A stretch of 64,000 nucleotides of DNA from Sandaracinus amylolyticus (lineage in GTDB: Bacteria; Myxococcota_A; Polyangia; Polyangiales; Sandaracinaceae), in contig NZ_CP011125.1 of assembly GCF_000737325.1 (NCBI RefSeq), forward strand, positions 1,860,001 to 1,924,000, in the 5' to 3' direction. Below the pieces are notes generated by a model. The model saw only the letters and a list, made by a program, of their open reading frames with translations. It searched no databases and had not been told where the DNA came from. This document shows positions 1 through 64,000 of this stretch, one piece after another. How positions within the stretch are numbered: the first letter of the stretch is position 1; every line of letters begins with the position of its first letter. Made by a program: the position numbers and the translations under genes.

Positions 1-1
1 C

Positions 2-211
2 GATCGTCCGAGCGGCGCGGAGCTGTGCGAGGCGCTGCGCGAGAAGCTCGGCGCCGACCGTCCGTTCTTCGTGCGGCTCCGAGGTGCGGACGCGGAGGCG
101 AGCCTGTCGGTGTTCGACGAGACGCTGATCGAGCCGCTCGTCGACGATGCGCTGCTCGCGACGCTGGGAGACGTGGTCCGCGCGCGGCGCGCCGCCGTCG
201 AGTCCGTGTGA
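2..211 (+). CDS. C-terminal fragment of a response-regulator receiver domain
   Basis: The gene enters from the left edge and stops at 209-211. The 69 visible residues read like the second half of a CheY-like receiver: PSGAELCEALREKL corresponds to the alpha3/alpha4 side, FFVRLRG to beta4, and SVFDETLIEPLVDDALLATL to the beta5/alpha5 end, where receivers normally carry a Lys-Pro. Here the Lys is replaced by Glu (IEP). The fragment converges on the degenerate-receiver gene that ends at 310, so it belongs to the same signalling neighbourhood. The N-terminal part and any output domain lie outside the window. Confidence 0.6.
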   Translation, partial: DRPSGAELCEALREKLGADRPFFVRLRGADAEASLSVFDETLIEPLVDDALLATLGDVVRARRAAVESV

Positions 212-309
212 GCGTCGCGCCACCGAGCCGCGCGCGTGTCGCGCTCTCGGCGCGGCAGTAGACGTCGTCGGTGGGGGCTCGGGGTCGCGCTGGGGTGCAG
301 CGCCGGAGA

Positions 310-1302
310 TCATCCGGGCGCGGGCTGGGCGCGCTCCCGCTCCCGTGCGTCCATCGTGCCGACCACCGCGCGCAGGATCGCTTCGCGCGTCGTGGGCGAG
401 CGAACGATCGTGTGCACCGCGCTCTCGGTCACGACGCTGTCGGCGCCTGCGAGGACGACGATGCGCGGTGCGTCCTCGCCGAGATCGACCGCGAGGCGCG
501 CTGCGACGGTGGCCGCGTCCATGCCGTCGAGGTGCTCCTCGAGGACCAGCGCGTCGAAGCCGGCCGTCATCGCGACGTCGCGTGCAGTGCGGGCGGCCGT
601 GAACCCCCTGGCGCTCAGGCCCGCGGCGTCGAGCGTCTCGCAGAGTCGGCGTACCATCGTGGCGTCGCGCGCGACGACGCCGACGCGGCGTGGCGCAGCG
701 AGCGGCGGCGCGGTGACGGGCGCGGGCACCGCGACCGGCTCGGTGGGCGCACGCTCGGGCGGAGGAGCGGCCTTCGGCGGGACGGGCGTGGGGATGCGCG
801 CGGGCGAGGGGAGCGGCGCCGCGACGGAGCGCACCGGCTCGGGGCGCGCAACCTTGGTCGCGGCGACGGCGCTGGGCGCGCCAGCGGGCCTCGGCCGACG
901 CATGGCCAGCGCTGCCGCGACCGTCTCCGCGACGACGCGCGGCGATGCGTCGAGCGCCAGGCTCGCGACGAACTTCGGAGCGAGGCGAGCCTCGGGCCTT
1001 CCGCGGAGCACCCAGGACGCGTGCCGCGTGGCGTCGTGGCGCGCCTCGTCGAGCGTGCTCGCGTTGGCCGCGGTCGCGACGACCACGTCGATCTTCACGT
1101 CGCGCAGCCCGGCGCGCGCTTCCGCGGCGTCGCGGAACGCGAGCACGTGGTGCCCGGCCGCGCGCAGCGCGTCGGAGACGGCGCCTTGGCGCGTCGGATC
1201 GTCGTCGACGAGCATCACGAAGCCGGAGGAGGGCGCGGAAACCACACGTCTCACTTCGTCCCCGTGGTGTGCGTTGCCACCGTCGAGGCCCGGAATCGAC
1301 AC
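310..1302 (-). CDS. Protein with two degenerate response-regulator receiver domains
   Basis: Two CheY-like regions are joined by a Pro/Ala-rich linker (about 135-205). Region 1 starts FVMLVDDDP with the acidic pocket intact, but Thr77 stands where the phospho-Asp is expected (DVVVAT). Region 2 lacks the acidic pair (VGVVARDA) and has Glu255 at the phosphosite (DALVLE). No DNA-binding or enzymatic output domain is visible. It lies 21 bp downstream of the histidine kinase on the same strand, so it is probably co-transcribed. The function is inferred to be a phosphorylation-independent signalling adaptor. The chosen GTG at 1302 has no clear RBS; a GTG at 1254 preceded by GGGGAC is a good alternative. 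Confidence 0.75.
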   Translation of the reverse strand: MSIPGLDGGNAHHGDEVRRVVSAPSSGFVMLVDDDPTRQGAVSDALRAAGHHVLAFRDAAEARAGLRDVKIDVVVATAANASTLDEARHDATRHASWVLRGRPEARLAPKFVASLALDASPRVVAETVAAALAMRRPRPAGAPSAVAATKVARPEPVRSVAAPLPSPARIPTPVPPKAAPPPERAPTEPVAVPAPVTAPPLAAPRRVGVVARDATMVRRLCETLDAAGLSARGFTAARTARDVAMTAGFDALVLEEHLDGMDAATVAARLAVDLGEDAPRIVVLAGADSVVTESAVHTIVRSPTTREAILRAVVGTMDARERERAQPAPG

Positions 1303-1323
1303 GCGCGGTACGATCTTCGGGGA

Positions 1324-2973
1324 TCACGCGGTGGGTTGCGCGCCTCGGTCGTCGGGGGCGGTGGGAGCGGTCGTCGGGAGCTCGATCGTGAACACCGTGC
1401 CGTGCTCGGCGTCGCTCTGGACGAGCGCGCGACCGCCGTGCGCCTCCGCGCAAGCGCGCACGAGCGCGAGCCCGAGGCCCCAGCCGCGCCCCTCGCTCTG
1501 CTGCACGAAGGGCTCGAAGATGCGCTCCAGCTGCGCGGGCTCGAGAGGACTGCCGGCGTTGTGGACCGAGAGCCGCGCGACCTCCGCGTCGCCTTTCGCG
1601 CGGATCGTGATGGGCGCGGTCTCGTCGCCGTACTTCAGCGCGTTCGACACGACGTTCCCGAGGGCGCGCTCGAGCTCGTGAGCGTCCCACGTGCCACGCG
1701 CGTGATCGACGTCGAGCGCGATCCGGCGCGCGCTGCCGGTGGGCAGCTCGGCGACGACGGCGTGGACCACGTCGAAGAGGTCGGCGGGCGCGCGCGAGAG
1801 CGGCAACGTCCCGCCTGCGCGGATGCGGCTCACGTCGAGCAGGTCTCGCAGCATCGCGTCGGCGCGATCGACGCCGCGCACGATGCGGCTGGTGAGATCG
1901 GCACGCCGGGGGTCGCCGTCGGGCAACCTCGCGAGCAGCTGTGCGCTGACCTTCGCGTTCGAGAGCGGCGTCCGGAGGTCGTGCACCAGGAACGACACGA
2001 ACTGCTCGCGTGCCTTGCGCTCCGCGAGCACTTCGTCGAGCGATGCGCGCAGCGCAGCGTTGAGATAGGCGATCTCGAGGTGGACGAGCACTCGCTCGCC
2101 GAGCAGCTCGAGACGTCGGACCTCCCGACTGCCGAACACGTGCGGTCGCCTCATCGCGACGTACAGCACGCCGAACAGCTTGGTGCGCGCGGGCATGCGC
2201 ACACCGAGCATCGCGCGGATGCCGCTCGCGCGAAGGGCCGGGCTGACGTCGAGCTCGGTCGTCGCGACGTCTCCGACCTCGGTGACCGGCGCGTCCGACC
2301 GCGCCACCGTCGCCGGGAACGTCTGCGAGCCCACGTCGACGACCTCGCGCTCGATCGCGTCGCGCGGGAGCCCCGACGCTGCGACCTCGACGAGCTGCGC
2401 GCTGGACGCGTCGTAGAGAAGGAGCGCGCCGGCGTCGCACTCCATCACGTCGAGCACCACGGCGAGCATCCGTGCTGCGAGCACGTCGCTCGCGAGCCCT
2501 CGCTCGATCGCGTCGCGCTGCTCGGCCTCGAGGCGGTGGATCGCGCGTTTGCCACGCTGCTCGTCGTCTCGCATGTGCTTCGTGAACGTGCCGATGACCC
2601 ACACCACGCAGCGCTGGAGCCCGGCCAGCGCGCGGTCGAGCTCCGACCGCGGAGGGCGTCGCGCGGGCTCGAGGTCCGACCACGCGTCCGACACGGCGCG
2701 GGAGATGGCGGTGAGCTCCTGGAGGATGTCCGAGAGCTCGTGACCGCCGCGCATGCGCGCGCCCAAGTGTTCCCCGAGCAGCGCGTGAGCCCGAGCTTCG
2801 TCCCTCGCGAGGATCGCCTCGAGCAGCCCGGGCGCGACGTTTCGTCCCTCCGACGTTCGCAGCATCGCGCCGGCGGCGCGCTCGCCGACACGCTCGATCC
2901 AGCGCGCGACGCTCACATCGGCGTGCGACGCCGGCGTGTGTTCGGTCGGATCCACCCGCGCCGTGTCTAGCAC
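1324..2973 (-). CDS. Cytoplasmic GAF-domain sensor histidine kinase
   Basis: 549 residues. An all-alpha N-terminal region (about 20-140) resembles RsbR-type N-terminal sensor domains. A GAF domain spans about 160-305, and a short helix leads into the HisKA domain with phospho-accepting His331 in FLVHDLRTPL. The HATPase_c domain has its N box at about 440-447 (NVVSNALKYGD) and a glycine box at 495-503 (GRGWGLGLA). No transmembrane segment is visible, so the signal is probably cytoplasmic or relayed. It precedes the degenerate double-receiver gene, which lacks a normal phospho-Asp, so the true phosphotransfer partner is unclear. The start is GTG at 2973; an in-frame GTG at 2955 is possible. Confidence 0.92.
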   Translation of the reverse strand: MLDTARVDPTEHTPASHADVSVARWIERVGERAAGAMLRTSEGRNVAPGLLEAILARDEARAHALLGEHLGARMRGGHELSDILQELTAISRAVSDAWSDLEPARRPPRSELDRALAGLQRCVVWVIGTFTKHMRDDEQRGKRAIHRLEAEQRDAIERGLASDVLAARMLAVVLDVMECDAGALLLYDASSAQLVEVAASGLPRDAIEREVVDVGSQTFPATVARSDAPVTEVGDVATTELDVSPALRASGIRAMLGVRMPARTKLFGVLYVAMRRPHVFGSREVRRLELLGERVLVHLEIAYLNAALRASLDEVLAERKAREQFVSFLVHDLRTPLSNAKVSAQLLARLPDGDPRRADLTSRIVRGVDRADAMLRDLLDVSRIRAGGTLPLSRAPADLFDVVHAVVAELPTGSARRIALDVDHARGTWDAHELERALGNVVSNALKYGDETAPITIRAKGDAEVARLSVHNAGSPLEPAQLERIFEPFVQQSEGRGWGLGLALVRACAEAHGGRALVQSDAEHGTVFTIELPTTAPTAPDDRGAQPTA

Positions 2974-3234
2974 TCACCGTTCCGCGGCCGTGCGCCGCAC
3001 GTACCGAGCAGAGGCGGTGCTCACGGCCTCGCATCGGCGCTCGCGAGCGCCGGAGCGCCGTGGTGCGAGAGCGCGACGCGGGTAGGACGATTGTCCAGCG
3101 GCGCTTCACGGCTCGTGCATGCGCAGGCCTCTGATGTCTCGCGGCGAACGGAGCCAGGATCGTCCGCACCCAGCACGCGTTCGAGCGCCGAACGCGATGG
3201 TGGCGCGAGCGAGCGCCCGAGTGAGAGGAAACAG
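2974..3234. other. Divergent intergenic region, 261 bp
   Basis: This region separates the leftward histidine kinase from the rightward alcohol dehydrogenase and must hold both promoters. No convincing -35/-10 pair, palindrome or small gene was found. The rightward frame stays open from 3091, but those residues are Arg/Ser-rich and unlike the enzyme. GAGAGGAA just before 3235 is the likely dehydrogenase RBS. Confidence 0.5.
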
Positions 3235-4269
3235 ATGAGAGCCACGATCATGTACGGCGCGGGCGACGTCCGCGTCGAGAACGTCCCCGACCCGTCGATC
3301 GTCGAGCCCACGGACGCGATCCTGCGCGTGGTGCGCGCCTGCATCTGCGGCAGCGATCTCTGGCCGTACAACGACATGCCGCGCAGCACGACGGGGCAGA
3401 GCATGGGCCACGAAGCGATCGGCGTCGTCGAAGCCGTCGGCCGCGACGTGCGGCGCGTGAAGCGTGGGCAGGTCGTCGTGATGCCGTTCGCGTTCTCCGA
3501 CGGCACCTGCGAGTTCTGCAGCGAGGGGCTCCCCACCGCGTGCGTGCACGGCGGGTTCCTCGGCAACGGGGGTCTGAACGGCGCGCAGGCCGAAGCGCTG
3601 CGCATCCCGCTCGCCGATGGAACGCTGTACCCGCTCGACGTCACCGAAGCGGACGCGCGCATGCCGTCGCTGCTCACGCTCTCGGACGTGATGGGCACCG
3701 GCCATCACGCCGCGGTCGTCGCGCGCGTGGCGCCCGGGCAGCGCGTCGCGGTCGTCGGTGATGGCGCGGTCGGCCTGTGCGGCGTGATCGCGGCGAAGCG
3801 TCTCGGCGCGGAGCAGATCATCATCCTCGGTCGTCGCCCCGATCGCATCGCGCTCGCGCGCGAGCTCGGCGCGACCGACGTCGTCAGCGAGCGTGGTCAG
3901 GAGGCCGTGGAGCGTGTACGCGCGCTCACGGGCGGCCGCGGCGCGCACGCGGTGCTCGAGTGCGTCGGCACGCGCGACGCGACGCTCACGTCGATCGAGA
4001 TCGCGCGCCCGGGCGGCGCGGTCGGGCGCGTCGGTGTCCCGCACTACGACGCGGTGCCCGGCGCGGCACGGACGTTCTTCAAGAACGTGATCGTCGGCGG
4101 CGGGCCCGCGCCGGTGCGCGCGTACATCGACGAGCTGCTGCCCGAGATCCTCGACGGTCGCATCGATCCGGGGCGCGTCTTCGATCGCAGCGTCGGCCTC
4201 GACGGAGTGCCCGACGGTTATCGCGCGATGAACGCGCGCGAGTCGATCAAGGTGATGGTCACGCCGTGA
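3235..4269 (+). CDS. Zinc-dependent alcohol dehydrogenase family protein (MDR)
   Basis: 344-residue medium-chain dehydrogenase. The catalytic zinc site is Cys38-Gly-Ser-Asp with Gly-His-Glu at 58-60. A structural-zinc-type set Cys92, Cys95 and Cys103 follows the C-x2-C-x7-C spacing seen in one subfamily. The Rossmann motif is VVGDGAVG, followed by beta2 LGRRPDR. The enzyme presumably oxidises an alcohol or reduces an aldehyde with NAD(P); the substrate is not readable. The ATG at 3235 was chosen because GAGAGGAA sits just upstream and homology-like sequence begins there. The stop overlaps the GTG of the following RibD-like gene by 4 bp, so the two are translationally coupled. Confidence 0.9.
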   Translation: MRATIMYGAGDVRVENVPDPSIVEPTDAILRVVRACICGSDLWPYNDMPRSTTGQSMGHEAIGVVEAVGRDVRRVKRGQVVVMPFAFSDGTCEFCSEGLPTACVHGGFLGNGGLNGAQAEALRIPLADGTLYPLDVTEADARMPSLLTLSDVMGTGHHAAVVARVAPGQRVAVVGDGAVGLCGVIAAKRLGAEQIIILGRRPDRIALARELGATDVVSERGQEAVERVRALTGGRGAHAVLECVGTRDATLTSIEIARPGGAVGRVGVPHYDAVPGAARTFFKNVIVGGGPAPVRAYIDELLPEILDGRIDPGRVFDRSVGLDGVPDGYRAMNARESIKVMVTP

Positions 4270-4985
4270 GCGCGAAGCCGAGGACCACGAGCGACCGACC
4301 TCGCGTCATCTGTCACATGGTCCCGTCGGTCGACGGACGGATCGTCACCGACCGCTGGGACCTGCCCCCGACGTTCGTCTCCGAGTACGAGCGCACGGCC
4401 GCGACGTTCGGCGCCGATGCCTGGATGATCGGTCGCATCTCGATGGAGCCCTACGCGGGCAAGGCGACGATCCCGCGTCGCGCGCCGGCCGAGCGCATCC
4501 CGCGCACCGACTTCGTCGCGCGGCGCGACGCGAGCTCCTACGCGATCGTCGTCGATCCCGGCGGCAAGCTGCGCTGGACGTCGAGCGACATCGACGGCGA
4601 GCACGTCATCACCGTCCTGACCGAGGGCGTGGAGGATGCCTATCTCGCGTTCCTGCGCAGCAAGGGTGTCTCGTACGTCTTCGGTGGGCGCACGGAGATC
4701 GACCTCGGTCGAGCGCTCGCTCGGCTCAGGGCGTCGTTCGGGATCGAGACGCTGCTCCTCGAGGGCGGCGGGAAGATCAACGGGTCGTTCCTCGACGAGG
4801 ATCTCGTCGACGAGCTCAGTGTGATCGTCGCGCCCGTGGTCGATGGCAGCGTGGGGACTCCCACGCTCTTCGATCGGAGCTCGTCACGACGCTCGCGCGC
4901 GAGCACGCCGCGGCACTTCGAGCTCGTGTCCGTCGAGCGGCTCCCGAGCGACCTCGTCTGGATTCGATACCGACGCAGGCGCTGA
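4266..4985 (+). CDS. RibD C-terminal-domain (DHFR-like) reductase
   Basis: 239-residue single-domain protein of the RibD_C family. RVICHMVPSVDGRI opens the dihydrofolate-reductase-like fold, a central FGADAWMIGR follows, and the signature LLLEGGGKINGSFL sits near residue 165. Members are NADPH-dependent reductases; stand-alone copies are not necessarily part of riboflavin synthesis. There is no deaminase domain and no other rib gene nearby. The GTG start overlaps the dehydrogenase stop (GTGA), so both enzymes are probably made together and may act on one substrate. The C-terminus is Arg-rich (RYRRRR). Confidence 0.85.
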   Translation: MSAKPRTTSDRPRVICHMVPSVDGRIVTDRWDLPPTFVSEYERTAATFGADAWMIGRISMEPYAGKATIPRRAPAERIPRTDFVARRDASSYAIVVDPGGKLRWTSSDIDGEHVITVLTEGVEDAYLAFLRSKGVSYVFGGRTEIDLGRALARLRASFGIETLLLEGGGKINGSFLDEDLVDELSVIVAPVVDGSVGTPTLFDRSSSRRSRASTPRHFELVSVERLPSDLVWIRYRRRR

Positions 4986-5100
4986 GCGCTCGAGTCGATT
5001 GGCGCGCTCGTATCCCGCGCTCGACAGGTGGTGCTCTGTGCGAGCAGCGCTCCGCTCGGCTCAGGCTGCGCGCGACGTGAGCCGAACAATGGAGCTCCCC

Positions 5101-5160
5101 CACTCTGCCGCTGATTGCCGCTAATTCTAAAACTTTCCGCTTGAGATGCGTCCGCGCTCA
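5101..5160 (+). promoter_or_regulatory. AT-rich patch, candidate promoter of the TonB-receptor operon
   Basis: Around 5110-5140 base composition drops sharply, with a run of A/T around CTAATTCTAAAACTTT that contrasts with the G+C-rich surroundings. TAAAAC at 5128-5133 could be a -10 element with CTGCCG at 5105-5110 as a weak -35 (17-bp spacing). The patch ends about 50 bp before the receptor start. This is composition plus a weak motif match only. Confidence 0.3.
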
Positions 5161-5166
5161 GCGGTA

Positions 5167-5190
5167 CAAGGAACGTGAGGGGGTTCCTTG
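5167..5190 (+). promoter_or_regulatory. Hairpin over the RBS and TTG start of the TonB receptor
   Basis: CAAGGAAC (5167-5174) and GTTCCTTG (5183-5190) are perfect 8-bp inverted arms around the loop GTGAGGGG (5175-5182). The loop contains the only purine-rich RBS candidate, and the last three bases of the 3' arm are the TTG start codon. In RNA the start codon would be paired and the RBS exposed, a layout that could control initiation. It could also be a DNA operator. Confidence 0.5.
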
Positions 5191-7623
5191 GTTTCGTACG
5201 GATCGGCAGGAGCCGAGACGCGTGCTCGCGCGCCGCTGCGCGCGCGCATCGTGCGTGCGGCGCTGGTGCTCGCGCTCGCGCTCGGTGTGCGGGTCGCGCC
5301 GGTGTCGGCGCAGGACGCGCCGCCTGCCGAGCTGTCTCCGCCGTCCCAGCCGTCTCCGCCTGCCGAGCTGTCTCCGCCTGCAGAGCAGCCGGGCGAGAGC
5401 GATGCGCCGCGCGAGCCGGAGACTGGAGAAGAATCGGCGATCGGAAGCGAGCCCACCATCGCCCCCACGGGTGATCCGCCGGTTCCGCCGACCGAGACGG
5501 CCGACGCTCCGCCGATCGAGAGCGAGACTGCGACCGACGCCGAGGGAGACGACGTCGAGGCGATCGAGAGCCTCGATCTCGAGGCGCTCCTCTCCGGGCG
5601 CTACGTCACTGCCGTTTCGCGCACCATCGAGTCGGTCGACGACGCGCCGGCGAACGTCACCGTCATCACGCGCGACGAGATGCTGCGCTGGGGCTATTCG
5701 ACGGTCGCCGAAGTGCTCGAGCACGTGCACGGCTTCTACGTCGTCGACGACCACATCACGCCGAACGTCGCAGTGCGCGGGATCTCCGGCGGTCTCCGCG
5801 CCGAGAGCGGCTTGGTGCAGCTGACGATCGACGGACGCGCGGTGTCCTATCGCGCGACGTCGGGGCACTGGCTGGGCGCGGAGCTCGTGCCGCTCTCGAT
5901 CATCGAGCGCATCGAGATCGTGAGAGGGCCCGTCTCGACGGTGTATGGCGCCGACGCGTTCCTCGGCGTCGTCAACATCGTCACTCGCGATCCCGGGCGA
6001 ATCGACGGCGCGGACTTCACCCAAGGCCTCGGCTGGGCCGGTGGGCCCGGTGGAGAGCTCGACTTCGCCGTCGGCACGCGCATCGACGATCTCGCGTTCT
6101 TCGTGTCGTGGCGCCTCTTCCGCGGAGACCGGTCGGGCATCTCGCTGCCGGCCAGCTCGCCGGCGGAGCGTGTCGCGCCGTACCGCATGACGGGTGAGGG
6201 CTGGGAGCGCGCGCGTGATCTGGATCTGAATTCGGCGGTCGGCTTGGCGCGAGTGTCGCTCCGCCTCGCTCCGGAGCACTCGATCTCGCTGACGGGATAT
6301 GCGTCGATTCTCGATCGTGGAGCGGAGTTCGCAGACTGGGCGCAGCTCGCTCGAGGCACCGATCTCGTCGGCCGAACGCGCGGAAATCGAGTCTCGCTCT
6401 GGCAGGGATACGTCGATCTCGCCTATTCGGGCACGCCCGATCCGCACCTCTCGATCGATGCGTTCGCGCGTGTGTTCGGAGGTGCGCCGACGGACCGCGA
6501 TCACATCGACGTCGGGAGCGACATCTACTCGATCCGGAGACAGAACGACTTCGCCGGTGGTGAGCTGGGCGCGACGGCGCGCTGGTCGCCGCTGGACGTC
6601 CTGCGCTTCACGCTGGGCGTGGACGGATTGCTCGACGACGAGCAGTTGCCCTCGGTGCTGCACGTGCTCTACGGCGCCAGCGATGGAATGGCGCCGGGCA
6701 ACATCCGCGAGTCGACGTCGACGCGACAGGGGCGCCGCACGTTCCTCAATCTGGGTGCCTATCTGCTCGCGAGCGCGACTCCGATCGAACGACTGCACAT
6801 CCACGGCGGCATTCGCTACGACCTGCACAACATCTACGGATCACAGATCAACGGGCGCGCGGCGGTCGCGGTCGAGATCGTCGAGGATCTGAGCGCGAAG
6901 GTGATGTACGGCAGCGCGTTCCGCGCGCCCACGCCGCTCTTGCTCTACGGCGTGCCGCTGGTCGCCGGCGACATCCTGGGCAATCCCGAGCTGCGCCCGC
7001 AGCAGATCCACACGTTCGAGGGCCAGGTGGTCTATCGACCGTGGGAGTGGATGACGCTCCAGACCGAGCTCTCGTACAGCTATCTGATCAACAAGGCCGA
7101 GTTCACGCGCATGGGCGCGAACTTGGTCGCTCGGAACATCTCCGAGGTCGGCGTGTGGTCGTGGGACACGCTGGCGAGGGTCGATTGGGACGAGCAGCTG
7201 CGCCTCTATGCGTCGTTCTCGCTGGTGCTCGGTGAGCGCGGTTTGGACGTGTCGGGCTATCGCGCCGACCTGCTGGGCACCGACCTCGAGGCGTATCCGC
7301 CCGGGCTCTTCCGCGCAGGCGCGCACTACACGATCCCCGGGCTCCCGCTGCGCTTCGGAACGCAGATTCGATATGTGTCGTCGCGGCGCGCCAGCGACAC
7401 CAACGTGCTCGAGGCAGGCGCCGTGTATCACCTGCCCGACGCTTGGTACTGGGATGCGACGGCGTCGGTCTTCGACGCCGAGCTGATCCCGGGCGGGCTC
7501 ACCACGATCACGTTCACCGCGCGGAACATCCTGGGCACCGACACAGCGCAGCCGGGCTTCTCGGGCATCGATCTCCCGTCGGCACCGCGGACGTTCTCGG
7601 TGCAGTGGCGACAGACGTTCTGA
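5188..7623 (+). CDS. TonB-dependent outer-membrane receptor
   Basis: 811 residues. The signal peptide is about 20-41 (ALVLALALGV, cleavage likely VSA|QD). A Pro/Glu-rich linker runs about 43-125. The plug domain is about 145-270, with VTVITRDEML, VAVRGISG, IDGRAVS, RIEIVRGPVSTVYG and GVVNIVTR. The beta-barrel fills the rest and ends in Phe (FSVQWRQTF) as usual for BAM substrates. It imports an unidentified ligand across the outer membrane with TonB energy. The start is the TTG at 5188 after GAGGGG; a GTG inside the signal region at 5257 is less likely. The following two genes encode solute-binding lipoproteins in the same direction, suggesting one uptake operon. Confidence 0.92.
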   Translation: MVSYGSAGAETRARAPLRARIVRAALVLALALGVRVAPVSAQDAPPAELSPPSQPSPPAELSPPAEQPGESDAPREPETGEESAIGSEPTIAPTGDPPVPPTETADAPPIESETATDAEGDDVEAIESLDLEALLSGRYVTAVSRTIESVDDAPANVTVITRDEMLRWGYSTVAEVLEHVHGFYVVDDHITPNVAVRGISGGLRAESGLVQLTIDGRAVSYRATSGHWLGAELVPLSIIERIEIVRGPVSTVYGADAFLGVVNIVTRDPGRIDGADFTQGLGWAGGPGGELDFAVGTRIDDLAFFVSWRLFRGDRSGISLPASSPAERVAPYRMTGEGWERARDLDLNSAVGLARVSLRLAPEHSISLTGYASILDRGAEFADWAQLARGTDLVGRTRGNRVSLWQGYVDLAYSGTPDPHLSIDAFARVFGGAPTDRDHIDVGSDIYSIRRQNDFAGGELGATARWSPLDVLRFTLGVDGLLDDEQLPSVLHVLYGASDGMAPGNIRESTSTRQGRRTFLNLGAYLLASATPIERLHIHGGIRYDLHNIYGSQINGRAAVAVEIVEDLSAKVMYGSAFRAPTPLLLYGVPLVAGDILGNPELRPQQIHTFEGQVVYRPWEWMTLQTELSYSYLINKAEFTRMGANLVARNISEVGVWSWDTLARVDWDEQLRLYASFSLVLGERGLDVSGYRADLLGTDLEAYPPGLFRAGAHYTIPGLPLRFGTQIRYVSSRRASDTNVLEAGAVYHLPDAWYWDATASVFDAELIPGGLTTITFTARNILGTDTAQPGFSGIDLPSAPRTFSVQWRQTF
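5321..5376 (+). repeat. 20-bp direct repeat coding for the Pro-rich linker
   Basis: CGCCTGCCGAGCTGTCTCCG occurs at 5321-5340 and again at 5357-5376, 36 bp (12 codons) apart, encoding two PPAELSPP units between the signal peptide and plug of the TonB receptor. The period keeps frame, so slippage would lengthen or shorten the linker without breaking the protein. Confidence 0.8.
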
Positions 7624-7647
7624 ATTCGTTCGGAGACGGAGCGAATC

Positions 7648-8874
7648 ATGGCTGCACTCGACCGCTCTCTGGCCCTGGTGGCGTCGTCGATCGTGCTCGC
7701 GAGCTGCGTGTCGCGGCCCGCGCCCGAGCCGGCGGACACGATTCGCGTCGGCGCTCTGCTGCCGTTCACCGGCGATCTCGCGTCGGTGGGCGAGAACATC
7801 GAGCGTGGCCTCTTGATCGCGATCGAGACGGTGAACGAAGAGGCGGGCGGCGTCGGTGGGCGGCCGCTCACCTTGGTGTCGCGCGACACCCACTCCGACC
7901 CGGTGCGCGGCATGGCGGCCGCGCAGGCGCTGCTCGATGCCGGTGTCGAGGTGATCATCGGGCCGGAGGAGGGCGATCTCGCCGACGCGCTCGAGCCGCT
8001 CGTCGCCGCGCGCGGGATCCCGCTGCTCACCATCAGCGAGGCGGCGTCGTCGGACTCGGCCCACGAGGCGCTGCGCTTCCATCTCGGCCCCACCGCAGCG
8101 GCCGAGGGCCGCGCGCTCGCGCAGCGCATGTTCCGCGATCGACGGCAGCGCGCATCGATCATCTCGGCGCAGGGGACGTATGGCGACTCGTTCGCCGAGG
8201 GTGTTCGCGCCGAGCTGACCCGCCTCGGCGGGAGCATCATCTCCCACGAGCGATTCGACCCGGCGATCGAGGATCGCAGCGTGCTCGAGCGCGCGCTCGA
8301 CGATGAGCCCGACGCCCTCGTGCTGGTCGCCTATCCGCGCTCCGGCGCGCGCATCGTGATGGACGCGGCGGCGCTGGGCGCGACCGTGAGCTGGTACTTC
8401 GCGCCGACGCTCAACGACGACGCGTTCGTCGCGAACATCTCGCCGGGGCTGCTCGACGGCGCGGTCGGCGTGTCGCCCGAGGTGGGCGACGAAGCGGCCG
8501 CGTTCCGCGCCGCGTTCCGAGCGCGCTGGAGCGACGAGCGGCCGCTGCAGATCACGCACTTCTACTACGATGCGCTCATCCTCTGGGCGCTCGCCGCGGA
8601 GCGCGTCGAGCAGTCGGGTGGATCGATCTCCGACGTGCTGCGCGACACCTCGCGTCCCACCGGCCAGCTCTTCGCTTGGTACGAGGTCGAGGCGGCGTTC
8701 GCGGCAGTGCGCGAGGGCGCGGAGATCGACTACTGCGGCGCGTCGAGCAGCGTCGATCTGACCGACGAGCACGAGCTCGCGATGCCGTTCCTGGGCTTCT
8801 GGACGATCGAAGAGGATCGCATCCACCGCGAGCCCGCGGTCTTCCGCAGCCTCTGCCACTTCATCGGCGGCTGA
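7648..8874 (+). CDS. Branched-chain-amino-acid-type solute-binding lipoprotein
   Basis: 408 residues; signal II peptide with lipobox VLASC (Cys20). The mature protein has the periplasmic-binding type I fold of the Leu/Ile/Val-binding family: IRVGALLPFTGDLASVG, the helix of AIETVNEEAGGVGG, a nucleotide-like lobe with GVEVIIGPEEGDLADAL, then YGDSFAEGV and the typical hinge strands. It probably captures a small ligand in the periplasm or at the inner membrane. It lies 24 bp behind the TonB receptor, with GGAG upstream of its ATG. No permease or ATPase gene follows; the next gene is another, unrelated binding protein. Confidence 0.88.
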   Translation: MAALDRSLALVASSIVLASCVSRPAPEPADTIRVGALLPFTGDLASVGENIERGLLIAIETVNEEAGGVGGRPLTLVSRDTHSDPVRGMAAAQALLDAGVEVIIGPEEGDLADALEPLVAARGIPLLTISEAASSDSAHEALRFHLGPTAAAEGRALAQRMFRDRRQRASIISAQGTYGDSFAEGVRAELTRLGGSIISHERFDPAIEDRSVLERALDDEPDALVLVAYPRSGARIVMDAAALGATVSWYFAPTLNDDAFVANISPGLLDGAVGVSPEVGDEAAAFRAAFRARWSDERPLQITHFYYDALILWALAAERVEQSGGSISDVLRDTSRPTGQLFAWYEVEAAFAAVREGAEIDYCGASSSVDLTDEHELAMPFLGFWTIEEDRIHREPAVFRSLCHFIGG

Positions 8875-8916
8875 GACCGCTCGGGGCGGCGCCAAACCAC
8901 ACGAGGAGGGGGAGAC

Positions 8917-9999
8917 ATGCAGTTGCGGATCCTGTCGAGTTCCTTGATCGGGCGTCTGTCCGTCTTCGCATGTGTCGTGTTGCTCGCGTCGTGCGAGGCC
9001 GAGGCCGAGGATCCCTGTCGCGCGCGGATCGCGTACGTGGTCGACACGGGCGACCTCGACGATCAGAGCTACGTCGCGTCGGGCTGGAATGGCGTGCTGC
9101 AAGGGGCCGCGGCGCTCGAGCTGCCCGACGAGTGCGTGCGCGCGGAGCTGACGAATTCGACCGACGCGGCGGTGTGGGGCGCCCGCATCGACGAGCTCGT
9201 CGCCGAGGGCTTCGACATCATCGTGACCAAGTCGTCCACGATGGGCGAAGGAACGCGCGCCGCCGCGCTGCGGCATCCCGACGTCAGCTTCATCGGAACC
9301 GACCAGTTCCAGGAGACGACCATTCCGAACGTCGTCGGCATCGTGTTCCGCGAGGACATCGGCGGGTTCCTCGCGGGCGCGCTCGCCGGCATGACGACCG
9401 AGACCGACGTGGTCGGCGTCGTGCTCGGCTGCCCGTCCATCTCGGCGATCCCGCGCTTCGCGATCGGGTACTGGAACGGAGCGCGTCACGTGAACCCCGA
9501 CGTCACGGTGCTCGCGGAGTTCCACGAGGACGACATCGCGACGTGCTTCAGCGACCCGACCTGGGGCGCGGCGTCGGCGGAGCAGATGGTCGACATGCAA
9601 GCCGACGTCGTCTTCGCAGCGGCCGGCGGCACCGGAACCGGCGCGCTGATCGCGGCGTGCGAGCGCGACGCGAGGGTGATCGGCGTCGACTTCGATCAGT
9701 ACCAGACGCTGCCCGAAGTTCGTGAGTGCATCCTGTCGAGCTCGACCAAGAGCATCGTCAGCGCGGTGGCGGATCTCATCGCGGACGCCGAGCGCGGCGC
9801 GCTTCCGGCGGGCAACTACGCGGGCGGCTCCGCGCTCGCGCCGTTCCACGATCTCGCGCACCTGGTGTCGGCCGAGAACGCGATGATGCTGGAGGACATC
9901 CGACTGCAGCTCGAGGCGGGCACCCTCGACCCGTGCGCGACGGTGCCCGAGCTCGGCGAGGCGAACGACATGGCGTTCTGCGCCACCGTCGCGCCCTGA
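8917..9999 (+). CDS. BMP/PnrA-family solute-binding lipoprotein
   Basis: 360 residues; lipobox LLASC (Cys26). The family is basic-membrane-protein/PnrA (often nucleoside binding): ARIAYVVDTGDLDDQSY at the start of the mature domain, then ELVAEGFDIIVTKSS, HPDVSFIGTDQ, FREDIGGFLAGALAG, QMVDMQADVVFAAAGGTG and VIGVDFDQY. The mature domain carries about eight further cysteines, unusual for this family and suggesting disulfides. A very strong RBS (GAGGAGGGGG) precedes the ATG. It is the third gene of the receptor operon, again without ABC membrane components, so it may serve sensing or hand-over to a distant transporter. Confidence 0.88.
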   Translation: MQLRILSSSLIGRLSVFACVVLLASCEAEAEDPCRARIAYVVDTGDLDDQSYVASGWNGVLQGAAALELPDECVRAELTNSTDAAVWGARIDELVAEGFDIIVTKSSTMGEGTRAAALRHPDVSFIGTDQFQETTIPNVVGIVFREDIGGFLAGALAGMTTETDVVGVVLGCPSISAIPRFAIGYWNGARHVNPDVTVLAEFHEDDIATCFSDPTWGAASAEQMVDMQADVVFAAAGGTGTGALIAACERDARVIGVDFDQYQTLPEVRECILSSSTKSIVSAVADLIADAERGALPAGNYAGGSALAPFHDLAHLVSAENAMMLEDIRLQLEAGTLDPCATVPELGEANDMAFCATVAP

Positions 10000-10009
10000 G
10001 GGCGCGGCG

Positions 10010-10804
10010 TCACGGCGCCGGGAACGATCCCGGGCCGAGGTTGCCCATGAACGGCCCGGGATCCGCGGGCGCTTGCGACGTGAGCACGACGGCCGCGATC
10101 ACGATCCCGGCGATCACCGCGACGCCCGCGCCGACGCCGAGCGCGATCCACGGCGCGGGATCCTCGCCTCGGTCCTCGGGCTCCGCGGGTGTCGGCGGGA
10201 GCGAGAGGTCGGGCTCGACCGGCGGCGGCGGGCACGTCGCCACGACCTCGAGGTCGCGCCGCGCGCTCTCCGACAGCTCGAGCGCGCGGCGTGCGCACTC
10301 GCGCCCGTCGCGCGTGATCGTGACGACGTGCGCGCCGGGATCGACCGGGAGGTCGAGCCCCATCGCGGCATGCGCGATCGGCACCTCGTCGAGCGCGACG
10401 ACGTCGCCCTCCTCGAGGCCGCGCACGGTCAGCGAGACGTGCGCGATGCGCGCCTCGAGCGCCGCGACCGCGTCTCGCGCGTGCGCGCCGCCCTGGGCAC
10501 GCGCGGCGTCGTCGGCGCGCGCGAGGAAGCGACGGTACGCCTCGATCGCCGCGACGAGGCGCCCCGTCTGCCCGAGCGCGACGGCGAGGTTGAGCAGCGT
10601 CGCGTCGCGCGGGGCGAGCTCGTAGCTGCGCTCGAACGCGGCGCGCGCGTCCTCCCAGCGCCCCGCCTCCGCGGCCTGCACGCCCTCGCGGAAGAGGTCG
10701 CGCGCGGCGCCGGTCAGCGACGCGCCCGAGCCCGACTGCGCGCGTGCATCCGTGGCGCCGAGCGCGACGCTCAGCGCGATCGCGAGCGCGAGCACGCGGG
10801 TCAT
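10010..10804 (-). CDS. Exported TPR protein with a C-terminal membrane anchor
   Basis: 264 residues. The signal peptide is 1-22 (LALAIALSVALGATDARAQ). TPR-like helices at about 32-115 include FREGVQAAEAGRWEDARAAF and YELAPRDATLLNLAVALGQ. A PEGA-like beta region follows at about 120-190, then a Pro-rich linker and a hydrophobic helix at about 220-242. Such proteins usually scaffold envelope complexes in myxobacteria. The ATG lies 5 bp after the stop of the upstream lipoprotein gene, so they form an operon. A long open frame continues upstream through that neighbour but is a shadow. The gene converges on the BMP-type gene with a 10-bp gap, and the hairpin CCGGGA/TCCCGG lies inside its 3' end (10018-10033). 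Confidence 0.8.
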   Translation of the reverse strand: MTRVLALAIALSVALGATDARAQSGSGASLTGAARDLFREGVQAAEAGRWEDARAAFERSYELAPRDATLLNLAVALGQTGRLVAAIEAYRRFLARADDAARAQGGAHARDAVAALEARIAHVSLTVRGLEEGDVVALDEVPIAHAAMGLDLPVDPGAHVVTITRDGRECARRALELSESARRDLEVVATCPPPPVEPDLSLPPTPAEPEDRGEDPAPWIALGVGAGVAVIAGIVIAAVVLTSQAPADPGPFMGNLGPGSFPAP

Positions 10805-10809
10805 CGCCG

Positions 10810-12351
10810 TCACGGACAACCCGTCGGCGCGAACTCGCCGCGTACGAGCCCGCCGAAGTGCACCGGCACGGTGGTGTCGAACGGCAGCGCGATGCTGGTC
10901 GCGTCGCACGCGAGGTCGGGCCCGGTGCTCGACGGATCGCTGCGCAGATCGAGCGCCTGCTCGATCGCGACGCGCAGCGGCGCGAAGTCCGGATCGCTCG
11001 AGCAGATCCCGACGTCCTCGAGGTAGCCGAGGAGATCGTTGCGTCCCCACCGACCGACGACCATCGCGTGATCGAAGCGCGTCCCGTCCGCGGCGAGCGC
11101 GCCGACGAAGCGCGCGTCGGTCAGCACCATGCGCGCCACGCCGCCCGCGCTGCGCGCCGCGACGTCGAAGGGCGCGCGGTCCGGGATGCGCGCGACGAGC
11201 GTGCCGCCGGCGACGTACGCGTCGTCGTCGCCGATGAGCGGCATGCCGATGTCGGACACCGAGAAGTAGCCGTCCGCGACGTACGCGCGATCGGTTCCGT
11301 CCCACGCGGGATCGGGGCGCGACGGATCTTCCTCGAGGACGCCGCCGTCGGGCGCCGGCGTGTCGGCGTGGAGGACGTCGACGCTGCCCGCGACCCACAC
11401 CTCCACGCGCGCGTCGTCGGGCTCGCCGCTCCAGCCGCGGATGCGCATGATCGGCACGACCTCGCCCTGGCGCATCCGCTCGCGCGCGAACGCCTGCGCG
11501 TCGGCGAGCCACGTCGGCCACAGGATCCGCGTGCCCGCGAGCACGCGCGAGGTCGCGTTGTCGATGCCGCCGAGCCCGTCGAGCACCGGGCCGGTCGTGG
11601 TGCGGCACTCGACCGTGTCGGTCATCAGCGGATCGGTGCAGAGACCGTCGAGATCGTGGCCGAGCGTGCGCCACGCGTCGGGGCCTTGGTCGAGCAGCGG
11701 ATCGAGCAGCGCGACGTAGCGCACGACCCCGTCGTCGCCGGTGTCGCCGCGGCAGACCGGGCGGGCCGGCCATCGGTCGAGCACGCAGCCGTCCGGCCTG
11801 CCGACGTTGCCCGGGTCGTCGACGCAGCCGGCGTCGGACGGGCCTGCGTCGGGCGGGCCGGCGTCGTCGCGCGTGATGCCGGCATCGGGGAGCGCGCCGG
11901 TGTAGCGAGGGAGCTCGTCGGGATCGACGAAGTCGTCGGCGCACTGGCCTGCGCGGCACGTCAGGTTCCCCTCGCAGGGCACGCGGTCGGCGCACGCTTC
12001 CTCGAGCACGATCGAGAGGATGCGGCTCTCGCCCGACACGAAGCGGGTGCGCCGCACGGCGTGCACGCGCGGCGAGCCTCCGTCGAGCCCGGTCACCTCC
12101 ACGCGCACGATCCGATCGCGGCCCGAGCTCGACACGAGCCCGAACGTGATCGGCAGCGGCGACGCGCCGAGCTCGACGGTCTCGCGGACCACGCTCTGTC
12201 CCGCCACGTCGACGTCGATCTCGACGTGGTCCAGCGCCGACATGTCGGAGTCGACGATCACGACGAGCTCGGTGCGCGATGGCTCGCTCTCACATCCGCC
12301 GAGCGCGGCGCACGCGAGGGCGCACACGACCACACGCGCGAGGATGCCCAC
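10810..12351 (-). CDS. Large secreted lipoprotein, function unknown
   Basis: 513 residues; signal II peptide with lipobox LGGC (Cys20). The N-terminal domain (about 28-120) contains TELVVIVDSDMSALDHVEID and looks like an all-beta module common in myxobacterial lipoproteins. A Cys-rich stretch (CADRVPCEGNLTCRAGQC) and a DAG/PDAG-rich linker near 155-180 lead to a C-terminal domain of about 300 residues that I do not recognise, with Cys pairs and many Asp/Gly. First gene of a two-gene leftward operon with the TPR protein; divergent from the kinase starting at 12484. Confidence 0.78.
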   Translation of the reverse strand: MGILARVVVCALACAALGGCESEPSRTELVVIVDSDMSALDHVEIDVDVAGQSVVRETVELGASPLPITFGLVSSSGRDRIVRVEVTGLDGGSPRVHAVRRTRFVSGESRILSIVLEEACADRVPCEGNLTCRAGQCADDFVDPDELPRYTGALPDAGITRDDAGPPDAGPSDAGCVDDPGNVGRPDGCVLDRWPARPVCRGDTGDDGVVRYVALLDPLLDQGPDAWRTLGHDLDGLCTDPLMTDTVECRTTTGPVLDGLGGIDNATSRVLAGTRILWPTWLADAQAFARERMRQGEVVPIMRIRGWSGEPDDARVEVWVAGSVDVLHADTPAPDGGVLEEDPSRPDPAWDGTDRAYVADGYFSVSDIGMPLIGDDDAYVAGGTLVARIPDRAPFDVAARSAGGVARMVLTDARFVGALAADGTRFDHAMVVGRWGRNDLLGYLEDVGICSSDPDFAPLRVAIEQALDLRSDPSSTGPDLACDATSIALPFDTTVPVHFGGLVRGEFAPTGCP

Positions 12352-12468
12352 GGGTCGATGCTAGATGAGGAGCCGCGGTTCGGAAACCTCGGTTTGACGC
12401 GGCGGCGGGCTCGCGAGGTAGCATCGCCGCGCGCCCGCCGGATGGACGGCGGGACGCGAAGGGCCATC

Positions 12469-12474
12469 AGGAGG
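12469..12474 (+). promoter_or_regulatory. RBS that decides the kinase start
   Basis: AGGAGG, 9 nt before GTG at 12484. The earlier in-frame ATG at 12442 has no such sequence, so 12484 is preferred. Confidence 0.7.
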
Positions 12475-12483
12475 TCGTGCCCG

Positions 12484-13908
12484 GTGCTCGCTCGTGGGGA
12501 GGTGCTCGCGCGTTACGAGGTGCTCTGCCCGATCGGGAGCGGGGGCATGGCGACCGTGCACGCGGCGCGCATCCTCGGCGAGGAGTCGTTCCAGAAGCTC
12601 GTCGCGCTGAAGGTGATGCTCCCGCACCTCGCGAGCGACGAGAAGTTCGTGCGGATGTTCGTGGACGAGGCGCGCGTGGCGGCGCAGGTCCAGAGCTCGC
12701 ACGTCGTCGCGACGCTCGACCTCGGTCGCGTGCCGGAGCGCGGGATCCTGTTCCAGGTGCTCGAGCTCGTGCTCGGCGCGTCGCTGCGCCAGCTCCTCGA
12801 CGCGCAGGCGGAGCGACGCCGGCCGATGGATCTCGACGTCGCGCTCGCGATCCTCGTCCAGGCGGCGCGCGGCCTCGCGGACGCGCACGCGGCGCGCAGC
12901 CTGACCGGCGCGCCGCTGCGGCTCGTGCACCGCGACGTGTCGCCGCACAACGTGCTCGTCGGGATCGACGGGCGCGCGCGGCTGTCGGACTTCGGCGTGG
13001 CGCGCGCGGCGGCACGCGCGACGCAGACCGAGAGCGGCGAGCTCAAGGGGAAGGTCGCGTACGCCGCGCCGGAGCAGCTGCGCGGCGAGCCCGCGGAGCC
13101 GGCGAGCGACGTGTTCGCGCTCGGCGTGGTGGCGTGGGAGACGCTCGCGGGGCGTCGTCTCTTCGAGGCGGACAATCCGCTCGCGATCGTCGACCAGATG
13201 CTGCGACGGCCGATCCCGAGCCTGCGCGACGCACGACCCGATCTGCCGGAGGCGATCGTCGAGATCGTCACGGCGGCGCTCGAGCGCGAGCGCGGGACGC
13301 GGCTGGGGAGCGCGGCGGAGCTCGCGGATCGTCTCGAGCGCGCGGCGGCGGAGCACGGCGGGCTCGCGGGGCCTGCGCGCATCGCGGAGGTCGTGCGCGA
13401 CCTCGCGGGAGAGCGGCTCGCGGCGGTGGAGCGAACGATCGCGGAGCGGCTCGCGGAGCCCGCGGTGCCGTCGCCGGCGTCGCGCGAGCGGCAGGAGCGA
13501 CGAGGGCGTGCGGTGCGCATCGCGGCGCTCTCGGCGGCGCTCGCGATCGCAGCGGCGTGGACGGCCGCGAGCGCGCTCTCGGAGCGCGCGCCGGAGGACG
13601 CCGCGAGCACGCGCGCGGCGCCCCCGGAGGAACGCGCGGCCGCGCCGATCACCGAGCCGCCGCGCGCGATCGAGGACGACACGACGGCCGCGGACGCCGA
13701 GCCGCACCGCGACGCGGGGCTCCCGGCGGTGCCACGCACGATCACGAGACGCGGCACCCGCACCGCCGAGCGCGCGACCGAGCCCGAGCCCGAAGCAGCG
13801 CCGAGCGAGCCGCCCGCCGCCTCGCCGGAACCAGCGCCCGTGACGCCGCGAACGCCGCTGCTCGGCCTCGACGCGTTCGATCGCGAAGAGGCCGAGCGCG
13901 CCCCCTGA
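12484..13908 (+). CDS. Transmembrane Ser/Thr protein kinase
   Basis: 474 residues. The kinase domain (about 8-270) has all key motifs: GSGGMATV loop, Lys in VALKVML, catalytic VHRDVSPHNVLV, DFGVARA, and APEQ in the activation segment. A juxtamembrane Arg-rich stretch precedes one transmembrane helix (IAALSAALAIAAAWTAASAL). The extracytoplasmic tail is Pro/Glu/Ala-rich and probably disordered, with no sensor domain seen. HRDVSPHN instead of HRDLKPEN is typical of a myxobacterial subfamily. It is followed 69 bp later by another kinase of the same subfamily in the same direction, so the two may form a signalling pair. Confidence 0.92.
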   Translation: MLARGEVLARYEVLCPIGSGGMATVHAARILGEESFQKLVALKVMLPHLASDEKFVRMFVDEARVAAQVQSSHVVATLDLGRVPERGILFQVLELVLGASLRQLLDAQAERRRPMDLDVALAILVQAARGLADAHAARSLTGAPLRLVHRDVSPHNVLVGIDGRARLSDFGVARAAARATQTESGELKGKVAYAAPEQLRGEPAEPASDVFALGVVAWETLAGRRLFEADNPLAIVDQMLRRPIPSLRDARPDLPEAIVEIVTAALERERGTRLGSAAELADRLERAAAEHGGLAGPARIAEVVRDLAGERLAAVERTIAERLAEPAVPSPASRERQERRGRAVRIAALSAALAIAAAWTAASALSERAPEDAASTRAAPPEERAAAPITEPPRAIEDDTTAADAEPHRDAGLPAVPRTITRRGTRTAERATEPEPEAAPSEPPAASPEPAPVTPRTPLLGLDAFDREEAERAP

Positions 13909-13977
13909 CGCCGACCCACGCACACGCGCTGCTCGACGCTCGCGCCGTGCGCGCGGCGCCGTGCTAGCGTCGCCCCG

Positions 13978-15120
13978 TTGGCGGCGCGCGAGCTCTCCAC
14001 ACCGGTCCCGAGTCGAGTCGGCCCCTACGAGATCGTCGGGCGCATCGCGGCCGGTGGGATGGCGGAGGTCTTCGCCGCGCGCGCGCCCGCCGGGGACACC
14101 ACGCCGCGCGTCGTCGCGATCAAGCAGCCGCGGCGCGACGTCGTCGACGAGCGCCAGTTCGTCGAGATGTTCCTCGACGAGGCGCGCATCGCGTCGATGG
14201 TGGCGAGCCCTCATTGCGTCGAGACGTACGCGCTCGGCGCGGACGACGAGGGCCGGCCTTATCTCGTGATGCCGCTCGTCGTCGGCGTGTCGCTCTCGCG
14301 ACTGCTCGCGCACGGCGGCGCGCTGCCTCCGCCGTTCGCGGCCGAGATCGGCGCGCAGATCGCGCTCGGGCTCCACGACGCGCACCGCGCGACCGGGCCC
14401 GACGGCGCGCCGCTCGGCATCGTGCATCGCGACATGTCGCCGCCCAACGTGCTCGTCGACGTCGAAGGATGCGCGCGTGTCGCCGACTTCGGCGTGGCGC
14501 ACGCGTACGCGCGGATCACGCGGACGCGCACCGGCGAGCTGAAGGGCAAGCTCGGCTACTTCGCGCCCGAGCAGATCGAGGGAGCGCCGGTGGACGCGCG
14601 CACCGACGTGTTCGCGCTGGGCATCGTCGTCTGGGAGATGCTGACCGGCCGGCGCTTGGTGCACGCGAAGAGCTACGTCGATGCGTACCAAGCGCTCGCG
14701 ATCGCACCGATCCCCGACGTGCGCGAGCGAGCGCCGCACGTGCCCGCGGACCTCGCGGAGGTCGTCGCGCGGGCGCTGCGCCGCGCGCCCGCGGAGCGCT
14801 TCGCGGACGCGGAGTCGTTCGCGTCGGCGCTGCGCGCGAGCGTCACGCGGCCGGCGACGACCGGTGAGCTCGGCGCGCTGGTGCGCGCACGCGCCGGGGC
14901 CGATCTGCGACGCCTCGAGGCGCTCGCGGCCGCTGCGGCGGGCGCCGGATCGTGGACGATCGACGTGACGGCGCTGCCGCGCATGGGCGCGACGGAGGAG
15001 TCGACGCGCCTCAGGGGTCCGATCGAGGACGAGACGCAGGTCTCGGGTCCGCCGCGCTTCGACGAGCGTCGCGGGGTGCTCGCGCGCCTGCGCGCGTGGC
15101 TCGCGGATCTCTTCGCGTAG
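13978..15120 (+). CDS. Soluble Ser/Thr protein kinase
   Basis: 380 residues. The kinase domain runs about 15-280, with GRIAAGGMAEVF, catalytic Lys in VVAIKQP, VHRDMSPPNVLV, DFGVAHA and APEQ. The remaining 100 residues have no transmembrane helix and end in a short amphipathic helix (LARLRAWLADLFA). TTG at 13978 is the only reasonable start, since the family N-terminus follows shortly after, but no clear RBS precedes it. It is probably cytoplasmic and could be activated by or act with the upstream membrane kinase. It converges on the MopE-like lipoprotein gene, 21 bp away. Confidence 0.88.
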   Translation: MAARELSTPVPSRVGPYEIVGRIAAGGMAEVFAARAPAGDTTPRVVAIKQPRRDVVDERQFVEMFLDEARIASMVASPHCVETYALGADDEGRPYLVMPLVVGVSLSRLLAHGGALPPPFAAEIGAQIALGLHDAHRATGPDGAPLGIVHRDMSPPNVLVDVEGCARVADFGVAHAYARITRTRTGELKGKLGYFAPEQIEGAPVDARTDVFALGIVVWEMLTGRRLVHAKSYVDAYQALAIAPIPDVRERAPHVPADLAEVVARALRRAPAERFADAESFASALRASVTRPATTGELGALVRARAGADLRRLEALAAAAAGAGSWTIDVTALPRMGATEESTRLRGPIEDETQVSGPPRFDERRGVLARLRAWLADLFA

Positions 15121-15141
15121 TGTCGCGGAGCGCGGGGCGGG

Positions 15142-15888
15142 TCAGGTGTCCGGGCACCCGCCGCGATCGCGCGGGTAGTAGCGCGTGCTCTTGTTGATCA
15201 TGCAGCTCGTCTCGCTCAGGCCCGCGCCCGGCTCGCTCGAGCACGAGAGCGTGCCCGACACGTGGCCCGAGCCGCAGGCGTCGCCCTCCTGGAAGTACAC
15301 CACCGGCTGCATCGGATCGCTGGCGACGCAGCCTCGGGGATCGCGGCCGTCCATCACGATGTCGCATCCGACCGGGTAGGGTGCCTCGGCGGGGCAGCTC
15401 GCGGTGAGGCAGTCGCCGTCGAGGTCGACGTCGACCTCGACGATCGTCGGGCATGCGTCGTCGGGGACCCCGTCGCAGTTCTCGTCGATCTGGTTCCCGC
15501 AGATCTCGTCGGTCGGCGCGACGGCGCCCGTGCACTCGCCGAACACGCCGAACTCTCCGGTCACCTCGCACGTCTGCTCGCCGTGCGCGCACGCGCCGAT
15601 GCCGGCGACGGCGCGATCGGGGTGGCAGGGCTGCGTCTCGCCGAGCGCGCAGGAGCAGCTCTCGTCGATCGCTCCATCGTCGTCGTCGTCGAGGCCGTTG
15701 CCGCATCGCTCGCCCGACGCGGAGATCGATCCGTCGACGTCCGCGGCGTCCTGCAGTCCCGTCGCGGCATCGGTCGCGGGCACGGCTGCGTCGTTCGTGC
15801 GCGAGCCCGCGCGACCCGACGGTGTACCCGCGTCCGCGCAACCACCGAGGACGACGACGAGCAACGAGAGGCACCAACGCGTGTTCAT
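15142..15888 (-). CDS. Lipoprotein with MopE-like metal-binding repeats
   Basis: 248 residues; lipobox LGGC (Cys17), then an Ala/Asp-rich linker. Two MopE-type motifs follow: CGNGLDDDDDGAIDESC and CGNQIDENCDGVPDDAC, the C-x-n-G-D-D-x-D-G pattern that binds Ca or Cu at the surface of several bacteria. The C-terminal part has paired Cys (CDIVMDGRDPRGC) and a beta-rich look. The ATG at 15888 was chosen because the signal peptide starts there; the frame is open for another 45 codons upstream without a signal. It is monocistronic on the leftward strand and surface exposed by inference. Confidence 0.82.
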   Translation of the reverse strand: MNTRWCLSLLVVVLGGCADAGTPSGRAGSRTNDAAVPATDAATGLQDAADVDGSISASGERCGNGLDDDDDGAIDESCSCALGETQPCHPDRAVAGIGACAHGEQTCEVTGEFGVFGECTGAVAPTDEICGNQIDENCDGVPDDACPTIVEVDVDLDGDCLTASCPAEAPYPVGCDIVMDGRDPRGCVASDPMQPVVYFQEGDACGSGHVSGTLSCSSEPGAGLSETSCMINKSTRYYPRDRGGCPDT

Positions 15889-16145
15889 GCGCGGCGCTTC
15901 AGCACGGCACGTGCCCGCGTGGATGCGGCGCGTGATCGACACGAATCGCGCAGATTTCCGACCGCGTCGCGGGACTCGTGTCCCCCGCGCAGCTCGTTCG
16001 CGGGGACTGACGATCCCGCTCACCGCATCGGTCTCACGGCCCCAGCGACCGAGGCGTCCCGACGCTCGTTCTCGTGTCCTTTTCGGCCACCGATCTCACG
16101 CGTCGCATCGAGGCAGCTCACGGCTGCCGACACGACGCGCGCGCG
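15889..16145. other. Intergenic region, 257 bp, with a small hairpin
   Basis: The region lies between the LPMO-like gene (upstream, leftward) and the MopE-like lipoprotein gene. It holds the latter's promoter, which I cannot assign. GGGAC-TCGT-GTCCC at 15971-15984, flanked by a further CGC/GCG pairing, could be a weak leftward terminator about 160 bp after the LPMO-like stop. No small gene was supported. Confidence 0.4.
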
Positions 16146-16943
16146 TCACACGCGACGGCCGCGACGGAACGCGATCACCAGCGCGACGAGGACGACGCCG
16201 ACGAGGCCGCGCGCGCCTGCTCCGCGTCCCGGCGTCGCGCAGCCGCACGACGACGACGTCGCTGCGGGCGAGCCGCCGGCGTCGGTGCGCGCGACGTTCC
16301 CTGCGTCCATCGGCGTCGACGCATCGACGCCCGGGATCGACGCGTCCACCTCGGGCCCGGCGTCGACGACGACGTCGGTGATCGAGATGTCGGCGCAGTG
16401 GTAGTAGAAGCACGGCGCGCCGTGGTTCGACATCCACTGGGTGATCTGCAGCGTGCAGTGATCGCACGTGACGCCGGGCGGCAGCGTGACCTCGATCGTC
16501 TGCTCTCCCGAGAGCGGCGACGTGTGCGGGAGCACGCCGTCCGCGAGCACCGGGAAGACCGGCGGATCCATGATCGGCACGCTGCCGCAGTCGGTCGATC
16601 CGGGCGTGACGGGCGGCGGCGGAGGCAGCTCGCTGCGATCGTCGACCGCGAGCGCGATGCGGAAGTGCCCGGGGTGGAAGATCGTCTCGCGGAGCGTGAT
16701 CGTGATCGTCTCGCCGGTGCGATACGCCGTCACCGCGCCCGTCTCCGCCGCGCTCCCCTCGTTCCCGCAGGGGCCCGTCTTCTGCGGGTCGCCGAGGGCG
16801 TTCTGGTCGCGCCACGAGGGCGGATCTTCGAGGAAGAAGTGCGCGCCCACTTCGCGCGGCGCGAGCGCAGCGAGCGCGACGCACGCGAGGAGCACCACGC
16901 CGACACGCACGCCTCGCGCCCGCCCGTTCCTGCTCTCGCTCAT
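16146..16943 (-). CDS. LPMO-like copper protein with a MYXO-CTERM tail
   Basis: 265 residues. The signal peptide cleaves EVGA|HFF, leaving His35 as the new N-terminus, the hallmark of the lytic polysaccharide monooxygenase histidine brace. A second candidate pair is His90/His93 in IFHPGHFRIAL. The rest of the domain (to about 205) has Cys pairs (CDHC, HCADI) and the FLEDPPSWRDQN opening of a myxobacterial LPMO-like family (SCE4755-type, from memory). A DAG-rich linker precedes the MYXO-CTERM signal: CGC, a hydrophobic helix (LVGVVLVALVIAF) and Arg-rich end. The protein is probably surface anchored and may oxidise a polysaccharide or store Cu. The ATG at 16943 follows AGAGGGGGCGAG. Confidence 0.82.
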   Translation of the reverse strand: MSESRNGRARGVRVGVVLLACVALAALAPREVGAHFFLEDPPSWRDQNALGDPQKTGPCGNEGSAAETGAVTAYRTGETITITLRETIFHPGHFRIALAVDDRSELPPPPPVTPGSTDCGSVPIMDPPVFPVLADGVLPHTSPLSGEQTIEVTLPPGVTCDHCTLQITQWMSNHGAPCFYYHCADISITDVVVDAGPEVDASIPGVDASTPMDAGNVARTDAGGSPAATSSSCGCATPGRGAGARGLVGVVLVALVIAFRRGRRV

Positions 16944-17025
16944 CTCGCCCCCTCTACCGTGGATGCGCGAGCACGGTACCACGCTGCCGCGCCCGACCGG
17001 TCCGGAACGGCTGCGCGTCATCCCG

Positions 17026-17553
17026 CTACGGCGCGCGCTTCTTCCGATCCTTGCGCTCGCGCAGCTCGCGCAGCTCGCGATCGAGGAGCGACCAATAGTC
17101 GCCCTCGACCGGCTCGAGCCGGTTCAGCTCGTGGTGGAAGCGGCAGAGCGCGCCGCGCGCGTCGATGCAATACACGTTCGCGTCGCCCTCGATCCTCAGC
17201 ACCGGTGCCGCGTCGAGGCCCGTCTTCGCGCGGAACCTCTCCGCCGCGTGGTCGAGCCGCATCCACGGCTCGCTCTCGGGCGCCGAGGTGTACGTGTGCA
17301 GCGCGTAGAGGAAGCTCCAGAACGGCCCGACGTCGTAGGGCTTCGGGCGCGGCCAGACGCTCTCCTTCACTTCGACGTACATTCCGGGGAAACGGCCGCA
17401 CACGTGATCGGCCAGCTCCACTGGATACGTCACGCCGACGCGCGCGCCGATCGCCGCGATCTGCTCGCGCGAGACGGGTGTCTGGGCCAGCGGGACGACA
17501 CGGAAGTCTCCGTCGAGATGCTCGCGGAGGATCTCGAGCGTGCGGTCGGTCAT
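17026..17553 (-). CDS. SMI1/KNR4 (SUKH)-family protein
   Basis: About 175 residues. The SUKH-type pattern includes an early helix with EQIAAIGARVGVTYPVELADHV, a strand with FPGMYVEV, and an aromatic-rich middle (GPFWSFLYALHTY). The Lys/Arg-rich tail ends RKDRKKRAP. SUKH proteins often are immunity proteins against contact-dependent toxins, but many are stand-alone, and no toxin gene is visible next to it. The ATG at 17553 is used; a GTG two codons earlier is possible. It sits between the LPMO-like gene and a kinase gene, all leftward. Confidence 0.7.
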   Translation of the reverse strand: MTDRTLEILREHLDGDFRVVPLAQTPVSREQIAAIGARVGVTYPVELADHVCGRFPGMYVEVKESVWPRPKPYDVGPFWSFLYALHTYTSAPESEPWMRLDHAAERFRAKTGLDAAPVLRIEGDANVYCIDARGALCRFHHELNRLEPVEGDYWSLLDRELRELRERKDRKKRAP

Positions 17554-17589
17554 TCGCACGACCGTATCAGGTCCGCAGCGCCACGCTGC

Positions 17590-19605
17590 TCAGGGCAGCG
17601 CGGCGATCGCGTCGCGCAGCGCGCTCAGTTGCGCGCGGCCGCGCTCGTCGAGCGTCGGGCTCGCGAGCGCGGCGTCGATCACGACGAGCGCTTCGCGTCC
17701 GTAGATCGACGTGACGAGCGCGCTCGCGCGCGCGCCGACGACGGGCGACGTCGAGAGCGCGACGAGGTTCTGCTGCATCAACGGATCGCCGCGCAGCGAC
17801 GCGTCGATGCGGTGCGCCTCTTCGTACCGCTCGAGCGCCTCCGCCATCCATCGAATGCGCACGTAGCCGTGCGCGAGCAGGACGATGGCGCGCGCATCGC
17901 TCGGATCCTGGCGGGCGTAGCTCGCGACGCGTCGCAGATCGATCGGCGCGGGCAGGGCCGGTGCGTCGAGGACGCGTGCGCGCAGCGCGGCGAGCTCGGT
18001 CGGGATCGGGCGCGTCCACGGATCTTCGATGACGTCGGCCGATGGCGCCTCGCTCGGCGCGTCGGCGATCGGCTCGCTCTCGTCGGCGACCGGCGCGGGC
18101 TCGGCGATCACCGGCTCGACCTCGTCGGCCGGCGCGACCTCCGCGACCACCGGGGCGGGCTCCTCCGCCACGAGCGCAGCGGCCTCGTCCGGTGCGATCG
18201 CCTCGAGCGCAGGATCGACCGGCGGTGCTTCGACGAGCGCGGCCGCTGCGAGATCGATCACGGGCGGCGGCTCCAGCGGCGGCACGTCGGTCGGCAGCTC
18301 GAGAGGCTCCGTCACCTCGGGCGCGGGTGCGGGCGGCGGTGCTTGGACGATCGCGTCGTCGTCGATCGCAGGCGAGGGCTCGAGCGCGGGCGCCTCCTCG
18401 ATCACCTCGGGCACGCTCGCAGGCGGCGCCCCGGCGGACCACGTCTCGCGCAGCATCTCGAGCGGATCGTGCTCCGCGCCCCACGGCGTCGCGCGCCACC
18501 CCGCGAGCGCGAGCCCTGCGAGCGACACGAGCGCGAGGAGCGCCCACAGCGGCGAGACCGATCGCCGGCGTCGTCGTCGCGGCGCTGGCGGGCGCACGCG
18601 CCCGAGATCCTTCGAGCCGAGCTCCTGCGTCGTCGCCTTCGTCGTCGGAGGCTTCTTCGCGCTCGGCTTCGCGCCCTTCGCGCGCGTCGCGATCGCGTCG
18701 GGGCCGAGCTTCGCGAGCGCGCGCGACAGCTCGGCCGCGCTCTCGGTGCGATCCACCGGCCTTCGTGAGAGCGCGCGCGACAGCGCCTCTTCGAGCTCCG
18801 GCGCGACGTCCACGTCACGCAGCACCTCGCCGAGCCGCGGCGGATCGGCGACGAGCCGCGCGCGCAGCATCTCGAGCGGCTCGCCCTCGAAGGGTCGACG
18901 CCCCGAGAGCATCTCGAAGATCAACACCGCCGATGCGTACACGTCGGCGCGGTGATCGACGGTGCCTCCCGCTTGCTCGGGCGCCATGTACGCCGGCGTC
19001 CCGAGCACGATGCCGTCCGACGAGACCATCGAGCTCGACGCCTGGTTCACGAACTTCGCGAACCCGAAGTCGAGCAGCTTCACGTGATCGACGTCGTCGG
19101 GCAGCGCCTGCAGGAACACGTTGCCCGGCTTCAGGTCGCGATGGATCACGCCGAGCCCGTGCGCGTACGAGAGCGCGCGCAGGATCTGCTGCGCGATGAC
19201 GAGCGCGCGTCGCAGCGGGAGCACGCGCTCCGCGTCGAGGAGGTCGCGCAGCGTGCGCCCCTCGAGCAGCTCCATGACGAGGTAGGGCGTGCCTTCCCAG
19301 ATCCCGTAGTCGTTCAGCGCGACGATGTTCGGGTGCGACATTGTCGCGAGCGTCTTCGCCTCGCGCTGGAAGCGCTTGCGCATGGTCGGGTCGTCCCCGA
19401 CACGCTCCTGCAGCACCTTCAGCGCGACGCGGCGCCCGAGCTCGACGTGCTCGGCGATCAGCACCGTGCCCATGCCGCCTTCGCCGAGCGGCGAGAGGAC
19501 GCGATAGCGGCCGTCGATGACGGCGCCGGTCACCACCTTCGTCGCGCGCGCGTCGGTGCGCGCGCCATCGTCGGCGGGAGGCTTGGGCTCACTGCGCTGC
19601 GCCAT
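17590..19605 (-). CDS. Transmembrane Ser/Thr protein kinase with a Pro/Glu-rich tail
   Basis: 671 residues. Kinase domain about 30-300: GEGGMGTVLIAEH, catalytic Lys in VALKVLQ, VIHRDLKPGNVFL, LLDFGFAK and APEQ, closest to the PknB type. An Arg-rich juxtamembrane region is followed by one helix (PLWALLALVSLAGLALAGW). The outer part has a long Ala/Pro/Glu-rich low-complexity stretch (about 390-545), then a folded, repeat-like alpha-helical C-terminus (LLAHGYVRIRWMAEALERYEEAHRI) resembling TPR. It presumably senses envelope signals. It lies 78 bp downstream of no coupled gene; the flavoprotein gene ends at 19684. Confidence 0.92.
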   Translation of the reverse strand: MAQRSEPKPPADDGARTDARATKVVTGAVIDGRYRVLSPLGEGGMGTVLIAEHVELGRRVALKVLQERVGDDPTMRKRFQREAKTLATMSHPNIVALNDYGIWEGTPYLVMELLEGRTLRDLLDAERVLPLRRALVIAQQILRALSYAHGLGVIHRDLKPGNVFLQALPDDVDHVKLLDFGFAKFVNQASSSMVSSDGIVLGTPAYMAPEQAGGTVDHRADVYASAVLIFEMLSGRRPFEGEPLEMLRARLVADPPRLGEVLRDVDVAPELEEALSRALSRRPVDRTESAAELSRALAKLGPDAIATRAKGAKPSAKKPPTTKATTQELGSKDLGRVRPPAPRRRRRRSVSPLWALLALVSLAGLALAGWRATPWGAEHDPLEMLRETWSAGAPPASVPEVIEEAPALEPSPAIDDDAIVQAPPPAPAPEVTEPLELPTDVPPLEPPPVIDLAAAALVEAPPVDPALEAIAPDEAAALVAEEPAPVVAEVAPADEVEPVIAEPAPVADESEPIADAPSEAPSADVIEDPWTRPIPTELAALRARVLDAPALPAPIDLRRVASYARQDPSDARAIVLLAHGYVRIRWMAEALERYEEAHRIDASLRGDPLMQQNLVALSTSPVVGARASALVTSIYGREALVVIDAALASPTLDERGRAQLSALRDAIAALP

Positions 19606-19683
19606 CGGGCCTCGGTCGGCGACGATGGTACCCGGACGCGCTGCGCACGACGAGCGTGCTCGGCATCGAGCGGCGGAGCGGGC

Positions 19684-21840
<2,157 letters not shown>

Positions 21841-21982
21841 TCACGTGCTGCGCGAGATGCGGCGAACGACACGTCGGCTGCGCGGGTGGGGCTGGTCACC
21901 CCGCTCTGCCGCGGCGAGCGCGCGCGGTGGACCGTCGACCGAGGAGCTTGCCGGGGCCGGGCGCGACTCCACGTGACGGTCC

Positions 21983-23215
21983 ATGAGAGACACGCAGAGG
22001 GTCGGAGAGCCGCGGAAGAAAGGACCTCCGAGCGGAGCCGGCGAGCGCGCGATCCGGCCGTTCCGAGTGAGCGTCCCGGACGCGGAGCTCACGGAGCTGA
22101 AGCGGCGCATCGACGCGACGAGATGGCCCGAGCGGGAGACCGTCTCGGATGCGTCCCAAGGCGTGCAGCTCGCGACGATCCAGAAGCTCGCGCGGTATTG
22201 GGCGACCGATTACGACTGGCGCAAGTGCGAGTCGAAGCTGAACGCACTGCCGCAATTCATCACCGAGATCGACGGCCTCGACATCCACTTCATCCACGTG
22301 CGCTCGAAGCACGAGAACGCGCTCCCGATCATCGTCACGCACGGCTGGCCGGGATCGATCGTCGAGCAGCTGAAGATCATCGATCCGCTCACGAATCCGA
22401 CCGCTCATGGCGGGAGTGCGGCGGACGCGTTCGACGTCGTGATTCCGTCGATGCCGGGATATGGGTTCTCGGGCAAGCCGACCACCACTGGATGGGATCC
22501 GGCGCACATCGCGCGCGCGTGGGTCGTGCTGATGAAGCGCCTCGGGTATACGCGCTTCGTGGCGCAAGGCGGCGACTGGGGCGCGCTCGTGACCGACATG
22601 ATGGGTGAGCAAGCCGCGCCCGAGCTCCTCGCGATCCACACCAACATGCCCGGCGCGGTCCCGCCCGAGATCGCGAAGGCGCTGAAGGACGGCGCGCCGC
22701 CTCCGTCGAGCCTCGCGGCCGACGAGCGGCGCGCGTACGAGCAGCTCGCCTTCTTCTACACGCAGATCGGCTACGCGATCCTGATGGGGACGCGCCCGCA
22801 GACCCTGACTGCCCTGGCGGACTCTCCCGTGGGTCTCGCGGCGTTCATGATCGATCACGACGCGCGCAGCTACGAGCTGATCGCACGCGCGTTCGACGGA
22901 CGGCCCGGAGGGCTCTCGCGCGACGACGTGCTCGACAACGTCACGTTGTTCTGGCTGACGAACACCGCGATCTCGGCGGCGCGTCTGTACTGGGAGAACG
23001 AGCTCGCGTTCTTCGACGCGAAGAAGGTCTCGATCCCCACCGCCGTGAGCGCGTTTCCCGACGAGCTCTTCCAAGCGCCGAGGAGCTGGGCGGAGCGCGC
23101 GTATCCCAAGCTGATCCACTACAACCGGCTCGACGAAGGCGGGCACTTCGCAGCGTGGGAGCAGCCCCAGGCGCTCACGCGGGAGCTGCGCACCGCGTTC
23201 CGGTCGCTTCGCTGA
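21983..23215 (+). CDS. Epoxide hydrolase (microsomal type, alpha/beta hydrolase)
   Basis: 410 residues. The EHN N-terminal domain (about 25-130) begins IRPFRVSVPDAELTELKRRI. Oxyanion-hole HGWPGS is at 120-125, nucleophile Asp198 in GGDWG, and base His388 in GGHFAAWE. The acid residue is probably in the region before that. It opens epoxides to diols and may detoxify or process secondary metabolites. The gene is divergent from the VOC/flavoprotein pair, with 272 bp between the starts (21711-21982); no clear promoter or operator was seen there. A hairpin follows the stop. Confidence 0.92.
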   Translation: MRDTQRVGEPRKKGPPSGAGERAIRPFRVSVPDAELTELKRRIDATRWPERETVSDASQGVQLATIQKLARYWATDYDWRKCESKLNALPQFITEIDGLDIHFIHVRSKHENALPIIVTHGWPGSIVEQLKIIDPLTNPTAHGGSAADAFDVVIPSMPGYGFSGKPTTTGWDPAHIARAWVVLMKRLGYTRFVAQGGDWGALVTDMMGEQAAPELLAIHTNMPGAVPPEIAKALKDGAPPPSSLAADERRAYEQLAFFYTQIGYAILMGTRPQTLTALADSPVGLAAFMIDHDARSYELIARAFDGRPGGLSRDDVLDNVTLFWLTNTAISAARLYWENELAFFDAKKVSIPTAVSAFPDELFQAPRSWAERAYPKLIHYNRLDEGGHFAAWEQPQALTRELRTAFRSLR

Positions 23216-23232
23216 AAGGCCACGAGCGCGCG

Positions 23233-23255
23233 CGGGGCGTTCGAGCCACGCCCCG
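23233..23255 (+). terminator. Hairpin between convergent genes
   Basis: CGGGGCGT (23233-23240), 7-nt loop, ACGCCCCG (23248-23255): a perfect 8-bp stem 17 nt after the epoxide hydrolase stop. No T-tract follows on either strand, so termination strength is uncertain. Confidence 0.45.
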
Positions 23256-23392
23256 GCGCGCCGGCCACCTGCGCGCGAACTCGGAGTGTTACGCAGTGAT
23301 GTCGTCGGCAGCGCGGAGCATGCCGCTGCGTGCTCCTGCTGGTGCGCGCGCCGCGCGGTGATCGCCGGCGTGCGCGGCCGTGCGGCGCGCGA

Positions 23393-24391
23393 TCAGGCGG
23401 GCGCGCCGAACGAGCGCCGGTGCGCGCGCGGGCTCGTGCCGACGAGGCGAGCGAAGGTCTCGCGCAGCACGGTCGCGCTTCCGAACCCGGCTTCGGCCGC
23501 GACGCGATCGATCGACCAATCCGTCGTCTCGAGCAGGCGCTGCGCGCGACGCACGCGGGCTCGTGCGACCCACGTGGCCGGCGTGGTCCCGAGCTCCTTC
23601 CGGAAGCGACGAGAGAAGTTGCGCTCGCTCATCGCCGCTCTCCGCGCGAGCACGCACACCGACAGATCGCGCGTGAGGTGCTGCTCGACCCACGCGAGCA
23701 GCGCGGCGAACGGCCACTCCCGCGGCGCGGGCGGGTGCGCGATGAACTGCGCTTGTCCGCCCGCACGCTCGAGCGGCATCACGCACGCGCGCGCGGTCTC
23801 CGCAGCGGCCTCGGCGCCGAGGTCGCGGCGAACGAGGTGGAGGCACAGATCGAACGCCGCCGCGGCCCCCGCCGACGTGAGCACCGTGCCCACGTCGACG
23901 TAGAGCACGCGCGGATCGACCCGCACGCTCGGATGCCGTCGCGCGAGCTCGTCCGCGGCCAGCCAGTGCGTCGTCGCAGCGCGACCATCGAGCGCGCCCG
24001 TCGCGGCGAGGACGAACGCGCCGGTGCAGATCGAGGCGACGCGCACGCCGCGCTTCGCCGCGGCGCCGATCGCGCGCAGCGTGGCATCGGGCACGCGACG
24101 TTCGAGGCGATCGAGCCCGGGCACGACGACCACGTCGGCGCGACGCAGCGCCGTGAGCCGGTGGGGCACCTCGAGCGTCAGGTGCTCGGCATGGACCCTC
24201 CGCGTCTCCGCGCAGACGCGCACGTCGTACGCGGGCGTGCCGCTGCGGTCGCGCGCTCGCCCGAACACCTCGCACGGGATCGCGAGGTCACCGAGGACGA
24301 CACCGTCGAACACGACGACCACGACGCGACGCCCGATCGGGCGCGTGCGGCGCGATGGCGTGAATCCGTCGAACGATGTCTTTCCGGACAT
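23393..24391 (-). CDS. GlxA-family transcriptional regulator (DJ-1/PfpI plus AraC HTH)
   Basis: 332 residues. The N-terminal DJ-1/PfpI-like domain (about 20-190) has VVVVVFDGVVLGDLAIPCEVFG, ADVVVVPGLD and SICTGAFVLAATGALDGR, with Cys at the nucleophile-elbow position. The AraC-type double HTH (about 225-325) has LLAWVEQHL, LARRAAMSERNFSRRFRKELG and VARARVRRAQRLLE. It probably regulates the divergent DUF6010 gene, whose ATG is 34 bp away. The 16-bp element at 24370-24385 lies inside the first codons, so the real start may be a later GTG at 24322 (VVVFDG); only the 5' end is uncertain. Confidence 0.9.
   Translation of the reverse strand: MSGKTSFDGFTPSRRTRPIGRRVVVVVFDGVVLGDLAIPCEVFGRARDRSGTPAYDVRVCAETRRVHAEHLTLEVPHRLTALRRADVVVVPGLDRLERRVPDATLRAIGAAAKRGVRVASICTGAFVLAATGALDGRAATTHWLAADELARRHPSVRVDPRVLYVDVGTVLTSAGAAAAFDLCLHLVRRDLGAEAAAETARACVMPLERAGGQAQFIAHPPAPREWPFAALLAWVEQHLTRDLSVCVLARRAAMSERNFSRRFRKELGTTPATWVARARVRRAQRLLETTDWSIDRVAAEAGFGSATVLRETFARLVGTSPRAHRRSFGAPA
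24370..24385. promoter_or_regulatory. Shared GlxA-pair element, copy 1
   Basis: CGAACGATGTCTTTCC differs at one base from CGAACGATGTCGTTCC at 61101-61116, which lies beside the other GlxA-family regulator. The core is a near-palindrome, GAACGA-TG-TCTTTC. It ends 40 nt before the DUF6010 ATG. Confidence 0.45.
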
Positions 24392-24425
24392 GGCCCGAAT
24401 CTACGCGCGCTCGTAGCGTCCGACC

Positions 24426-24842
24426 ATGCACCGGCCCTTTCCATCCGATGCGCTCGACTACGTCGGCCCGGCGATCGGCGCGCTCGTGTTCGTGCTCGTG
24501 ATGTCGCGCGTCCGCGAGCCGGCGCGCCGCGAATTCAACGCGGTGCTCGTGGGCGGGGCGATGGGCGTGTACCTGAGCGGCGGGCTCGGGGTCTGGGAGC
24601 TGCCGTTCGCCGCGATCGGCAGCGTCGTCGCGTATCGCGGTCTGCGCTCCCATCGTGCGATCGCCGTCGCGTGGTGGATGCACTCGGCGTGGGACCTCGT
24701 GCATCACCTCTACGGCAACCCGATCTGGCCGTTCATGGAGACCTCGTCGTTCGGCTGCCTGATCTTCGACGCGATCATCGGGCTCTGGTTCTTCGCGGGC
24801 GCGCCGTCGCTTCCGCGGATCACGAGCACTCGGGCCGCGTGA
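24426..24842 (+). CDS. DUF6010-family integral membrane protein
   Basis: 138 residues, four likely transmembrane helices (VGPAIGALVFVLVMS, FNAVLVGGAMGVYLSGGLG, PFAAIGSVVAYRGL and FDAIIGLWFFAG) and a conserved WWMHSAWDLVHHLYGNP loop rich in His and Trp. This matches the uncharacterised DUF6010 family as I remember it. It is divergent from a GlxA-type regulator with 34 bp between starts, so it is the probable target gene. Its last 23 bp overlap the convergent VWA lipoprotein gene. Confidence 0.8.
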   Translation: MHRPFPSDALDYVGPAIGALVFVLVMSRVREPARREFNAVLVGGAMGVYLSGGLGVWELPFAAIGSVVAYRGLRSHRAIAVAWWMHSAWDLVHHLYGNPIWPFMETSSFGCLIFDAIIGLWFFAGAPSLPRITSTRAA

Positions 24843-25992
24843 GCGCGGCGGCGAGCGTGTCGACCATCGCGTCGAGCGTGCCGTCGTAGCTCTCCTGGCA
24901 GATCGAGCCGACCATCGCGCCGGCGCCACGCGCCTCGAGCGCGCGCGCGGTCTCCACGATGCGGCGCGGCGCGAACGACAAGCCGCGCCCCGGCACGTTG
25001 CACGACGGCCGCAGTCGCGTCGGTATCGACGGATCGACGATCTCCTGCATGTCGGGGTGACCGAGGATCACGTCGTAGTCGGGGCGCGCGGGGTCCGGCG
25101 TCGCGGCGACGGGGATCCCCGCGAGCACGCCGAGCACGACGCGGCTGGGATCGCGACGCAGCCCGAGGAGCCCGGCGCGCCCGTCCTCGCCCGCGGCGTA
25201 GCGCGCGACGCGATGGGGCACGTCGGGGAACGAGAAGCAGCGGAGGTTGAGATCGACGCTGGAGAAGCGCGCGTCGCTCGGATCGAAGATGCCGGGGTCC
25301 GTCGTCGAGCAGTCCTCTTCGTCGGTGACGACGAGCACGGCGAGCACCGAGTTCTCGCGGAGGAAGCCGGCGTTCCGTCCGTCGCCGTGGCCGCGCGTGC
25401 CGCGATGGAAGAGCGGCGGCGTGTATCCGTCGATCATCCCGGGCTGCGGCGCGGCGGGGGAGAGCGCTTTCAGCGCGGCCTCGAGAGGCTGCTCGAAGCC
25501 GCACCCGCCAGTGGCGTTGAGCACGCACGAGACGTCGAACGCGAAGCTCGATGCGTCACCGCCCGCGTGGTGCTCGAAGACCGCGGGATAGCTCGGCAGA
25601 CATCCCGTGATCGCCGTGCGTCCGCGCGTGATCATCACGCCGTCGTCGCCCGCTTCGGCGCCGAAGAGGCCACCATCGCAGGTGGGGACGTCGTGACCGC
25701 CGACGCCCATGTCGGTCGTCACGATCGCGACGTGCAGCGACGTCACGGGATCGAAGTCGCGCGCTCCGTCGTCGTCGCGATCGCCGGTCGAGAGCGCCTG
25801 CACGAAGCGCGGGAGCGCTTCGGACAGGCTCGCCTGCTCCTCGCCCAACGAGCCCGAGTTGTCGATGACGATCAGCAGATCGAGCTCGTCGGTGTCGGCG
25901 CACGGCGTGGGCATCGGCGCGTCGTCGGGCACGTGCGCCTCGGCGCACGCGGCGAGCGCGAGCGCGATCGTCGCAATCTCGATCCTCGGCAT
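24820..25992 (-). CDS. VWA-domain lipoprotein
   Basis: 390 residues; lipobox LALAAC (Cys16). A von Willebrand A-like domain opens with LDLLIVIDNSGSLGEEQ (MIDAS-type Asp44-x-Ser46-x-Ser48) and continues HVAIVTTDMGVGG and VLAVLVVTDEEDC. Several Cys pairs suggest disulfides. Similar lipoproteins are common in myxobacterial genomes and are thought to act on the cell surface in adhesion; no direct role can be read. The stop lies inside the 3' end of the DUF6010 gene (23-bp convergent overlap). Confidence 0.85.
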   Translation of the reverse strand: MPRIEIATIALALAACAEAHVPDDAPMPTPCADTDELDLLIVIDNSGSLGEEQASLSEALPRFVQALSTGDRDDDGARDFDPVTSLHVAIVTTDMGVGGHDVPTCDGGLFGAEAGDDGVMITRGRTAITGCLPSYPAVFEHHAGGDASSFAFDVSCVLNATGGCGFEQPLEAALKALSPAAPQPGMIDGYTPPLFHRGTRGHGDGRNAGFLRENSVLAVLVVTDEEDCSTTDPGIFDPSDARFSSVDLNLRCFSFPDVPHRVARYAAGEDGRAGLLGLRRDPSRVVLGVLAGIPVAATPDPARPDYDVILGHPDMQEIVDPSIPTRLRPSCNVPGRGLSFAPRRIVETARALEARGAGAMVGSICQESYDGTLDAMVDTLAAALTRPECS

Positions 25993-26124
25993 CGATCACC
26001 ACGCGAGAGCGAGAGTCGTGCCTCGCGAGAAACGTCGCGCGCTCGCGCGGTCGCCCGCCAACTGCGTTGGCGTCGCTGCGTGCATCGGCGCTCGTCGGCT
26101 CGCACCGACGAGCGCCGCCAGGGC

Positions 26125-28455
<2,331 letters not shown>

Positions 28456-28590
28456 GTGGGGGCGGGAGTCTAAGACCATGGCGACACGCTGACGACGCGC
28501 GTCGCGTGCTCGACGACGACGGCGCCAATCGCGACGCCGACGCGCGACCGCTGAGGGATGCGCGCGCACATCGTCGGAGATCGCGAGCGC

Positions 28591-28612
28591 CCCGCGTGAC
28601 GCGTGTATCACG
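28591..28612. promoter_or_regulatory. Inverted repeat, possible operator
   Basis: CGCGTGA (28591-28597), 8-nt spacer, TCACGCG (28606-28612): perfect 7-bp arms, 22 bp overall, 155 bp before the haem/copper lipoprotein start. Confidence 0.4.
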
Positions 28613-28622
28613 CGGTAACTAC

Positions 28623-28636
28623 TCATGAATTCGTGA
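28623..28636. promoter_or_regulatory. Near-perfect 14-bp palindrome
   Basis: TCATGAATTCGTGA, one mismatch from perfect symmetry, 10 bp after the previous repeat. Its AT-rich centre stands out locally. It could be an operator or part of a promoter. Confidence 0.35.
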
Positions 28637-28767
28637 TGTGGAGGGCCGGCCGCGCAGCGCTGCGTGTCACCACTCGCGGCGCCTTTGTGGCGTGCGTCGG
28701 CTCACGTACCGTCCGCTCCCATCTCGACGCGGAGGGGGCCCGCGTCTCGGGCGCTTGGAGGTGGAGC

Positions 28768-30063
28768 ATGGGATGGGCGAAGCGCGCGGCGAGCCTCTCG
28801 TGGGGCTCGCTCGGGGTGTTGGCTGCGTGTGATGGAGCGACGGAGGACGTCGCTCCGACCTTCTACGGCGAGATCGCACCGCTGCTCGCGGAGCACTGTC
28901 AGACCTGTCATCAGCCGGGCGGCATCGGGCCCTTCCCGCTGATCACCTACGACGAGGTGAGCGCGCGCGGGCCGCTGATCGCGGCGTCGATCGCGAGCCG
29001 ATCGATGCCGCCCTTCCTGCCCGACAACAGCGGCGACTGCGCGACCTACCACGACGCGATGTGGCTCGAGGACGCCGACATCGCGCTCTTCCAGCGCTGG
29101 GTCGACGCCGGACATCCGATGGGCGATGCGTCGCGCGGCCTGCCGGAGATCGCGCCGCCGCCCGCGCTCGAAGGCGTGACGCACCAAGCGCGCATGCCCG
29201 AGGCGTACGAGCCGCCGTCGGAGCTGCTCGACGACTATCGCTGCTTCCTCTTCGACGACGACGTCGAGGGCGACGTGCCGCGCTACGTGACCGACTACGA
29301 GGTCGTGCCCGGAGAGCCGCGCGTCGTGCACCACGTCGTCGTGTTCCAGCCGCAGAACGACGCGGCGGTGGACGCGGCGCGCGCGCTCGACGACGGCGCC
29401 GAGGGGCTCGGCTATCCGTGCCTCGGCGGGCCCGGCGAGAGCGTGCGCGCGAGCATGCTGATGAACTGGGCGCCGGGCACGGGACCGGTGCACCACCCCG
29501 AGGGCACCGGCGTCGCGGTCGATCCGGCGCGCCCGCTGCTCGTGCAGGTCCACTACCACTACGCGAACGGCGCGCTGCCCGATCGCACGACGATCCGGAT
29601 GCGCACCGCGACCGAGGTCGAGCACCCGATGCGCCCGTGGTTCTTCACCGACGCGGCGCTGAACCTCCCGCCGCGCCAGCAGGAGATCGAGAAGTCGGTC
29701 CGCATGCGCGCGGGCACGTACTCGACGATCTTCTCGAGCGTCGCGGGCACGACGCCGCTCTTCGAAGGCGGCCGTCCGCTGCGGATCATGGGCGTGCGCG
29801 CGCACATGCACGGGCTCGGGCGGCGCATGCACATCGAGCGATCGGGGAGCGAGGGCACCGCGTGCCTCGTCGACATCCCCGACTATCGGTTCGGATGGCA
29901 GCGCAGCTACTTCCTCGAGCGGCCGGTGACGCTCTCGCCGGACGACGAGCTGCACGTGACGTGCACGTACTCGACGATGGAGCGCGACGAGGCGACGACG
30001 TGGGGCGAGGGCACGCTCGACGAGATGTGCCTCGCGACGTTCTACACGATCGAAGCGGACTGA
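28768..30063 (+). CDS. Haem-c and PHM-like copper monooxygenase-type lipoprotein
   Basis: 431 residues; lipobox VLAAC (Cys21). A single haem-c motif CQTCH (44-48) is followed by PGGIGPFPLITYDEV and an axial-Met candidate in SMPPF (Met80). The following domain resembles the two-Cu ascorbate-dependent monooxygenases (PHM/DBM fold): paired His188-His189 in VVHHVVVFQP, His262-x-His264 in VHYHY, and a His/Met cluster at 346-354 (HMHGLGRRM). It may be an oxidase or monooxygenase on the cell surface or periplasm. The start is set by GGAGGTGGAG. The small Cys-rich gene and efflux set follow in the same direction. Confidence 0.82.
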   Translation: MGWAKRAASLSWGSLGVLAACDGATEDVAPTFYGEIAPLLAEHCQTCHQPGGIGPFPLITYDEVSARGPLIAASIASRSMPPFLPDNSGDCATYHDAMWLEDADIALFQRWVDAGHPMGDASRGLPEIAPPPALEGVTHQARMPEAYEPPSELLDDYRCFLFDDDVEGDVPRYVTDYEVVPGEPRVVHHVVVFQPQNDAAVDAARALDDGAEGLGYPCLGGPGESVRASMLMNWAPGTGPVHHPEGTGVAVDPARPLLVQVHYHYANGALPDRTTIRMRTATEVEHPMRPWFFTDAALNLPPRQQEIEKSVRMRAGTYSTIFSSVAGTTPLFEGGRPLRIMGVRAHMHGLGRRMHIERSGSEGTACLVDIPDYRFGWQRSYFLERPVTLSPDDELHVTCTYSTMERDEATTWGEGTLDEMCLATFYTIEAD

Positions 30064-30105
30064 CGGTGGCACGCGCGGCGCTCCGTCGACTAAGCTCGCG
30101 ACGGA

Positions 30106-30414
30106 GTGCGAGCCCTCGTCGCGGCGCTGCTGTTCGTCGTGCTGTCACTGCAGGTGACCGGCCTGCTCGCGATCGTCGCCGCGCCGGAGTGCGCGTGCGA
30201 CGACGCGGGCTGCGACGACGAAGACGAGTGCCCGCCGCTCTGCGGTGACACCGACCGCTGCGGTGGGTGCTACCGCCCGATCGCGGTCGTCACCGCGCCG
30301 CTGATCGCCGGGGCGACGCTGCCCGTCGAGCGCGACTCGACGTTCGGGGTCGCCGTCGAGCGAAGGCCGCTGGAGCCCGATCCGCGCGGGCTCCTCCGCA
30401 TCCCGAGATCCTGA
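30106..30414 (+). CDS. Small exported Cys/Asp-rich protein
   Basis: 102 residues. A hydrophobic N-terminal segment (LVAALLFVVLSLQVTGLLAIVAA) is a signal peptide or anchor. Immediately after it come seven Cys (29, 31, 36, 42, 46, 52 and 55) mixed with about nine Asp/Glu. The remainder is plain. The GTG start at 30106 lies just after the haem/copper gene. I do not recognise a family; the Cys cluster next to a heavy-metal efflux operon suggests periplasmic metal binding, but that is inference. Disulfide formation is an alternative. Confidence 0.65.
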   Translation: MRALVAALLFVVLSLQVTGLLAIVAAPECACDDAGCDDEDECPPLCGDTDRCGGCYRPIAVVTAPLIAGATLPVERDSTFGVAVERRPLEPDPRGLLRIPRS

Positions 30415-30527
30415 GCGTTCCGTCGATGCACCGCCGCGTCCGTGCGGCGGTGCGTGATGGCGCTCGAGCGCGCGATCGCGCGTGCGTCGAGCGTCGCTCG
30501 TACGGTCTCGCTCGCTCGGGGTGTGTC

Positions 30528-31745
30528 ATGCGTTCGTTCGGGTCGATCGCTGCGGCGATCTGCGCTGTCGTGTGTTGGCTCGGGGCGAGCGGCGTGGCTC
30601 GCGCGCTCACGCTCGAAGAGGCGCTCGCGCGGGCCCGGGAGCGCGCGCCGGATCTGATCGCGTCGCGCGCCGAGCTCGCCGAGGCGCGCGGCGAGGTCAC
30701 GTCGGCGGCGGTGCCGCTCCGGACGAACCCGCTGATCGAGGCGCAGGGCGGGCCGCGCTACACGACCGACGGCGAGTGGATCGTGCAGCTCAGCGTCGGG
30801 ATCGAGCAGGTGTTCGAGCTCTCCGACGCGCGCGGCGCGCGCATCGACGCGGCGCGCGCGAGGGTCGCGTCGGCCGAGGCGGCGCTCGCGGACGTCGCGC
30901 GGGTGCTGACGGCGGAGGTCGCGTCGCGATATCTCGCTGCGCTCGCGGCGCGGGATCGTGCGGCGCTCGCGGAGTCGGGCCTCGAGCTGCTCGACACGAT
31001 GCGCGAGGTCGCGCAGCGCCGGGTGGACGCCGGAGACGCGTCGATCGTCGACGTGCGGAGGATCGAGCTCGCGCGCGCCGCGGCGCTGTCGGAGCGGGAC
31101 GATGCGCGCGCGGAGCTGCGGCGCGAGATCGGGGCGCTCCGCCTGCTGCTCGGGATCCCCGCAGCCGACGCGCTCGACGTCGAGGGCGATCTCGCGTCCA
31201 TCGCGGTGGCGTGGCGCGCGTCGACGGAGAGCGGCGAGCGTGCGGACGTCGTCGCGGCGCGCGCGAGAGAGCGCGAGGCGCGCGCGCGCGTCCGCGTCGC
31301 CGAAGCGCTCGCGGTGCCGGAGCTCGTCGCAGGGCTCGCGTATCAGCTCGAAGAGCACGATCACATGGGGCTGCTGACGCTCGGCTTCACGCTGCCGGTG
31401 TTCGACGCGGGGCACGGCGCGCGCGAGCAGGCGCACGCGCGGCTCGATGCTGCACGCGCCGAGCTCGAGCGACGCGAGTCGACGGTCGCGGTGCAGATCG
31501 CGACGGCGCGCGAGGCGTACGACGCGGCGGTCGATGCGCTCGCGGCGAGCGTGGAGTCGGCGCGATCGGCGGGCGAGGTGGAGGTGCTCGTCGCGCGCGC
31601 GTGGGACGCGGGCGAGCTGCCTCTCGGCGAGGTGCTCCTCGCGCGTCGTGAGGTGGTGGAGGCGCGAACGCTGCTCGTGACGAGAGCGCGAGACGCCGCG
31701 AGCGCGCGCATGACGCTCGAAGCGGCGGCGGGAGGTGCGCGATGA
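30528..31745 (+). CDS. TolC-family outer-membrane efflux channel (CusC/CzcC type)
   Basis: 405 residues. The signal peptide ends near SGVARA. TolC repeats of long alpha-helices: LTLEEALARARERAPDLIASRAEL, then RIDAARARVASAEAALADVARVL and the second copy from about 215. The opening LxxALxxA is typical of the family. It forms the outer-membrane duct for the metal efflux pump. Its stop overlaps the ATG of the adaptor gene (ATGA). The ATG at 30528 was chosen because the frame upstream is not signal-like. 113 bp separate it from the small Cys-rich gene. Confidence 0.88.
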   Translation: MRSFGSIAAAICAVVCWLGASGVARALTLEEALARARERAPDLIASRAELAEARGEVTSAAVPLRTNPLIEAQGGPRYTTDGEWIVQLSVGIEQVFELSDARGARIDAARARVASAEAALADVARVLTAEVASRYLAALAARDRAALAESGLELLDTMREVAQRRVDAGDASIVDVRRIELARAAALSERDDARAELRREIGALRLLLGIPAADALDVEGDLASIAVAWRASTESGERADVVAARAREREARARVRVAEALAVPELVAGLAYQLEEHDHMGLLTLGFTLPVFDAGHGAREQAHARLDAARAELERRESTVAVQIATAREAYDAAVDALAASVESARSAGEVEVLVARAWDAGELPLGEVLLARREVVEARTLLVTRARDAASARMTLEAAAGGAR

Positions 31746-32926
31746 CGGCGCGCGCGGCGGTGTGGCTGCTCTGTGCCGCGAGCCTCGGGTGCGGCGGCGG
31801 TGAGGCCGGCGAGCGCCACGAGGACGAGCACGAGCACGAGGCGCACGGCGACGAGCACGAGGCGGACGAAGGGCACGGCGAGGCCGAGGAGGGCGTGCTC
31901 GTGATCGATCGCAGCATGCTCCGCGATCTGCGCCTCACGACGTCGCCGGTGGAGGCGCGAGCGGGCGGCGAGATGGTCACCGCGCTCGCGGAGCTGCAGA
32001 CGGATCCCGATCGCAGCACCGACGTCGCGCCGCTGCTCGAGGCGCGCATCGAGCGGGTGCTCGTGAACGTCGGGGATCGTGTCGAGGAAGGGCAGCCGCT
32101 CGCGCACGTCGTGAGCCTCGGCGCGGCGCCCCTTCGCGCCGACGTGTCCGCCGCGAGCGCGCGCGTGCAGCTCGCGGAGTCGACGCTCGCGCGGAGGCGG
32201 GCGCTCGCGGAAGAGCGGATCGTGCCCGCGCGCGAGGTGCAGGAGTCGGAGGCCGAGCTCGCGCAGGCGCGCGCGGCGTTGGCCGCCGCGAGCGGCGCGG
32301 CGCGTGGTGTGCGCGGAGGGCCGCGAGGTCAGGTGGTGCTCACGAGCCCGCGCGCGGGCATCGTGCTCGCGCGCGACGCGATCGTCGGCGCGGTCGTGGA
32401 GCCCGGTCACGTGCTCTTCCGCGTCGCCGACATCTCGGAGCTCTGGGTGGTCGCGCACGTGTTCGAGCGCGACGCGGTGCGCATCGAGCGCGGTGCGCCG
32501 GTGCGGGTGTCGCTCGCGGCGCGGCCCGGCGCCGCGCTCGACGCGTCGGTCACGCGGGTCGGCACGCAGGTCGACACGCGCTCGCGCACGCTCGACATCG
32601 TGACGGCGCTGAGCAACGCCGACGGGACGCTGCGGCCCGGGATGGCGGCGACCGCGTCGATCGCGATCGGCGAGCGCGACGACCGGCTGCTCGCGGTGCC
32701 GAGCGGCGCGCTGCAGCGGCTCGCCGAGGGGTGGGTCGTGTTCGTCCCGCGTGGCGAAGGACGCTTCGAGGCGCGCGAGGTCGGGCGCGGGCGCGACTTC
32801 GGCGGCGAGGTCGAGATCGTCTCGGGCCTCACCGAAGGCGAGAGCGTCGTCGTCGACGGCGCGTTCCTCCTCAAGGCCGAAGCCGAGCGCGCGCAGGGCG
32901 GCGGCGACGAGCACCACCACCACTGA
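31742..32926 (+). CDS. RND periplasmic adaptor lipoprotein (CusB/CzcB type)
   Basis: 394 residues; lipobox SLGC (Cys17). Next comes a His/Glu-rich stretch with six His (26, 30, 32, 35, 39 and 45), then biotinyl-lipoyl halves (VLVNVGDRVEEGQPLAHV and ARDAIVGAVVEPGHVLF) flanking an alpha-hairpin (about 125-190), a beta-barrel and a membrane-proximal domain (VSGLTEGESVVVDGAFLLKAE). The C-terminus is DEHHHH. The His clusters at both ends suggest direct metal capture. It connects the inner-membrane pump with the TolC-like channel and is translationally coupled to the latter. Confidence 0.92.
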   Translation: MTARAAVWLLCAASLGCGGGEAGERHEDEHEHEAHGDEHEADEGHGEAEEGVLVIDRSMLRDLRLTTSPVEARAGGEMVTALAELQTDPDRSTDVAPLLEARIERVLVNVGDRVEEGQPLAHVVSLGAAPLRADVSAASARVQLAESTLARRRALAEERIVPAREVQESEAELAQARAALAAASGAARGVRGGPRGQVVLTSPRAGIVLARDAIVGAVVEPGHVLFRVADISELWVVAHVFERDAVRIERGAPVRVSLAARPGAALDASVTRVGTQVDTRSRTLDIVTALSNADGTLRPGMAATASIAIGERDDRLLAVPSGALQRLAEGWVVFVPRGEGRFEAREVGRGRDFGGEVEIVSGLTEGESVVVDGAFLLKAEAERAQGGGDEHHHH

Positions 32927-32938
32927 GGCGCGAAGACG

Positions 32939-35900
32939 ATGCTCGAGACGCTCGTACGCTCCTCGGCGCGACGGCCTCTGCTGGTCGTGCTCCTCACGCT
33001 CGCGGCCGCGGCGATCGGCGCCGCGACCTTCTCCGACCTGCCGCGCGACGTGTTCCCCGATCTGTCGGCGCCGGTCTTCAACATCATCGTGCAGAACGCG
33101 TCGATGGGCCCCGAAGAGCTCGAGACGGCGATCGCGATCCCGCTCGAGAACGCGCTCGCCGGGCTGCCCGGCGCGCGGCGCGTGCGCTCGTCGTCGCAGC
33201 TCGGGGTCGCGCAGGTCACGGTCGAGCTCGAGCCCGACGCGGACTACTACCTCGGTCGCCAGCTCGTCGCGGAGCGCGTCGCGCAGGTCGCGTCCTCGCT
33301 GCCTCCCGGCAGCGAGCCGCCGCTGCTCTCGAGCCTGACCGGGCGGCTCAACGAGGTGATGGAGCTGACGCTCGAAGCGGCGCCTGGCGCCGCGGATCCG
33401 ATGACGCTCCGGGACCTCGCGGAGCTCGAGATCCGCAACCGTCTGCTCGCGGTGCCGGGCATCGCCGCGGTCGAGCGGCTCGGCGGATATCTGCGCGAGG
33501 TGCAGGTGCAGCTCGACCCCGAGCGGATGTCGGCGCGTGGGGTGACGCTCTCCGAGGTTCAGCACGCCGTCGAGACCGCGAGCGCGAACGCGGCCGCGGG
33601 CTTCGTGGTGCAGGGCTCGATCGAGTGGAGCGTGCGCGCGGTCGGTCGCGCCGAGCGCCCCGAGGATCTCGCGAGCACGGTCGTCGCGATGCGCGGGGAC
33701 GTGCCCGTGCTGCTCGGCGACGTCGCGGAGGTCCGTGACGCGCCCGCGATCCGTCGCGGTCTCGCGCATCGCCTCGAGGGCGAGGTCGTCAGCCTGCGCG
33801 TCGTGCGTCAGTTCGGCGCGGACACCGCCGAGGTCTCGGAGGGCGTCCACGCGGCGCTCGCGGAGCTGAGGCCGACGCTGCCCGAGGGCGTGTCGCTCGA
33901 GGTCGCGTACGACCAGGCCGAGCTCGTGGACGAGGCGCTCTCGGGCGTGGGGCGCGCCGTGCTGATCGGTGCGCTGCTCGTGGTGCTCGTGCTCTTCGTG
34001 CTGCTCGGCGACGCGCGCGGCGCGTTCGTCGTGACGCTCACGCTGCCGCTCTCGATCGCGATCGCGGGGCTCGTGCTGCCGTGGCTCGGTGTCGGGCTCA
34101 ACACGATGACGCTCGGCGGTCTCGCGATCGCGGTCGGCTTGCTCGTCGATGCGTCGATCATCGTCGTCGAGAACGTCATGCATCGCACCGAGGGGCTCGC
34201 CCGCGGACCGGAGCTGCGCGCGCGCGCGATCGACGCGGCGGCCGAGGTCGCGCGCCCGATCGCGTTCGCGACGCTGATCGTGGTCGCGGTGTTCCTGCCG
34301 CTCTTCGCGATGCAAGGGATCGAAGGACGCATGTACGCGCCGCTCGCGGCGGCGGTGATCGCGTCGCTCGGCGCGTCGCTCGCGCTCGCGCTGACGTTCA
34401 CGCCCGTCCTCGCGAGCATCGTGCTGCGCCCGAGCGCGAGCGCCGGCAGCGAGGTCGGCGTGGTCCGCGCGCTGCGACGCGCGTACGAGCCGCTCCTCGC
34501 GTGGGCGATGCGCCACGCCTGGCTCGTGCGCATCACCGCGCTGCTGGTCACCGTCCCCGCCGTCGTGATCGCGATGCGCATCGGCGGCGACCTCATGCCG
34601 CGGCTCGACGAGGGCGCGCTCCTCATCCAGACGGTGCTGCCGACCGAGGCGTCGCTCGAGGAGGTCGATCTCCTCAACCACCGCGTCGAGGACGCGCTGC
34701 GCGAGTTCCCCGAGGTCGACGACGTCGTGCGCCGCACCGGCCGCTCGGAGCGCACCGAGGACCCGATGCCGCACACGATCAGCGACGTGCTCGTCGTGCT
34801 CCGGCCCGACCGCGCGCGCAGCGGGCAGCAGCTCGCGGACGCGATGCGCGTGCGGCTCGAGCGCGTGCCCGGCGTGACGGCGCTGTTCACGACGCCGCTC
34901 GGCATGCGCATCGACGAGGGGCTCGGCGGCACGCCCGCCGACATCGCCGTGCGCATCTTCGGGCCCGACTCGGCGCGGCTCGCGACGTTCGCGGAGCAGG
35001 CGCGCGAGATCGTGGAGCGCGTGCCCGGCACCGCCGACGTGCGCGCCGAGCGCGCGAGCTCGCTCCCGCAGATCCGGATCGAGGTCGATCGCGCCGCCGC
35101 GGCGCGCGTGGGGCTCACGCCGGGCGACGTCGTCGAGGCGGTGCGCATCGGCATGGTCGGCGACGTCGCGGGCGAGCTGTGGCGCGGTCCGCGGCGCGTC
35201 GACGTCCTGCTGCGGCTGCAGGACGCGCATCGCGGAGACCTCGCCGCGATCCGCGGGCTGCTGCTCGACGGGCACGACGGCACGCGCATCCCGCTCGGCC
35301 AGGTCGCGCGCATCGAGCAGACGCTCGGGCCCGCCGCGATCCGTCGCGAGGCGGGCAGCCGTCGTGTCGCGGTCGAGTCGAGCGTCTCGGGACGCGACCT
35401 CGCGAGCACCGCGGCGGAGATCCGCGCTGCGCTGTTCGAGCAGCTCGAGCTGCCCACCGGCTACTTCTTCGACGTCGGTGGGCGCGTCGAGACCCAGGCG
35501 CGCGCGACGCGATCGCTCGCGCTCGCGATCGCCGTCGCGATCGCGGCGGTGCTCGTGCTGCTCTACATCGCGCTCGGCTCGCTCGAGGAGACGCTCGTCA
35601 TCCTCGCGACGCTGCCCGACGCGTTCGTCGGCGGGATCCTCGCGCTCTGGATCTCCGGCGAGACGTGGAACGTGTCGTCGCTGGTCGGGCTGATCGGGCT
35701 CTTCGGGATCGCCGTGCAGAACGGGCTCGTGCTCGTCACCCAGACGCGCGGGCTCGTCGCCGAGGGCTTGCCCTTCGAGGCGGCGCTCGAGCGCGCGAGC
35801 CTCGGCCGGCTGCGGCCCAAGGTGATGACCGCGGCGACCGCGATGCTCGGGCTCCTGCCGATCCTGGTGCTCCCGCTGCGCGGCACGGAGATCGAGCGGC

Positions 35901-36019
35901 CGCTCGCGATCGTGATGATCGGCGGGCTCGCCACGTCGACGCTGTTCACGCTGCTCGCGCTCCCCACGTTCTACGCGCTGGTCGAGCGGCTCCGGCAGCG
36001 CCGCGCGAGCGCGCGATGA
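32939..36019 (+). CDS. CusA/CzcA-family heavy-metal RND efflux pump
   Basis: 1026 residues, 12 transmembrane helices in the RND pattern. N-terminus LVRSSARRPLLVVLLTLAAA, porter loop DLPRDVFPDL. TM4 carries GLLVDASIIVVENVMHR: the proton-relay Asp is present but the DFG of zinc-type pumps is absent, closer to monovalent or undefined HME groups. TM helices continue through VLLYIALGSLEET and QNGLVLVTQTR to the end. It exports a metal cation from periplasm or cytosol using the proton gradient. It is the last gene of the efflux set, 12 bp after the adaptor, and converges on the sigma54 regulator with a 7-bp gap. Confidence 0.93.
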   Translation: MLETLVRSSARRPLLVVLLTLAAAAIGAATFSDLPRDVFPDLSAPVFNIIVQNASMGPEELETAIAIPLENALAGLPGARRVRSSSQLGVAQVTVELEPDADYYLGRQLVAERVAQVASSLPPGSEPPLLSSLTGRLNEVMELTLEAAPGAADPMTLRDLAELEIRNRLLAVPGIAAVERLGGYLREVQVQLDPERMSARGVTLSEVQHAVETASANAAAGFVVQGSIEWSVRAVGRAERPEDLASTVVAMRGDVPVLLGDVAEVRDAPAIRRGLAHRLEGEVVSLRVVRQFGADTAEVSEGVHAALAELRPTLPEGVSLEVAYDQAELVDEALSGVGRAVLIGALLVVLVLFVLLGDARGAFVVTLTLPLSIAIAGLVLPWLGVGLNTMTLGGLAIAVGLLVDASIIVVENVMHRTEGLARGPELRARAIDAAAEVARPIAFATLIVVAVFLPLFAMQGIEGRMYAPLAAAVIASLGASLALALTFTPVLASIVLRPSASAGSEVGVVRALRRAYEPLLAWAMRHAWLVRITALLVTVPAVVIAMRIGGDLMPRLDEGALLIQTVLPTEASLEEVDLLNHRVEDALREFPEVDDVVRRTGRSERTEDPMPHTISDVLVVLRPDRARSGQQLADAMRVRLERVPGVTALFTTPLGMRIDEGLGGTPADIAVRIFGPDSARLATFAEQAREIVERVPGTADVRAERASSLPQIRIEVDRAAAARVGLTPGDVVEAVRIGMVGDVAGELWRGPRRVDVLLRLQDAHRGDLAAIRGLLLDGHDGTRIPLGQVARIEQTLGPAAIRREAGSRRVAVESSVSGRDLASTAAEIRAALFEQLELPTGYFFDVGGRVETQARATRSLALAIAVAIAAVLVLLYIALGSLEETLVILATLPDAFVGGILALWISGETWNVSSLVGLIGLFGIAVQNGLVLVTQTRGLVAEGLPFEAALERASLGRLRPKVMTAATAMLGLLPILVLPLRGTEIERPLAIVMIGGLATSTLFTLLALPTFYALVERLRQRRASAR

Positions 36020-36026
36020 GCCGCGC

Positions 36027-39000
36027 TCACCGAGGGCGCGTCAGCCCGTGCTCGCGGAGGCGCCGATACAGCGTCATCCGCGGGATGCCGAGCTCGCGCG
36101 ACACGAGCGACACGTTCCACGCGTGCCGCTCGAGCGCGCGCGCGATGCGCGCCGGCTCGTCCTCGCTCGGGCTCGCGTGGATCACCGGCATCACGAGGTC
36201 GTCCGCGTCGATGCGCCGCCCGCGCGCGAACACGCTCGCGGCGCGCAGCACGTTCTCGAGCTCGCGCACGTTGCCCGGCCACGCGTGCCGCGCGAGGCGC
36301 TCCACCGCGCCGCGCGTGAGCTCGAGGCGCGGGTCGATCCGCTCGAGCAGGCTTCGCGCGATCCACGGGATGTCGTCCGCGCGCTCGCGCAGCGGGGGCA
36401 CGGGGAGCACGACGACCGCGAGCCGGTAGTAGAGATCCTCGCGGAAGCGCCCGGCGCGCACCTCGTGCTCGAGCCGCCGGTTCGTCGCGGACACGATCCG
36501 CGCGCGCACCGGGATCGTGCGTGCGCCGCCGACGGGACGCACCTCGCGCGACTCGAGCGCGCGCAGGAGCTTCACCTGCATCGCCTCGGACATCTCGCCG
36601 ACCTCGTCGAGGAAGAGCGTGCCGTCCGCGGCCTGCACGAAGAGCCCGGCGCGATCGCGGTCGGCGCCGGTGAACGCGCCGCGCACGTGGCCGAACAGCT
36701 CCGACTCGAGCAGCGACTCGGGGACCGCGCCGCAATTCAGGCCGACGAACGGACGATCGGCGCGCGGCCCGGCGCGATGGATCGCGCGCGCGACGAGCTC
36801 CTTGCCGCTCCCGCTCTCGCCTTCGATCAGCACGCTCGCCGTCGCGCTCGCGAGCCGCTCGATCGCCGCGACGAGCTTCCGCATCGCAGGGGTGCGACCG
36901 ACGAGCCCGTGGAACGACGACGCGCTCGGCGACAGCGCGTGACGCGAGAGGTGCTCGACCTCGCGCGTGCGCGCGTCGAGCAGCGCCTCGATGCGATGCC
37001 GCTCGTCCTCGAGCTCCAGCGTGCGCTGCTCGAGCTCGGCGCGGAGGCGCGCGTTCGAGAGCGCGATCGCGACGTGATCGGCGAACCCCGCCAACAGCCG
37101 CACGTCGGTGTCGTCGAAGCGCGCGCGCTCGAAGCGGTTGTCGAGGTAGAGCGCGCCGAGCACCGCGTCGTGGGCGCGCACCGGGACGCAGAGCACGGAG
37201 CGGAGGCGCATCGCGTGCACCGAGCGCTCGCCCGCGAACCGCTCGTCCTCGGCCGCGTCGGTCGTCAGGACGGGATCGCCGCGCTCGATCACGCGCGCCG
37301 CGATCGTGCGGCTGTACTTCGTCGCCGAGCCCGCGAGGTCCTCGCGATCGATGTTGCGCGCGACCGCGGCCGAGAGCGCGTCGCCCTCGCGCAGCAGCAC
37401 GAAGCCGCGCTCGGCGCGGGTGAGCTCGATCGCGGCGTCCATCGCGCGCTCGAGGATCTCGTCCGCGCTCTTCGCGCGCGCGACGTTGCGCGCCAGCTCG
37501 AGCAAGCGCTCCAGCTCGCGCGCGCGACCGTCGTCGCGCGTGGGGCTCGGCGCGCTCTCGGCGCGCATGCTCGCGAAGATCGGCGCGCGATCGGGGTGCC
37601 GCGCGAACGCCTCGCGCAGCGCGGGCGGCAGCGTCGCGGCGCATCGATCCCACGACGCGAGCGCGGCGCGCGCGTGCTCCTGGGCGGCGTGACGCGCGCC
37701 GGTCGCGGCGGCGACCCGCGCGCACGCGGCCTCGATGTGCGCGCGCAGGTCCGCCTCCTGCGGTGCGCGCGCCGACGCGCGCTCGAGCGCACGCATCGCG
37801 TCGTGGTGCGCGCCGCGCGCGGTCTCGTGCTCGGCCTGCGCCAGGTGGAAGCGCGCCCAGAGATCGTCGGCGTGCGCGGCCTCGATCGCCGCGCGCGCGA
37901 CGTCGAGCGCCTCGCGGACGTCCGCGCCACCGAGCCGCGCCGTCAGGATCATCGTCTCCGCGAGCTCGCGGCTCGATCGATCGGCCTCGAACGCGCGACG
38001 CAGCCGCGCGAGGCGCGCCCGTGCAGCGTCGCGATGCCCCTCGCGCAGATCGATCTCCGCCTCGACGAGCTCGGCCGCGCGCGCGGTGAACGGCAGCGCG
38101 TGTCGCTCCGCGAGCGCGCACGCCGAGCGGGCCAGGGCGCGCGCGCGATCGAGCGCGCCGATCTCGAGATAGAGCTGCGCGAGGTTTCCGCGCACCGACG
38201 CCTCCGCGCGCGGGATGCCGAGCGCGGCGGAGAGCTCGCGCGCCTCGTCGTAGAGCTCGAGCGCGCCCCCGAAGCGCCCCGCGCGATGGTCGATCGTCGC
38301 GAGGTTCAGCGCGGCGCTCGCGATCTGATCGAGCAGGCGATGCGCGCGCGCGAGCTCGAGCGCGCGCCGGTATCCCTCGGCCGCCTCGTCGAGCGCGCCG
38401 CGCCGGTACGCCGCGATCGCGCGGTAGCTGCGCACGCGCACCTCGGCGCGCGGATCGGTCGCGGCGCGCTCCGCGACGTCGAGGTGGTGATCGGCGGCGG
38501 GATCTCCGCGATAGGCGAGGGCGACCCCCAGCATCTCGTGGGCGCGCGCGAGGAGCGGCCCCTCGGGGAGCATCGCGATCGCGTCGCGCGCGATCGGCTC
38601 GGCCGCGACGTGATCGCCCGAGAAGACCAGCGCGCGCGCGCGCTCGATCGCGGCCTCGGCGCGCAGCGCGGGATCGACGACGCGCGCGAGGTGACGCAGC
38701 GCGATCGCGGGGCGGCTCAGCTTGAGCTGCGCGATCGCCGCACGGAGGTGGAGCGCGCCCGCGGGCGCGCCGCGTCGCCGGGCACGAGCGAGCACGCGGA
38801 TCGCCTCGTCGGCGCGCCCCGCGTCCTCGAGCGCGCGCGCGCAGCGCAGGACGACGTCGTGATCGACGGCGATCGCGGCGAGCTCCGACGCGACGGTGTC
38901 GACCCCCGACGCTCCGTCGCGCACGAGCTGCTCGAGCTCGTCGATGCGCCCCGCGCCGAGCAGGTGCCGCGCGCGTGATCCCGCGCTCTCCGCGCGATCG

Positions 39001-40577
39001 GCCAGCCGCGCGTGCGCGGCGCGCAAGGCCTCGTCGCCGAGCGCACGACGCGCGCGCTCGACGTCCTCGGCGCGCGCGATCCGCAGCGCTCCGTCCTCGA
39101 CGCGCGCGAGACCCTGGTGCACCAGCTCGATCGCGCCCTCGCGCTCGCTCGGCGCAGCGCCGCCCGCGGCGAGCTCGGCGAGCACCTCGCGCGCAGCCCT
39201 CGAGAGCGGCGCGACGTCGATCGCGCCCGACGTGGTCGTGCCGCGCCGCAAGCGCGCCGCGATCTCCCCGGGCAGGCCGCGCACCTCGCGCACGATCGGC
39301 TCGACCTGCGCCGCGGGCACGCGCCCTCCGAGCCAGCGCCGCACCGCGTCGTCGTCGAGCGGCGGCACGCGGAGCTCGAGCGCGCCTTCGAGCGATTCCC
39401 CGCGCTCGAGCGTGGTCACCGCGAAGAGCAGCGGATCGCTCGGCTCGAGCAGCGCCACGAGGGCGCGCGCGAGCGCGCGCTCCATCGGCTCGATCCGGTG
39501 GACGTCGTCGAGCACCAGCACGGTGCGAGTGCCCGCCGCGCGCACCCGTCGCAGCATCGCGATCACGTCGCGCGCATCGGCGACGCGCTGTCCCGCGATC
39601 CGCTCCAGCGCGCGCTGGAGGCGCGCCTCGCGCCCGATCGCCTCCTCGACGCGCACCCGCATCTGCGCGCGCCAGCGCAGCTCCGAGAGCAGGCGCGTGC
39701 GACCCGCGCCCGGCGCGCCCACGAGCGCGATCGCGCGCGGCCCCGATCGAGCGTGCACGAGCGCGTCGAGCGCCGACTCGAGCTGCGCGACGATCGCGTC
39801 GCGACCGATCGTGCGCGACGCGTCCGCCGGTCCCGACGTCGGCGGCGGCAGCGCGAGCAGGTCGCACACCTCGAGCACGTCGACCGGGCGCTCCGCGGGA
39901 TCGAGGGCGAGCAGGCGCGCGGCGAGACGCCGCACGTGCGCGGGCACGCGCCCGCGACACGCCTTCGCGAGCACCTCGAGCGTCCGCCCGAGCGCGAACA
40001 GATCGGAGCGCGCATCGCCCGGCTCGCCGCGCATCCACTCGGGCGCGACGAACCCCGGCGTGCCGCGCAGTTCGCCTTTGCGCAGGCCCGTCGCGCTCCG
40101 CGCGCCGACGCTGCGCGCGCAGCTGAGATCGATCAGCGTCGCGCCGCGCGCGCCGACCAGCACGTTGCGCGGCGTGAGATCGCCGTGGAGCACGAGGTTG
40201 CGGTGGAGCGTGAAGAGCGCGGAGAGCGCCTCCGCGAGCCGCGGCTCGACCGCGTCCCACGCGCGACCGCGTGCGTGCTCCTCGAGGTCGCGTCCTTCGA
40301 GCCGGGGCGCGGTGTAGAAGCCGTGCGCCGCGCCGTCGATGCGCGCGACGCCGACGTCGAGCAGGCGCACGAGGCTCGGATGCGCGAGCCCCGTGAGCGC
40401 GCCGAGCTCGTCGCGGAACGCATCGGCGAGCCCGGGCTCGTCGAGCGCGACGAGCTTGAGCGCGACCTCGTCGCCGGTGCGCTCGTCGTGCACCGCGAGC
40501 ACGGTCGACGCGCCGCCGCGCCCGAGCACGCCCTCGACGCGATAGCGATCCGCGATGATCGACCCGGGCGCGAGCAC
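36027..40577 (-). CDS. Kinase-ATPase-TPR-GAF-sigma54 activator fusion regulator
   Basis: 1516 residues. Order: protein-kinase fold (about 10-240) with Lys41 in VALKLV, but HGD (131-133) in place of HRD and DLS (150-152) in place of DFG; AAA/NACHT-like ATPase with Walker [10 protein letters not shown] (286-294) and Walker B LVLDDVH; long TPR-type array (about 520-1000); GAF domain (about 1030-1180); sigma54 AAA+ domain with GESGSGKE (1253-1260), GAFTGA (1300-1305) and FLDEVGEM; Fis-type HTH (1489-1511). It should open sigma54 promoters after an unknown signal. GTG at 40577 is preferred because the earlier GTG at 40631 would make the operators coding. It is divergent from the lipoprotein operon it probably controls. 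Confidence 0.9.
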
Positions 40578-40593
40578 TGTACCAAATGGTACA
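40578..40593. promoter_or_regulatory. Palindromic operator 1 (activator-binding-type site)
   Basis: TGTACCAAATGGTACA: perfect 7-bp arms with a 2-bp centre. It abuts the preferred GTG of the fusion regulator. The sequence resembles NtrC-class sites (TGCACC...GGTGCA), which fits the Fis-type HTH of the adjacent regulator. Confidence 0.75.
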
Positions 40594-40599
40594 CTCGAC

Positions 40600-40615
40600 T
40601 GTACCAAGTGGTGCA
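40600..40615. promoter_or_regulatory. Palindromic operator 2
   Basis: TGTACCAAGTGGTGCA, matching operator 1 at 14 of 16 positions, with one mismatch in the arms. Its centre is 22 bp (two helical turns) from that of operator 1, so bound dimers would sit on the same face. Confidence 0.75.
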
Positions 40616-40632
40616 ATCGCGGCGTGCTCACT

Positions 40633-40648
40633 CCGCGAATTCTCGCGG
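40633..40648. promoter_or_regulatory. Third inverted repeat in the same gap
   Basis: CCGCGA-ATTC-TCGCGG: perfect 6-bp arms with a different sequence from operators 1 and 2. It lies between operator 2 and the candidate sigma54 promoter and may be bound by another protein. Confidence 0.35.
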
Positions 40649-40656
40649 TTTCCGTG

Positions 40657-40671
40657 TGGCCCGCCTCCTGC
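40657..40671 (+). promoter_or_regulatory. Candidate sigma54 -24/-12 promoter
   Basis: TGGCCCGCCTCCTGC against consensus TGGCACG-N4-TTGC: GG and GC fall exactly 12 apart with two mismatches at less critical positions. It is correctly oriented toward the lipoprotein operon and about 50-85 bp from the operators. However, the predicted start near 40683 would exclude the RBS-like GAAGGGGA (40672-40679) from the transcript and leave a 5-nt leader, so either the site is chance or the gene is nearly leaderless. Confidence 0.45.
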
Positions 40672-40687
40672 GAAGGGGACCGTCCGC

Positions 40688-41362
40688 ATGCGCTCGTCCG
40701 CGACCTCGACGCTCCTCCTCGCGCTCGTGATCACGAGCGCGTCGTGCGTCGGCACGCCGCAGCCGAACCCGCCCGCGCTCGACGTGAGCCGCATCGGCAC
40801 GATGCGCTCGACGCGCCTCTTCGGCGTGGCGGGCGCGCTCGATCCCGACGCGCAGCTCTGGATCACGCCGCTCGACACGACCGGCGATCCGCAGATCGTG
40901 CAGCCCGCGCCGGACGGCAGCTTCGCGGCGCCGGCGCTCGACGGAGAGCGTCATCGCCTCCAGCCGAAGCTCGAGGCCGACGTCGAGGCGCTCCGCGGGC
41001 CGCCGGTCGACGTGCTGCTCGTCGACGGCGTGATGCTGCTCGGCCCTGCGATCGGCTGCTGGCACGTGCCCGCCGACGCACGCGCGCCCGACGCGCGCAT
41101 CGGCGAGGCGAGCGAGCTCGTGATCGCGATCGAGAACGACTGCGACGCGCCGCTCGTCGTGACCGCCGCGACGCCGCGCCGCGCCGGCGACGTCTCGGTG
41201 ATCGAAGCGCCGGGCGAGATCGCGCCGGGCACGTCGGGCTCGCTGCGTGTCGCCATCGCACCGAGCGCGGAGGGCGAGCGCGAAGAGGTCGTCGCGCTCG
41301 ACGTGAGCGCGCCCGCGACGGAGCGTCGATGGATCACGGTGCACGGGGTGGGACGCCGATGA
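40688..41362 (+). CDS. Surface lipoprotein of the sigma54-regulated operon
   Basis: 224 residues; signal II peptide with lipobox TSASC (Cys20). The mature part is all-beta in appearance, with [19 protein letters not shown] followed by a second half resembling an Ig-like/ASPM-SPD-2 fold ([34 protein letters not shown]), as in choice-of-anchor or abnormal-spindle-type domains. Specific function unknown. It is the first gene after the operator region. Its stop overlaps the ATG of the IgGFc-type gene (ATGA), giving translational coupling. Confidence 0.75.
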
Positions 41363-43143
41363 GGAACGCGCCGACGGCGATCGCGCTCTTGCTCGCGGCG
41401 TGCACCAGCGGGTCCCGGCCACCAGCGGAGATCGCGTGCGCGCCCGAGGACGAAGGCGTGATCACGTGCGTCGACGCGCGCGAGGTGCGCTGCGAGGCCG
41501 GCGGCACGGCGCACGCGCGCGACTGCGAGCACGTGTGCGTGGAGGGGCGCGGCTGCCTGCGCTGCGAGCCCGAGCTCGTCGCGTGCGAGGACGAGCGCAC
41601 GCTCGCGATCTGCGACGCCGAGGGCACGTCGCTCGAGCAGCGCGCGTGCGCACCGAACGAGCGCTGCGTCGCGCGACAGTGTGCCGATCTCTGCGCCGAG
41701 GCCGCCGCGCGCCACGACTACGCAGGCTGCGAGTACGTCGCGGTGCCGATCGCGACGCCGCAGCTGCGCGCGGGCTTCTCGTTCGCGGTCGTGATCGCGA
41801 ACGCGAGCGACCACGAGGCGAACGTGTCGATCGAGGGCGGCGCGCTCGACGCCGCGATCGCGCGCGTCGTGCCCGCGCGCACGACCGAGACGTTCGTGCT
41901 GCCGTGGATCGACGAGCTCTCGCAGATCGAGCAGCGCGAGCAGGGCGGACGCTCGGTGATCGCGCCGCGCGGCGCGTACTGGATCCGCTCCGACGTGCCG
42001 GTGCTCGCGACGCAGTGGAGCCCGCTCGACTTCCGCCTCGACAACACGCGGTGCGAGGACGGTCCGGGCTGCTTCTCGTTCACCAACGACGCGTCGCTGC
42101 TCCTGCCGCTGCACGCGCTCGGCGCGCGGTACCACGTGGCCTCGTACGCGCCGCTCGCGTTCGAGCAGCCGGCGATCGCGGGCGAGCCGTACGCCGCCGT
42201 GGTGCCGGGGCGCGGGCTCTTCGCGATCGCGGCGACCGAGCCCGGCGAGACGACCGTCACGGTGCACGCGTCGGCGCCGCTCGACACGCCGGAGGGCGGG
42301 CGCCTCGAGGCCGGCACGTCGCGCGCGTTCACGCTCGCGCAGGGCGCGGTGCTGCAGCTCGTCTCGTCGTCGCCGCGCGACGCGGCGGAGTGCGCGCCGC
42401 AGGGACGGCGTCGCCAGTGCGACGCGCCCTCGCTCGATCCCACCGGCACGCGGATCGAGTCGAGCGCGCCCGTCGCGGTGTTCTCGGGCCACGGGTGCGC
42501 GCACGTGCCCTTCGATCGTCCCGCGTGCGATCACCTCGAGGAGCAGCTGCTGCCCGACGTCGCGCTCGGCGCGCGTTACGTGCTCGGCACGATCCGTCCG
42601 CTGCACGAGCAGCCCGCGCCGAGCTTCGCGCGCGTGCTCTCGATCGCCGACGCGAACGAGGTGCGCTTCGATCCGCCGATCCGTGCGCCCATCACGCTCG
42701 ACGCGGGGGAGCACGTGCTGGTCGAGCACGACGCGCCCCTGGTGATCGACGCCGACGCGCCGCTCCTCGTGACCCAGCTCGTCGTCGGGATGAGCTTCGA
42801 TCTCGAGGCGCCGGGCGCCGAGGGCGATCCCGCGATGGTGCTCGCGGCGCCGATCGCGCAGTGGCGCCGCGAGTACGTGTTCTTGGTGCCGGGCACGTAC
42901 ACGTCGGCGTACGCGAGCGTCGTCGCGCCGGCGGGCACGACGGTCTGGCTCGACGGCGAGCCGCTCGAGGACACGCCGATGCGCGTGTCGGACTTCGAGC
43001 TCCACGACATCGCCCTCGATCGCGCGGCCGCGGTCCACCAGCTCGAGGCCGATCACCCCGTCGCGCTGACGCTGCACGGCTACGCGCCGTGGACGTCGTA
43101 CGCGCACCTCGGCGGGCTCACCGTCGCGCCGCTCGTCGAGTGA
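41359..43143 (+). CDS. IgGFc-binding-domain lipoprotein
   Basis: 594 residues; lipobox LLAAC (Cys15). A Cys-rich region (about 22-125) with about 14 Cys in small disulfide-like units is followed by an IgGFc_binding-type beta domain: QLRAGFSFAVVIANASDHEANVSI, TFVLPWIDEL, AYWIRSDVPVLATQWSPLDF, FTNDASLLLPLHALGARYHVASY and IESSAPVAVFSGHGCAHVP. In myxobacteria this family is cell-surface associated and of uncertain ligand. Middle gene of the lipoprotein operon opposite the fusion regulator. Confidence 0.88.
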   Translation: MRNAPTAIALLLAACTSGSRPPAEIACAPEDEGVITCVDAREVRCEAGGTAHARDCEHVCVEGRGCLRCEPELVACEDERTLAICDAEGTSLEQRACAPNERCVARQCADLCAEAAARHDYAGCEYVAVPIATPQLRAGFSFAVVIANASDHEANVSIEGGALDAAIARVVPARTTETFVLPWIDELSQIEQREQGGRSVIAPRGAYWIRSDVPVLATQWSPLDFRLDNTRCEDGPGCFSFTNDASLLLPLHALGARYHVASYAPLAFEQPAIAGEPYAAVVPGRGLFAIAATEPGETTVTVHASAPLDTPEGGRLEAGTSRAFTLAQGAVLQLVSSSPRDAAECAPQGRRRQCDAPSLDPTGTRIESSAPVAVFSGHGCAHVPFDRPACDHLEEQLLPDVALGARYVLGTIRPLHEQPAPSFARVLSIADANEVRFDPPIRAPITLDAGEHVLVEHDAPLVIDADAPLLVTQLVVGMSFDLEAPGAEGDPAMVLAAPIAQWRREYVFLVPGTYTSAYASVVAPAGTTVWLDGEPLEDTPMRVSDFELHDIALDRAAAVHQLEADHPVALTLHGYAPWTSYAHLGGLTVAPLVE

Positions 43144-43172
43144 GCGCGGCTCCACTGCTCCGGAGAGAGTCG

Positions 43173-45560
43173 ATGCACATCGAGAGAACGTCGGTGCTCC
43201 TCACGTTCGCGCTGATCATCGCCGCGTGCGGCGACGACGACGACGGATCGACCGTCCCGATCGACGCGGCGACGCCGGACGCGAGCACACCGCTCGACGC
43301 GAGCACGATGCAGGACGCGGGCGCGCCGGTGCCCGACGTCTGCATGCCGAGCGGCGTCGGGACGATCACGCCGGCGACCGGCGCGTGGCGCACCGGGCTC
43401 GTGCTGCCCGGCGTCGAGCACGTCGGGGATCTCGCGACGGGTCCCGATGGATCGCTCTACGTCGGCGGCGCGTTCGTGCACGTGTCCGGCCTGCCCGCGA
43501 GCCACATCGCGCGGCTCGCGCCGAGCGGCACGTGGGAGACGCTCGGCGAGGGCCTGCCCGGCCCGGTCTCCGCGCTCACCGTGTCGGCGAGCGGCCTCGT
43601 GCACGCCGCGACAGGCCCCGACCCGACGCGCTGGTCGACGATGACGGCGACCGAGCGCGACCTCACGCGCGCGCGCATCCACCGCTTCGTGCGCGGCACG
43701 TGGGAGCTCGTCGGGACGATCGAGGGCGGCGCGGTGTTCGGGCTCGCGGTCGACACGAGCGATCGCATCTACGCGGTCGGTGACTTCTTCGCGATCGACG
43801 GAGTCGAGGCGCAGCACTTCGCGGTGCGCACCGCGAGCGGCTGGGAGCAAGCGCGCGCGCTCGCCGTGCCTGCGACCGCGCTCGTCGCGCACGAGAGCGG
43901 CGCGTGCGCGGCCGGGATGGACACGATCGAGCGCAGCGTCGTGGTGTGCGGCGAGCCCGGCGCGCTCGTCGAGCTCGCGCTGCCCGAGACGTTCGCGCCC
44001 CGCCCGATCGTCGCGCTCGCGGGGCTCTTCCGCGTCGCGCCGCCGATCGTCACGCTCGCCCACGACGCGAGCGGCGCGCTGGTGATGGCCGGCAACTTCC
44101 GCTTCGACGGATTCGCGGACGGCTTCGGCAGCCTCGCGCGATGGAGCGGCAGCGCGTGGGAGCCGCTCGGCGGCGGCGTCGGTCACGCGCCCGAGGATCG
44201 CGCGGACTGGGGCGTGATCGCGCGCGTCGGCGTCGACGCAGAGGGCGCGATCTGGGTCGCGGGCGACTACACGCGCGCGGGCTCCGCGACGTCGCCCGAG
44301 GTGCACGGGCTCGCGCGGTGGACCGGCGAGGCGTGGGTCGACGTGCCGAGCGCGAACCTCGTCGACGCGGGGCTCGGCGACAGCTTCCGCTACGGCGTCG
44401 GTCGCTTCTCCGCGGTCGCGCGCAGCGCGCTCGGGATGGTCGTCACCGGTGGCTTCGCGCGCATCGAGGGCGTGTCGACGCGACGCATCGCGGTGTGGGA
44501 CGGCGCGCGGTGGGCGCCGGTGCCGGCACACGACGGGCCCATGTCGGGGCTCGATCGCGAGGTGCACGCGGTCGCGGCGCGCGGCAGCTGCGGCCCCTAC
44601 GTGGCCGGCGGCTTCCGGAGCGACGGCAGCGGGCGCGCGCTCTCGTTCGCAGCGCGTTGGACCGGCGAGGAGTGGGCGGCGATCGAGGCCGAGGCCGAGG
44701 TCCGTCACCTCGAGATCGGGCGCGACGGACAGGTGTGGGCCGCGGGCTTCCCGTACTCCGAGAGCGGCTTCTACGAGACGGCGTTCGGCGACACCGTTCG
44801 TCGGCTCGTCGGTGATCGCCTCGAGGCGATCGGCGTCGCGCGCAGGGTGCCCTCGGGGCGCGACCCCGGCGCCGGAGAGGTCCTCGGGCTCGCGACGATG
44901 CCCGACGGTCGTCTCGTCGTCGCCGGCAGCTTCGTCACGATCGACGGTGTCGCGGCGCGCAACGTCGCGGTGTTCGACGGCACGACGTGGGCGCCGCTCG
45001 GCGACGGCGTGGACGGCTGGCTCGAGGACGTCGCGGTCACCGACGACGGCCGCGTGATCGTCGTCGGTCGGCTCGGCGAGGTGACGGGCGTCGGCTCGCA
45101 CGTCGCGATCTTCGAGGACGGTGCGTGGCACGCGCTCGGAGACCTGCGCTCGCTCCCGCTGAGCGGCGTCGCGATCTGGCGCGGCGAGATCGTGGTCGCG
45201 TCGTACCTCGACGGAGATCCCGACGAGGCGCCGCTCGTCGCGCGCTTCGACGGAGCGACGTGGCACGACCTCGGCACGAACGACTTCGTCATCGTCGGCG
45301 GCGGCCGCACGCGCGTGGTCGCGCATGACGACACGCTGCTCCTCGTCGGACAGCTCCCGCTCTACGGCGATCTGTCGCGCGCCGCGAAGCTCGCGGGGTG
45401 GGACGGCGAGCACTGGGCCGCCTTCGACGACAGCTCCGGTGAGTTCGGCTACTCCGCGGCGATCACCGGCGCGGGCGTGTGGCTCGGTGGACGATTCTCG
45501 CGCGTGGGCGGCGTGCCCGCGGATCAGATCGCGTTCTTCGAGCTCGAGGGCGTCGACTGA
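43173..45560 (+). CDS. Rax2-like beta-propeller surface lipoprotein
   Basis: 795 residues; lipobox IIAAC (Cys19), then a DAAT/DAST linker. About a dozen repeats of the form VAGxFxxIDGVxxxxxAxWDGxxWxPLG occur, for example VGGAFVHVSGLPASHIARLAPSGTW, VTGGFARIEGVSTRRIAVWDGARW and VAGSFVTIDGVAARNVAVFDGTTW. They resemble Rax2/kelch-like blades and suggest one or two propellers for binding. The ATG at 43173 follows GGAGAGAG, 29 bp after the IgGFc-type gene. It is the last gene of the predicted operon. Confidence 0.85.
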   Translation: MHIERTSVLLTFALIIAACGDDDDGSTVPIDAATPDASTPLDASTMQDAGAPVPDVCMPSGVGTITPATGAWRTGLVLPGVEHVGDLATGPDGSLYVGGAFVHVSGLPASHIARLAPSGTWETLGEGLPGPVSALTVSASGLVHAATGPDPTRWSTMTATERDLTRARIHRFVRGTWELVGTIEGGAVFGLAVDTSDRIYAVGDFFAIDGVEAQHFAVRTASGWEQARALAVPATALVAHESGACAAGMDTIERSVVVCGEPGALVELALPETFAPRPIVALAGLFRVAPPIVTLAHDASGALVMAGNFRFDGFADGFGSLARWSGSAWEPLGGGVGHAPEDRADWGVIARVGVDAEGAIWVAGDYTRAGSATSPEVHGLARWTGEAWVDVPSANLVDAGLGDSFRYGVGRFSAVARSALGMVVTGGFARIEGVSTRRIAVWDGARWAPVPAHDGPMSGLDREVHAVAARGSCGPYVAGGFRSDGSGRALSFAARWTGEEWAAIEAEAEVRHLEIGRDGQVWAAGFPYSESGFYETAFGDTVRRLVGDRLEAIGVARRVPSGRDPGAGEVLGLATMPDGRLVVAGSFVTIDGVAARNVAVFDGTTWAPLGDGVDGWLEDVAVTDDGRVIVVGRLGEVTGVGSHVAIFEDGAWHALGDLRSLPLSGVAIWRGEIVVASYLDGDPDEAPLVARFDGATWHDLGTNDFVIVGGGRTRVVAHDDTLLLVGQLPLYGDLSRAAKLAGWDGEHWAAFDDSSGEFGYSAAITGAGVWLGGRFSRVGGVPADQIAFFELEGVD

Positions 45561-45642
45561 CGACACTGCTCGCGGGCGTGGCGCGCCGCGCGTGGCTCGC
45601 GGCCTCGTTGGGCCGCGCGATCGCGCGGCCAGATACCCGCGC

Positions 45643-46284
45643 ATGCCCGGCCTCGCTGCGCTGCTCGTCGCGACTCCGATCTGGGGCTTCGCGCTCCGAC
45701 CGCCGAGCACGCTGGATCTCGAGGTCGTCGGCGAGCGCGTCGTCGTCGCCGCGACGCCATCGGAGCTCGCGCCTCCCGAGGATCCGCTGCAGCCCGAGAA
45801 GATGCAGTGGACCCGCGGCATCGTGCTCTCGACCGCGCTCGCGATGGCCGTGACGCTCGGGATCGGCGCCGTGCAATTCGCCGACGAGTACGGCTTCCAC
45901 GACAGCTACGACGACACGCGGTGTGCCCAGGGGACTGCCGTGCTCGACAATTGCGGCGAGGACGTCCCGTGGCAACACGCCGTCGCCGCCGGCATCACCG
46001 CGGGCGGTGTGATCTTCGCGACGCTCAAGTCGTTCTTCATCGACTTCGACGGTGTCGCGCGGGTCGACTCGGACTGGCGAGTCTACGAGACGACGCGCTG
46101 GGTCGTGCTCGGGATGGTCGTCGCGCAGGCGATCGCGGGCGTCCTCGTCTCGAACGCGGTGCGCTTCGGCTGGGCCGATCCGGTCGACGACTTCGACACG
46201 CTCCAGGCCTTCGCGATCGGGCACATGGCGCTGGGCGCGGCGACGCTCGGCGTGCAGATCGCGAATTCGATCCTGGTGTTCTGA
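45643..46284 (+). CDS. Small polytopic membrane protein, unknown
   Basis: 213 residues with a probable signal or first helix (PGLAALLVATPIWGF) and four hydrophobic segments: IVLSTALAMAVTLGIGAVQFA, AAGITAGGVIFATLKSFF, WVVLGMVVAQAIAGVLVSNAV and FAIGHMALGAATLGVQIAN. The loop between the first two holds two Cys and many Asp. No family was recognised. It is separated by 82 bp from the lipoprotein operon and followed by a LysR gene, and it may be independently expressed. The ATG at 45643 was chosen because hydrophobic sequence begins there. Confidence 0.7.
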   Translation: MPGLAALLVATPIWGFALRPPSTLDLEVVGERVVVAATPSELAPPEDPLQPEKMQWTRGIVLSTALAMAVTLGIGAVQFADEYGFHDSYDDTRCAQGTAVLDNCGEDVPWQHAVAAGITAGGVIFATLKSFFIDFDGVARVDSDWRVYETTRWVVLGMVVAQAIAGVLVSNAVRFGWADPVDDFDTLQAFAIGHMALGAATLGVQIANSILVF

Positions 46285-46325
46285 GTCGTGCGCGCTGCGC
46301 GCGTGGCCTACGCTCCGCGCGTCGC

Positions 46326-47240
46326 ATGAAGGCGAGCCTCCTCCCGCAGCTCCACGTGTTCCTGGTCGTCGCGCGCCGGCGCAGCTTCGCGGATGCGGCA
46401 CGCGAGCTGGGCGTCTCGCGCTCCGCCGTGAGCCAGGCCGTTCGACAGCTCGAGGACGAGCTGCGCGTCGTGCTGCTGACGCGCACGACGCGCAGCGTCT
46501 CGCTCACCGACGCCGGACGCCGTCTCGTCGAGAGCGCAGAGCCCGCGCTGACGCAGGCCGTCGCCGCGCTCGCCGATCTCACGAAACAGCCCGGCGAGAC
46601 GACCGGGCGCGTGCGACTGAGCGTCCCGCGCTCCGCCGTGCCCTACGTCGTCGCGCCCCTGCTCACGACGTTCCGCGCGCGCCACCCCCGCATCGACGTC
46701 GAGATCACGGTCGAGGATCGCTTCGTCGACATCGTCGCGGACGGATACGACGCGGGCGTGCGGCTCACCGAGTCGATCGAGCGCGACATGGTGCAGGTGC
46801 GGCTCACGGGCGCGTTCCGCTTCGTGGTCGTCGGTGCGCCCGGGTACCTCGCGCAGCACGGCACGCCGCAGCGCCCCGAGGATCTCCTGCAGCACGAGTG
46901 CATCACGTTCCGCTCGTCCACGACGGACACGCTCTACGCGTGGGAGCTCGAGCGCGGCAAGAAGCACTGGCGCGTCGCGGTGCGCGGCGGCGTCGTCGTG
47001 AGCAACGACGCCGCGCTCACGTCGACGCTCGCCGAGCGAGGCTTCGGCCTCGCGTACGTCGCCGAGCCGGCGGTCGGCGAGGCGCTGCGCGAAGGGCGGC
47101 TGCAGCGCGTGCTCGAGGCGTACTCGCCGACGGTCCCGGGCTTCTTCCTCTACTACCCGAGCCGCGCGCAGAGCTCTCCGGCGCTGCGCGCGTTCGTCGA
47201 GGTCGCGAAGGAGACCGCGCGTGCACGCGCGAGCACGTGA
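46326..47240 (+). CDS. LysR-family transcriptional regulator
   Basis: 304 residues. The N-terminal winged HTH (1-65) has LHVFLVVARRRSFADAARELGVSRSAVSQAVRQLEDEL and SVSLTDAGRRL. The substrate-binding domain (about 90-295) begins GRVRLSVPRSAVPYVVAPLL and includes VDIVADGYDAGVRL. It probably regulates the convergent aldo/keto reductase or another nearby gene. The two stops are only 16 bp apart, so the usual divergent layout of LysR and its target is absent. Confidence 0.92.
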   Translation: MKASLLPQLHVFLVVARRRSFADAARELGVSRSAVSQAVRQLEDELRVVLLTRTTRSVSLTDAGRRLVESAEPALTQAVAALADLTKQPGETTGRVRLSVPRSAVPYVVAPLLTTFRARHPRIDVEITVEDRFVDIVADGYDAGVRLTESIERDMVQVRLTGAFRFVVVGAPGYLAQHGTPQRPEDLLQHECITFRSSTTDTLYAWELERGKKHWRVAVRGGVVVSNDAALTSTLAERGFGLAYVAEPAVGEALREGRLQRVLEAYSPTVPGFFLYYPSRAQSSPALRAFVEVAKETARARAST

Positions 47241-47256
47241 TCCCGCGGCGCGGTGA

Positions 47257-50171
<2,915 letters not shown>

Positions 50172-50259
50172 ACAGACCGCTACTTGCGCCGCCTCGGGAC
50201 GGGCACAGCTAGCGTCGGAGTCACCCACCGGTCCACGGGACCAGCAAAGGAAGACTCCG

Positions 50260-50787
50260 ATGCAGCCGGCAGCGATGGCGATCCCGAAGAGCGACGAGTC
50301 GTGGGAGAAGGGCAAGTACGGCCCGATCTGGCCCAAGACTCCGGCGAACTACGGATTCACGATCATCGCGCGCGTGAAGCCGGGGCGCGCCGACGCGATC
50401 CGCGGCTACGGGGCCAAGCTCGCGAAGGCGCTGGAGAGCGATCCGAGCCTGCTCGCGCCGCTGAAGCTGCACTACCTGCGCTGGGTGCTCTTCGACGACG
50501 ACACTCGGTTCATGTACCAGGGCATCTTCGACACCGACTTCGACAAGTACACCGAGGACGCGGTCGCGCTCTTCAAGAAGGCCGGCGTCGACACGGTGTT
50601 CGAGAACCTCGAGGACTTCCCCGAGGACTGGAAGACGAACCCCGACGCGTTCGTGCGATTCGTCCGCGCGCACCAGTGTCCGAGCTTCCTCGAGTACGGC
50701 GAGTATCCGTACGTCAGCACCGACGAGATCAAGAAGGCGCTCGAGCTGAAGAGCGCATTCTCGCGGATGCTCGAGCAGATGCAGTGA
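50260..50787 (+). CDS. Unrecognised protein, first gene of the DyP operon
   Basis: 175 residues, soluble, no signal peptide. Alternating patterns such as YGFTIIARVKPGRADAIRGY, LHYLRWVLFDDDTRFMYQGIFD and DAVALFKKAGVDTVFENLEDF suggest a ferredoxin-like alpha+beta fold as in dimeric alpha/beta-barrel proteins, the same superfamily as DyP peroxidases. Function unknown. The ATG follows AAGGAAG. Its stop overlaps the next GTG (GTGA), so its product is made with the following protein and probably binds it or the peroxidase. Confidence 0.75.
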   Translation: MQPAAMAIPKSDESWEKGKYGPIWPKTPANYGFTIIARVKPGRADAIRGYGAKLAKALESDPSLLAPLKLHYLRWVLFDDDTRFMYQGIFDTDFDKYTEDAVALFKKAGVDTVFENLEDFPEDWKTNPDAFVRFVRAHQCPSFLEYGEYPYVSTDEIKKALELKSAFSRMLEQMQ

Positions 50788-51815
50788 GCACGGCCGTGTC
50801 GGAGCCCGCGCGCACGTACAACCAGAGTCATTCGCCCCGGAAGTACGTCGCGGGCCGGCGGCGCGTGAGCGTCTACATCGCGTGGAGCTATCCCGGCGAG
50901 GCCAATCGCGACGTCACTCAGATGGACAATCGGTTCTCGACGATGACCGAAGTCCGTCGTGTGCTCTGGCCGCAGTACGAGACTCCGCGGTTCGCCGATC
51001 CCGGGATGTTCCAGCAGGGGATCGCAGGATCGCTCGAGCTCTTCTTCTGGGCGTGGGTGCGATTCCAGAACGTGATCGAGCAGACGACGGGACATCGAGT
51101 GCCGGTGTTCCAGCGCGTCGATCAGGCGGGATTCCGACTGCCGCTCGACGAGCGCGTGCTCGCCGACGTCGACACGCTGCTCGTGTTCGGGCTCGACCAC
51201 GTCGTGACGGGACAGGAGGCGTCCGCGGAGGAGATCGAGTCCGTGCGCGCGTTCCTCGCGCGAGAGGGCACGTGCCTCGTGATCGGTCCGCACCACGACG
51301 TGGGTGGGTCGCAGGATCTCGAGGAGCGAGCGATGGAGTACGCGCACCACGGCGACGCGCTGGTGCCGCGACAGCAGCGCTTCGGGCTCTACACGCGCTC
51401 TCTGATGCGCGGTCTCGGGATCCCGATCGAGAACCGGTTCGGGCTGCGCCCCGCCGTGCAGCGCGGGACCCAGCGGATCGCGCCGCTCGACGTCGCGCGG
51501 GATCTCGACGCTCGTGGTTGGCTCGCGGGCGTCACCAACTTCAACTTCCACATGCACCTTCCGCATTACGCGGTCACCGATCCTGCGAGCTCCGCGCGCG
51601 TGCTCGCGCGACAGCCGATCGACACGTCGAAGCCGCACCCGTTCACCGCAGCCGGGAACACCACGTTCAACGCGCTCGTGTGGCTCCCGCCGGGCGGAGA
51701 GCGCGCGGGTGACGTGCTCGTCGCGGACTCGACGATCTTCAGCACGTTGTTCGGCGGCGACGAGAGCTTGGAGCGCTTCTGGCGGAACCTCGCGACGGCG
51801 TCGGTGCGTGCGTGA
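50784..51815 (+). CDS. Unrecognised protein, second gene of the DyP operon
   Basis: 343 residues, no signal peptide or transmembrane helix. The centre, TLLVFGLDHVVTGQEASAEEIE then VRAFLAREGTCLVIGPHHDVGG, looks like a glutamine-amidotransferase-like or ThuA-like alpha/beta fold, without a nucleophilic Cys elbow visible. The N-terminus (VSVYIAWSYPGEANRDVTQMDNRF) and a His-rich stretch (NFNFHMHLPHYAV) are distinctive. Function not assigned. It is coupled on both sides: GTGA with the upstream gene and TGATG with the peroxidase. Confidence 0.75.
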   Translation: MSTAVSEPARTYNQSHSPRKYVAGRRRVSVYIAWSYPGEANRDVTQMDNRFSTMTEVRRVLWPQYETPRFADPGMFQQGIAGSLELFFWAWVRFQNVIEQTTGHRVPVFQRVDQAGFRLPLDERVLADVDTLLVFGLDHVVTGQEASAEEIESVRAFLAREGTCLVIGPHHDVGGSQDLEERAMEYAHHGDALVPRQQRFGLYTRSLMRGLGIPIENRFGLRPAVQRGTQRIAPLDVARDLDARGWLAGVTNFNFHMHLPHYAVTDPASSARVLARQPIDTSKPHPFTAAGNTTFNALVWLPPGGERAGDVLVADSTIFSTLFGGDESLERFWRNLATASVRA

Positions 51816-53143
51816 TGGGAGCGGACGTGTCGCTCGAGCTCGACGACATCCAGAGTGGCGCGCTGCGCCCTCGGCCCACGCCGTACGCCGCGACGTACAT
51901 CCTCCTGAAGATCCACGATCGCAGCGCCGGCAAGGAGCTGATGCGTCGCCTGAGCGTGGCAGTCGCATCGGCCGCGCACCCCGCGAGCCCGCTCGGAGAC
52001 ACCTGGCTCAACGCGCTCCTGACGTTCCACGGGCTCACGGCGCTGGGCGTGCCGCAGCAGTCGCTCGACAGCTTCGCGTGGGAGCTCCGACAGGGCATGG
52101 CGAGCCGCGCTTCCGCGCTGGGCGACACCGGCGAGAGCGCGCCGGAGCACTGGGAGAAACCGCTCGGGACGTCCGACGTGCACGTGGTGCTGGTCGCGCT
52201 CGCGCCCGATCGCGGACTGCTCGAGACCGCGCTCGGGCGTGCGCGCGAGTCGTTGCGCGGGCTCCCCGGCGTCGAGGCGATCTGGCAGCAGGACTGCCAC
52301 GCTCTGCCGACCGAGAGAGAGCCTTTCGGGTTCCGCGACGGCATCAGTCATCCCGCCATCGAGGGCAGTGGAGTCCCGGGCACGAATCCCGCGGAAGTGC
52401 CGCTGAAGGCCGGAGAGCTCGTGCTCGGATATCGCGACGAGCTCGGTGGATTCCCGCCGATGCCCCAGCCGGACGTGCTCGGTCGCAACGGCACGTACGT
52501 CGTGTTCCGCAAGCTGCACCAGAGAGTCGCCGCGTTCCGTCGATATCTGCGCGAGCGCGCGACGAGCCCCGCGGACGAGGAGCTGCTCGCCGCGAAGATG
52601 ATGGGACGCTGGCGCAGCGGCGCCCCGCTCGCGCGCTGTCCGCTCCACGACGATCCCGAGCTCGGCGCCGATCGAGCGCGCAACAACGCCTTCGACTACC
52701 GCGCTGACGATCCGACCGGATATCACACGCCGATCGGGAGCCACATCCGACGCTGCAATCCGCGCGACTCGGAGGTGGCGGGTGTCGCCCGACTCCATCG
52801 GATGATCCGTCGTGGCACCGCGTACGGGCCGCTGCTCCCCGAAGGCATGCTGGAGGACGACGGCGCAGATCGCGGGCTCGTCTTCGCGTTCGTCGGCGCG
52901 CATCTGGGACGGCAATTCGAGTTCGTGCAGTCGGAGTGGGTCAACGGAGGCGAGTTCATCGGCCTCGGAGACGCGCGTGATCCGATTGCGGGCTCGGCAG
53001 ACGGCCAGGGTCGGTTCTCGATCCCGCGCAGGCCGATTCCTCGACGGCTCGACGGACTGCCGCGCTTCGTCGTCACGCGAGGTGGGGAGTACTGCTTCAT
53101 GCCGAGCCTTCGCGCGTTGCGCTGGTTGTCGGAGCTGCCCTGA
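51815..53143 (+). CDS. DyP-type haem peroxidase
   Basis: 442 residues. Diagnostic GFRDGISHP (172-180) with the catalytic Asp175; proximal haem ligand His310 in GSHIRRCNPR; distal Arg region RLHRMIRRG (326-334); C-terminal FVGAHLGRQFEFVQSEW typical of the family. No Tat signal, so it is cytoplasmic or encapsulated; no encapsulin gene is seen here. Decolorising peroxidases oxidise dyes, haems or aromatic compounds with hydrogen peroxide. The ATG at 51815 overlaps the upstream stop by one base; a GTG one codon earlier is possible. Confidence 0.93.
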   Translation: MGADVSLELDDIQSGALRPRPTPYAATYILLKIHDRSAGKELMRRLSVAVASAAHPASPLGDTWLNALLTFHGLTALGVPQQSLDSFAWELRQGMASRASALGDTGESAPEHWEKPLGTSDVHVVLVALAPDRGLLETALGRARESLRGLPGVEAIWQQDCHALPTEREPFGFRDGISHPAIEGSGVPGTNPAEVPLKAGELVLGYRDELGGFPPMPQPDVLGRNGTYVVFRKLHQRVAAFRRYLRERATSPADEELLAAKMMGRWRSGAPLARCPLHDDPELGADRARNNAFDYRADDPTGYHTPIGSHIRRCNPRDSEVAGVARLHRMIRRGTAYGPLLPEGMLEDDGADRGLVFAFVGAHLGRQFEFVQSEWVNGGEFIGLGDARDPIAGSADGQGRFSIPRRPIPRRLDGLPRFVVTRGGEYCFMPSLRALRWLSELP

Positions 53144-53159
53144 GCGATTCGAGGCCGAG

Positions 53160-54578
53160 ATGCCGAGCGCCTTCGACGTCGTCGTGATCGGGGCCGGGCC
53201 CGCGGGCGCGGTCGCTGCGCTGCGTGCGGCGGATCTCGGAGCGCGCACGGCGCTCGTCGCGCGTGATCGGTTCGGCGGGATGGCCGCGAACGACGGGCCC
53301 GTCCCGGTGCGCACGCTCGCGCACGCGGCGCGGCTCGTCCGAGAGGCACGCCAGCTGGACCGATACGGCATCTGCGCGGGCGAGCCCGTCGTCGACTATC
53401 CGCGTCTCCTCGCGCGCGTGCGCGAGGTCGTCGATCACGTGGGCCGAGAGTCCGCGCTGCGCGGGCAGTGCGAGTCCGCGGGCGTCGTGATCCACGAGAA
53501 CGCCGGCGCCGCGCGCTTCGTCGCGCCGCACACGATCGAGACCGCGAACGGGCTCCGTCTCGACGCGGAGTCGATCGTGCTGTGCACGGGCGGCACGAAC
53601 CGACGTCTCTCGGTGCCGGGCGTCGAGCTGACGAGCACGCACAGCGACGCGTGGGCGCTGACGTCCGTGCCGCCTTCGATGTTGGTGATCGGGGCAGGCG
53701 CGACCGGCGTGCAGGTCGCGTCGATCTTCCACGCGTTCGGCACGCACGTGCAGCTGTTCCAGGCAGGCGCGCGCATCTTGCCGACGGAGGACGAAGACGT
53801 CGCGGCCGAGGTGACCGACGCGTTCCGCGCCGCGGGGATCACGGTGCGCACCGACTTCGGAGTCATCGAGTCGTTCGAGAAGACCGCGAGCGGCCTGCGG
53901 ATGATCGTGTCGAGAGACGGCGATCGATCGACCGCGGAGGCGGCGCTCGCCGTGGTCGCGATCGGATGGGTCGCCAACACCGCGGAGCTCGGCCTCGACG
54001 TCGCGGGCGTCGCCGCCGACGAGCGCGGCCGCGTGCGTGTCGACGACTACCTCCGCACCAGCGCGCCGCACGTCTTCGCGGCCGGCGACGTCACTGGTCA
54101 CCTGATGCTCGTGCCGCAGGCGCTCGAGGAGGGCTACGTCGCGGGCACGAACGCCGTGCGCGGCGCGGTCCTGCCGCGCACCGAGCACGTGAGCCCGATC
54201 GGCAGCTTCACGGATCCCGAGTACGCGCAGGTCGGCCTCGGCGAGGCACAGGCACGCGCGGAGCTCGACGCGCTCGTCACGGTGATCCGACTGGACGCGG
54301 GCACGCGCGCGATCATCGACGGACGGACCTCCGGGTTCTGCAAGCTGATCGTCGACCGCACCACGTCGCGCGTGGTGGGCTGCCACGTGGTCGGCGACCG
54401 CGCGGTCGACATCGTGCAGCTCGCGGCGATCGCGATCAGCGCAGGGATGACCGTCGACGAGCTCGCGCGAGTGCCGTTCTCGTTCCCGACGTACGCCGGA
54501 GTCCTGGGCCGCGCCGCGACGACGGCGGCACGCACGCTCCGTCGCGATCGCGCGTGGCGAGCGCCCGACGTCGAGTGA
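53160..54578 (+). CDS. Flavoprotein oxidoreductase lacking the redox disulfide
   Basis: 472 residues, disulfide-reductase fold: VVVIGAGPAGAVAALRAADLG (FAD), VIGAGATGVQVASIFHAFG (NAD), VFAAGDVTGHLMLVPQALEEGYVAG and a C-terminal dimerisation domain. Where lipoamide dehydrogenase has GGxCxxxxCxPSK, this has FGGMAANDGPVPVRT, with no Cys, and the C-terminal HPTxSE is FSFPTYAG. It therefore cannot be a classical dithiol reductase and probably reduces a small acceptor or shuttles electrons, perhaps to the peroxidase. The ATG at 53160 follows GAGGCCGAG. Last gene of the operon, closed by a strong terminator. Confidence 0.88.
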   Translation: MPSAFDVVVIGAGPAGAVAALRAADLGARTALVARDRFGGMAANDGPVPVRTLAHAARLVREARQLDRYGICAGEPVVDYPRLLARVREVVDHVGRESALRGQCESAGVVIHENAGAARFVAPHTIETANGLRLDAESIVLCTGGTNRRLSVPGVELTSTHSDAWALTSVPPSMLVIGAGATGVQVASIFHAFGTHVQLFQAGARILPTEDEDVAAEVTDAFRAAGITVRTDFGVIESFEKTASGLRMIVSRDGDRSTAEAALAVVAIGWVANTAELGLDVAGVAADERGRVRVDDYLRTSAPHVFAAGDVTGHLMLVPQALEEGYVAGTNAVRGAVLPRTEHVSPIGSFTDPEYAQVGLGEAQARAELDALVTVIRLDAGTRAIIDGRTSGFCKLIVDRTTSRVVGCHVVGDRAVDIVQLAAIAISAGMTVDELARVPFSFPTYAGVLGRAATTAARTLRRDRAWRAPDVE

Positions 54579-54589
54579 CGAACAGACGA

Positions 54590-54619
54590 CCGCCGAGCGA
54601 GCAGGCGCTCGCTCGGCGG
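54590..54619. terminator. Strong bidirectional terminator hairpin
   Basis: A perfect 13-bp stem (54590-54602 and 54607-54619) around the loop AGGC, 11 bp after the flavoprotein stop and 11 bp after the convergent hemerythrin stop. It is the strongest hairpin seen in the window. There is no T-tract, as is common in such G+C-rich genomes. Confidence 0.8.
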
Positions 54620-54629
54620 CCTCCGGCGA

Positions 54630-55151
54630 TCACGTGAACGAGTCGAGCTCCTTCGACTTCGACTCCAGATAACGCGCCTCGAGCGCGAAGGACTGCTCCT
54701 TCGTGAGCGCCTTCTTCGCGGCGGGGAAGATCTGCTGCTCCTCCTCGATCACGTGGTGCTGCACGAGCATCATCATCTCGCGGAAGACCTCGATCCACCG
54801 GTCGTCGGTGATCGGCATCGCGTCGAGCTGCTCGAGATAGCGCTCGATCCGATGATGCTCGTCGGCGGAGTCGTCCATCTTGCCGCCGATGTCGCCGATC
54901 GCGCGGAACGTCGAATAGACCTCCTTCTCCTCGGCCCGCGCGTGCGCCGCGAGCTCGGTGCGGATGCGCTCGAAGAGCTCCTTCCGCACGTTCGAGTCGT
55001 CCGTCGTGGCCGCCACGCGGCGGATCAGCGTCGAGATCTCGCCGTGCTCCGTCGAGAGCCGCTCGAAGATCCCCGCTCCGCCCGTGAGCGCCTGCTTCGC
55101 GCCCTTGAGCTTGCCCATCGCCTGGCCGGCGATCTCGGTCGGTCGCGCCAT
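54630..55151 (-). CDS. Hemerythrin-like domain protein
   Basis: 173 residues with the four-helix hemerythrin pattern: His in STEHGEIS, HARAEEKEVY, DEHHRIERYLEQL and VQHHVIEEEQQIFPAAKKAL, matching the H-HxxxE-H-HxxxxE/D spacing. It would bind a di-iron centre and sense or store oxygen, NO or peroxide-derived species. No membrane segment. The RBS AAAGGAG precedes the ATG. It is convergent with the DyP operon, sharing its terminator; the shared redox theme is suggestive only. Confidence 0.88.
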   Translation of the reverse strand: MARPTEIAGQAMGKLKGAKQALTGGAGIFERLSTEHGEISTLIRRVAATTDDSNVRKELFERIRTELAAHARAEEKEVYSTFRAIGDIGGKMDDSADEHHRIERYLEQLDAMPITDDRWIEVFREMMMLVQHHVIEEEQQIFPAAKKALTKEQSFALEARYLESKSKELDSFT

Positions 55152-55321
55152 CGTTCGCTCCTTTCCTCCGGAGATTTCTCCCTCTGCGGACCATAGGCGC
55201 TCCCTCGGCGGTGACGACGATCGTGAGCACGAGTCGTCGCGTGAGGCGCGTCGCCGCAGGCACGTGAGCGCCCTTCCAGGAGGGCCCGATCGAGGAGCTT
55301 GGTGCGGGACGTGGACCGTCT

Positions 55322-56896
55322 ATGTCCCGCCCCGTGCCGAGCCTCGCGCTTCCGACGACGGGCCTCCTCGATGAAGTCGGTCCCTATCGCGTGCTCGCGC
55401 GGCTGGCCGCGGGTGGGATGTCCGAGATCCTGCTCGCGCGCCGCGCCGGGGTCGCGGGCCTCGAGCGCCTCGTGGTGCTCAAGCGCATGCGGCCCGACCT
55501 CGTCTCGGAGCCCGAGCTCCGCGATGCGTTGCTCGACGAAGCGCGCATCATGCTCGGCCTTCGTCATCCGAACGTCGTGGCCGTGCAGGAGCTCGCGTGC
55601 GAGGGCGACGAGCTCTACCTCGTGATGGAGCACCTGCGCGGCGACAACCTGCTCGCCCTGATGCGCGCCGTGCGCGCGCACCGCAGCGAGATCGACCTCG
55701 CGCTCGCCGTGCACGTCGCCGCGGACGTGTGTGCCGGGCTGCACGCCGCGCACGAGCTCGTCGACGACGACGGCGCGCCGCTGCACGTGATCCATCGCGA
55801 CGTCTCGCCGCAGAACGTGTTCGTCACGTTCGACGGCGAGGTGAAGCTCATCGACTTCGGCATCGCGCGCTTCGCCGATCGCGTCGCGCGCACCAAGAGC
55901 GGCGTCGTGAAGGGCAAGTTCGCGTACATGGCGCCCGAGCAGTTCAGCGGAGAGCCGCTCGACCGGCGCACCGACGTGTTCGCGGCCGGCGTGGTGCTCC
56001 ACGAGCTCCTCACGGGAAAGCGTCTCTTCGCGCGCACGAGCGATCGAGACATGTTGATGGCGATCCTCTCCGATCCCGTCCCGCGCCCTTCGGCGCTGGC
56101 GCAGGCGCGCGGGATCCCGCCGGCGCTCGACGAGATCTGCATGCGCGCGCTGGCGCGCGATCGCGGCGATCGGTTCGCCACGGCGGGCGAGATGCGCGCA
56201 GCGCTGCGCGAGCAGCTCCCGGCGCTCGATCCTCGCCTCGATCCACGCGAGACGTTGTCGCGGCTGACGAAGCAGGTGCTCGCGCCGCGGCTCGCCGAGG
56301 TCGACGCGCTCCTGCGTCGCGCGCGCCGGCCGGGGCCCGAGAAGGTCGATCGCAAACCGGCGCCGATCTCCGAGCCGCCACCGCGCCTCGATCCGCCGAG
56401 CGTGCCGCTCGAGCTCGACGTCGCGGTCGAGGAGCGTGCGCCCGAGCCCCGCCACGGAACGCGGGCGCTCGCGTTCGCGCTCGGTGCGGGCGCCGGCGTC
56501 GCGCTCGCAGGTCTCGCGCTCTCGGTGCTGATGCGCGCCGCGATCCCACCGCCGGCACCACGCACCGACGCTGCGCCGATCGAGTCGAGCGCGCCGCCGC
56601 CGGTGCCGAGCCCCGCGCCGATCGTCGAGCCGCCGGTGCCCGCGACGATCCGCGTCCGCATCGAGTCGACGCCCTCGGGCGCGACGGTGCGCATCGCGGG
56701 CGAGGCGCGCGGTGTGACGCCGCTCGCGATCGAGCTGCCGCGCGGCACCACGCCGATCGAGCTCGCGCTCGAGCTGCGCGGTCACACGACGATCACGCAG
56801 ACGCTGGTGCCCGACGAGAGCCAGCGACTGTTGCTGCAGCTCGCGCCGCGCCCGCCGCGCCGCGCGCCCGTCGCCCCGACGCCGACCACGCCGTGA
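55322..56896 (+). CDS. Transmembrane Ser/Thr kinase with a PEGA domain
   Basis: 524 residues. Kinase domain about 20-290: LAAGGMSEILLA, Lys in VVLKRM, VIHRDVSPQNVFV, LIDFGIARF and APEQ. A Pro/Glu linker leads to one transmembrane helix (ALAFALGAGAGVALAGLALSVL), then a Pro-rich stretch and a C-terminal PEGA repeat (RVRIESTPSGATVRIAGEAR through LELRGH), an outer domain used by many myxobacterial kinases. The tail ends in Pro/Thr. It faces the convergent RCC1 lipoprotein gene, 7 bp away, and is divergent from the hemerythrin gene by 170 bp. Confidence 0.92.
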   Translation: MSRPVPSLALPTTGLLDEVGPYRVLARLAAGGMSEILLARRAGVAGLERLVVLKRMRPDLVSEPELRDALLDEARIMLGLRHPNVVAVQELACEGDELYLVMEHLRGDNLLALMRAVRAHRSEIDLALAVHVAADVCAGLHAAHELVDDDGAPLHVIHRDVSPQNVFVTFDGEVKLIDFGIARFADRVARTKSGVVKGKFAYMAPEQFSGEPLDRRTDVFAAGVVLHELLTGKRLFARTSDRDMLMAILSDPVPRPSALAQARGIPPALDEICMRALARDRGDRFATAGEMRAALREQLPALDPRLDPRETLSRLTKQVLAPRLAEVDALLRRARRPGPEKVDRKPAPISEPPPRLDPPSVPLELDVAVEERAPEPRHGTRALAFALGAGAGVALAGLALSVLMRAAIPPPAPRTDAAPIESSAPPPVPSPAPIVEPPVPATIRVRIESTPSGATVRIAGEARGVTPLAIELPRGTTPIELALELRGHTTITQTLVPDESQRLLLQLAPRPPRRAPVAPTPTTP

Positions 56897-56903
56897 GCGG
56901 CGC

Positions 56904-59003
56904 TCAGGGCAGACCGAGCACCGCGACCGGGAGCGGCTGATCGATCGACCCGCCGTCGCCGAGGCGCCCGTCCGCGCCGCCGCCCCAGCACTTCGCCGAG
57001 CCCTCGCCGCGCACCGCGCAGGTGTGCGACGCGCCCGCTGCGATCGCGACGGCGTCCACGAGCACGCCGGCCGCGCGCGGGCCGCCCGACGACGTGGTGC
57101 CGTCGCCGAGCTGGCCGCTCCCGTTCGCGCCCCAGCACGTCACCGCGCCTTCCACGTCGACGAGGCACGCGTGCTGATCGCCGCACGCGATCGCGCGCGC
57201 GCTCGGGACGCCCACGACGAGCACCGGCGTGCTGCGGTCGGCGGTGCGTCCGTCGCCGAGCTGTCCGCTCGCGTTCGCGCCCCAGCACCACACGGTCGTG
57301 TCCGCGCGCAGCGCGCACGAGAGCTCCGCGCCGAGCGCGATCCCACGCGCGTCGTCGATCGACGCGGCGTCGACCGCGGACATCCGCTGCATCGTGGTCC
57401 CGTCGCCGAGCTGACCGCGCGCGTTGGCGCCCCAGCACGCCACGCCGCCGCTCCGGCGCACCGCGCACGTGTGCGCATCGCCCGCGTCGAGATCGCGCGC
57501 GTCGGTGACGCCGTCCACGTTGCCCGGCGCGGCACCGCCTCCGATCGAGCCGTTGCCCAGCTGCCCGCGATCGTTGGCGCCCCAGCACGCGACGCGACCG
57601 TCCGCGCGTCGCGCGCAGCTGTGGGCGTCCCCCGCCACGACCTGCACCGCGTCCGTGATGTTGCGTACCGCGACGGGCACCGCCTGATCGGTGCTCGGCC
57701 CGTTGTTGCCGAGCTGTCGCGCCGCGTTGTCGCCCCAGCACAGCACCTGTCCTCCGCGCCGCACGGCACACGCGTGGTGCGCGCCCGCGGCGAGATCGAT
57801 CGCGTCGGTGATCCCCGCGACCGAGACCGCGGTCACGCTCGCGCCCGCGCTGCCGTTGCCGAGCTGACCGCTGCCGTCCGCGCCCCAGCACAGCACGCGT
57901 CCGTCGGTGAGGCGCGCGCACGCGAAGTCGTCGCCCGCGACGAGCTCGACCACGTCGTCGGGCGCCGCGCAGCCCACGCGCTCGCAGGTCGTGCCGGCAC
58001 CGCAGACCTCGCCGCACGTCGCGCACGTCCCGGTGCTCGAGAGGTCGGACTCGCAGCCGTTGTCGGTGAGGCCGTCGCAGTCGGCCCAGCCCGCGTCGCA
58101 CACCCCCATCGTGCACGCGCCGCTCTCGCACGACGCGGCTGCGTGCTCGAACGCGCACTCCGCGTCACACGCGCCGCAGTGCGCGAGCGTCCGCAGGCTC
58201 GCCTCGCAGCCGTTGCGCCTCGAGTCATCGCAGTCGCCCCAGCTGCTCTCGCACGCGTCGATCACGCACTCACCCTCGGCGCAGTGCACGGTGGTGTGAT
58301 CGGTGATGCACGCGGCGCCGCACGCGCCGCACGCGTCGACCGTCGTGATGTCGGTCTCGCAGCTCTCCATGTCGCCGTCGCAGTCGCCGAGGTCGGGCGC
58401 GCACGCATAGACGCACGCTCCACCGACGCACGAGCTCGCGACGCCGGGACGCAGCTCGCACGGGCGATCACAGCCGCCGCAGTGCGACGCGCTGGTCGCG
58501 AGATCGACGCAGCTCGACCCACACACCGTGCGATCGGACTCGCATCGATCGACGCAGTGGAACCGACCGGCACCGTCGTCCACGCAGAGCGGGAGCGCAT
58601 CCGGGCAGCGCTCGCACGCACCACACGTCGCGACGTCGCCGAGCGACGCTTCGCATCCGTCGGCGACGATCGCGTTGCAGTCCGCGAAGCCCTCGGCGCA
58701 CGCGAGGACGCAGGTCGCGTCGACGCACGACGCGCTCGCGGCGGGTGGCGTGCCGCACGCGCTCGGGCCTTCGTCGACGCGACCGTCTCCGTCGTCGTCG
58801 CGCGCGTTGCATGGATCGGGGCTCGTCACGCCCCCATCGCCGAACGAATCGCGCGGCACGCACCGATCCCGTGCGACGTCGCAGATCCATCCGTCGATGC
58901 ACGGGCACGCGCGCCCCGTGAGCTCGATCGGCGGGAGCACGCAGCCCACGAGCACGACCGAGCACAGTCCAAGAAGAAACTTCCCCCGCACCGCGCGCGA
59001 CAT
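56904..59003 (-). CDS. RCC1-propeller and Cys-rich lipoprotein
   Basis: 699 residues; lipobox VLVGC. A DDDGDGRVDEG MopE-like turn is followed by about seven Cys-rich repeats of the type CGxCxxxC...CxxGxxDCD...NGCE (about 75-340). The C-terminal half contains exactly seven RCC1-type blades, each AGxxHxCAxRxxGxVxCWGANxxGQLGDG, suggesting a closed seven-bladed propeller. Such proteins are common on myxobacterial surfaces and presumably bind a partner or polymer. The start at 59003 begins the signal peptide. Leftward, followed by no coupled gene. Confidence 0.88.
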   Translation of the reverse strand: MSRAVRGKFLLGLCSVVLVGCVLPPIELTGRACPCIDGWICDVARDRCVPRDSFGDGGVTSPDPCNARDDDGDGRVDEGPSACGTPPAASASCVDATCVLACAEGFADCNAIVADGCEASLGDVATCGACERCPDALPLCVDDGAGRFHCVDRCESDRTVCGSSCVDLATSASHCGGCDRPCELRPGVASSCVGGACVYACAPDLGDCDGDMESCETDITTVDACGACGAACITDHTTVHCAEGECVIDACESSWGDCDDSRRNGCEASLRTLAHCGACDAECAFEHAAASCESGACTMGVCDAGWADCDGLTDNGCESDLSSTGTCATCGEVCGAGTTCERVGCAAPDDVVELVAGDDFACARLTDGRVLCWGADGSGQLGNGSAGASVTAVSVAGITDAIDLAAGAHHACAVRRGGQVLCWGDNAARQLGNNGPSTDQAVPVAVRNITDAVQVVAGDAHSCARRADGRVACWGANDRGQLGNGSIGGGAAPGNVDGVTDARDLDAGDAHTCAVRRSGGVACWGANARGQLGDGTTMQRMSAVDAASIDDARGIALGAELSCALRADTTVWCWGANASGQLGDGRTADRSTPVLVVGVPSARAIACGDQHACLVDVEGAVTCWGANGSGQLGDGTTSSGGPRAAGVLVDAVAIAAGASHTCAVRGEGSAKCWGGGADGRLGDGGSIDQPLPVAVLGLP

Positions 59004-59103
59004 GAGCACGAGCACGCAGCGCCCAACGCCACGAGCCGAGGGCGCCACGCGAGACGACCCCGCGCGCGGCTCGCACAATCGGGACGCTGAGTCGCGAGCG
59101 CGA

Positions 59104-60006
59104 TCAGCGACAGGTCGCGTCGACGCACGCCTCGCCGGCGTCGCAGTCGGAGCGCGTGACGCACTCGGGGCTCGCCTCGCGGTGCGTCAGGCACAGGCGC
59201 AGCCCGGTGCGCGTCGTCGCGCACGTCACGAGGTGCACGTCGGCGCGCTGGCACTCCTCGTCGGTGCCCGACTCGCACGTCGTGCGGCACAGGCCGTCGA
59301 CGCACGGATGTCCGGCTGCGCAGTCCGCGTCGCTCGTGCAGAAGGGACGCGGCGAGACATCGGGGCGACACCACCCCGCGGTGCAGATCTCACCCGGCGC
59401 GCACGCCGCGTCGTCGGTGCACGGCGCGACGCAGCGCGTGTCGACGCAGTGCTCGCCGTCGGGACATTCGGCGCTCGTCTCGCACTCGTCGGCAGGCACG
59501 CAGAGCCCACTCGAGCACTCGAATCCAGCATCGCAGTCGGTGGCGTCGTCACAGCGGGGGCGACAGGCGTTGTCGATGCAGCCGTGATCGGGCCCGCACT
59601 CGAGATCGTTCGCGCAGGTGTCGTCGACGGGACGACAGGCGCCCTCGACGCAGACCTCACCGGTGTCGCAGTCGGCATTGCCTCGGCACCCGCTCGGGGG
59701 CACGCAGGTCCCGCGGTGATCGCACACGAGCCCGGCATCGCAGTCGCCGTCCGACTCGCATCGATCCGCCGGCGAGCAGACGCCTTCGTCGCAGCGCCGA
59801 CCCGGCGCACAGTCGCCGTCGACGACGCACGAGGCGTCGCCTGCGTCGGGGTCGGCGACGCGCGCGTCGGGCGGTCCGGCATCGCGTCGAGTGACCGGCG
59901 GACGATCGTCGTCGTCGTGGTCCTCGTCGCAGCCGTAGTAGGTGTGGCAGCCCGTGGTCGCGAGGATCATCAGGGCGACGGCGAACGCAGAGCGAGATGT
60001 GGGCAT
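59104..60006 (-). CDS. Cys-rich (EB/EGF-like) lipoprotein
   Basis: 300 residues; lipobox TTGC (Cys20). An acidic region (DEDHDDDDRP) and a DAG/DAR linker precede about ten short units of the form CxxDxDCxxGxxCxxGxCxP, an EB- or EGF-like spacing, with around 40 Cys overall. It probably forms a rigid disulfide-rich rod on the cell surface. Upstream of the RCC1 lipoprotein gene in the same direction with 100 bp between, so a shared transcript is possible. Confidence 0.8.
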   Translation of the reverse strand: MPTSRSAFAVALMILATTGCHTYYGCDEDHDDDDRPPVTRRDAGPPDARVADPDAGDASCVVDGDCAPGRRCDEGVCSPADRCESDGDCDAGLVCDHRGTCVPPSGCRGNADCDTGEVCVEGACRPVDDTCANDLECGPDHGCIDNACRPRCDDATDCDAGFECSSGLCVPADECETSAECPDGEHCVDTRCVAPCTDDAACAPGEICTAGWCRPDVSPRPFCTSDADCAAGHPCVDGLCRTTCESGTDEECQRADVHLVTCATTRTGLRLCLTHREASPECVTRSDCDAGEACVDATCR

Positions 60007-60017
60007 GAGGCTCCTCC

Positions 60018-60037
60018 CGAGCCCTCAGCGGGGCTCG
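60018..60037 (-). terminator. Hairpin downstream of the second GlxA regulator
   Basis: CGAGCCC (60018-60024), 6-nt loop, GGGCTCG (60031-60037): perfect 7-bp stem 34 nt beyond the regulator stop and just upstream of the next leftward ATG. It may terminate the regulator transcript or form a leader hairpin. Confidence 0.45.
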
Positions 60038-60070
60038 CGACGCTGCGTGCCCGCGGCGCGCCGAACCGTT

Positions 60071-61084
60071 CTAACGATCGTGCGAAGAATCGCGCCTCGC
60101 ACGCGCGCGCCGCGCGCGTGGGGTCTCGCCGGTCTCGCGCCGGAACACGCGGCGGAACGCCGCCGGGTCCGCATACCCGACGCGCGCCGCGACGTCCTCG
60201 ACCGACCGCTGCGTGGTCTCGAGCAGGTGCACCGCGCGCGCGATGCGGAGCCGCTGCGCGAAGCCCTGCGGCGTCGTGCCCAGCGCCCGAGCGACCTTCC
60301 GCGCGAGGGTGCGCGGGGACGTCGCGGTCGCGCGCGCCATCTCGTCGAGCGTGACCTGCCGTCCGACGTTCGACGCGACGAAGCGCTCGAGCGCGAGCAC
60401 CACGGGGTCCGACACGCGCAGGTGCTCCATCACCGTGTAGCGCGCCTGCGAGTCGCGCTCGTCGAGCACGAGATACTTCGCGACGAGGTGCGCGAGCGAC
60501 GGGCTCGTCGTGCGCGCCAGGATCGCGAGCATCAGATCCGCGTGCGCGAACGCGGAGCCCGCGGTGATCGCTCCGTCCGCGTCGACGACCATGCGATCCG
60601 GACGGAGCGTCACGCGCGGAAAGCGCTGCGCGAACGTCCCGGCGAGCCACCACGTCGTCGTCGCCTCGCGCCCGTCGAGCACACCCGCCGCCGCGAGCAC
60701 GAACGTCGCGGAGCACGACGCCGCGATCGTCGCCCCCCTCGCCGCGGCGCGCGCGACGAGCTCGATGGCGCGCGCGACGTCTCGTCGCTCGAGCGCGGCC
60801 GCGATCTGCTTCGGCGTCGCCATCCCGAGCCCGGGCACGACGAGCACGTCACCCGCGCCGAGCCGCGCGCGCGCGAGCGCTCCGTCGACCTCGAGCGTCC
60901 GCTTCGTCGCGGTGCGGATCGCGGCGCCGTCGACCGACACGATCCGATGCCGCGGCACGGTGCACGGCGCGTCGACGAGCCCGGCCCGCGCGAGGCGCGA
61001 CGCGGTGCCCACGATGTCGAGCGCGACGCCGACCGGGCCGTCGGGGATGCCGTCGAAGACGAGCTGGGCGAGCGTGCTCGGCAC
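60071..61084 (-). CDS. GlxA-family regulator (DJ-1/PfpI plus AraC HTH), second copy
   Basis: 337 residues. The DJ-1/PfpI domain (about 5-190) includes LVFDGIPDGPVGVALDIVG, DVLVVPGLGM and AASCSATFVLAAAGVLDGR, with Cys at the elbow. AraC HTH (about 225-325) with LDEMARATATSPRTLARKVARALG and RIARAVHLLETT. It ends in a basic tail. It is divergent from the dienelactone hydrolase-like gene (65 bp between starts), its likely target. The element at 61101-61116 lies in that gap. Confidence 0.9.
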   Translation of the reverse strand: MPSTLAQLVFDGIPDGPVGVALDIVGTASRLARAGLVDAPCTVPRHRIVSVDGAAIRTATKRTLEVDGALARARLGAGDVLVVPGLGMATPKQIAAALERRDVARAIELVARAAARGATIAASCSATFVLAAAGVLDGREATTTWWLAGTFAQRFPRVTLRPDRMVVDADGAITAGSAFAHADLMLAILARTTSPSLAHLVAKYLVLDERDSQARYTVMEHLRVSDPVVLALERFVASNVGRQVTLDEMARATATSPRTLARKVARALGTTPQGFAQRLRIARAVHLLETTQRSVEDVAARVGYADPAAFRRVFRRETGETPRARRARARRDSSHDR

Positions 61085-61100
61085 GATGGCAAGAGTAGAC

Positions 61101-61116
61101 CGAACGATGTCGTTCC
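61101..61116. promoter_or_regulatory. Shared GlxA-pair element, copy 2
   Basis: CGAACGATGTCGTTCC contains the perfect palindrome GAACGA-TG-TCGTTC (61102-61115) and matches 15 of 16 bases at 24370-24385. It ends 33 nt before the hydrolase ATG. Outer arms TGGCA (61087-61091) and TGCCA (61117-61121) are also inverted. Confidence 0.5.
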
Positions 61117-61149
61117 TGCCAATGGGCGCGAGCGCGCCGCGCGAGCACG

Positions 61150-61965
61150 ATGCCCGGCATGGAGACCCACGACGACTCGCTGGACGACTTCGAGCGGCGC
61201 GCGATCACCCTCGATGGCGCGACGAAGACCGTGTACGTCGCGGGCGCCGGGCCCGCCGTGATCGTCATGGCGGAGATGCCGGGGATCAGCCCTCACGTCG
61301 CGCGCTTCGCTCGGTGGGTCCGCGACGCGGGCTTCACCGTCTACATGCCGTCGCTCTTCGGGCGCGACGGCGCGTACCCGGACGCCGAGCAGGGGCTCGC
61401 CGTGCTCGAGCGCGCATGTGTGAGCGCGGAGTTCCGCGCGCTCGCCGCGAACGAGTCGAGCCCGGTGACGCATTGGCTGCGCGCCCTCGCGCGACTGGCG
61501 CACGAGCAGTGTGGTGGGCCGGGCGTCGGCGCGATCGGCATGTGCTTCACGGGGAATTTCGCGCTCACGATGATGCTCGAGCCCTCGATGCTCGCGCCGG
61601 TGCTGTGCCAGCCCTCGCTGCCGATGAACGATCCGTCGGGCCTCGAGATCGCGCCGGGCGAGCTCGCGGGGGTGCGCGATCGTCTGGAGCGCGAGGACCT
61701 GACGGTCCTCGGCTACCGCTTCGAAGGTGATCGCTTCTGCACCGCCGCGCGCTTCGCGGCGTACCGCACCGCGCTCGGCGATCGATTCGTCGCGCGCGTG
61801 CTCCCGACCGACGCGGCGAGCCCCGATCCTCCCCCGTTCTTCGCGCGGGTGGTCGGCTGCGCGCACAGCGTCGTCACCGCGCATCTGGTCGACGCCGCGG
61901 GCGAGCCGACGGTCGCGGCGCGCGACGAGATCCTCTCGTTCTTCGCGCACCGCCTCTCGCCGTGA
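61150..61965 (+). CDS. Dienelactone-hydrolase-family protein
   Basis: 271 residues, alpha/beta hydrolase of the DLH group. Nucleophile Cys132 in IGMCFTGNF, the Cys-type elbow of dienelactone hydrolases, and a conserved MAEMPGISPHV segment. His of the triad is probably in GCAHSVVTAHL. It could open a lactone or ester in aromatic breakdown, but no ring-cleavage genes are near. Start ATG 61150; METHDDS three codons later is possible. Divergent from the second GlxA-type regulator. Confidence 0.85.
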   Translation: MPGMETHDDSLDDFERRAITLDGATKTVYVAGAGPAVIVMAEMPGISPHVARFARWVRDAGFTVYMPSLFGRDGAYPDAEQGLAVLERACVSAEFRALAANESSPVTHWLRALARLAHEQCGGPGVGAIGMCFTGNFALTMMLEPSMLAPVLCQPSLPMNDPSGLEIAPGELAGVRDRLEREDLTVLGYRFEGDRFCTAARFAAYRTALGDRFVARVLPTDAASPDPPPFFARVVGCAHSVVTAHLVDAAGEPTVAARDEILSFFAHRLSP

Positions 61966-61998
61966 CGCGCGCGTCGCGCGCTGTGGCACCCTCGGGCG

Positions 61999-62871
61999 AT
62001 GTCGCGCGCACGGTGGGTGGTGCCGCTCGGGGTCGGGTGCGTCGTCGCGGGGTGCAACGGTGACGTGAGCAGCGGCGGCGTGGACGCGGGCGTGATCTCC
62101 GACGCCGCGACCCCGACCGACGCCGGCTCGCGCGAGGACGCGGGCTCGATGGTCGACGCGTCGCGGCCCGACGCGGGCGGCGGCGGCGTGGGCTGCGAGG
62201 GACGCGACTACCTCTTCTGCGAAGACTTCGAGTCGGCCGCGCCGGGCTCGCTGCCCGAGGGTTGGACGGTCGGTGGAGGGTGGCAGTTGGGCGACAGCGT
62301 TCCCGAGGTCACGTCGGAGTCGGTGCACACCGGCGCGCGTGCGCTGCGATCGTCGATCGCGATCTCCGGCCAGCGTCGCGCCGAGCGCAGCATCGAGTCG
62401 CTCGGGGACGCGCGCGGCGTGCACTGGGGGCGTGTGTTCTATCGAGTGCAGACGCCCGCGTTCGTGCCGAGCGGCGGTGTCGTGCACAACACGCTCCTCG
62501 CGCTGCTCGGCGCGGACGAGGCCCGCGTCGTCGACACCGTGATCCGCAACGACGGCGCGCATCAGTTCCTCTACAACGTGCCCGACGACAGCTGCTGTGC
62601 GGGCTCGAGCTACGACCACCGCACGTACGACGGCGACTGGCACTGTGCGGAGTGGCGCGTCGATCGCACGACGCAGAGCTATCGATTCTTCATCGACGGC
62701 GACGAAGTGGACGACATCGCGTTCGACCATGGCGCGGGGGACACCCGCGCGCGCATGGACGCGTTCTCGCGCATCGCGCTGGGCTGGCGGAACTACCAGA
62801 CACCCGACACGCCGTACACGTCGTACTTCGACGATCTCGCGATCGACGACGAGCGAATCGGCTGCGAATGA
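61999..62871 (+). CDS. LamG/concanavalin-like lipoprotein
   Basis: 290 residues; lipobox VAGC (Cys19). A DAGV/DAAT/DAGS linker (about 28-65) is followed by a beta-sandwich-like domain with CEDFESAAPGSLPEGWTV at its start, ALRSSIAISG, WHCAEWRVDRTTQSYRFFIDG and a final YTSYFDDLAIDDERIGC, a pattern seen in polysaccharide-lyase-like and LamG-type sugar-binding domains. Catalytic residues are not evident. The stop overlaps the next ATG (ATGA). Confidence 0.8.
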   Translation: MSRARWVVPLGVGCVVAGCNGDVSSGGVDAGVISDAATPTDAGSREDAGSMVDASRPDAGGGGVGCEGRDYLFCEDFESAAPGSLPEGWTVGGGWQLGDSVPEVTSESVHTGARALRSSIAISGQRRAERSIESLGDARGVHWGRVFYRVQTPAFVPSGGVVHNTLLALLGADEARVVDTVIRNDGAHQFLYNVPDDSCCAGSSYDHRTYDGDWHCAEWRVDRTTQSYRFFIDGDEVDDIAFDHGAGDTRARMDAFSRIALGWRNYQTPDTPYTSYFDDLAIDDERIGCE

Positions 62872-63602
62872 CGGGCGAAGGATTGGGCCGGATCGCGCGT
62901 GTTCGTGCGATGCGCGATCCCCTCGCGATCGTGCGCGCTGCCGTCGCCGACCCGATCCTCTACAAGGCCGCCGCGCTCGCCCTCGACGAGTGCGAGCCCG
63001 ACGAGGCGGCGGCGACGTGGCTCGCGCAGGCGCACGATCGCGGCGAGGCGAGCTCGTGGCTCGTCGCGTCGCTGCTCGGCCATCTGCGTCACCCCGCGGG
63101 ATACGCGAAGGCGCTCGAGCTGATGCGCGCGGGAGTGACGTACGCGCCGCACAGCTTGGTCAGCATCGCGGGCGTCGACGCCGAGCGCGATCTGATCGAG
63201 GCCATCGAGACTTCCGAGGACGGCAACGTGCGCAGGGTCGCAGCGGGCGCGCTCGGCGCGCTCGGGACCGAGTCGGCGATCGCGTACCTCGTTTCTGCGC
63301 CGGCGCGTGGTCGGCTTCGCGCGCTCAGCGTCGCGCAGGCGCTCGAGAGCGCACCGCTCGATGCACGGGTCTTGATCGACGCGCTCCGCTCACCGCAGGT
63401 CGAGATGCGGCGCTGGCCGCCGATGCTGATCGCGATGCGGCTCGAGGCCGCGCGACGTGCCGGGTCGAACGCGGACGTGCCCGACGACGCCGCGCTCCGC
63501 GCTGCTCTCGCCGCCGCGATCGACGAGGGATTCGACGTCGTGTGGCGCGCCGACGCAACGATCCTCCGCGCGTGGCTGGGCGCCGATCATCCGTCGGGAT
63601 GA
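62868..63602 (+). CDS. HEAT-repeat-like protein
   Basis: 244 residues, cytoplasmic, no signal. Helical repeats are suggested by ALALDECEPDEAAATWLAQA, EDGNVRRVAAGALGALGTESAIAYL and RALSVAQALESAPLDARVLIDAL, resembling HEAT/PBS-lyase repeats used for protein contacts. Function unknown. Translationally coupled to the LamG-like lipoprotein gene, although one product is exported and the other appears cytoplasmic. Confidence 0.7.
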   Translation: MTGEGLGRIARVRAMRDPLAIVRAAVADPILYKAAALALDECEPDEAAATWLAQAHDRGEASSWLVASLLGHLRHPAGYAKALELMRAGVTYAPHSLVSIAGVDAERDLIEAIETSEDGNVRRVAAGALGALGTESAIAYLVSAPARGRLRALSVAQALESAPLDARVLIDALRSPQVEMRRWPPMLIAMRLEAARRAGSNADVPDDAALRAALAAAIDEGFDVVWRADATILRAWLGADHPSG

Positions 63603-63695
63603 GCATTCATCTGCTTGGACCCCGGACCGAGGACGTTTACGCTGCGGGCTGCGCACGGACGAGCGATGCGTCGTGCGCGTGGAGGTCGAACCCAC

Positions 63696-64000
63696 TTGAG
63701 CCGTGAGAGCGAGGGCGAGAGCCCGTCGTCCGATGTGGGCGTCGCGGCGCAGCGCACCGTCAACGAGTGTCTGCGCGTCGCCGCCGGAGAGACGTTCCTG
63801 GTCGTGTTCGGACGCGAGCTCGCCGAGCTCGCGAGCGCCGTCGCTGCGGTCGCCCGCGCGGTCGGCGCGAAGGTCGAGACGTTCGAGCTGACCGGACAGC
63901 CGGGCGATGAAGCGCGCATCGCGCCGACGCTCGCGCGCTGCGACGCGTCGGCGTTCCTCGCGTCGTACCAAGCCGACATCGGCGTGCGGCGCGCGATGGT
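63696..64000 (+). CDS. 5' part of an unidentified gene (cut by window end)
   Basis: TTG at 63696 lies 10 nt after GGAGG (63681-63685); an ATG at 63666 in the same frame is possible. The 101 visible residues, with QRTVNECLRVAAGETFLVVFGRELAELASAVAAVARAVGAKVETFEL, have the alternating pattern of the N-terminal domain of M29-type aminopeptidases, but too little is present to name it. The reading frame continues to the edge without a stop. Confidence 0.6.
   Translation, partial: MSRESEGESPSSDVGVAAQRTVNECLRVAAGETFLVVFGRELAELASAVAAVARAVGAKVETFELTGQPGDEARIAPTLARCDASAFLASYQADIGVRRAM

Follow-up and report, generated by a model that had tools for sequence, protein, structure and literature searches.

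A candidate control region for a sigma54 switch between a kinase-fused activator gene and a lipoprotein operon in Sandaracinus amylolyticus

Introduction

The promoters recognized with sigma54 follow the consensus GG-N10-GC, in which the C of the GC pair is taken as position -12. In the PspF-pspA system, the activator gene is divergent from its sigma54 operon, and PspF has no sensory N-terminus. NtrC, a response regulator with a receiver domain, recognizes the 17-bp site TGCACC-N5-GGTGCA. In proteins of the HstK and PknK types, a Ser/Thr kinase comes first, and an AAA_16-like region with additional sensor or TPR parts comes after it; the HstK-type kinases have a histidine kinase at their C-terminus. 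Other activator genes divergent from a sigma54 operon are reported in Desulfovibrio (PMC4641369), and in Borrelia the sigma54 activator Rrp2 and RpoN belong to a pathway leading to lipoproteins that works through RpoS (PMC3037356, PMC3162934).

Here, we describe an intergenic region of S. amylolyticus that we take, with a probability of about 0.85, to be the control region of a self-contained sigma54 switch for a lipoprotein operon, a reading drawn from sequence comparison. In the titles, abstract openings and occurrence counts of the open-access literature (the subscription literature, for instance on the myxobacterial kinome, lies outside this scope), we recognized no kinase-sigma54 activator fusion of this kind; among the same open-access titles, abstract openings and counts, no leaderless sigma54 messages were recognized either. 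The words sigma, kinase, lipoprotein and enhancer are all absent from the main text of PMC5010890.

Materials and methods

The window, that is, the whole stretch of DNA analysed, comprises 64,000 nt of the soil bacterium Sandaracinus amylolyticus (GCF_000737325.1, NZ_CP011125.1, positions 1,860,001-1,924,000, forward strand). Homologues of the regulator were searched with an alignment of 12 rows covering the part that follows the kinase (E <= 1e-30). Matches were obtained in 50 of the 183 genomes of the order, at no fewer than 67 places with eight candidates scored per genome; within the family, five of ten genomes had a match and the other five had none. A class-wide search of 317 genomes with shallower scoring matched one genome outside the order (G187), which is not among the loci analysed. 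Sixty-five of the 67 places, in 48 genomes and all within one order, were anchored at the kinase start, L138 and L141 being dropped because their kinase start lies outside the stretch.

Promoters were scanned at 50-200 bp from the regulator start, on the strand that points away from the regulator gene, and the best GG-N10-GC site was taken. Half-sites were counted in 50 loci (41 genomes) having a strict GG-N10-GC site that scores at least 8 at 60-180 bp, a selection made by the sigma54 site alone and blind to half-sites. By these criteria, ten of the 65 anchored homologues are without the module, six of them being a distant subfamily within family f5. A divergent lipoprotein start was found in 47 of the 50 loci, the exceptions being L097, L103 and L112. 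For the leader count, +1 was set 12 positions past the C of GC and start codons were considered from 5 nt before +1 onward.

Results

The regulator and its locus

The regulator gene is arranged back to back with an operon of three lipoprotein genes, and the putative sites and promoter are contained in the 110-bp stretch that separates them (Table 1). Within the operon, the start of the second gene overlaps the stop of the first (ATGA). To the other side of the regulator gene, the window contains a HlyD_D23 membrane-fusion gene and an RND efflux gene (ACR_tran, E 4e-242) at 31742-36019, the end of the latter being convergent to the regulator and 7 bp from its stop. An open frame at 51812-53143 gives a sub-threshold match to the N-terminal domain of DyP peroxidase.

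Table 1. Features of the regulator-lipoprotein locus, in positions of the window (aa, residues of the regulator; distances of half-site centres refer to the predicted +1)
Feature	Position	Strand	Remarks
Regulator gene, 1516 aa	36027..40577	-	Pfam; alignment of 8 homologues; motifs across module loci
Ser/Thr kinase	aa 12-200
AAA_16	aa 257-385
TPR	aa 726-933
GAF	aa 1036-1173
Sigma54-interaction AAA+	aa 1225-1390		followed by lid
Fis-type HTH with recognition helix	36051..36152 (aa 1476-1509)	-	PF02954, E 3.9e-11
Dyad 1, TGTACCAAATGGTACA	40578..40593		half-site centres -102, -93
Dyad 2, TGTACCAAGTGGTGCA	40600..40615		half-site centres -80, -71
Sigma54-type promoter, TGGCCCGCCTCCTGCG	40657..40672	+	orientation and position conserved beside homologues
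Lipoprotein 1, 224 aa	40688..41362	+	lipobox SASC
Lipoprotein 2, 594 aa	41359..43143	+	lipobox LAAC; IgGFc_binding, PF17517, E 3e-61
Lipoprotein 3, 795 aa	43173..45560	+	lipobox IAAC; DUF5122 beta-propeller repeat

The Pfam domains of the regulator are Pkinase, AAA_16, TPR, GAF, Sigma54_activat, AAA lid and HTH_8; neither a receiver domain nor a C-terminal histidine kinase was found in it by Pfam. As had been read from the sequence before any search, the GAFTGA motif is intact in the alignment and a Fis-type HTH is present, so that the protein has the parts expected of a sigma54 activator, namely an AAA+ domain with GAFTGA and Walker A and a C-terminal Fis-type HTH. The catalytic Lys, Glu, Asp, Asn and Asp of the kinase are invariant in all eight aligned proteins, and among the 55 module loci the catalytic loop HGD-N is found in 54 and DLS or DLG in 52. 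Seven homologues of full length can be aligned with the window regulator over its entire length, at 39-49% identity. GAFTGA is exact in 37 of 43 full-length homologues; the L091 regulator (G003:C202) has GAFTDA, though its module has promoter and lipoprotein, and two other proteins of the 43 have GRFSQA or GRFSEA. The best-supported start of the regulator is the GTG at 40577, directly beside dyad 1, since the homologues start at about the same place. Judged by its first 700 aa, the window regulator has its nearest relatives in other genera, namely in G005:C173 (55%) and G003 (41% and 40%); in G002, which belongs to the same genus, only the type that is found at 0.27 Mb of the window's genome is present.

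Palindromes and half-sites

The two palindromes that had been noticed beside the regulator are present: they share 14 of their 16 bases, and 22 bp separate the centres (40585.5 and 40607.5). The observation as a whole exceeds chance. The sequence TGTACCANNTGGTRCA is found without mismatch at a single place, this locus, in the 10,327,335 bases (10.33 Mb) of the genome; the pattern TGTACCA-N1..30-TGGTACA likewise occurs once genome-wide, here, and its reversed control was also matched once on either strand. When up to two mismatches are allowed, the palindrome pattern shows no excess in its own genome (29 + 29 matches vs 24 + 27 for the reversed control), and the weaker matches are therefore mostly chance, with the exception of a pair beside a TetR gene at 5.6 Mb that is described below. 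In 26 of 38 related genomes the pattern occurs with at most one mismatch, about as commonly as the reversed control, and of these places one was linked to a homologue, in G003:C447, where the 16-mer pattern lies a few bases upstream of the regulator gene. In relatives, as far as these counts indicate, the pattern is tied to the regulator and is not enriched by itself.

The sequence-only reading had named a lack of conserved palindromes beside orthologous regulators as what would refute it. When this was examined, the reading was not refuted: clusters of half-sites with an oriented -24/-12 box were found to recur beside the homologues; the perfect dyads turned out to be no rule. In the 50 loci there are 140 TGNNACA half-sites on either strand, vs 14.8 expected from dinucleotide shuffles; at least one is present in 47 loci and at least two in 42, three loci having none. 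Beside relatives the rule, judging from the sequences, is thus repeated half-sites and not perfect palindromes like those of the window. Perfect palindromes as a general rule were rejected, dyads with seven-bp arms numbering 5 vs 1.9 expected over the 50 loci.

Most half-sites (130 of 140) lie between -135 and -55, those of L116 and L117 being beyond -155, and the centres cluster near -72, -84, -92, -102, -111 and -122. Such distances to a sigma54 start are usual for activator sites. The half-sites are in helical phase with the predicted +1 (R 0.53 at 10.5 bp), vs a mean of 0.11 and a maximum of 0.345 in 2000 sets in which each locus was randomly shifted; related loci are counted separately in this value, and when loci with identical position sets are removed R is 0.515, a figure without a null of its own. 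The window has four copies of TGGTACA (Table 1), the last of which, TGGTGCA of dyad 2 at -71, is one base off and was left out of the half-site counts.

A possible address code

The recognition helix has the form PR-x-T-[L/F]YR, and the residue after PR goes with the class of the half-sites: M, T or N with TGG(T/A)ACA, and A or P with TGA(G/T)ACA. Helix and half-site agree in 36 of the 37 regulators with a majority class, out of 42 examined, the exception being L128. Relatedness could explain much of this agreement: the tree shows just two changes of helix class and three of site class, which leaves one or two independent pairs, all concordant but many fewer than significance would require; a smaller tree gives two or three independent pairs (p 0.5). 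A Fisher test on distinct HTH strings (3e-6; 9/9 and 16/17, with 5/31 having no majority) was discarded, since it ignores relatedness and the trees provide just one to three independent pairs, all concordant.

Paralogous modules with different addresses are found in G174, G176 and G181, where TGAGACA stands vs TGGTACA or TGGAACA. In the window's genome, the 0.27-Mb module carries TGGAACA three times and TGGTACA once, an address that differs from that of the window module. Both modules of G141 have TGAGACA, one of them also with TGGTACA.

The sigma54-type promoter

The -24/-12 box proposed between the palindromes and the operon was confirmed, with GG at 40658-59, GC at 40670-71 and ten bases between them; it scores 9 of 12 and places the predicted +1 at 40683. 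Beside the homologues, a site of at least 9 of 12 faces the divergent gene in 45 of the 65 anchored loci, compared with 4.8% of shuffles and with one of 65 loci on the opposite strand; TGGCACGTTGCCTGCT, TGGCACGCCGCCTGCT and TGGCATGGTCGCTGCT are examples. A strict consensus scan of both strands of 40450-40800 found no sigma70-type -35/-10 pair. The genome search gave one match for rpoN. At the level of sequence, then, the locus combines a -24/-12 promoter with putative sites some 70-130 bp upstream, and the recurrence of sites and oriented promoter beside the regulator homologues argues for the dedicated circuit that had been suggested for this window alone.

Five loci (L108, L109, L114, L136 and L139) fail the strict promoter test and have in the same place TGGCACG-N4-TTGA or a close form. 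In these, TTGA replaces TTGC at -12, with the spacing kept in four; the three that were placed on the tree form one clade. Four of the five have a predicted leader of 2 nt, and L136 one of 17 nt.

A leader predicted to be nearly absent

From the predicted +1 to the ATG of lipoprotein 1 (40688-40690) there are 5 nt. That almost no leader would remain had been raised as a caution; among the relatives it appears to be a conserved property. A signature, C-x-x-x-P-x-P-x-P or one residue shorter, is found at the mature N-terminus of 35 of the 47 divergent lipoproteins (CVVSPQPSPP is an example from another locus), lipoprotein 1 of the window included, and in 34 of these 35 loci the first in-frame start codon follows the predicted +1 after 1-7 nt. 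The predicted leader measures 2 nt in 17 loci, 3 in seven, 5 in five, 1 in two, 7 in two, 4 in one and 14 in one. A 5' end within a few nucleotides of the start codon, which defines a leaderless message, is predicted here from the position of the promoter alone.

It is rather unlikely, in our judgment, that sites and promoter are used as proposed while the main message starts earlier and has a leader, with the SD-like AAGGGG in use. This hexamer (40673-40678, upstream of the predicted +1) is well placed for the ATG at 40688; in the 12 loci without the signature the leaders vary and measure 11-34 nt from the first start codon in seven; and at some loci in-frame start codons, which are outside the leader count, lie within or before the box. 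Against an earlier start stand the nearly fixed distance from box to start codon across the order, the presence of a single fitting start codon in the scanned stretch of 17 of the 35 signature loci, and the scan for sigma70-type sites described above. The SD-like sequences can be read both ways: 4-mers of this kind precede 15 of the 35 signature starts and are missing from 20, whereas 10 of 12 other genes from such operons, picked by hand, have one. Near-leaderless translation thus agrees with the conserved spacing and the SD counts, and the lipoprotein message would probably begin a few nucleotides before its start codon.

The regulator side of the sites

As the sites touch the start codon of the regulator gene, the bound regulator would be expected to hinder its own leftward transcription. 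Forty loci have a regulator-proximal half-site, and in 19 of them it runs into GACACT, TACACT or TACAGT; the first in-frame start codon is 5-8 nt past this hexamer in 15 of the 40, and in the window it overlaps the hexamer. The three hexamers resemble a -10 element, and the bound regulator might block a promoter of its own there. Both this run into -10-like hexamers and the contact of dyad 1 with the start codon would also be seen if the palindromes served the autoregulation of the fusion gene only, the lipoprotein operon being controlled otherwise. We consider this improbable, since promoter and half-sites are conserved together, the latter in helical phase with the divergent sigma54 start, and since the strict scan found no sigma70-type pair on the regulator strand either.

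That the palindromes are operators of an unrelated, trans-acting repressor of the TetR type and the -24/-12 match a chance one is very hard to credit: a similar pair (TGTACCTGCCGGTACA, TGTACCGCGTGGTACA) does lie between TetR and short-chain dehydrogenase genes 3.7 Mb off in the same genome, and G002 has one 16-mer of that pair, but none of the at least 45 TetR_N matches of the genome (150 of 265 first-look candidates scored) is in the window, the nearest being about 42 and 70 kb away, so that the window palindromes do not adjoin a TetR gene of their own, and the half-sites keep helical phase to the sigma54 box and recur beside fusion-regulator homologues of many genera in variants that match the HTH of the regulator concerned.

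This pair, at L005:7720-7783 (G000:C1, about 5609718-5609782), consists of two TGTACC-N4-GGTACA palindromes whose centres are 49 bp apart; the TetR gene (PF00440, E 4.6e-12) flanks it on one side and the short-chain dehydrogenase gene, divergent from the former, on the other. The palindromes are probably operators of the adjacent TetR.

Operon content

Lipoprotein 1 has an Ig-like match below the Pfam cut-off, and nine of 28 aligned members match Ig-like ASH models weakly (E 0.01); its single-sequence structural model is poor (mean pLDDT 45.7). A domain scan of the first genes of seven non-signature loci gave no match.

The second gene of the operon encodes a serpin in three relatives and a Kazal-type inhibitor in 15, that is, in 18 of the 32 second genes scanned, which were picked from 47 loci by a longest-frame rule and of which some are possibly misread. 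The second gene of the window is unlike these, its product being a lipoprotein of the IgGFc-binding family. The predicted lipoprotein serpins are at L085:7266-8579, L087:3921-5237 and L096:753-2054 (PF00079, E 3e-91 or better). At L089:3105-4334 and L092:3584-5143, the second-gene lipoproteins of near relatives of the window module have cysteine-rich repeats in which a Kunitz-like cysteine spacing is seen by eye, with no Pfam match. Such inhibitors may serve to protect against proteases from prey, rivals or kin, a reading that may not apply to the operon of the window.

Discussion

We propose that the fusion protein binds the TGNNACA half-sites through its Fis-type HTH and that a signal received by its N-terminal domains would lead to ATP hydrolysis and to the opening of sigma54 RNA polymerase at the -24/-12 box, with the three-lipoprotein operon being transcribed rightward from about 40683. 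More tentatively, and in our estimate with slightly less than an even chance, the homologues may represent an order-wide family of insulated one-component kinase-sigma54 switches, each paralogue with its own address, that drive near-leaderless lipoprotein messages, often for membrane-anchored inhibitors (serpin, Kazal).

If this is true, the module would be a kinase-gated one for surface defence or prey interaction, and selection would have placed its sigma54 promoters directly against the start codon. The serpin and Kazal lipoproteins linked to it in relatives would point to a regulated defence against outside proteases, and the near-fixed distance from promoter to start codon throughout the order suggests that translation under sigma54 is near-leaderless. 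Since one protein unites a eukaryotic-like kinase with a sigma54 activator, and target, promoter and sites lie together, both the signal and the DNA code are directly testable; where a single genome holds paralogous modules whose half-sites differ, these constitute a natural series for studying the code by which Fis-type HTH domains recognize DNA.

With regard to known proteins, the window regulator shares with the HstK-type and PknK-type proteins the Ser/Thr kinase, the AAA_16-like region and the sensor and TPR parts; its output, however, is a sigma54 activator with an HTH, and it is not counted as HstK-type. NtrC has similar half-site letters and a Fis-type HTH, but the sites described here are of 16 bp and vary by subfamily (TGGTACA, TGGAACA, TGAGACA, TGATACA), and the regulator, having no receiver domain, is not assigned to the NtrC class. 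As with Rrp2-RpoN of Borrelia, the pathway of this sigma54 activator would end in lipoproteins, although control is here predicted from sequence to be direct and local. The closest likeness in layout is to PspF-pspA and the divergent cases of Desulfovibrio, in which the activator is also back to back with a sigma54 operon, with upstream sites between them and likely negative autoregulation; unlike in PspF, kinase, AAA, TPR and GAF precede the activator part, the putative targets are lipoproteins and the predicted +1 abuts the start codon. The known plan is, then, that of a divergent activator and sigma54 operon, and what sets this conserved variant apart is the kinase-fused activator, the promoter predicted to be near-leaderless, the addresses that vary between modules and, in the relatives, the lipoproteins that are protease inhibitors.

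Follow-up and report, generated by a model that had tools for sequence, protein, structure and literature searches.

The operon lies in a window of 64,000 nucleotides of the Sandaracinus amylolyticus genome (contig NZ_CP011125.1, positions 1,860,001 to 1,924,000), a genome assembled as one contig of 10,327,335 bases. Four genes on the same strand are contained within positions 50260-54578 of the window (Table 1), and are referred to here as g1, g2, the DyP gene, and the flavoprotein gene. Their layout agrees with the sequence-only reading, including the two stop/start overlaps that tie the first three genes together, the GTG start of g2 being located inside the GTGA. The flavoprotein gene starts 16 nt past the end of the DyP gene, and the upstream PMT_2 gene (mannosyltransferase-like) ends 88 nt before g1. 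The operon is followed by a hairpin with a perfect 13-bp stem (MFE -33.4 kcal/mol, z -3.9). The strong structure claimed at this position is therefore present, but the scan of the window for terminators did not list it, and since no T-run follows the hairpin, it does not represent a canonical intrinsic terminator. The hairpin is common to the operon and to a convergent gene encoding a hemerythrin-domain protein (window 54630-55151).

Table 1. Features of the four-gene operon (positions in the window)
Feature	Position	Strand	Evidence
g1, 175-aa protein	50260..50787	+	ORF; no Pfam/NCBIfam match; AF2 model; fold matches; linkage
GTGA stop/start overlap, g1/g2	50784..50787	+	sequence
g2, 343-aa protein	50784..51815	+	ORF; no family match; AF2 model; fold; motifs
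TGATG stop/start overlap, g2/DyP	51813..51817	+	sequence
Class V DyP-type haem peroxidase (442 aa), DrDyP-like by sequence	51815..53143	+	TIGR01413; 8re3 match; active-site columns
Flavoprotein, FAD/NAD(P)-binding pyridine-nucleotide oxidoreductase fold, 472 aa	53160..54578	+	Pfam; 22-row motif alignment
Strong hairpin 3' of the operon, no T-tract	54590..54619	+	folding

By its sequence, the product of the third gene classifies as a class V, DrDyP-like DyP-type haem peroxidase, with a score of 116.7 bits against TIGR01413 (NCBIfam cut-off 100.5); the Pfam DyP domains match it weakly, below their cut-off. The Pfam N-terminal profile PF04261 picked up no DyP over the host genome although one is present, and it was thus left out of DyP counting. 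The nearest solved relatives are the structures of Deinococcus radiodurans DyP (8re3/8re2, E 1e-124), followed by other class V DyPs, and the alignment places the catalytic positions at D175 (the Asp of the GXXDG motif), H310 (proximal His), and R333 (distal Arg). The Asp and His are found in all aligned DyP rows, and the Arg in all but one. The usual settings of such enzymes are missing, as had been noticed before. No Tat signal is visible in the N-terminus MGADVSLELDDIQSG when read by eye, without a signal predictor; the protein stops at the core domain, aligned up to the end of 8re3, with no cargo-type C-terminal extension; and no encapsulin gene lies beside the operon (1.91 Mb). The two encapsulin genes of this genome are found at 3.84 and 8.77 Mb, approximately 1.9 and 6.9 Mb from the operon. 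The protein is therefore a relative of the encapsulin-associated and Tat-exported DyPs (EfeB, DtpA type) as a DyP-type haem peroxidase, but differs from them in these three respects and in having g1 and g2 as constant partners.

The two partners were called unrecognised in the sequence-only reading, and this description holds, as neither g1 nor g2 could be placed in a Pfam or NCBIfam family, alone or via relatives. PDB sequence searches returned chance matches only for both, with no sequence tie of g1 to the dimeric alpha/beta barrels. Structures were modelled with AF2 from alignments of the window and the genome loci only, so that the diversity behind the models is limited. The g1 model (pLDDT 90) predicts a ferredoxin-like alpha/beta barrel; its structural matches belong nearly all to the dimeric alpha/beta-barrel superfamily. 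The best of them reach a Foldseek probability of 1.00, although Z does not exceed 7.7, the value for the match of the core, residues 30-149, to the TcmF2 cyclase 1tuw. This predicted fold may be shared with ABM, NIPSNAP, polyketide cyclase, and MhuD/IsdG proteins, and perhaps with DyP itself. However, g1 has its own set of conserved residues: H71 and D91 are invariant, and R74, Y97, and D100 are almost invariant. No conserved Cys column occurs in the g1 alignments, so that g1 is not an iron-sulphur ferredoxin; "ferredoxin-like", as the protein had been described, is thus appropriate for the fold and not for the function.

The model of g2 (pLDDT 83, pTM 0.87) predicts a class I amidotransferase/ThuA-like fold, with Z scores of 14.9 for the IFT52 N-domain, 12.9 for the ThuA-like protein 1t0b, and 10-11 for many amidotransferases (range 9.9-14.9). 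Similarity to class I glutamine amidotransferases and ThuA-like proteins ends with this predicted fold, since g2 has no sequence match to them, lacks an invariant Cys, and carries His-rich motifs at the strand ends. In the two g2 alignments inspected (A1 and A3) no column is all Cys, the best reaching 64% and 79%, respectively, which makes glutaminase chemistry unlikely; the former label "amidotransferase-like" can accordingly be kept for the fold only. The invariant motifs are PHHDxG, HHGD, and FNxHxHLPH, and P169-H170-H171-D172, H188-H189-G-D191, and H256/H258 are invariant in both DyP-linked and Rhizobium-type relatives of g2. In the model, H170-H171 appears to follow the strand where amidotransferase/ThuA-like folds carry their nucleophile. 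Together with the invariant His motifs, this position makes a metal site our preferred guess for the histidine-rich site.

The flavoprotein carries Pyr_redox_2 and dimerisation domains (Pfam). The segment corresponding to the CxxxxC motif reads GGMAANDGPVPVRTL, and the region of the C-terminal catalytic dyad reads SFPTYAG; Cys residues in the former and the dyad in the latter are missing in 22/22 aligned rows, which include a divergent Acidobacterial set. The family has thus lost its redox disulfide. With both elements missing, a role as a disulfide reductase is unlikely, and NAD(P)H oxidase or dehydrogenase activity is plausible. The flavoprotein is an optional partner, present at 22 of 87 loci. 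Three Acidobacteria have their genes arranged as g1-flavoprotein-g2-outer membrane protein-DyP, and the position of the flavoprotein between g1 and g2 suggests that it is a real, if optional, member of the system.

The linkage of g1, g2, and DyP is secure. An alignment scan for g2 over 84,980 species genomes yielded 378 relatives, and in the best 80 of these, a set biased to close relatives, g1 and DyP were found beside g2 on the same strand without exception (80/80); g2 relatives at greater distance may differ in this respect. Most of these 80 show the order g1-g2-DyP, 12 of them with the flavoprotein after DyP; four show g1-DyP-g2, and in a few the flavoprotein or an outer-membrane gene lies in between. 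The median gap in g2-type loci is approximately 20 nt. Hosts of these loci include members of Myxococcota, Actinomycetota, Acidobacteriota, Pseudomonadota, Gemmatimonadota, Rokubacteria, Ignavibacteriota, and Melainabacteria, to which plasmids add Nostoc, so that the triad is inherited across at least eight bacterial phyla. The recurrence in the 80 closest g2 loci and in many phyla places the arrangement far beyond chance. A less biased check compared the places of g1 and DyP in 368 genomes. Among the 178 Actinomycetes genomes, g1 adjoined DyP wherever it occurred (15/15), and among the 190 Alphaproteobacteria genomes it did so at 6/7 places (21/22 together). In the exception, G338, g1 occupies 8576-8824 of a contig of 8910 bases and DyP lies close to the end of a different contig, probably as the result of an assembly break. 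Counting this split case, g1 accompanies 18 of the 19 DyPs matched at E<=1e-50 in the 368 genomes, and every credible g2 match in these genomes adjoins both g1 and DyP. An apparent g2 match in genome G192 was rejected as a folate-synthase-like gene read on the other frame, and a match in G518, 36 residues long, was left out of the count. The two partners thus occur with DyP and not mostly without it, which was the point on which the proposal of a dedicated system depended.

In the plasmid collection, triads were found in 8 of the 17 records with g2. The other nine, from Rhizobium and Caballeronia with approximately 38-45% identity, are not triads; they have no close g1 match, and those inspected have neither g1 nor DyP nearby. 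The distant Rhizobium relatives at L007:6992-7978 and L008:6992-7981 lie in a bufferin/DUF692-like operon of the order DUF2282-DUF692-(g2 relative)-DUF2063-DoxX-sigma-antisigma, with no DyP nearby. No g1 relative was found in viral contigs and no g2 relative in phage records.

The g1-DyP pair represents a constant core, to which one of three kinds of third partner is added. Of the aligned rows, 87 have g2 in this place, 10 a gene of the catalase family, and 8 a gene for a cytochrome P450; in one row g2 and a catalase-family gene occur together, and seven have none assigned. The identity of the P450 was confirmed by Pfam at seven loci (L202, L205, L207, L208, L210, L213, and L216). At one of these, DyP and cytochrome P450 are encoded in a single frame of 1007 aa (L210:211-3234) with a patatin-like gene adjacent, and on Sulfitobacter plasmids P450, g1-like, and DyP segments are combined in one protein of 1620 aa (L014:4559-9418). 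CYP5619 was considered as a P450-DyP fusion and rejected, as the enzyme in the paper concerned is a P450 from an oomycete with a peroxidase/dioxygenase as its fusion partner. A further locus with tandem g1 domains and DyP has beside it a 140-aa SnoaL-like protein and a gene (L201:7268-8884) whose product reads by eye like an FAD-linked, possibly H2O2-forming, oxidase.

Several catalase-type loci carry genes for oleate hydratase, 3-hydroxyacyl-CoA dehydrogenase, acyl-CoA thioesterase, patatin, and TetR proteins; fatty-acid genes were seen near catalase-type loci only, and none near g2-type loci. A carrier of the SBF family is encoded at 27 g2-type loci, and in many Actinomycetes its gene comes immediately behind that of DyP; Pfam confirmed the assignment for representatives. 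At g2-type loci of Gram-negative hosts, there are genes for Phenol_MetA_deg outer-membrane proteins. The exchangeable third partner, the fatty-acid genes, and the SBF and outer-membrane channel genes point to the metabolism of an organic substrate. Oxylipin systems combine a lipoxygenase with a catalase-related protein, or a dioxygenase with a P450, and resemble the loci described here in that an enzyme that contains haem or forms peroxide works with a partner of the catalase-like or P450 kind. However, the first enzyme here is a DyP accompanied by g1, and a lipid substrate is only a candidate.

Phylogenies suggest that the members of the triad do not share one history. In the DyP tree, the g2-linked DyPs require three label changes, forced by well-supported branches, and six of them (Nostoc, Minicystis, Gemmatimonadetes, Ignavibacteria, and genomes G485 and G585), with the order g1-DyP-g2, fall outside the set that joins the window clade and the catalase-linked DyPs. 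In contrast, all g2-linked g1 sequences form one clade with 100/100 support, in which the two g2-linked order groups are mixed; the deeper branching is uncertain owing to long branches among P450-linked rows. Eight loci of alternative order have a mean identity to the window of 67% for g1 and 66% for g2, but only 44% for DyP, compared with 74%, 70%, and 70%, respectively, for 65 comparable loci. The simplest reading of these trees and identities is that g1 and g2 would have stayed together while DyP was swapped for another member of the clade.

The closest characterized relative provides a comparison. The DyP of D. radiodurans (DR_A0145, 8re2/8re3) belongs to the same class V subfamily, is the best sequence match of the operon DyP, and is encoded 1 nt behind a g1 gene. 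It differs in being followed by a catalase-family gene in the place of g2 and in having a g1 only approximately 25% identical, and it has been studied only as an isolated protein. Produced without g1, it already contains haem, and was found to be low-spin and inactive at pH 7.5, leading its authors to suggest protein partners (PMC10820274). This inactivity of DrDyP alone, together with the g1 gene 1 nt upstream, is the chief outside support for the pathway proposed below, in which g1 would assist DyP.

These observations strongly suggest that DyP works within a dedicated multi-protein oxidation system, as had been proposed from the sequence. Its description as a peroxide system fits less well with the exchangeable third partner and with the fatty-acid, SBF carrier, and outer-membrane channel genes. 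We consider it an even chance that g1 and DyP form the core of a dedicated cytoplasmic pathway that oxidises an organic substrate, possibly a lipid-like one, and favour this over general peroxide defence. From the linkage of the genes and their lineages, the folds as predicted, the residues that are conserved, and the loss of the disulfide, we infer a complex in which g1 would most likely be a structural or regulatory partner of DyP, making it competent at the pH of the cell or presenting a bulky substrate. DyP would then carry out the peroxide-driven oxidation of an organic, probably hydrophobic, acid-like substrate, and g2 may transform the product at its His-rich, probably metal-binding, site on the amidotransferase-like fold, a cytochrome P450 or catalase-family protein taking its place in the sister systems. 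The disulfide-less flavoprotein, where present, could supply peroxide or electrons from NAD(P)H. A bolder version, which we regard as unlikely, is that g1 and DyP make up an obligate two-subunit enzyme, with g1 completing or gating the haem pocket, that would constitute a new peroxide-driven oxygenase for lipid-like substrates, g2 being a new metal-dependent, product-converting enzyme that replaces the P450.

Several observations could also be accommodated by a general defence against peroxide or oxidative stress, in which DyP with g1 and g2 would remove H2O2 or organic hydroperoxides and the flavoprotein would act as the reductase. Catalase-family genes adjoin DyP, a hemerythrin-domain gene adjoins the operon in the window, and DR_A0145 and DR_A0146 rise under UVC/vacuum stress in D. 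radiodurans (PMC5731708), a response that also fits a stress role. However, the distribution is patchy and often plasmid-borne, the partners include a P450, a carrier, an outer-membrane channel, and fatty-acid genes, and the closest solved DyP is a poor peroxidase at neutral pH (PMC10820274), which makes this explanation rather unlikely. The constancy of g1 whatever the third enzyme, and the haem-binding MhuD and IsdG-type barrels among its fold matches, would also be expected if g1 were a maturation or haem-handling chaperone of this DyP clade outside catalysis, with g2 as a separate enzyme of the same pathway. As stoichiometric use is suggested by the g1 domains that occur in tandem and by the g1-like segments built into catalytic polypeptides, and as the haem of DrDyP is acquired without g1 (PMC10820274), such a role is quite unlikely. 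Finally, short overlaps are common among bacterial genomes, and the genes might be neighbours by chance or for reasons of expression only, but the linkage in 80/80 (the best 80 of 378) and 21/22 cases across many phyla, the varied gene orders, and the exchange of DyP with g1-g2 kept contradict this explanation and leave it extremely improbable.

To our knowledge, most bacterial DyPs have no established natural role, and they are usually assayed on dyes and as DyP alone. The loci described here define a large DyP clade in which g1 is the constant and dedicated partner and the third enzyme is modular. The partnership could explain the inactivity of the isolated enzyme at neutral pH and names the proteins to add back, which are the first concrete partner candidates for DrDyP, a relative that seems to lack activity as a purified single protein. 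DyP and both folds were already known; the conserved g1-DyP-(g2/catalase-family/P450) system is not described in the searchable literature, where no paper on g1 or g2 was found, most subscription papers lying outside the search. In this way, two families without a Pfam or NCBIfam entry gain their first functional context.

Two observations concern single genomes. Archangium has, far from the g2-type triad of its genome, another system (L216:4360-8353), which consists of DyP, P450, and two g1-like domains. In addition, a record titled Comamonas sp. KCTC 72670 (a 9 Mb genome) carries a triad that is most Myxococcota-like, with 72-77% identity to the window, and its label may be wrong.
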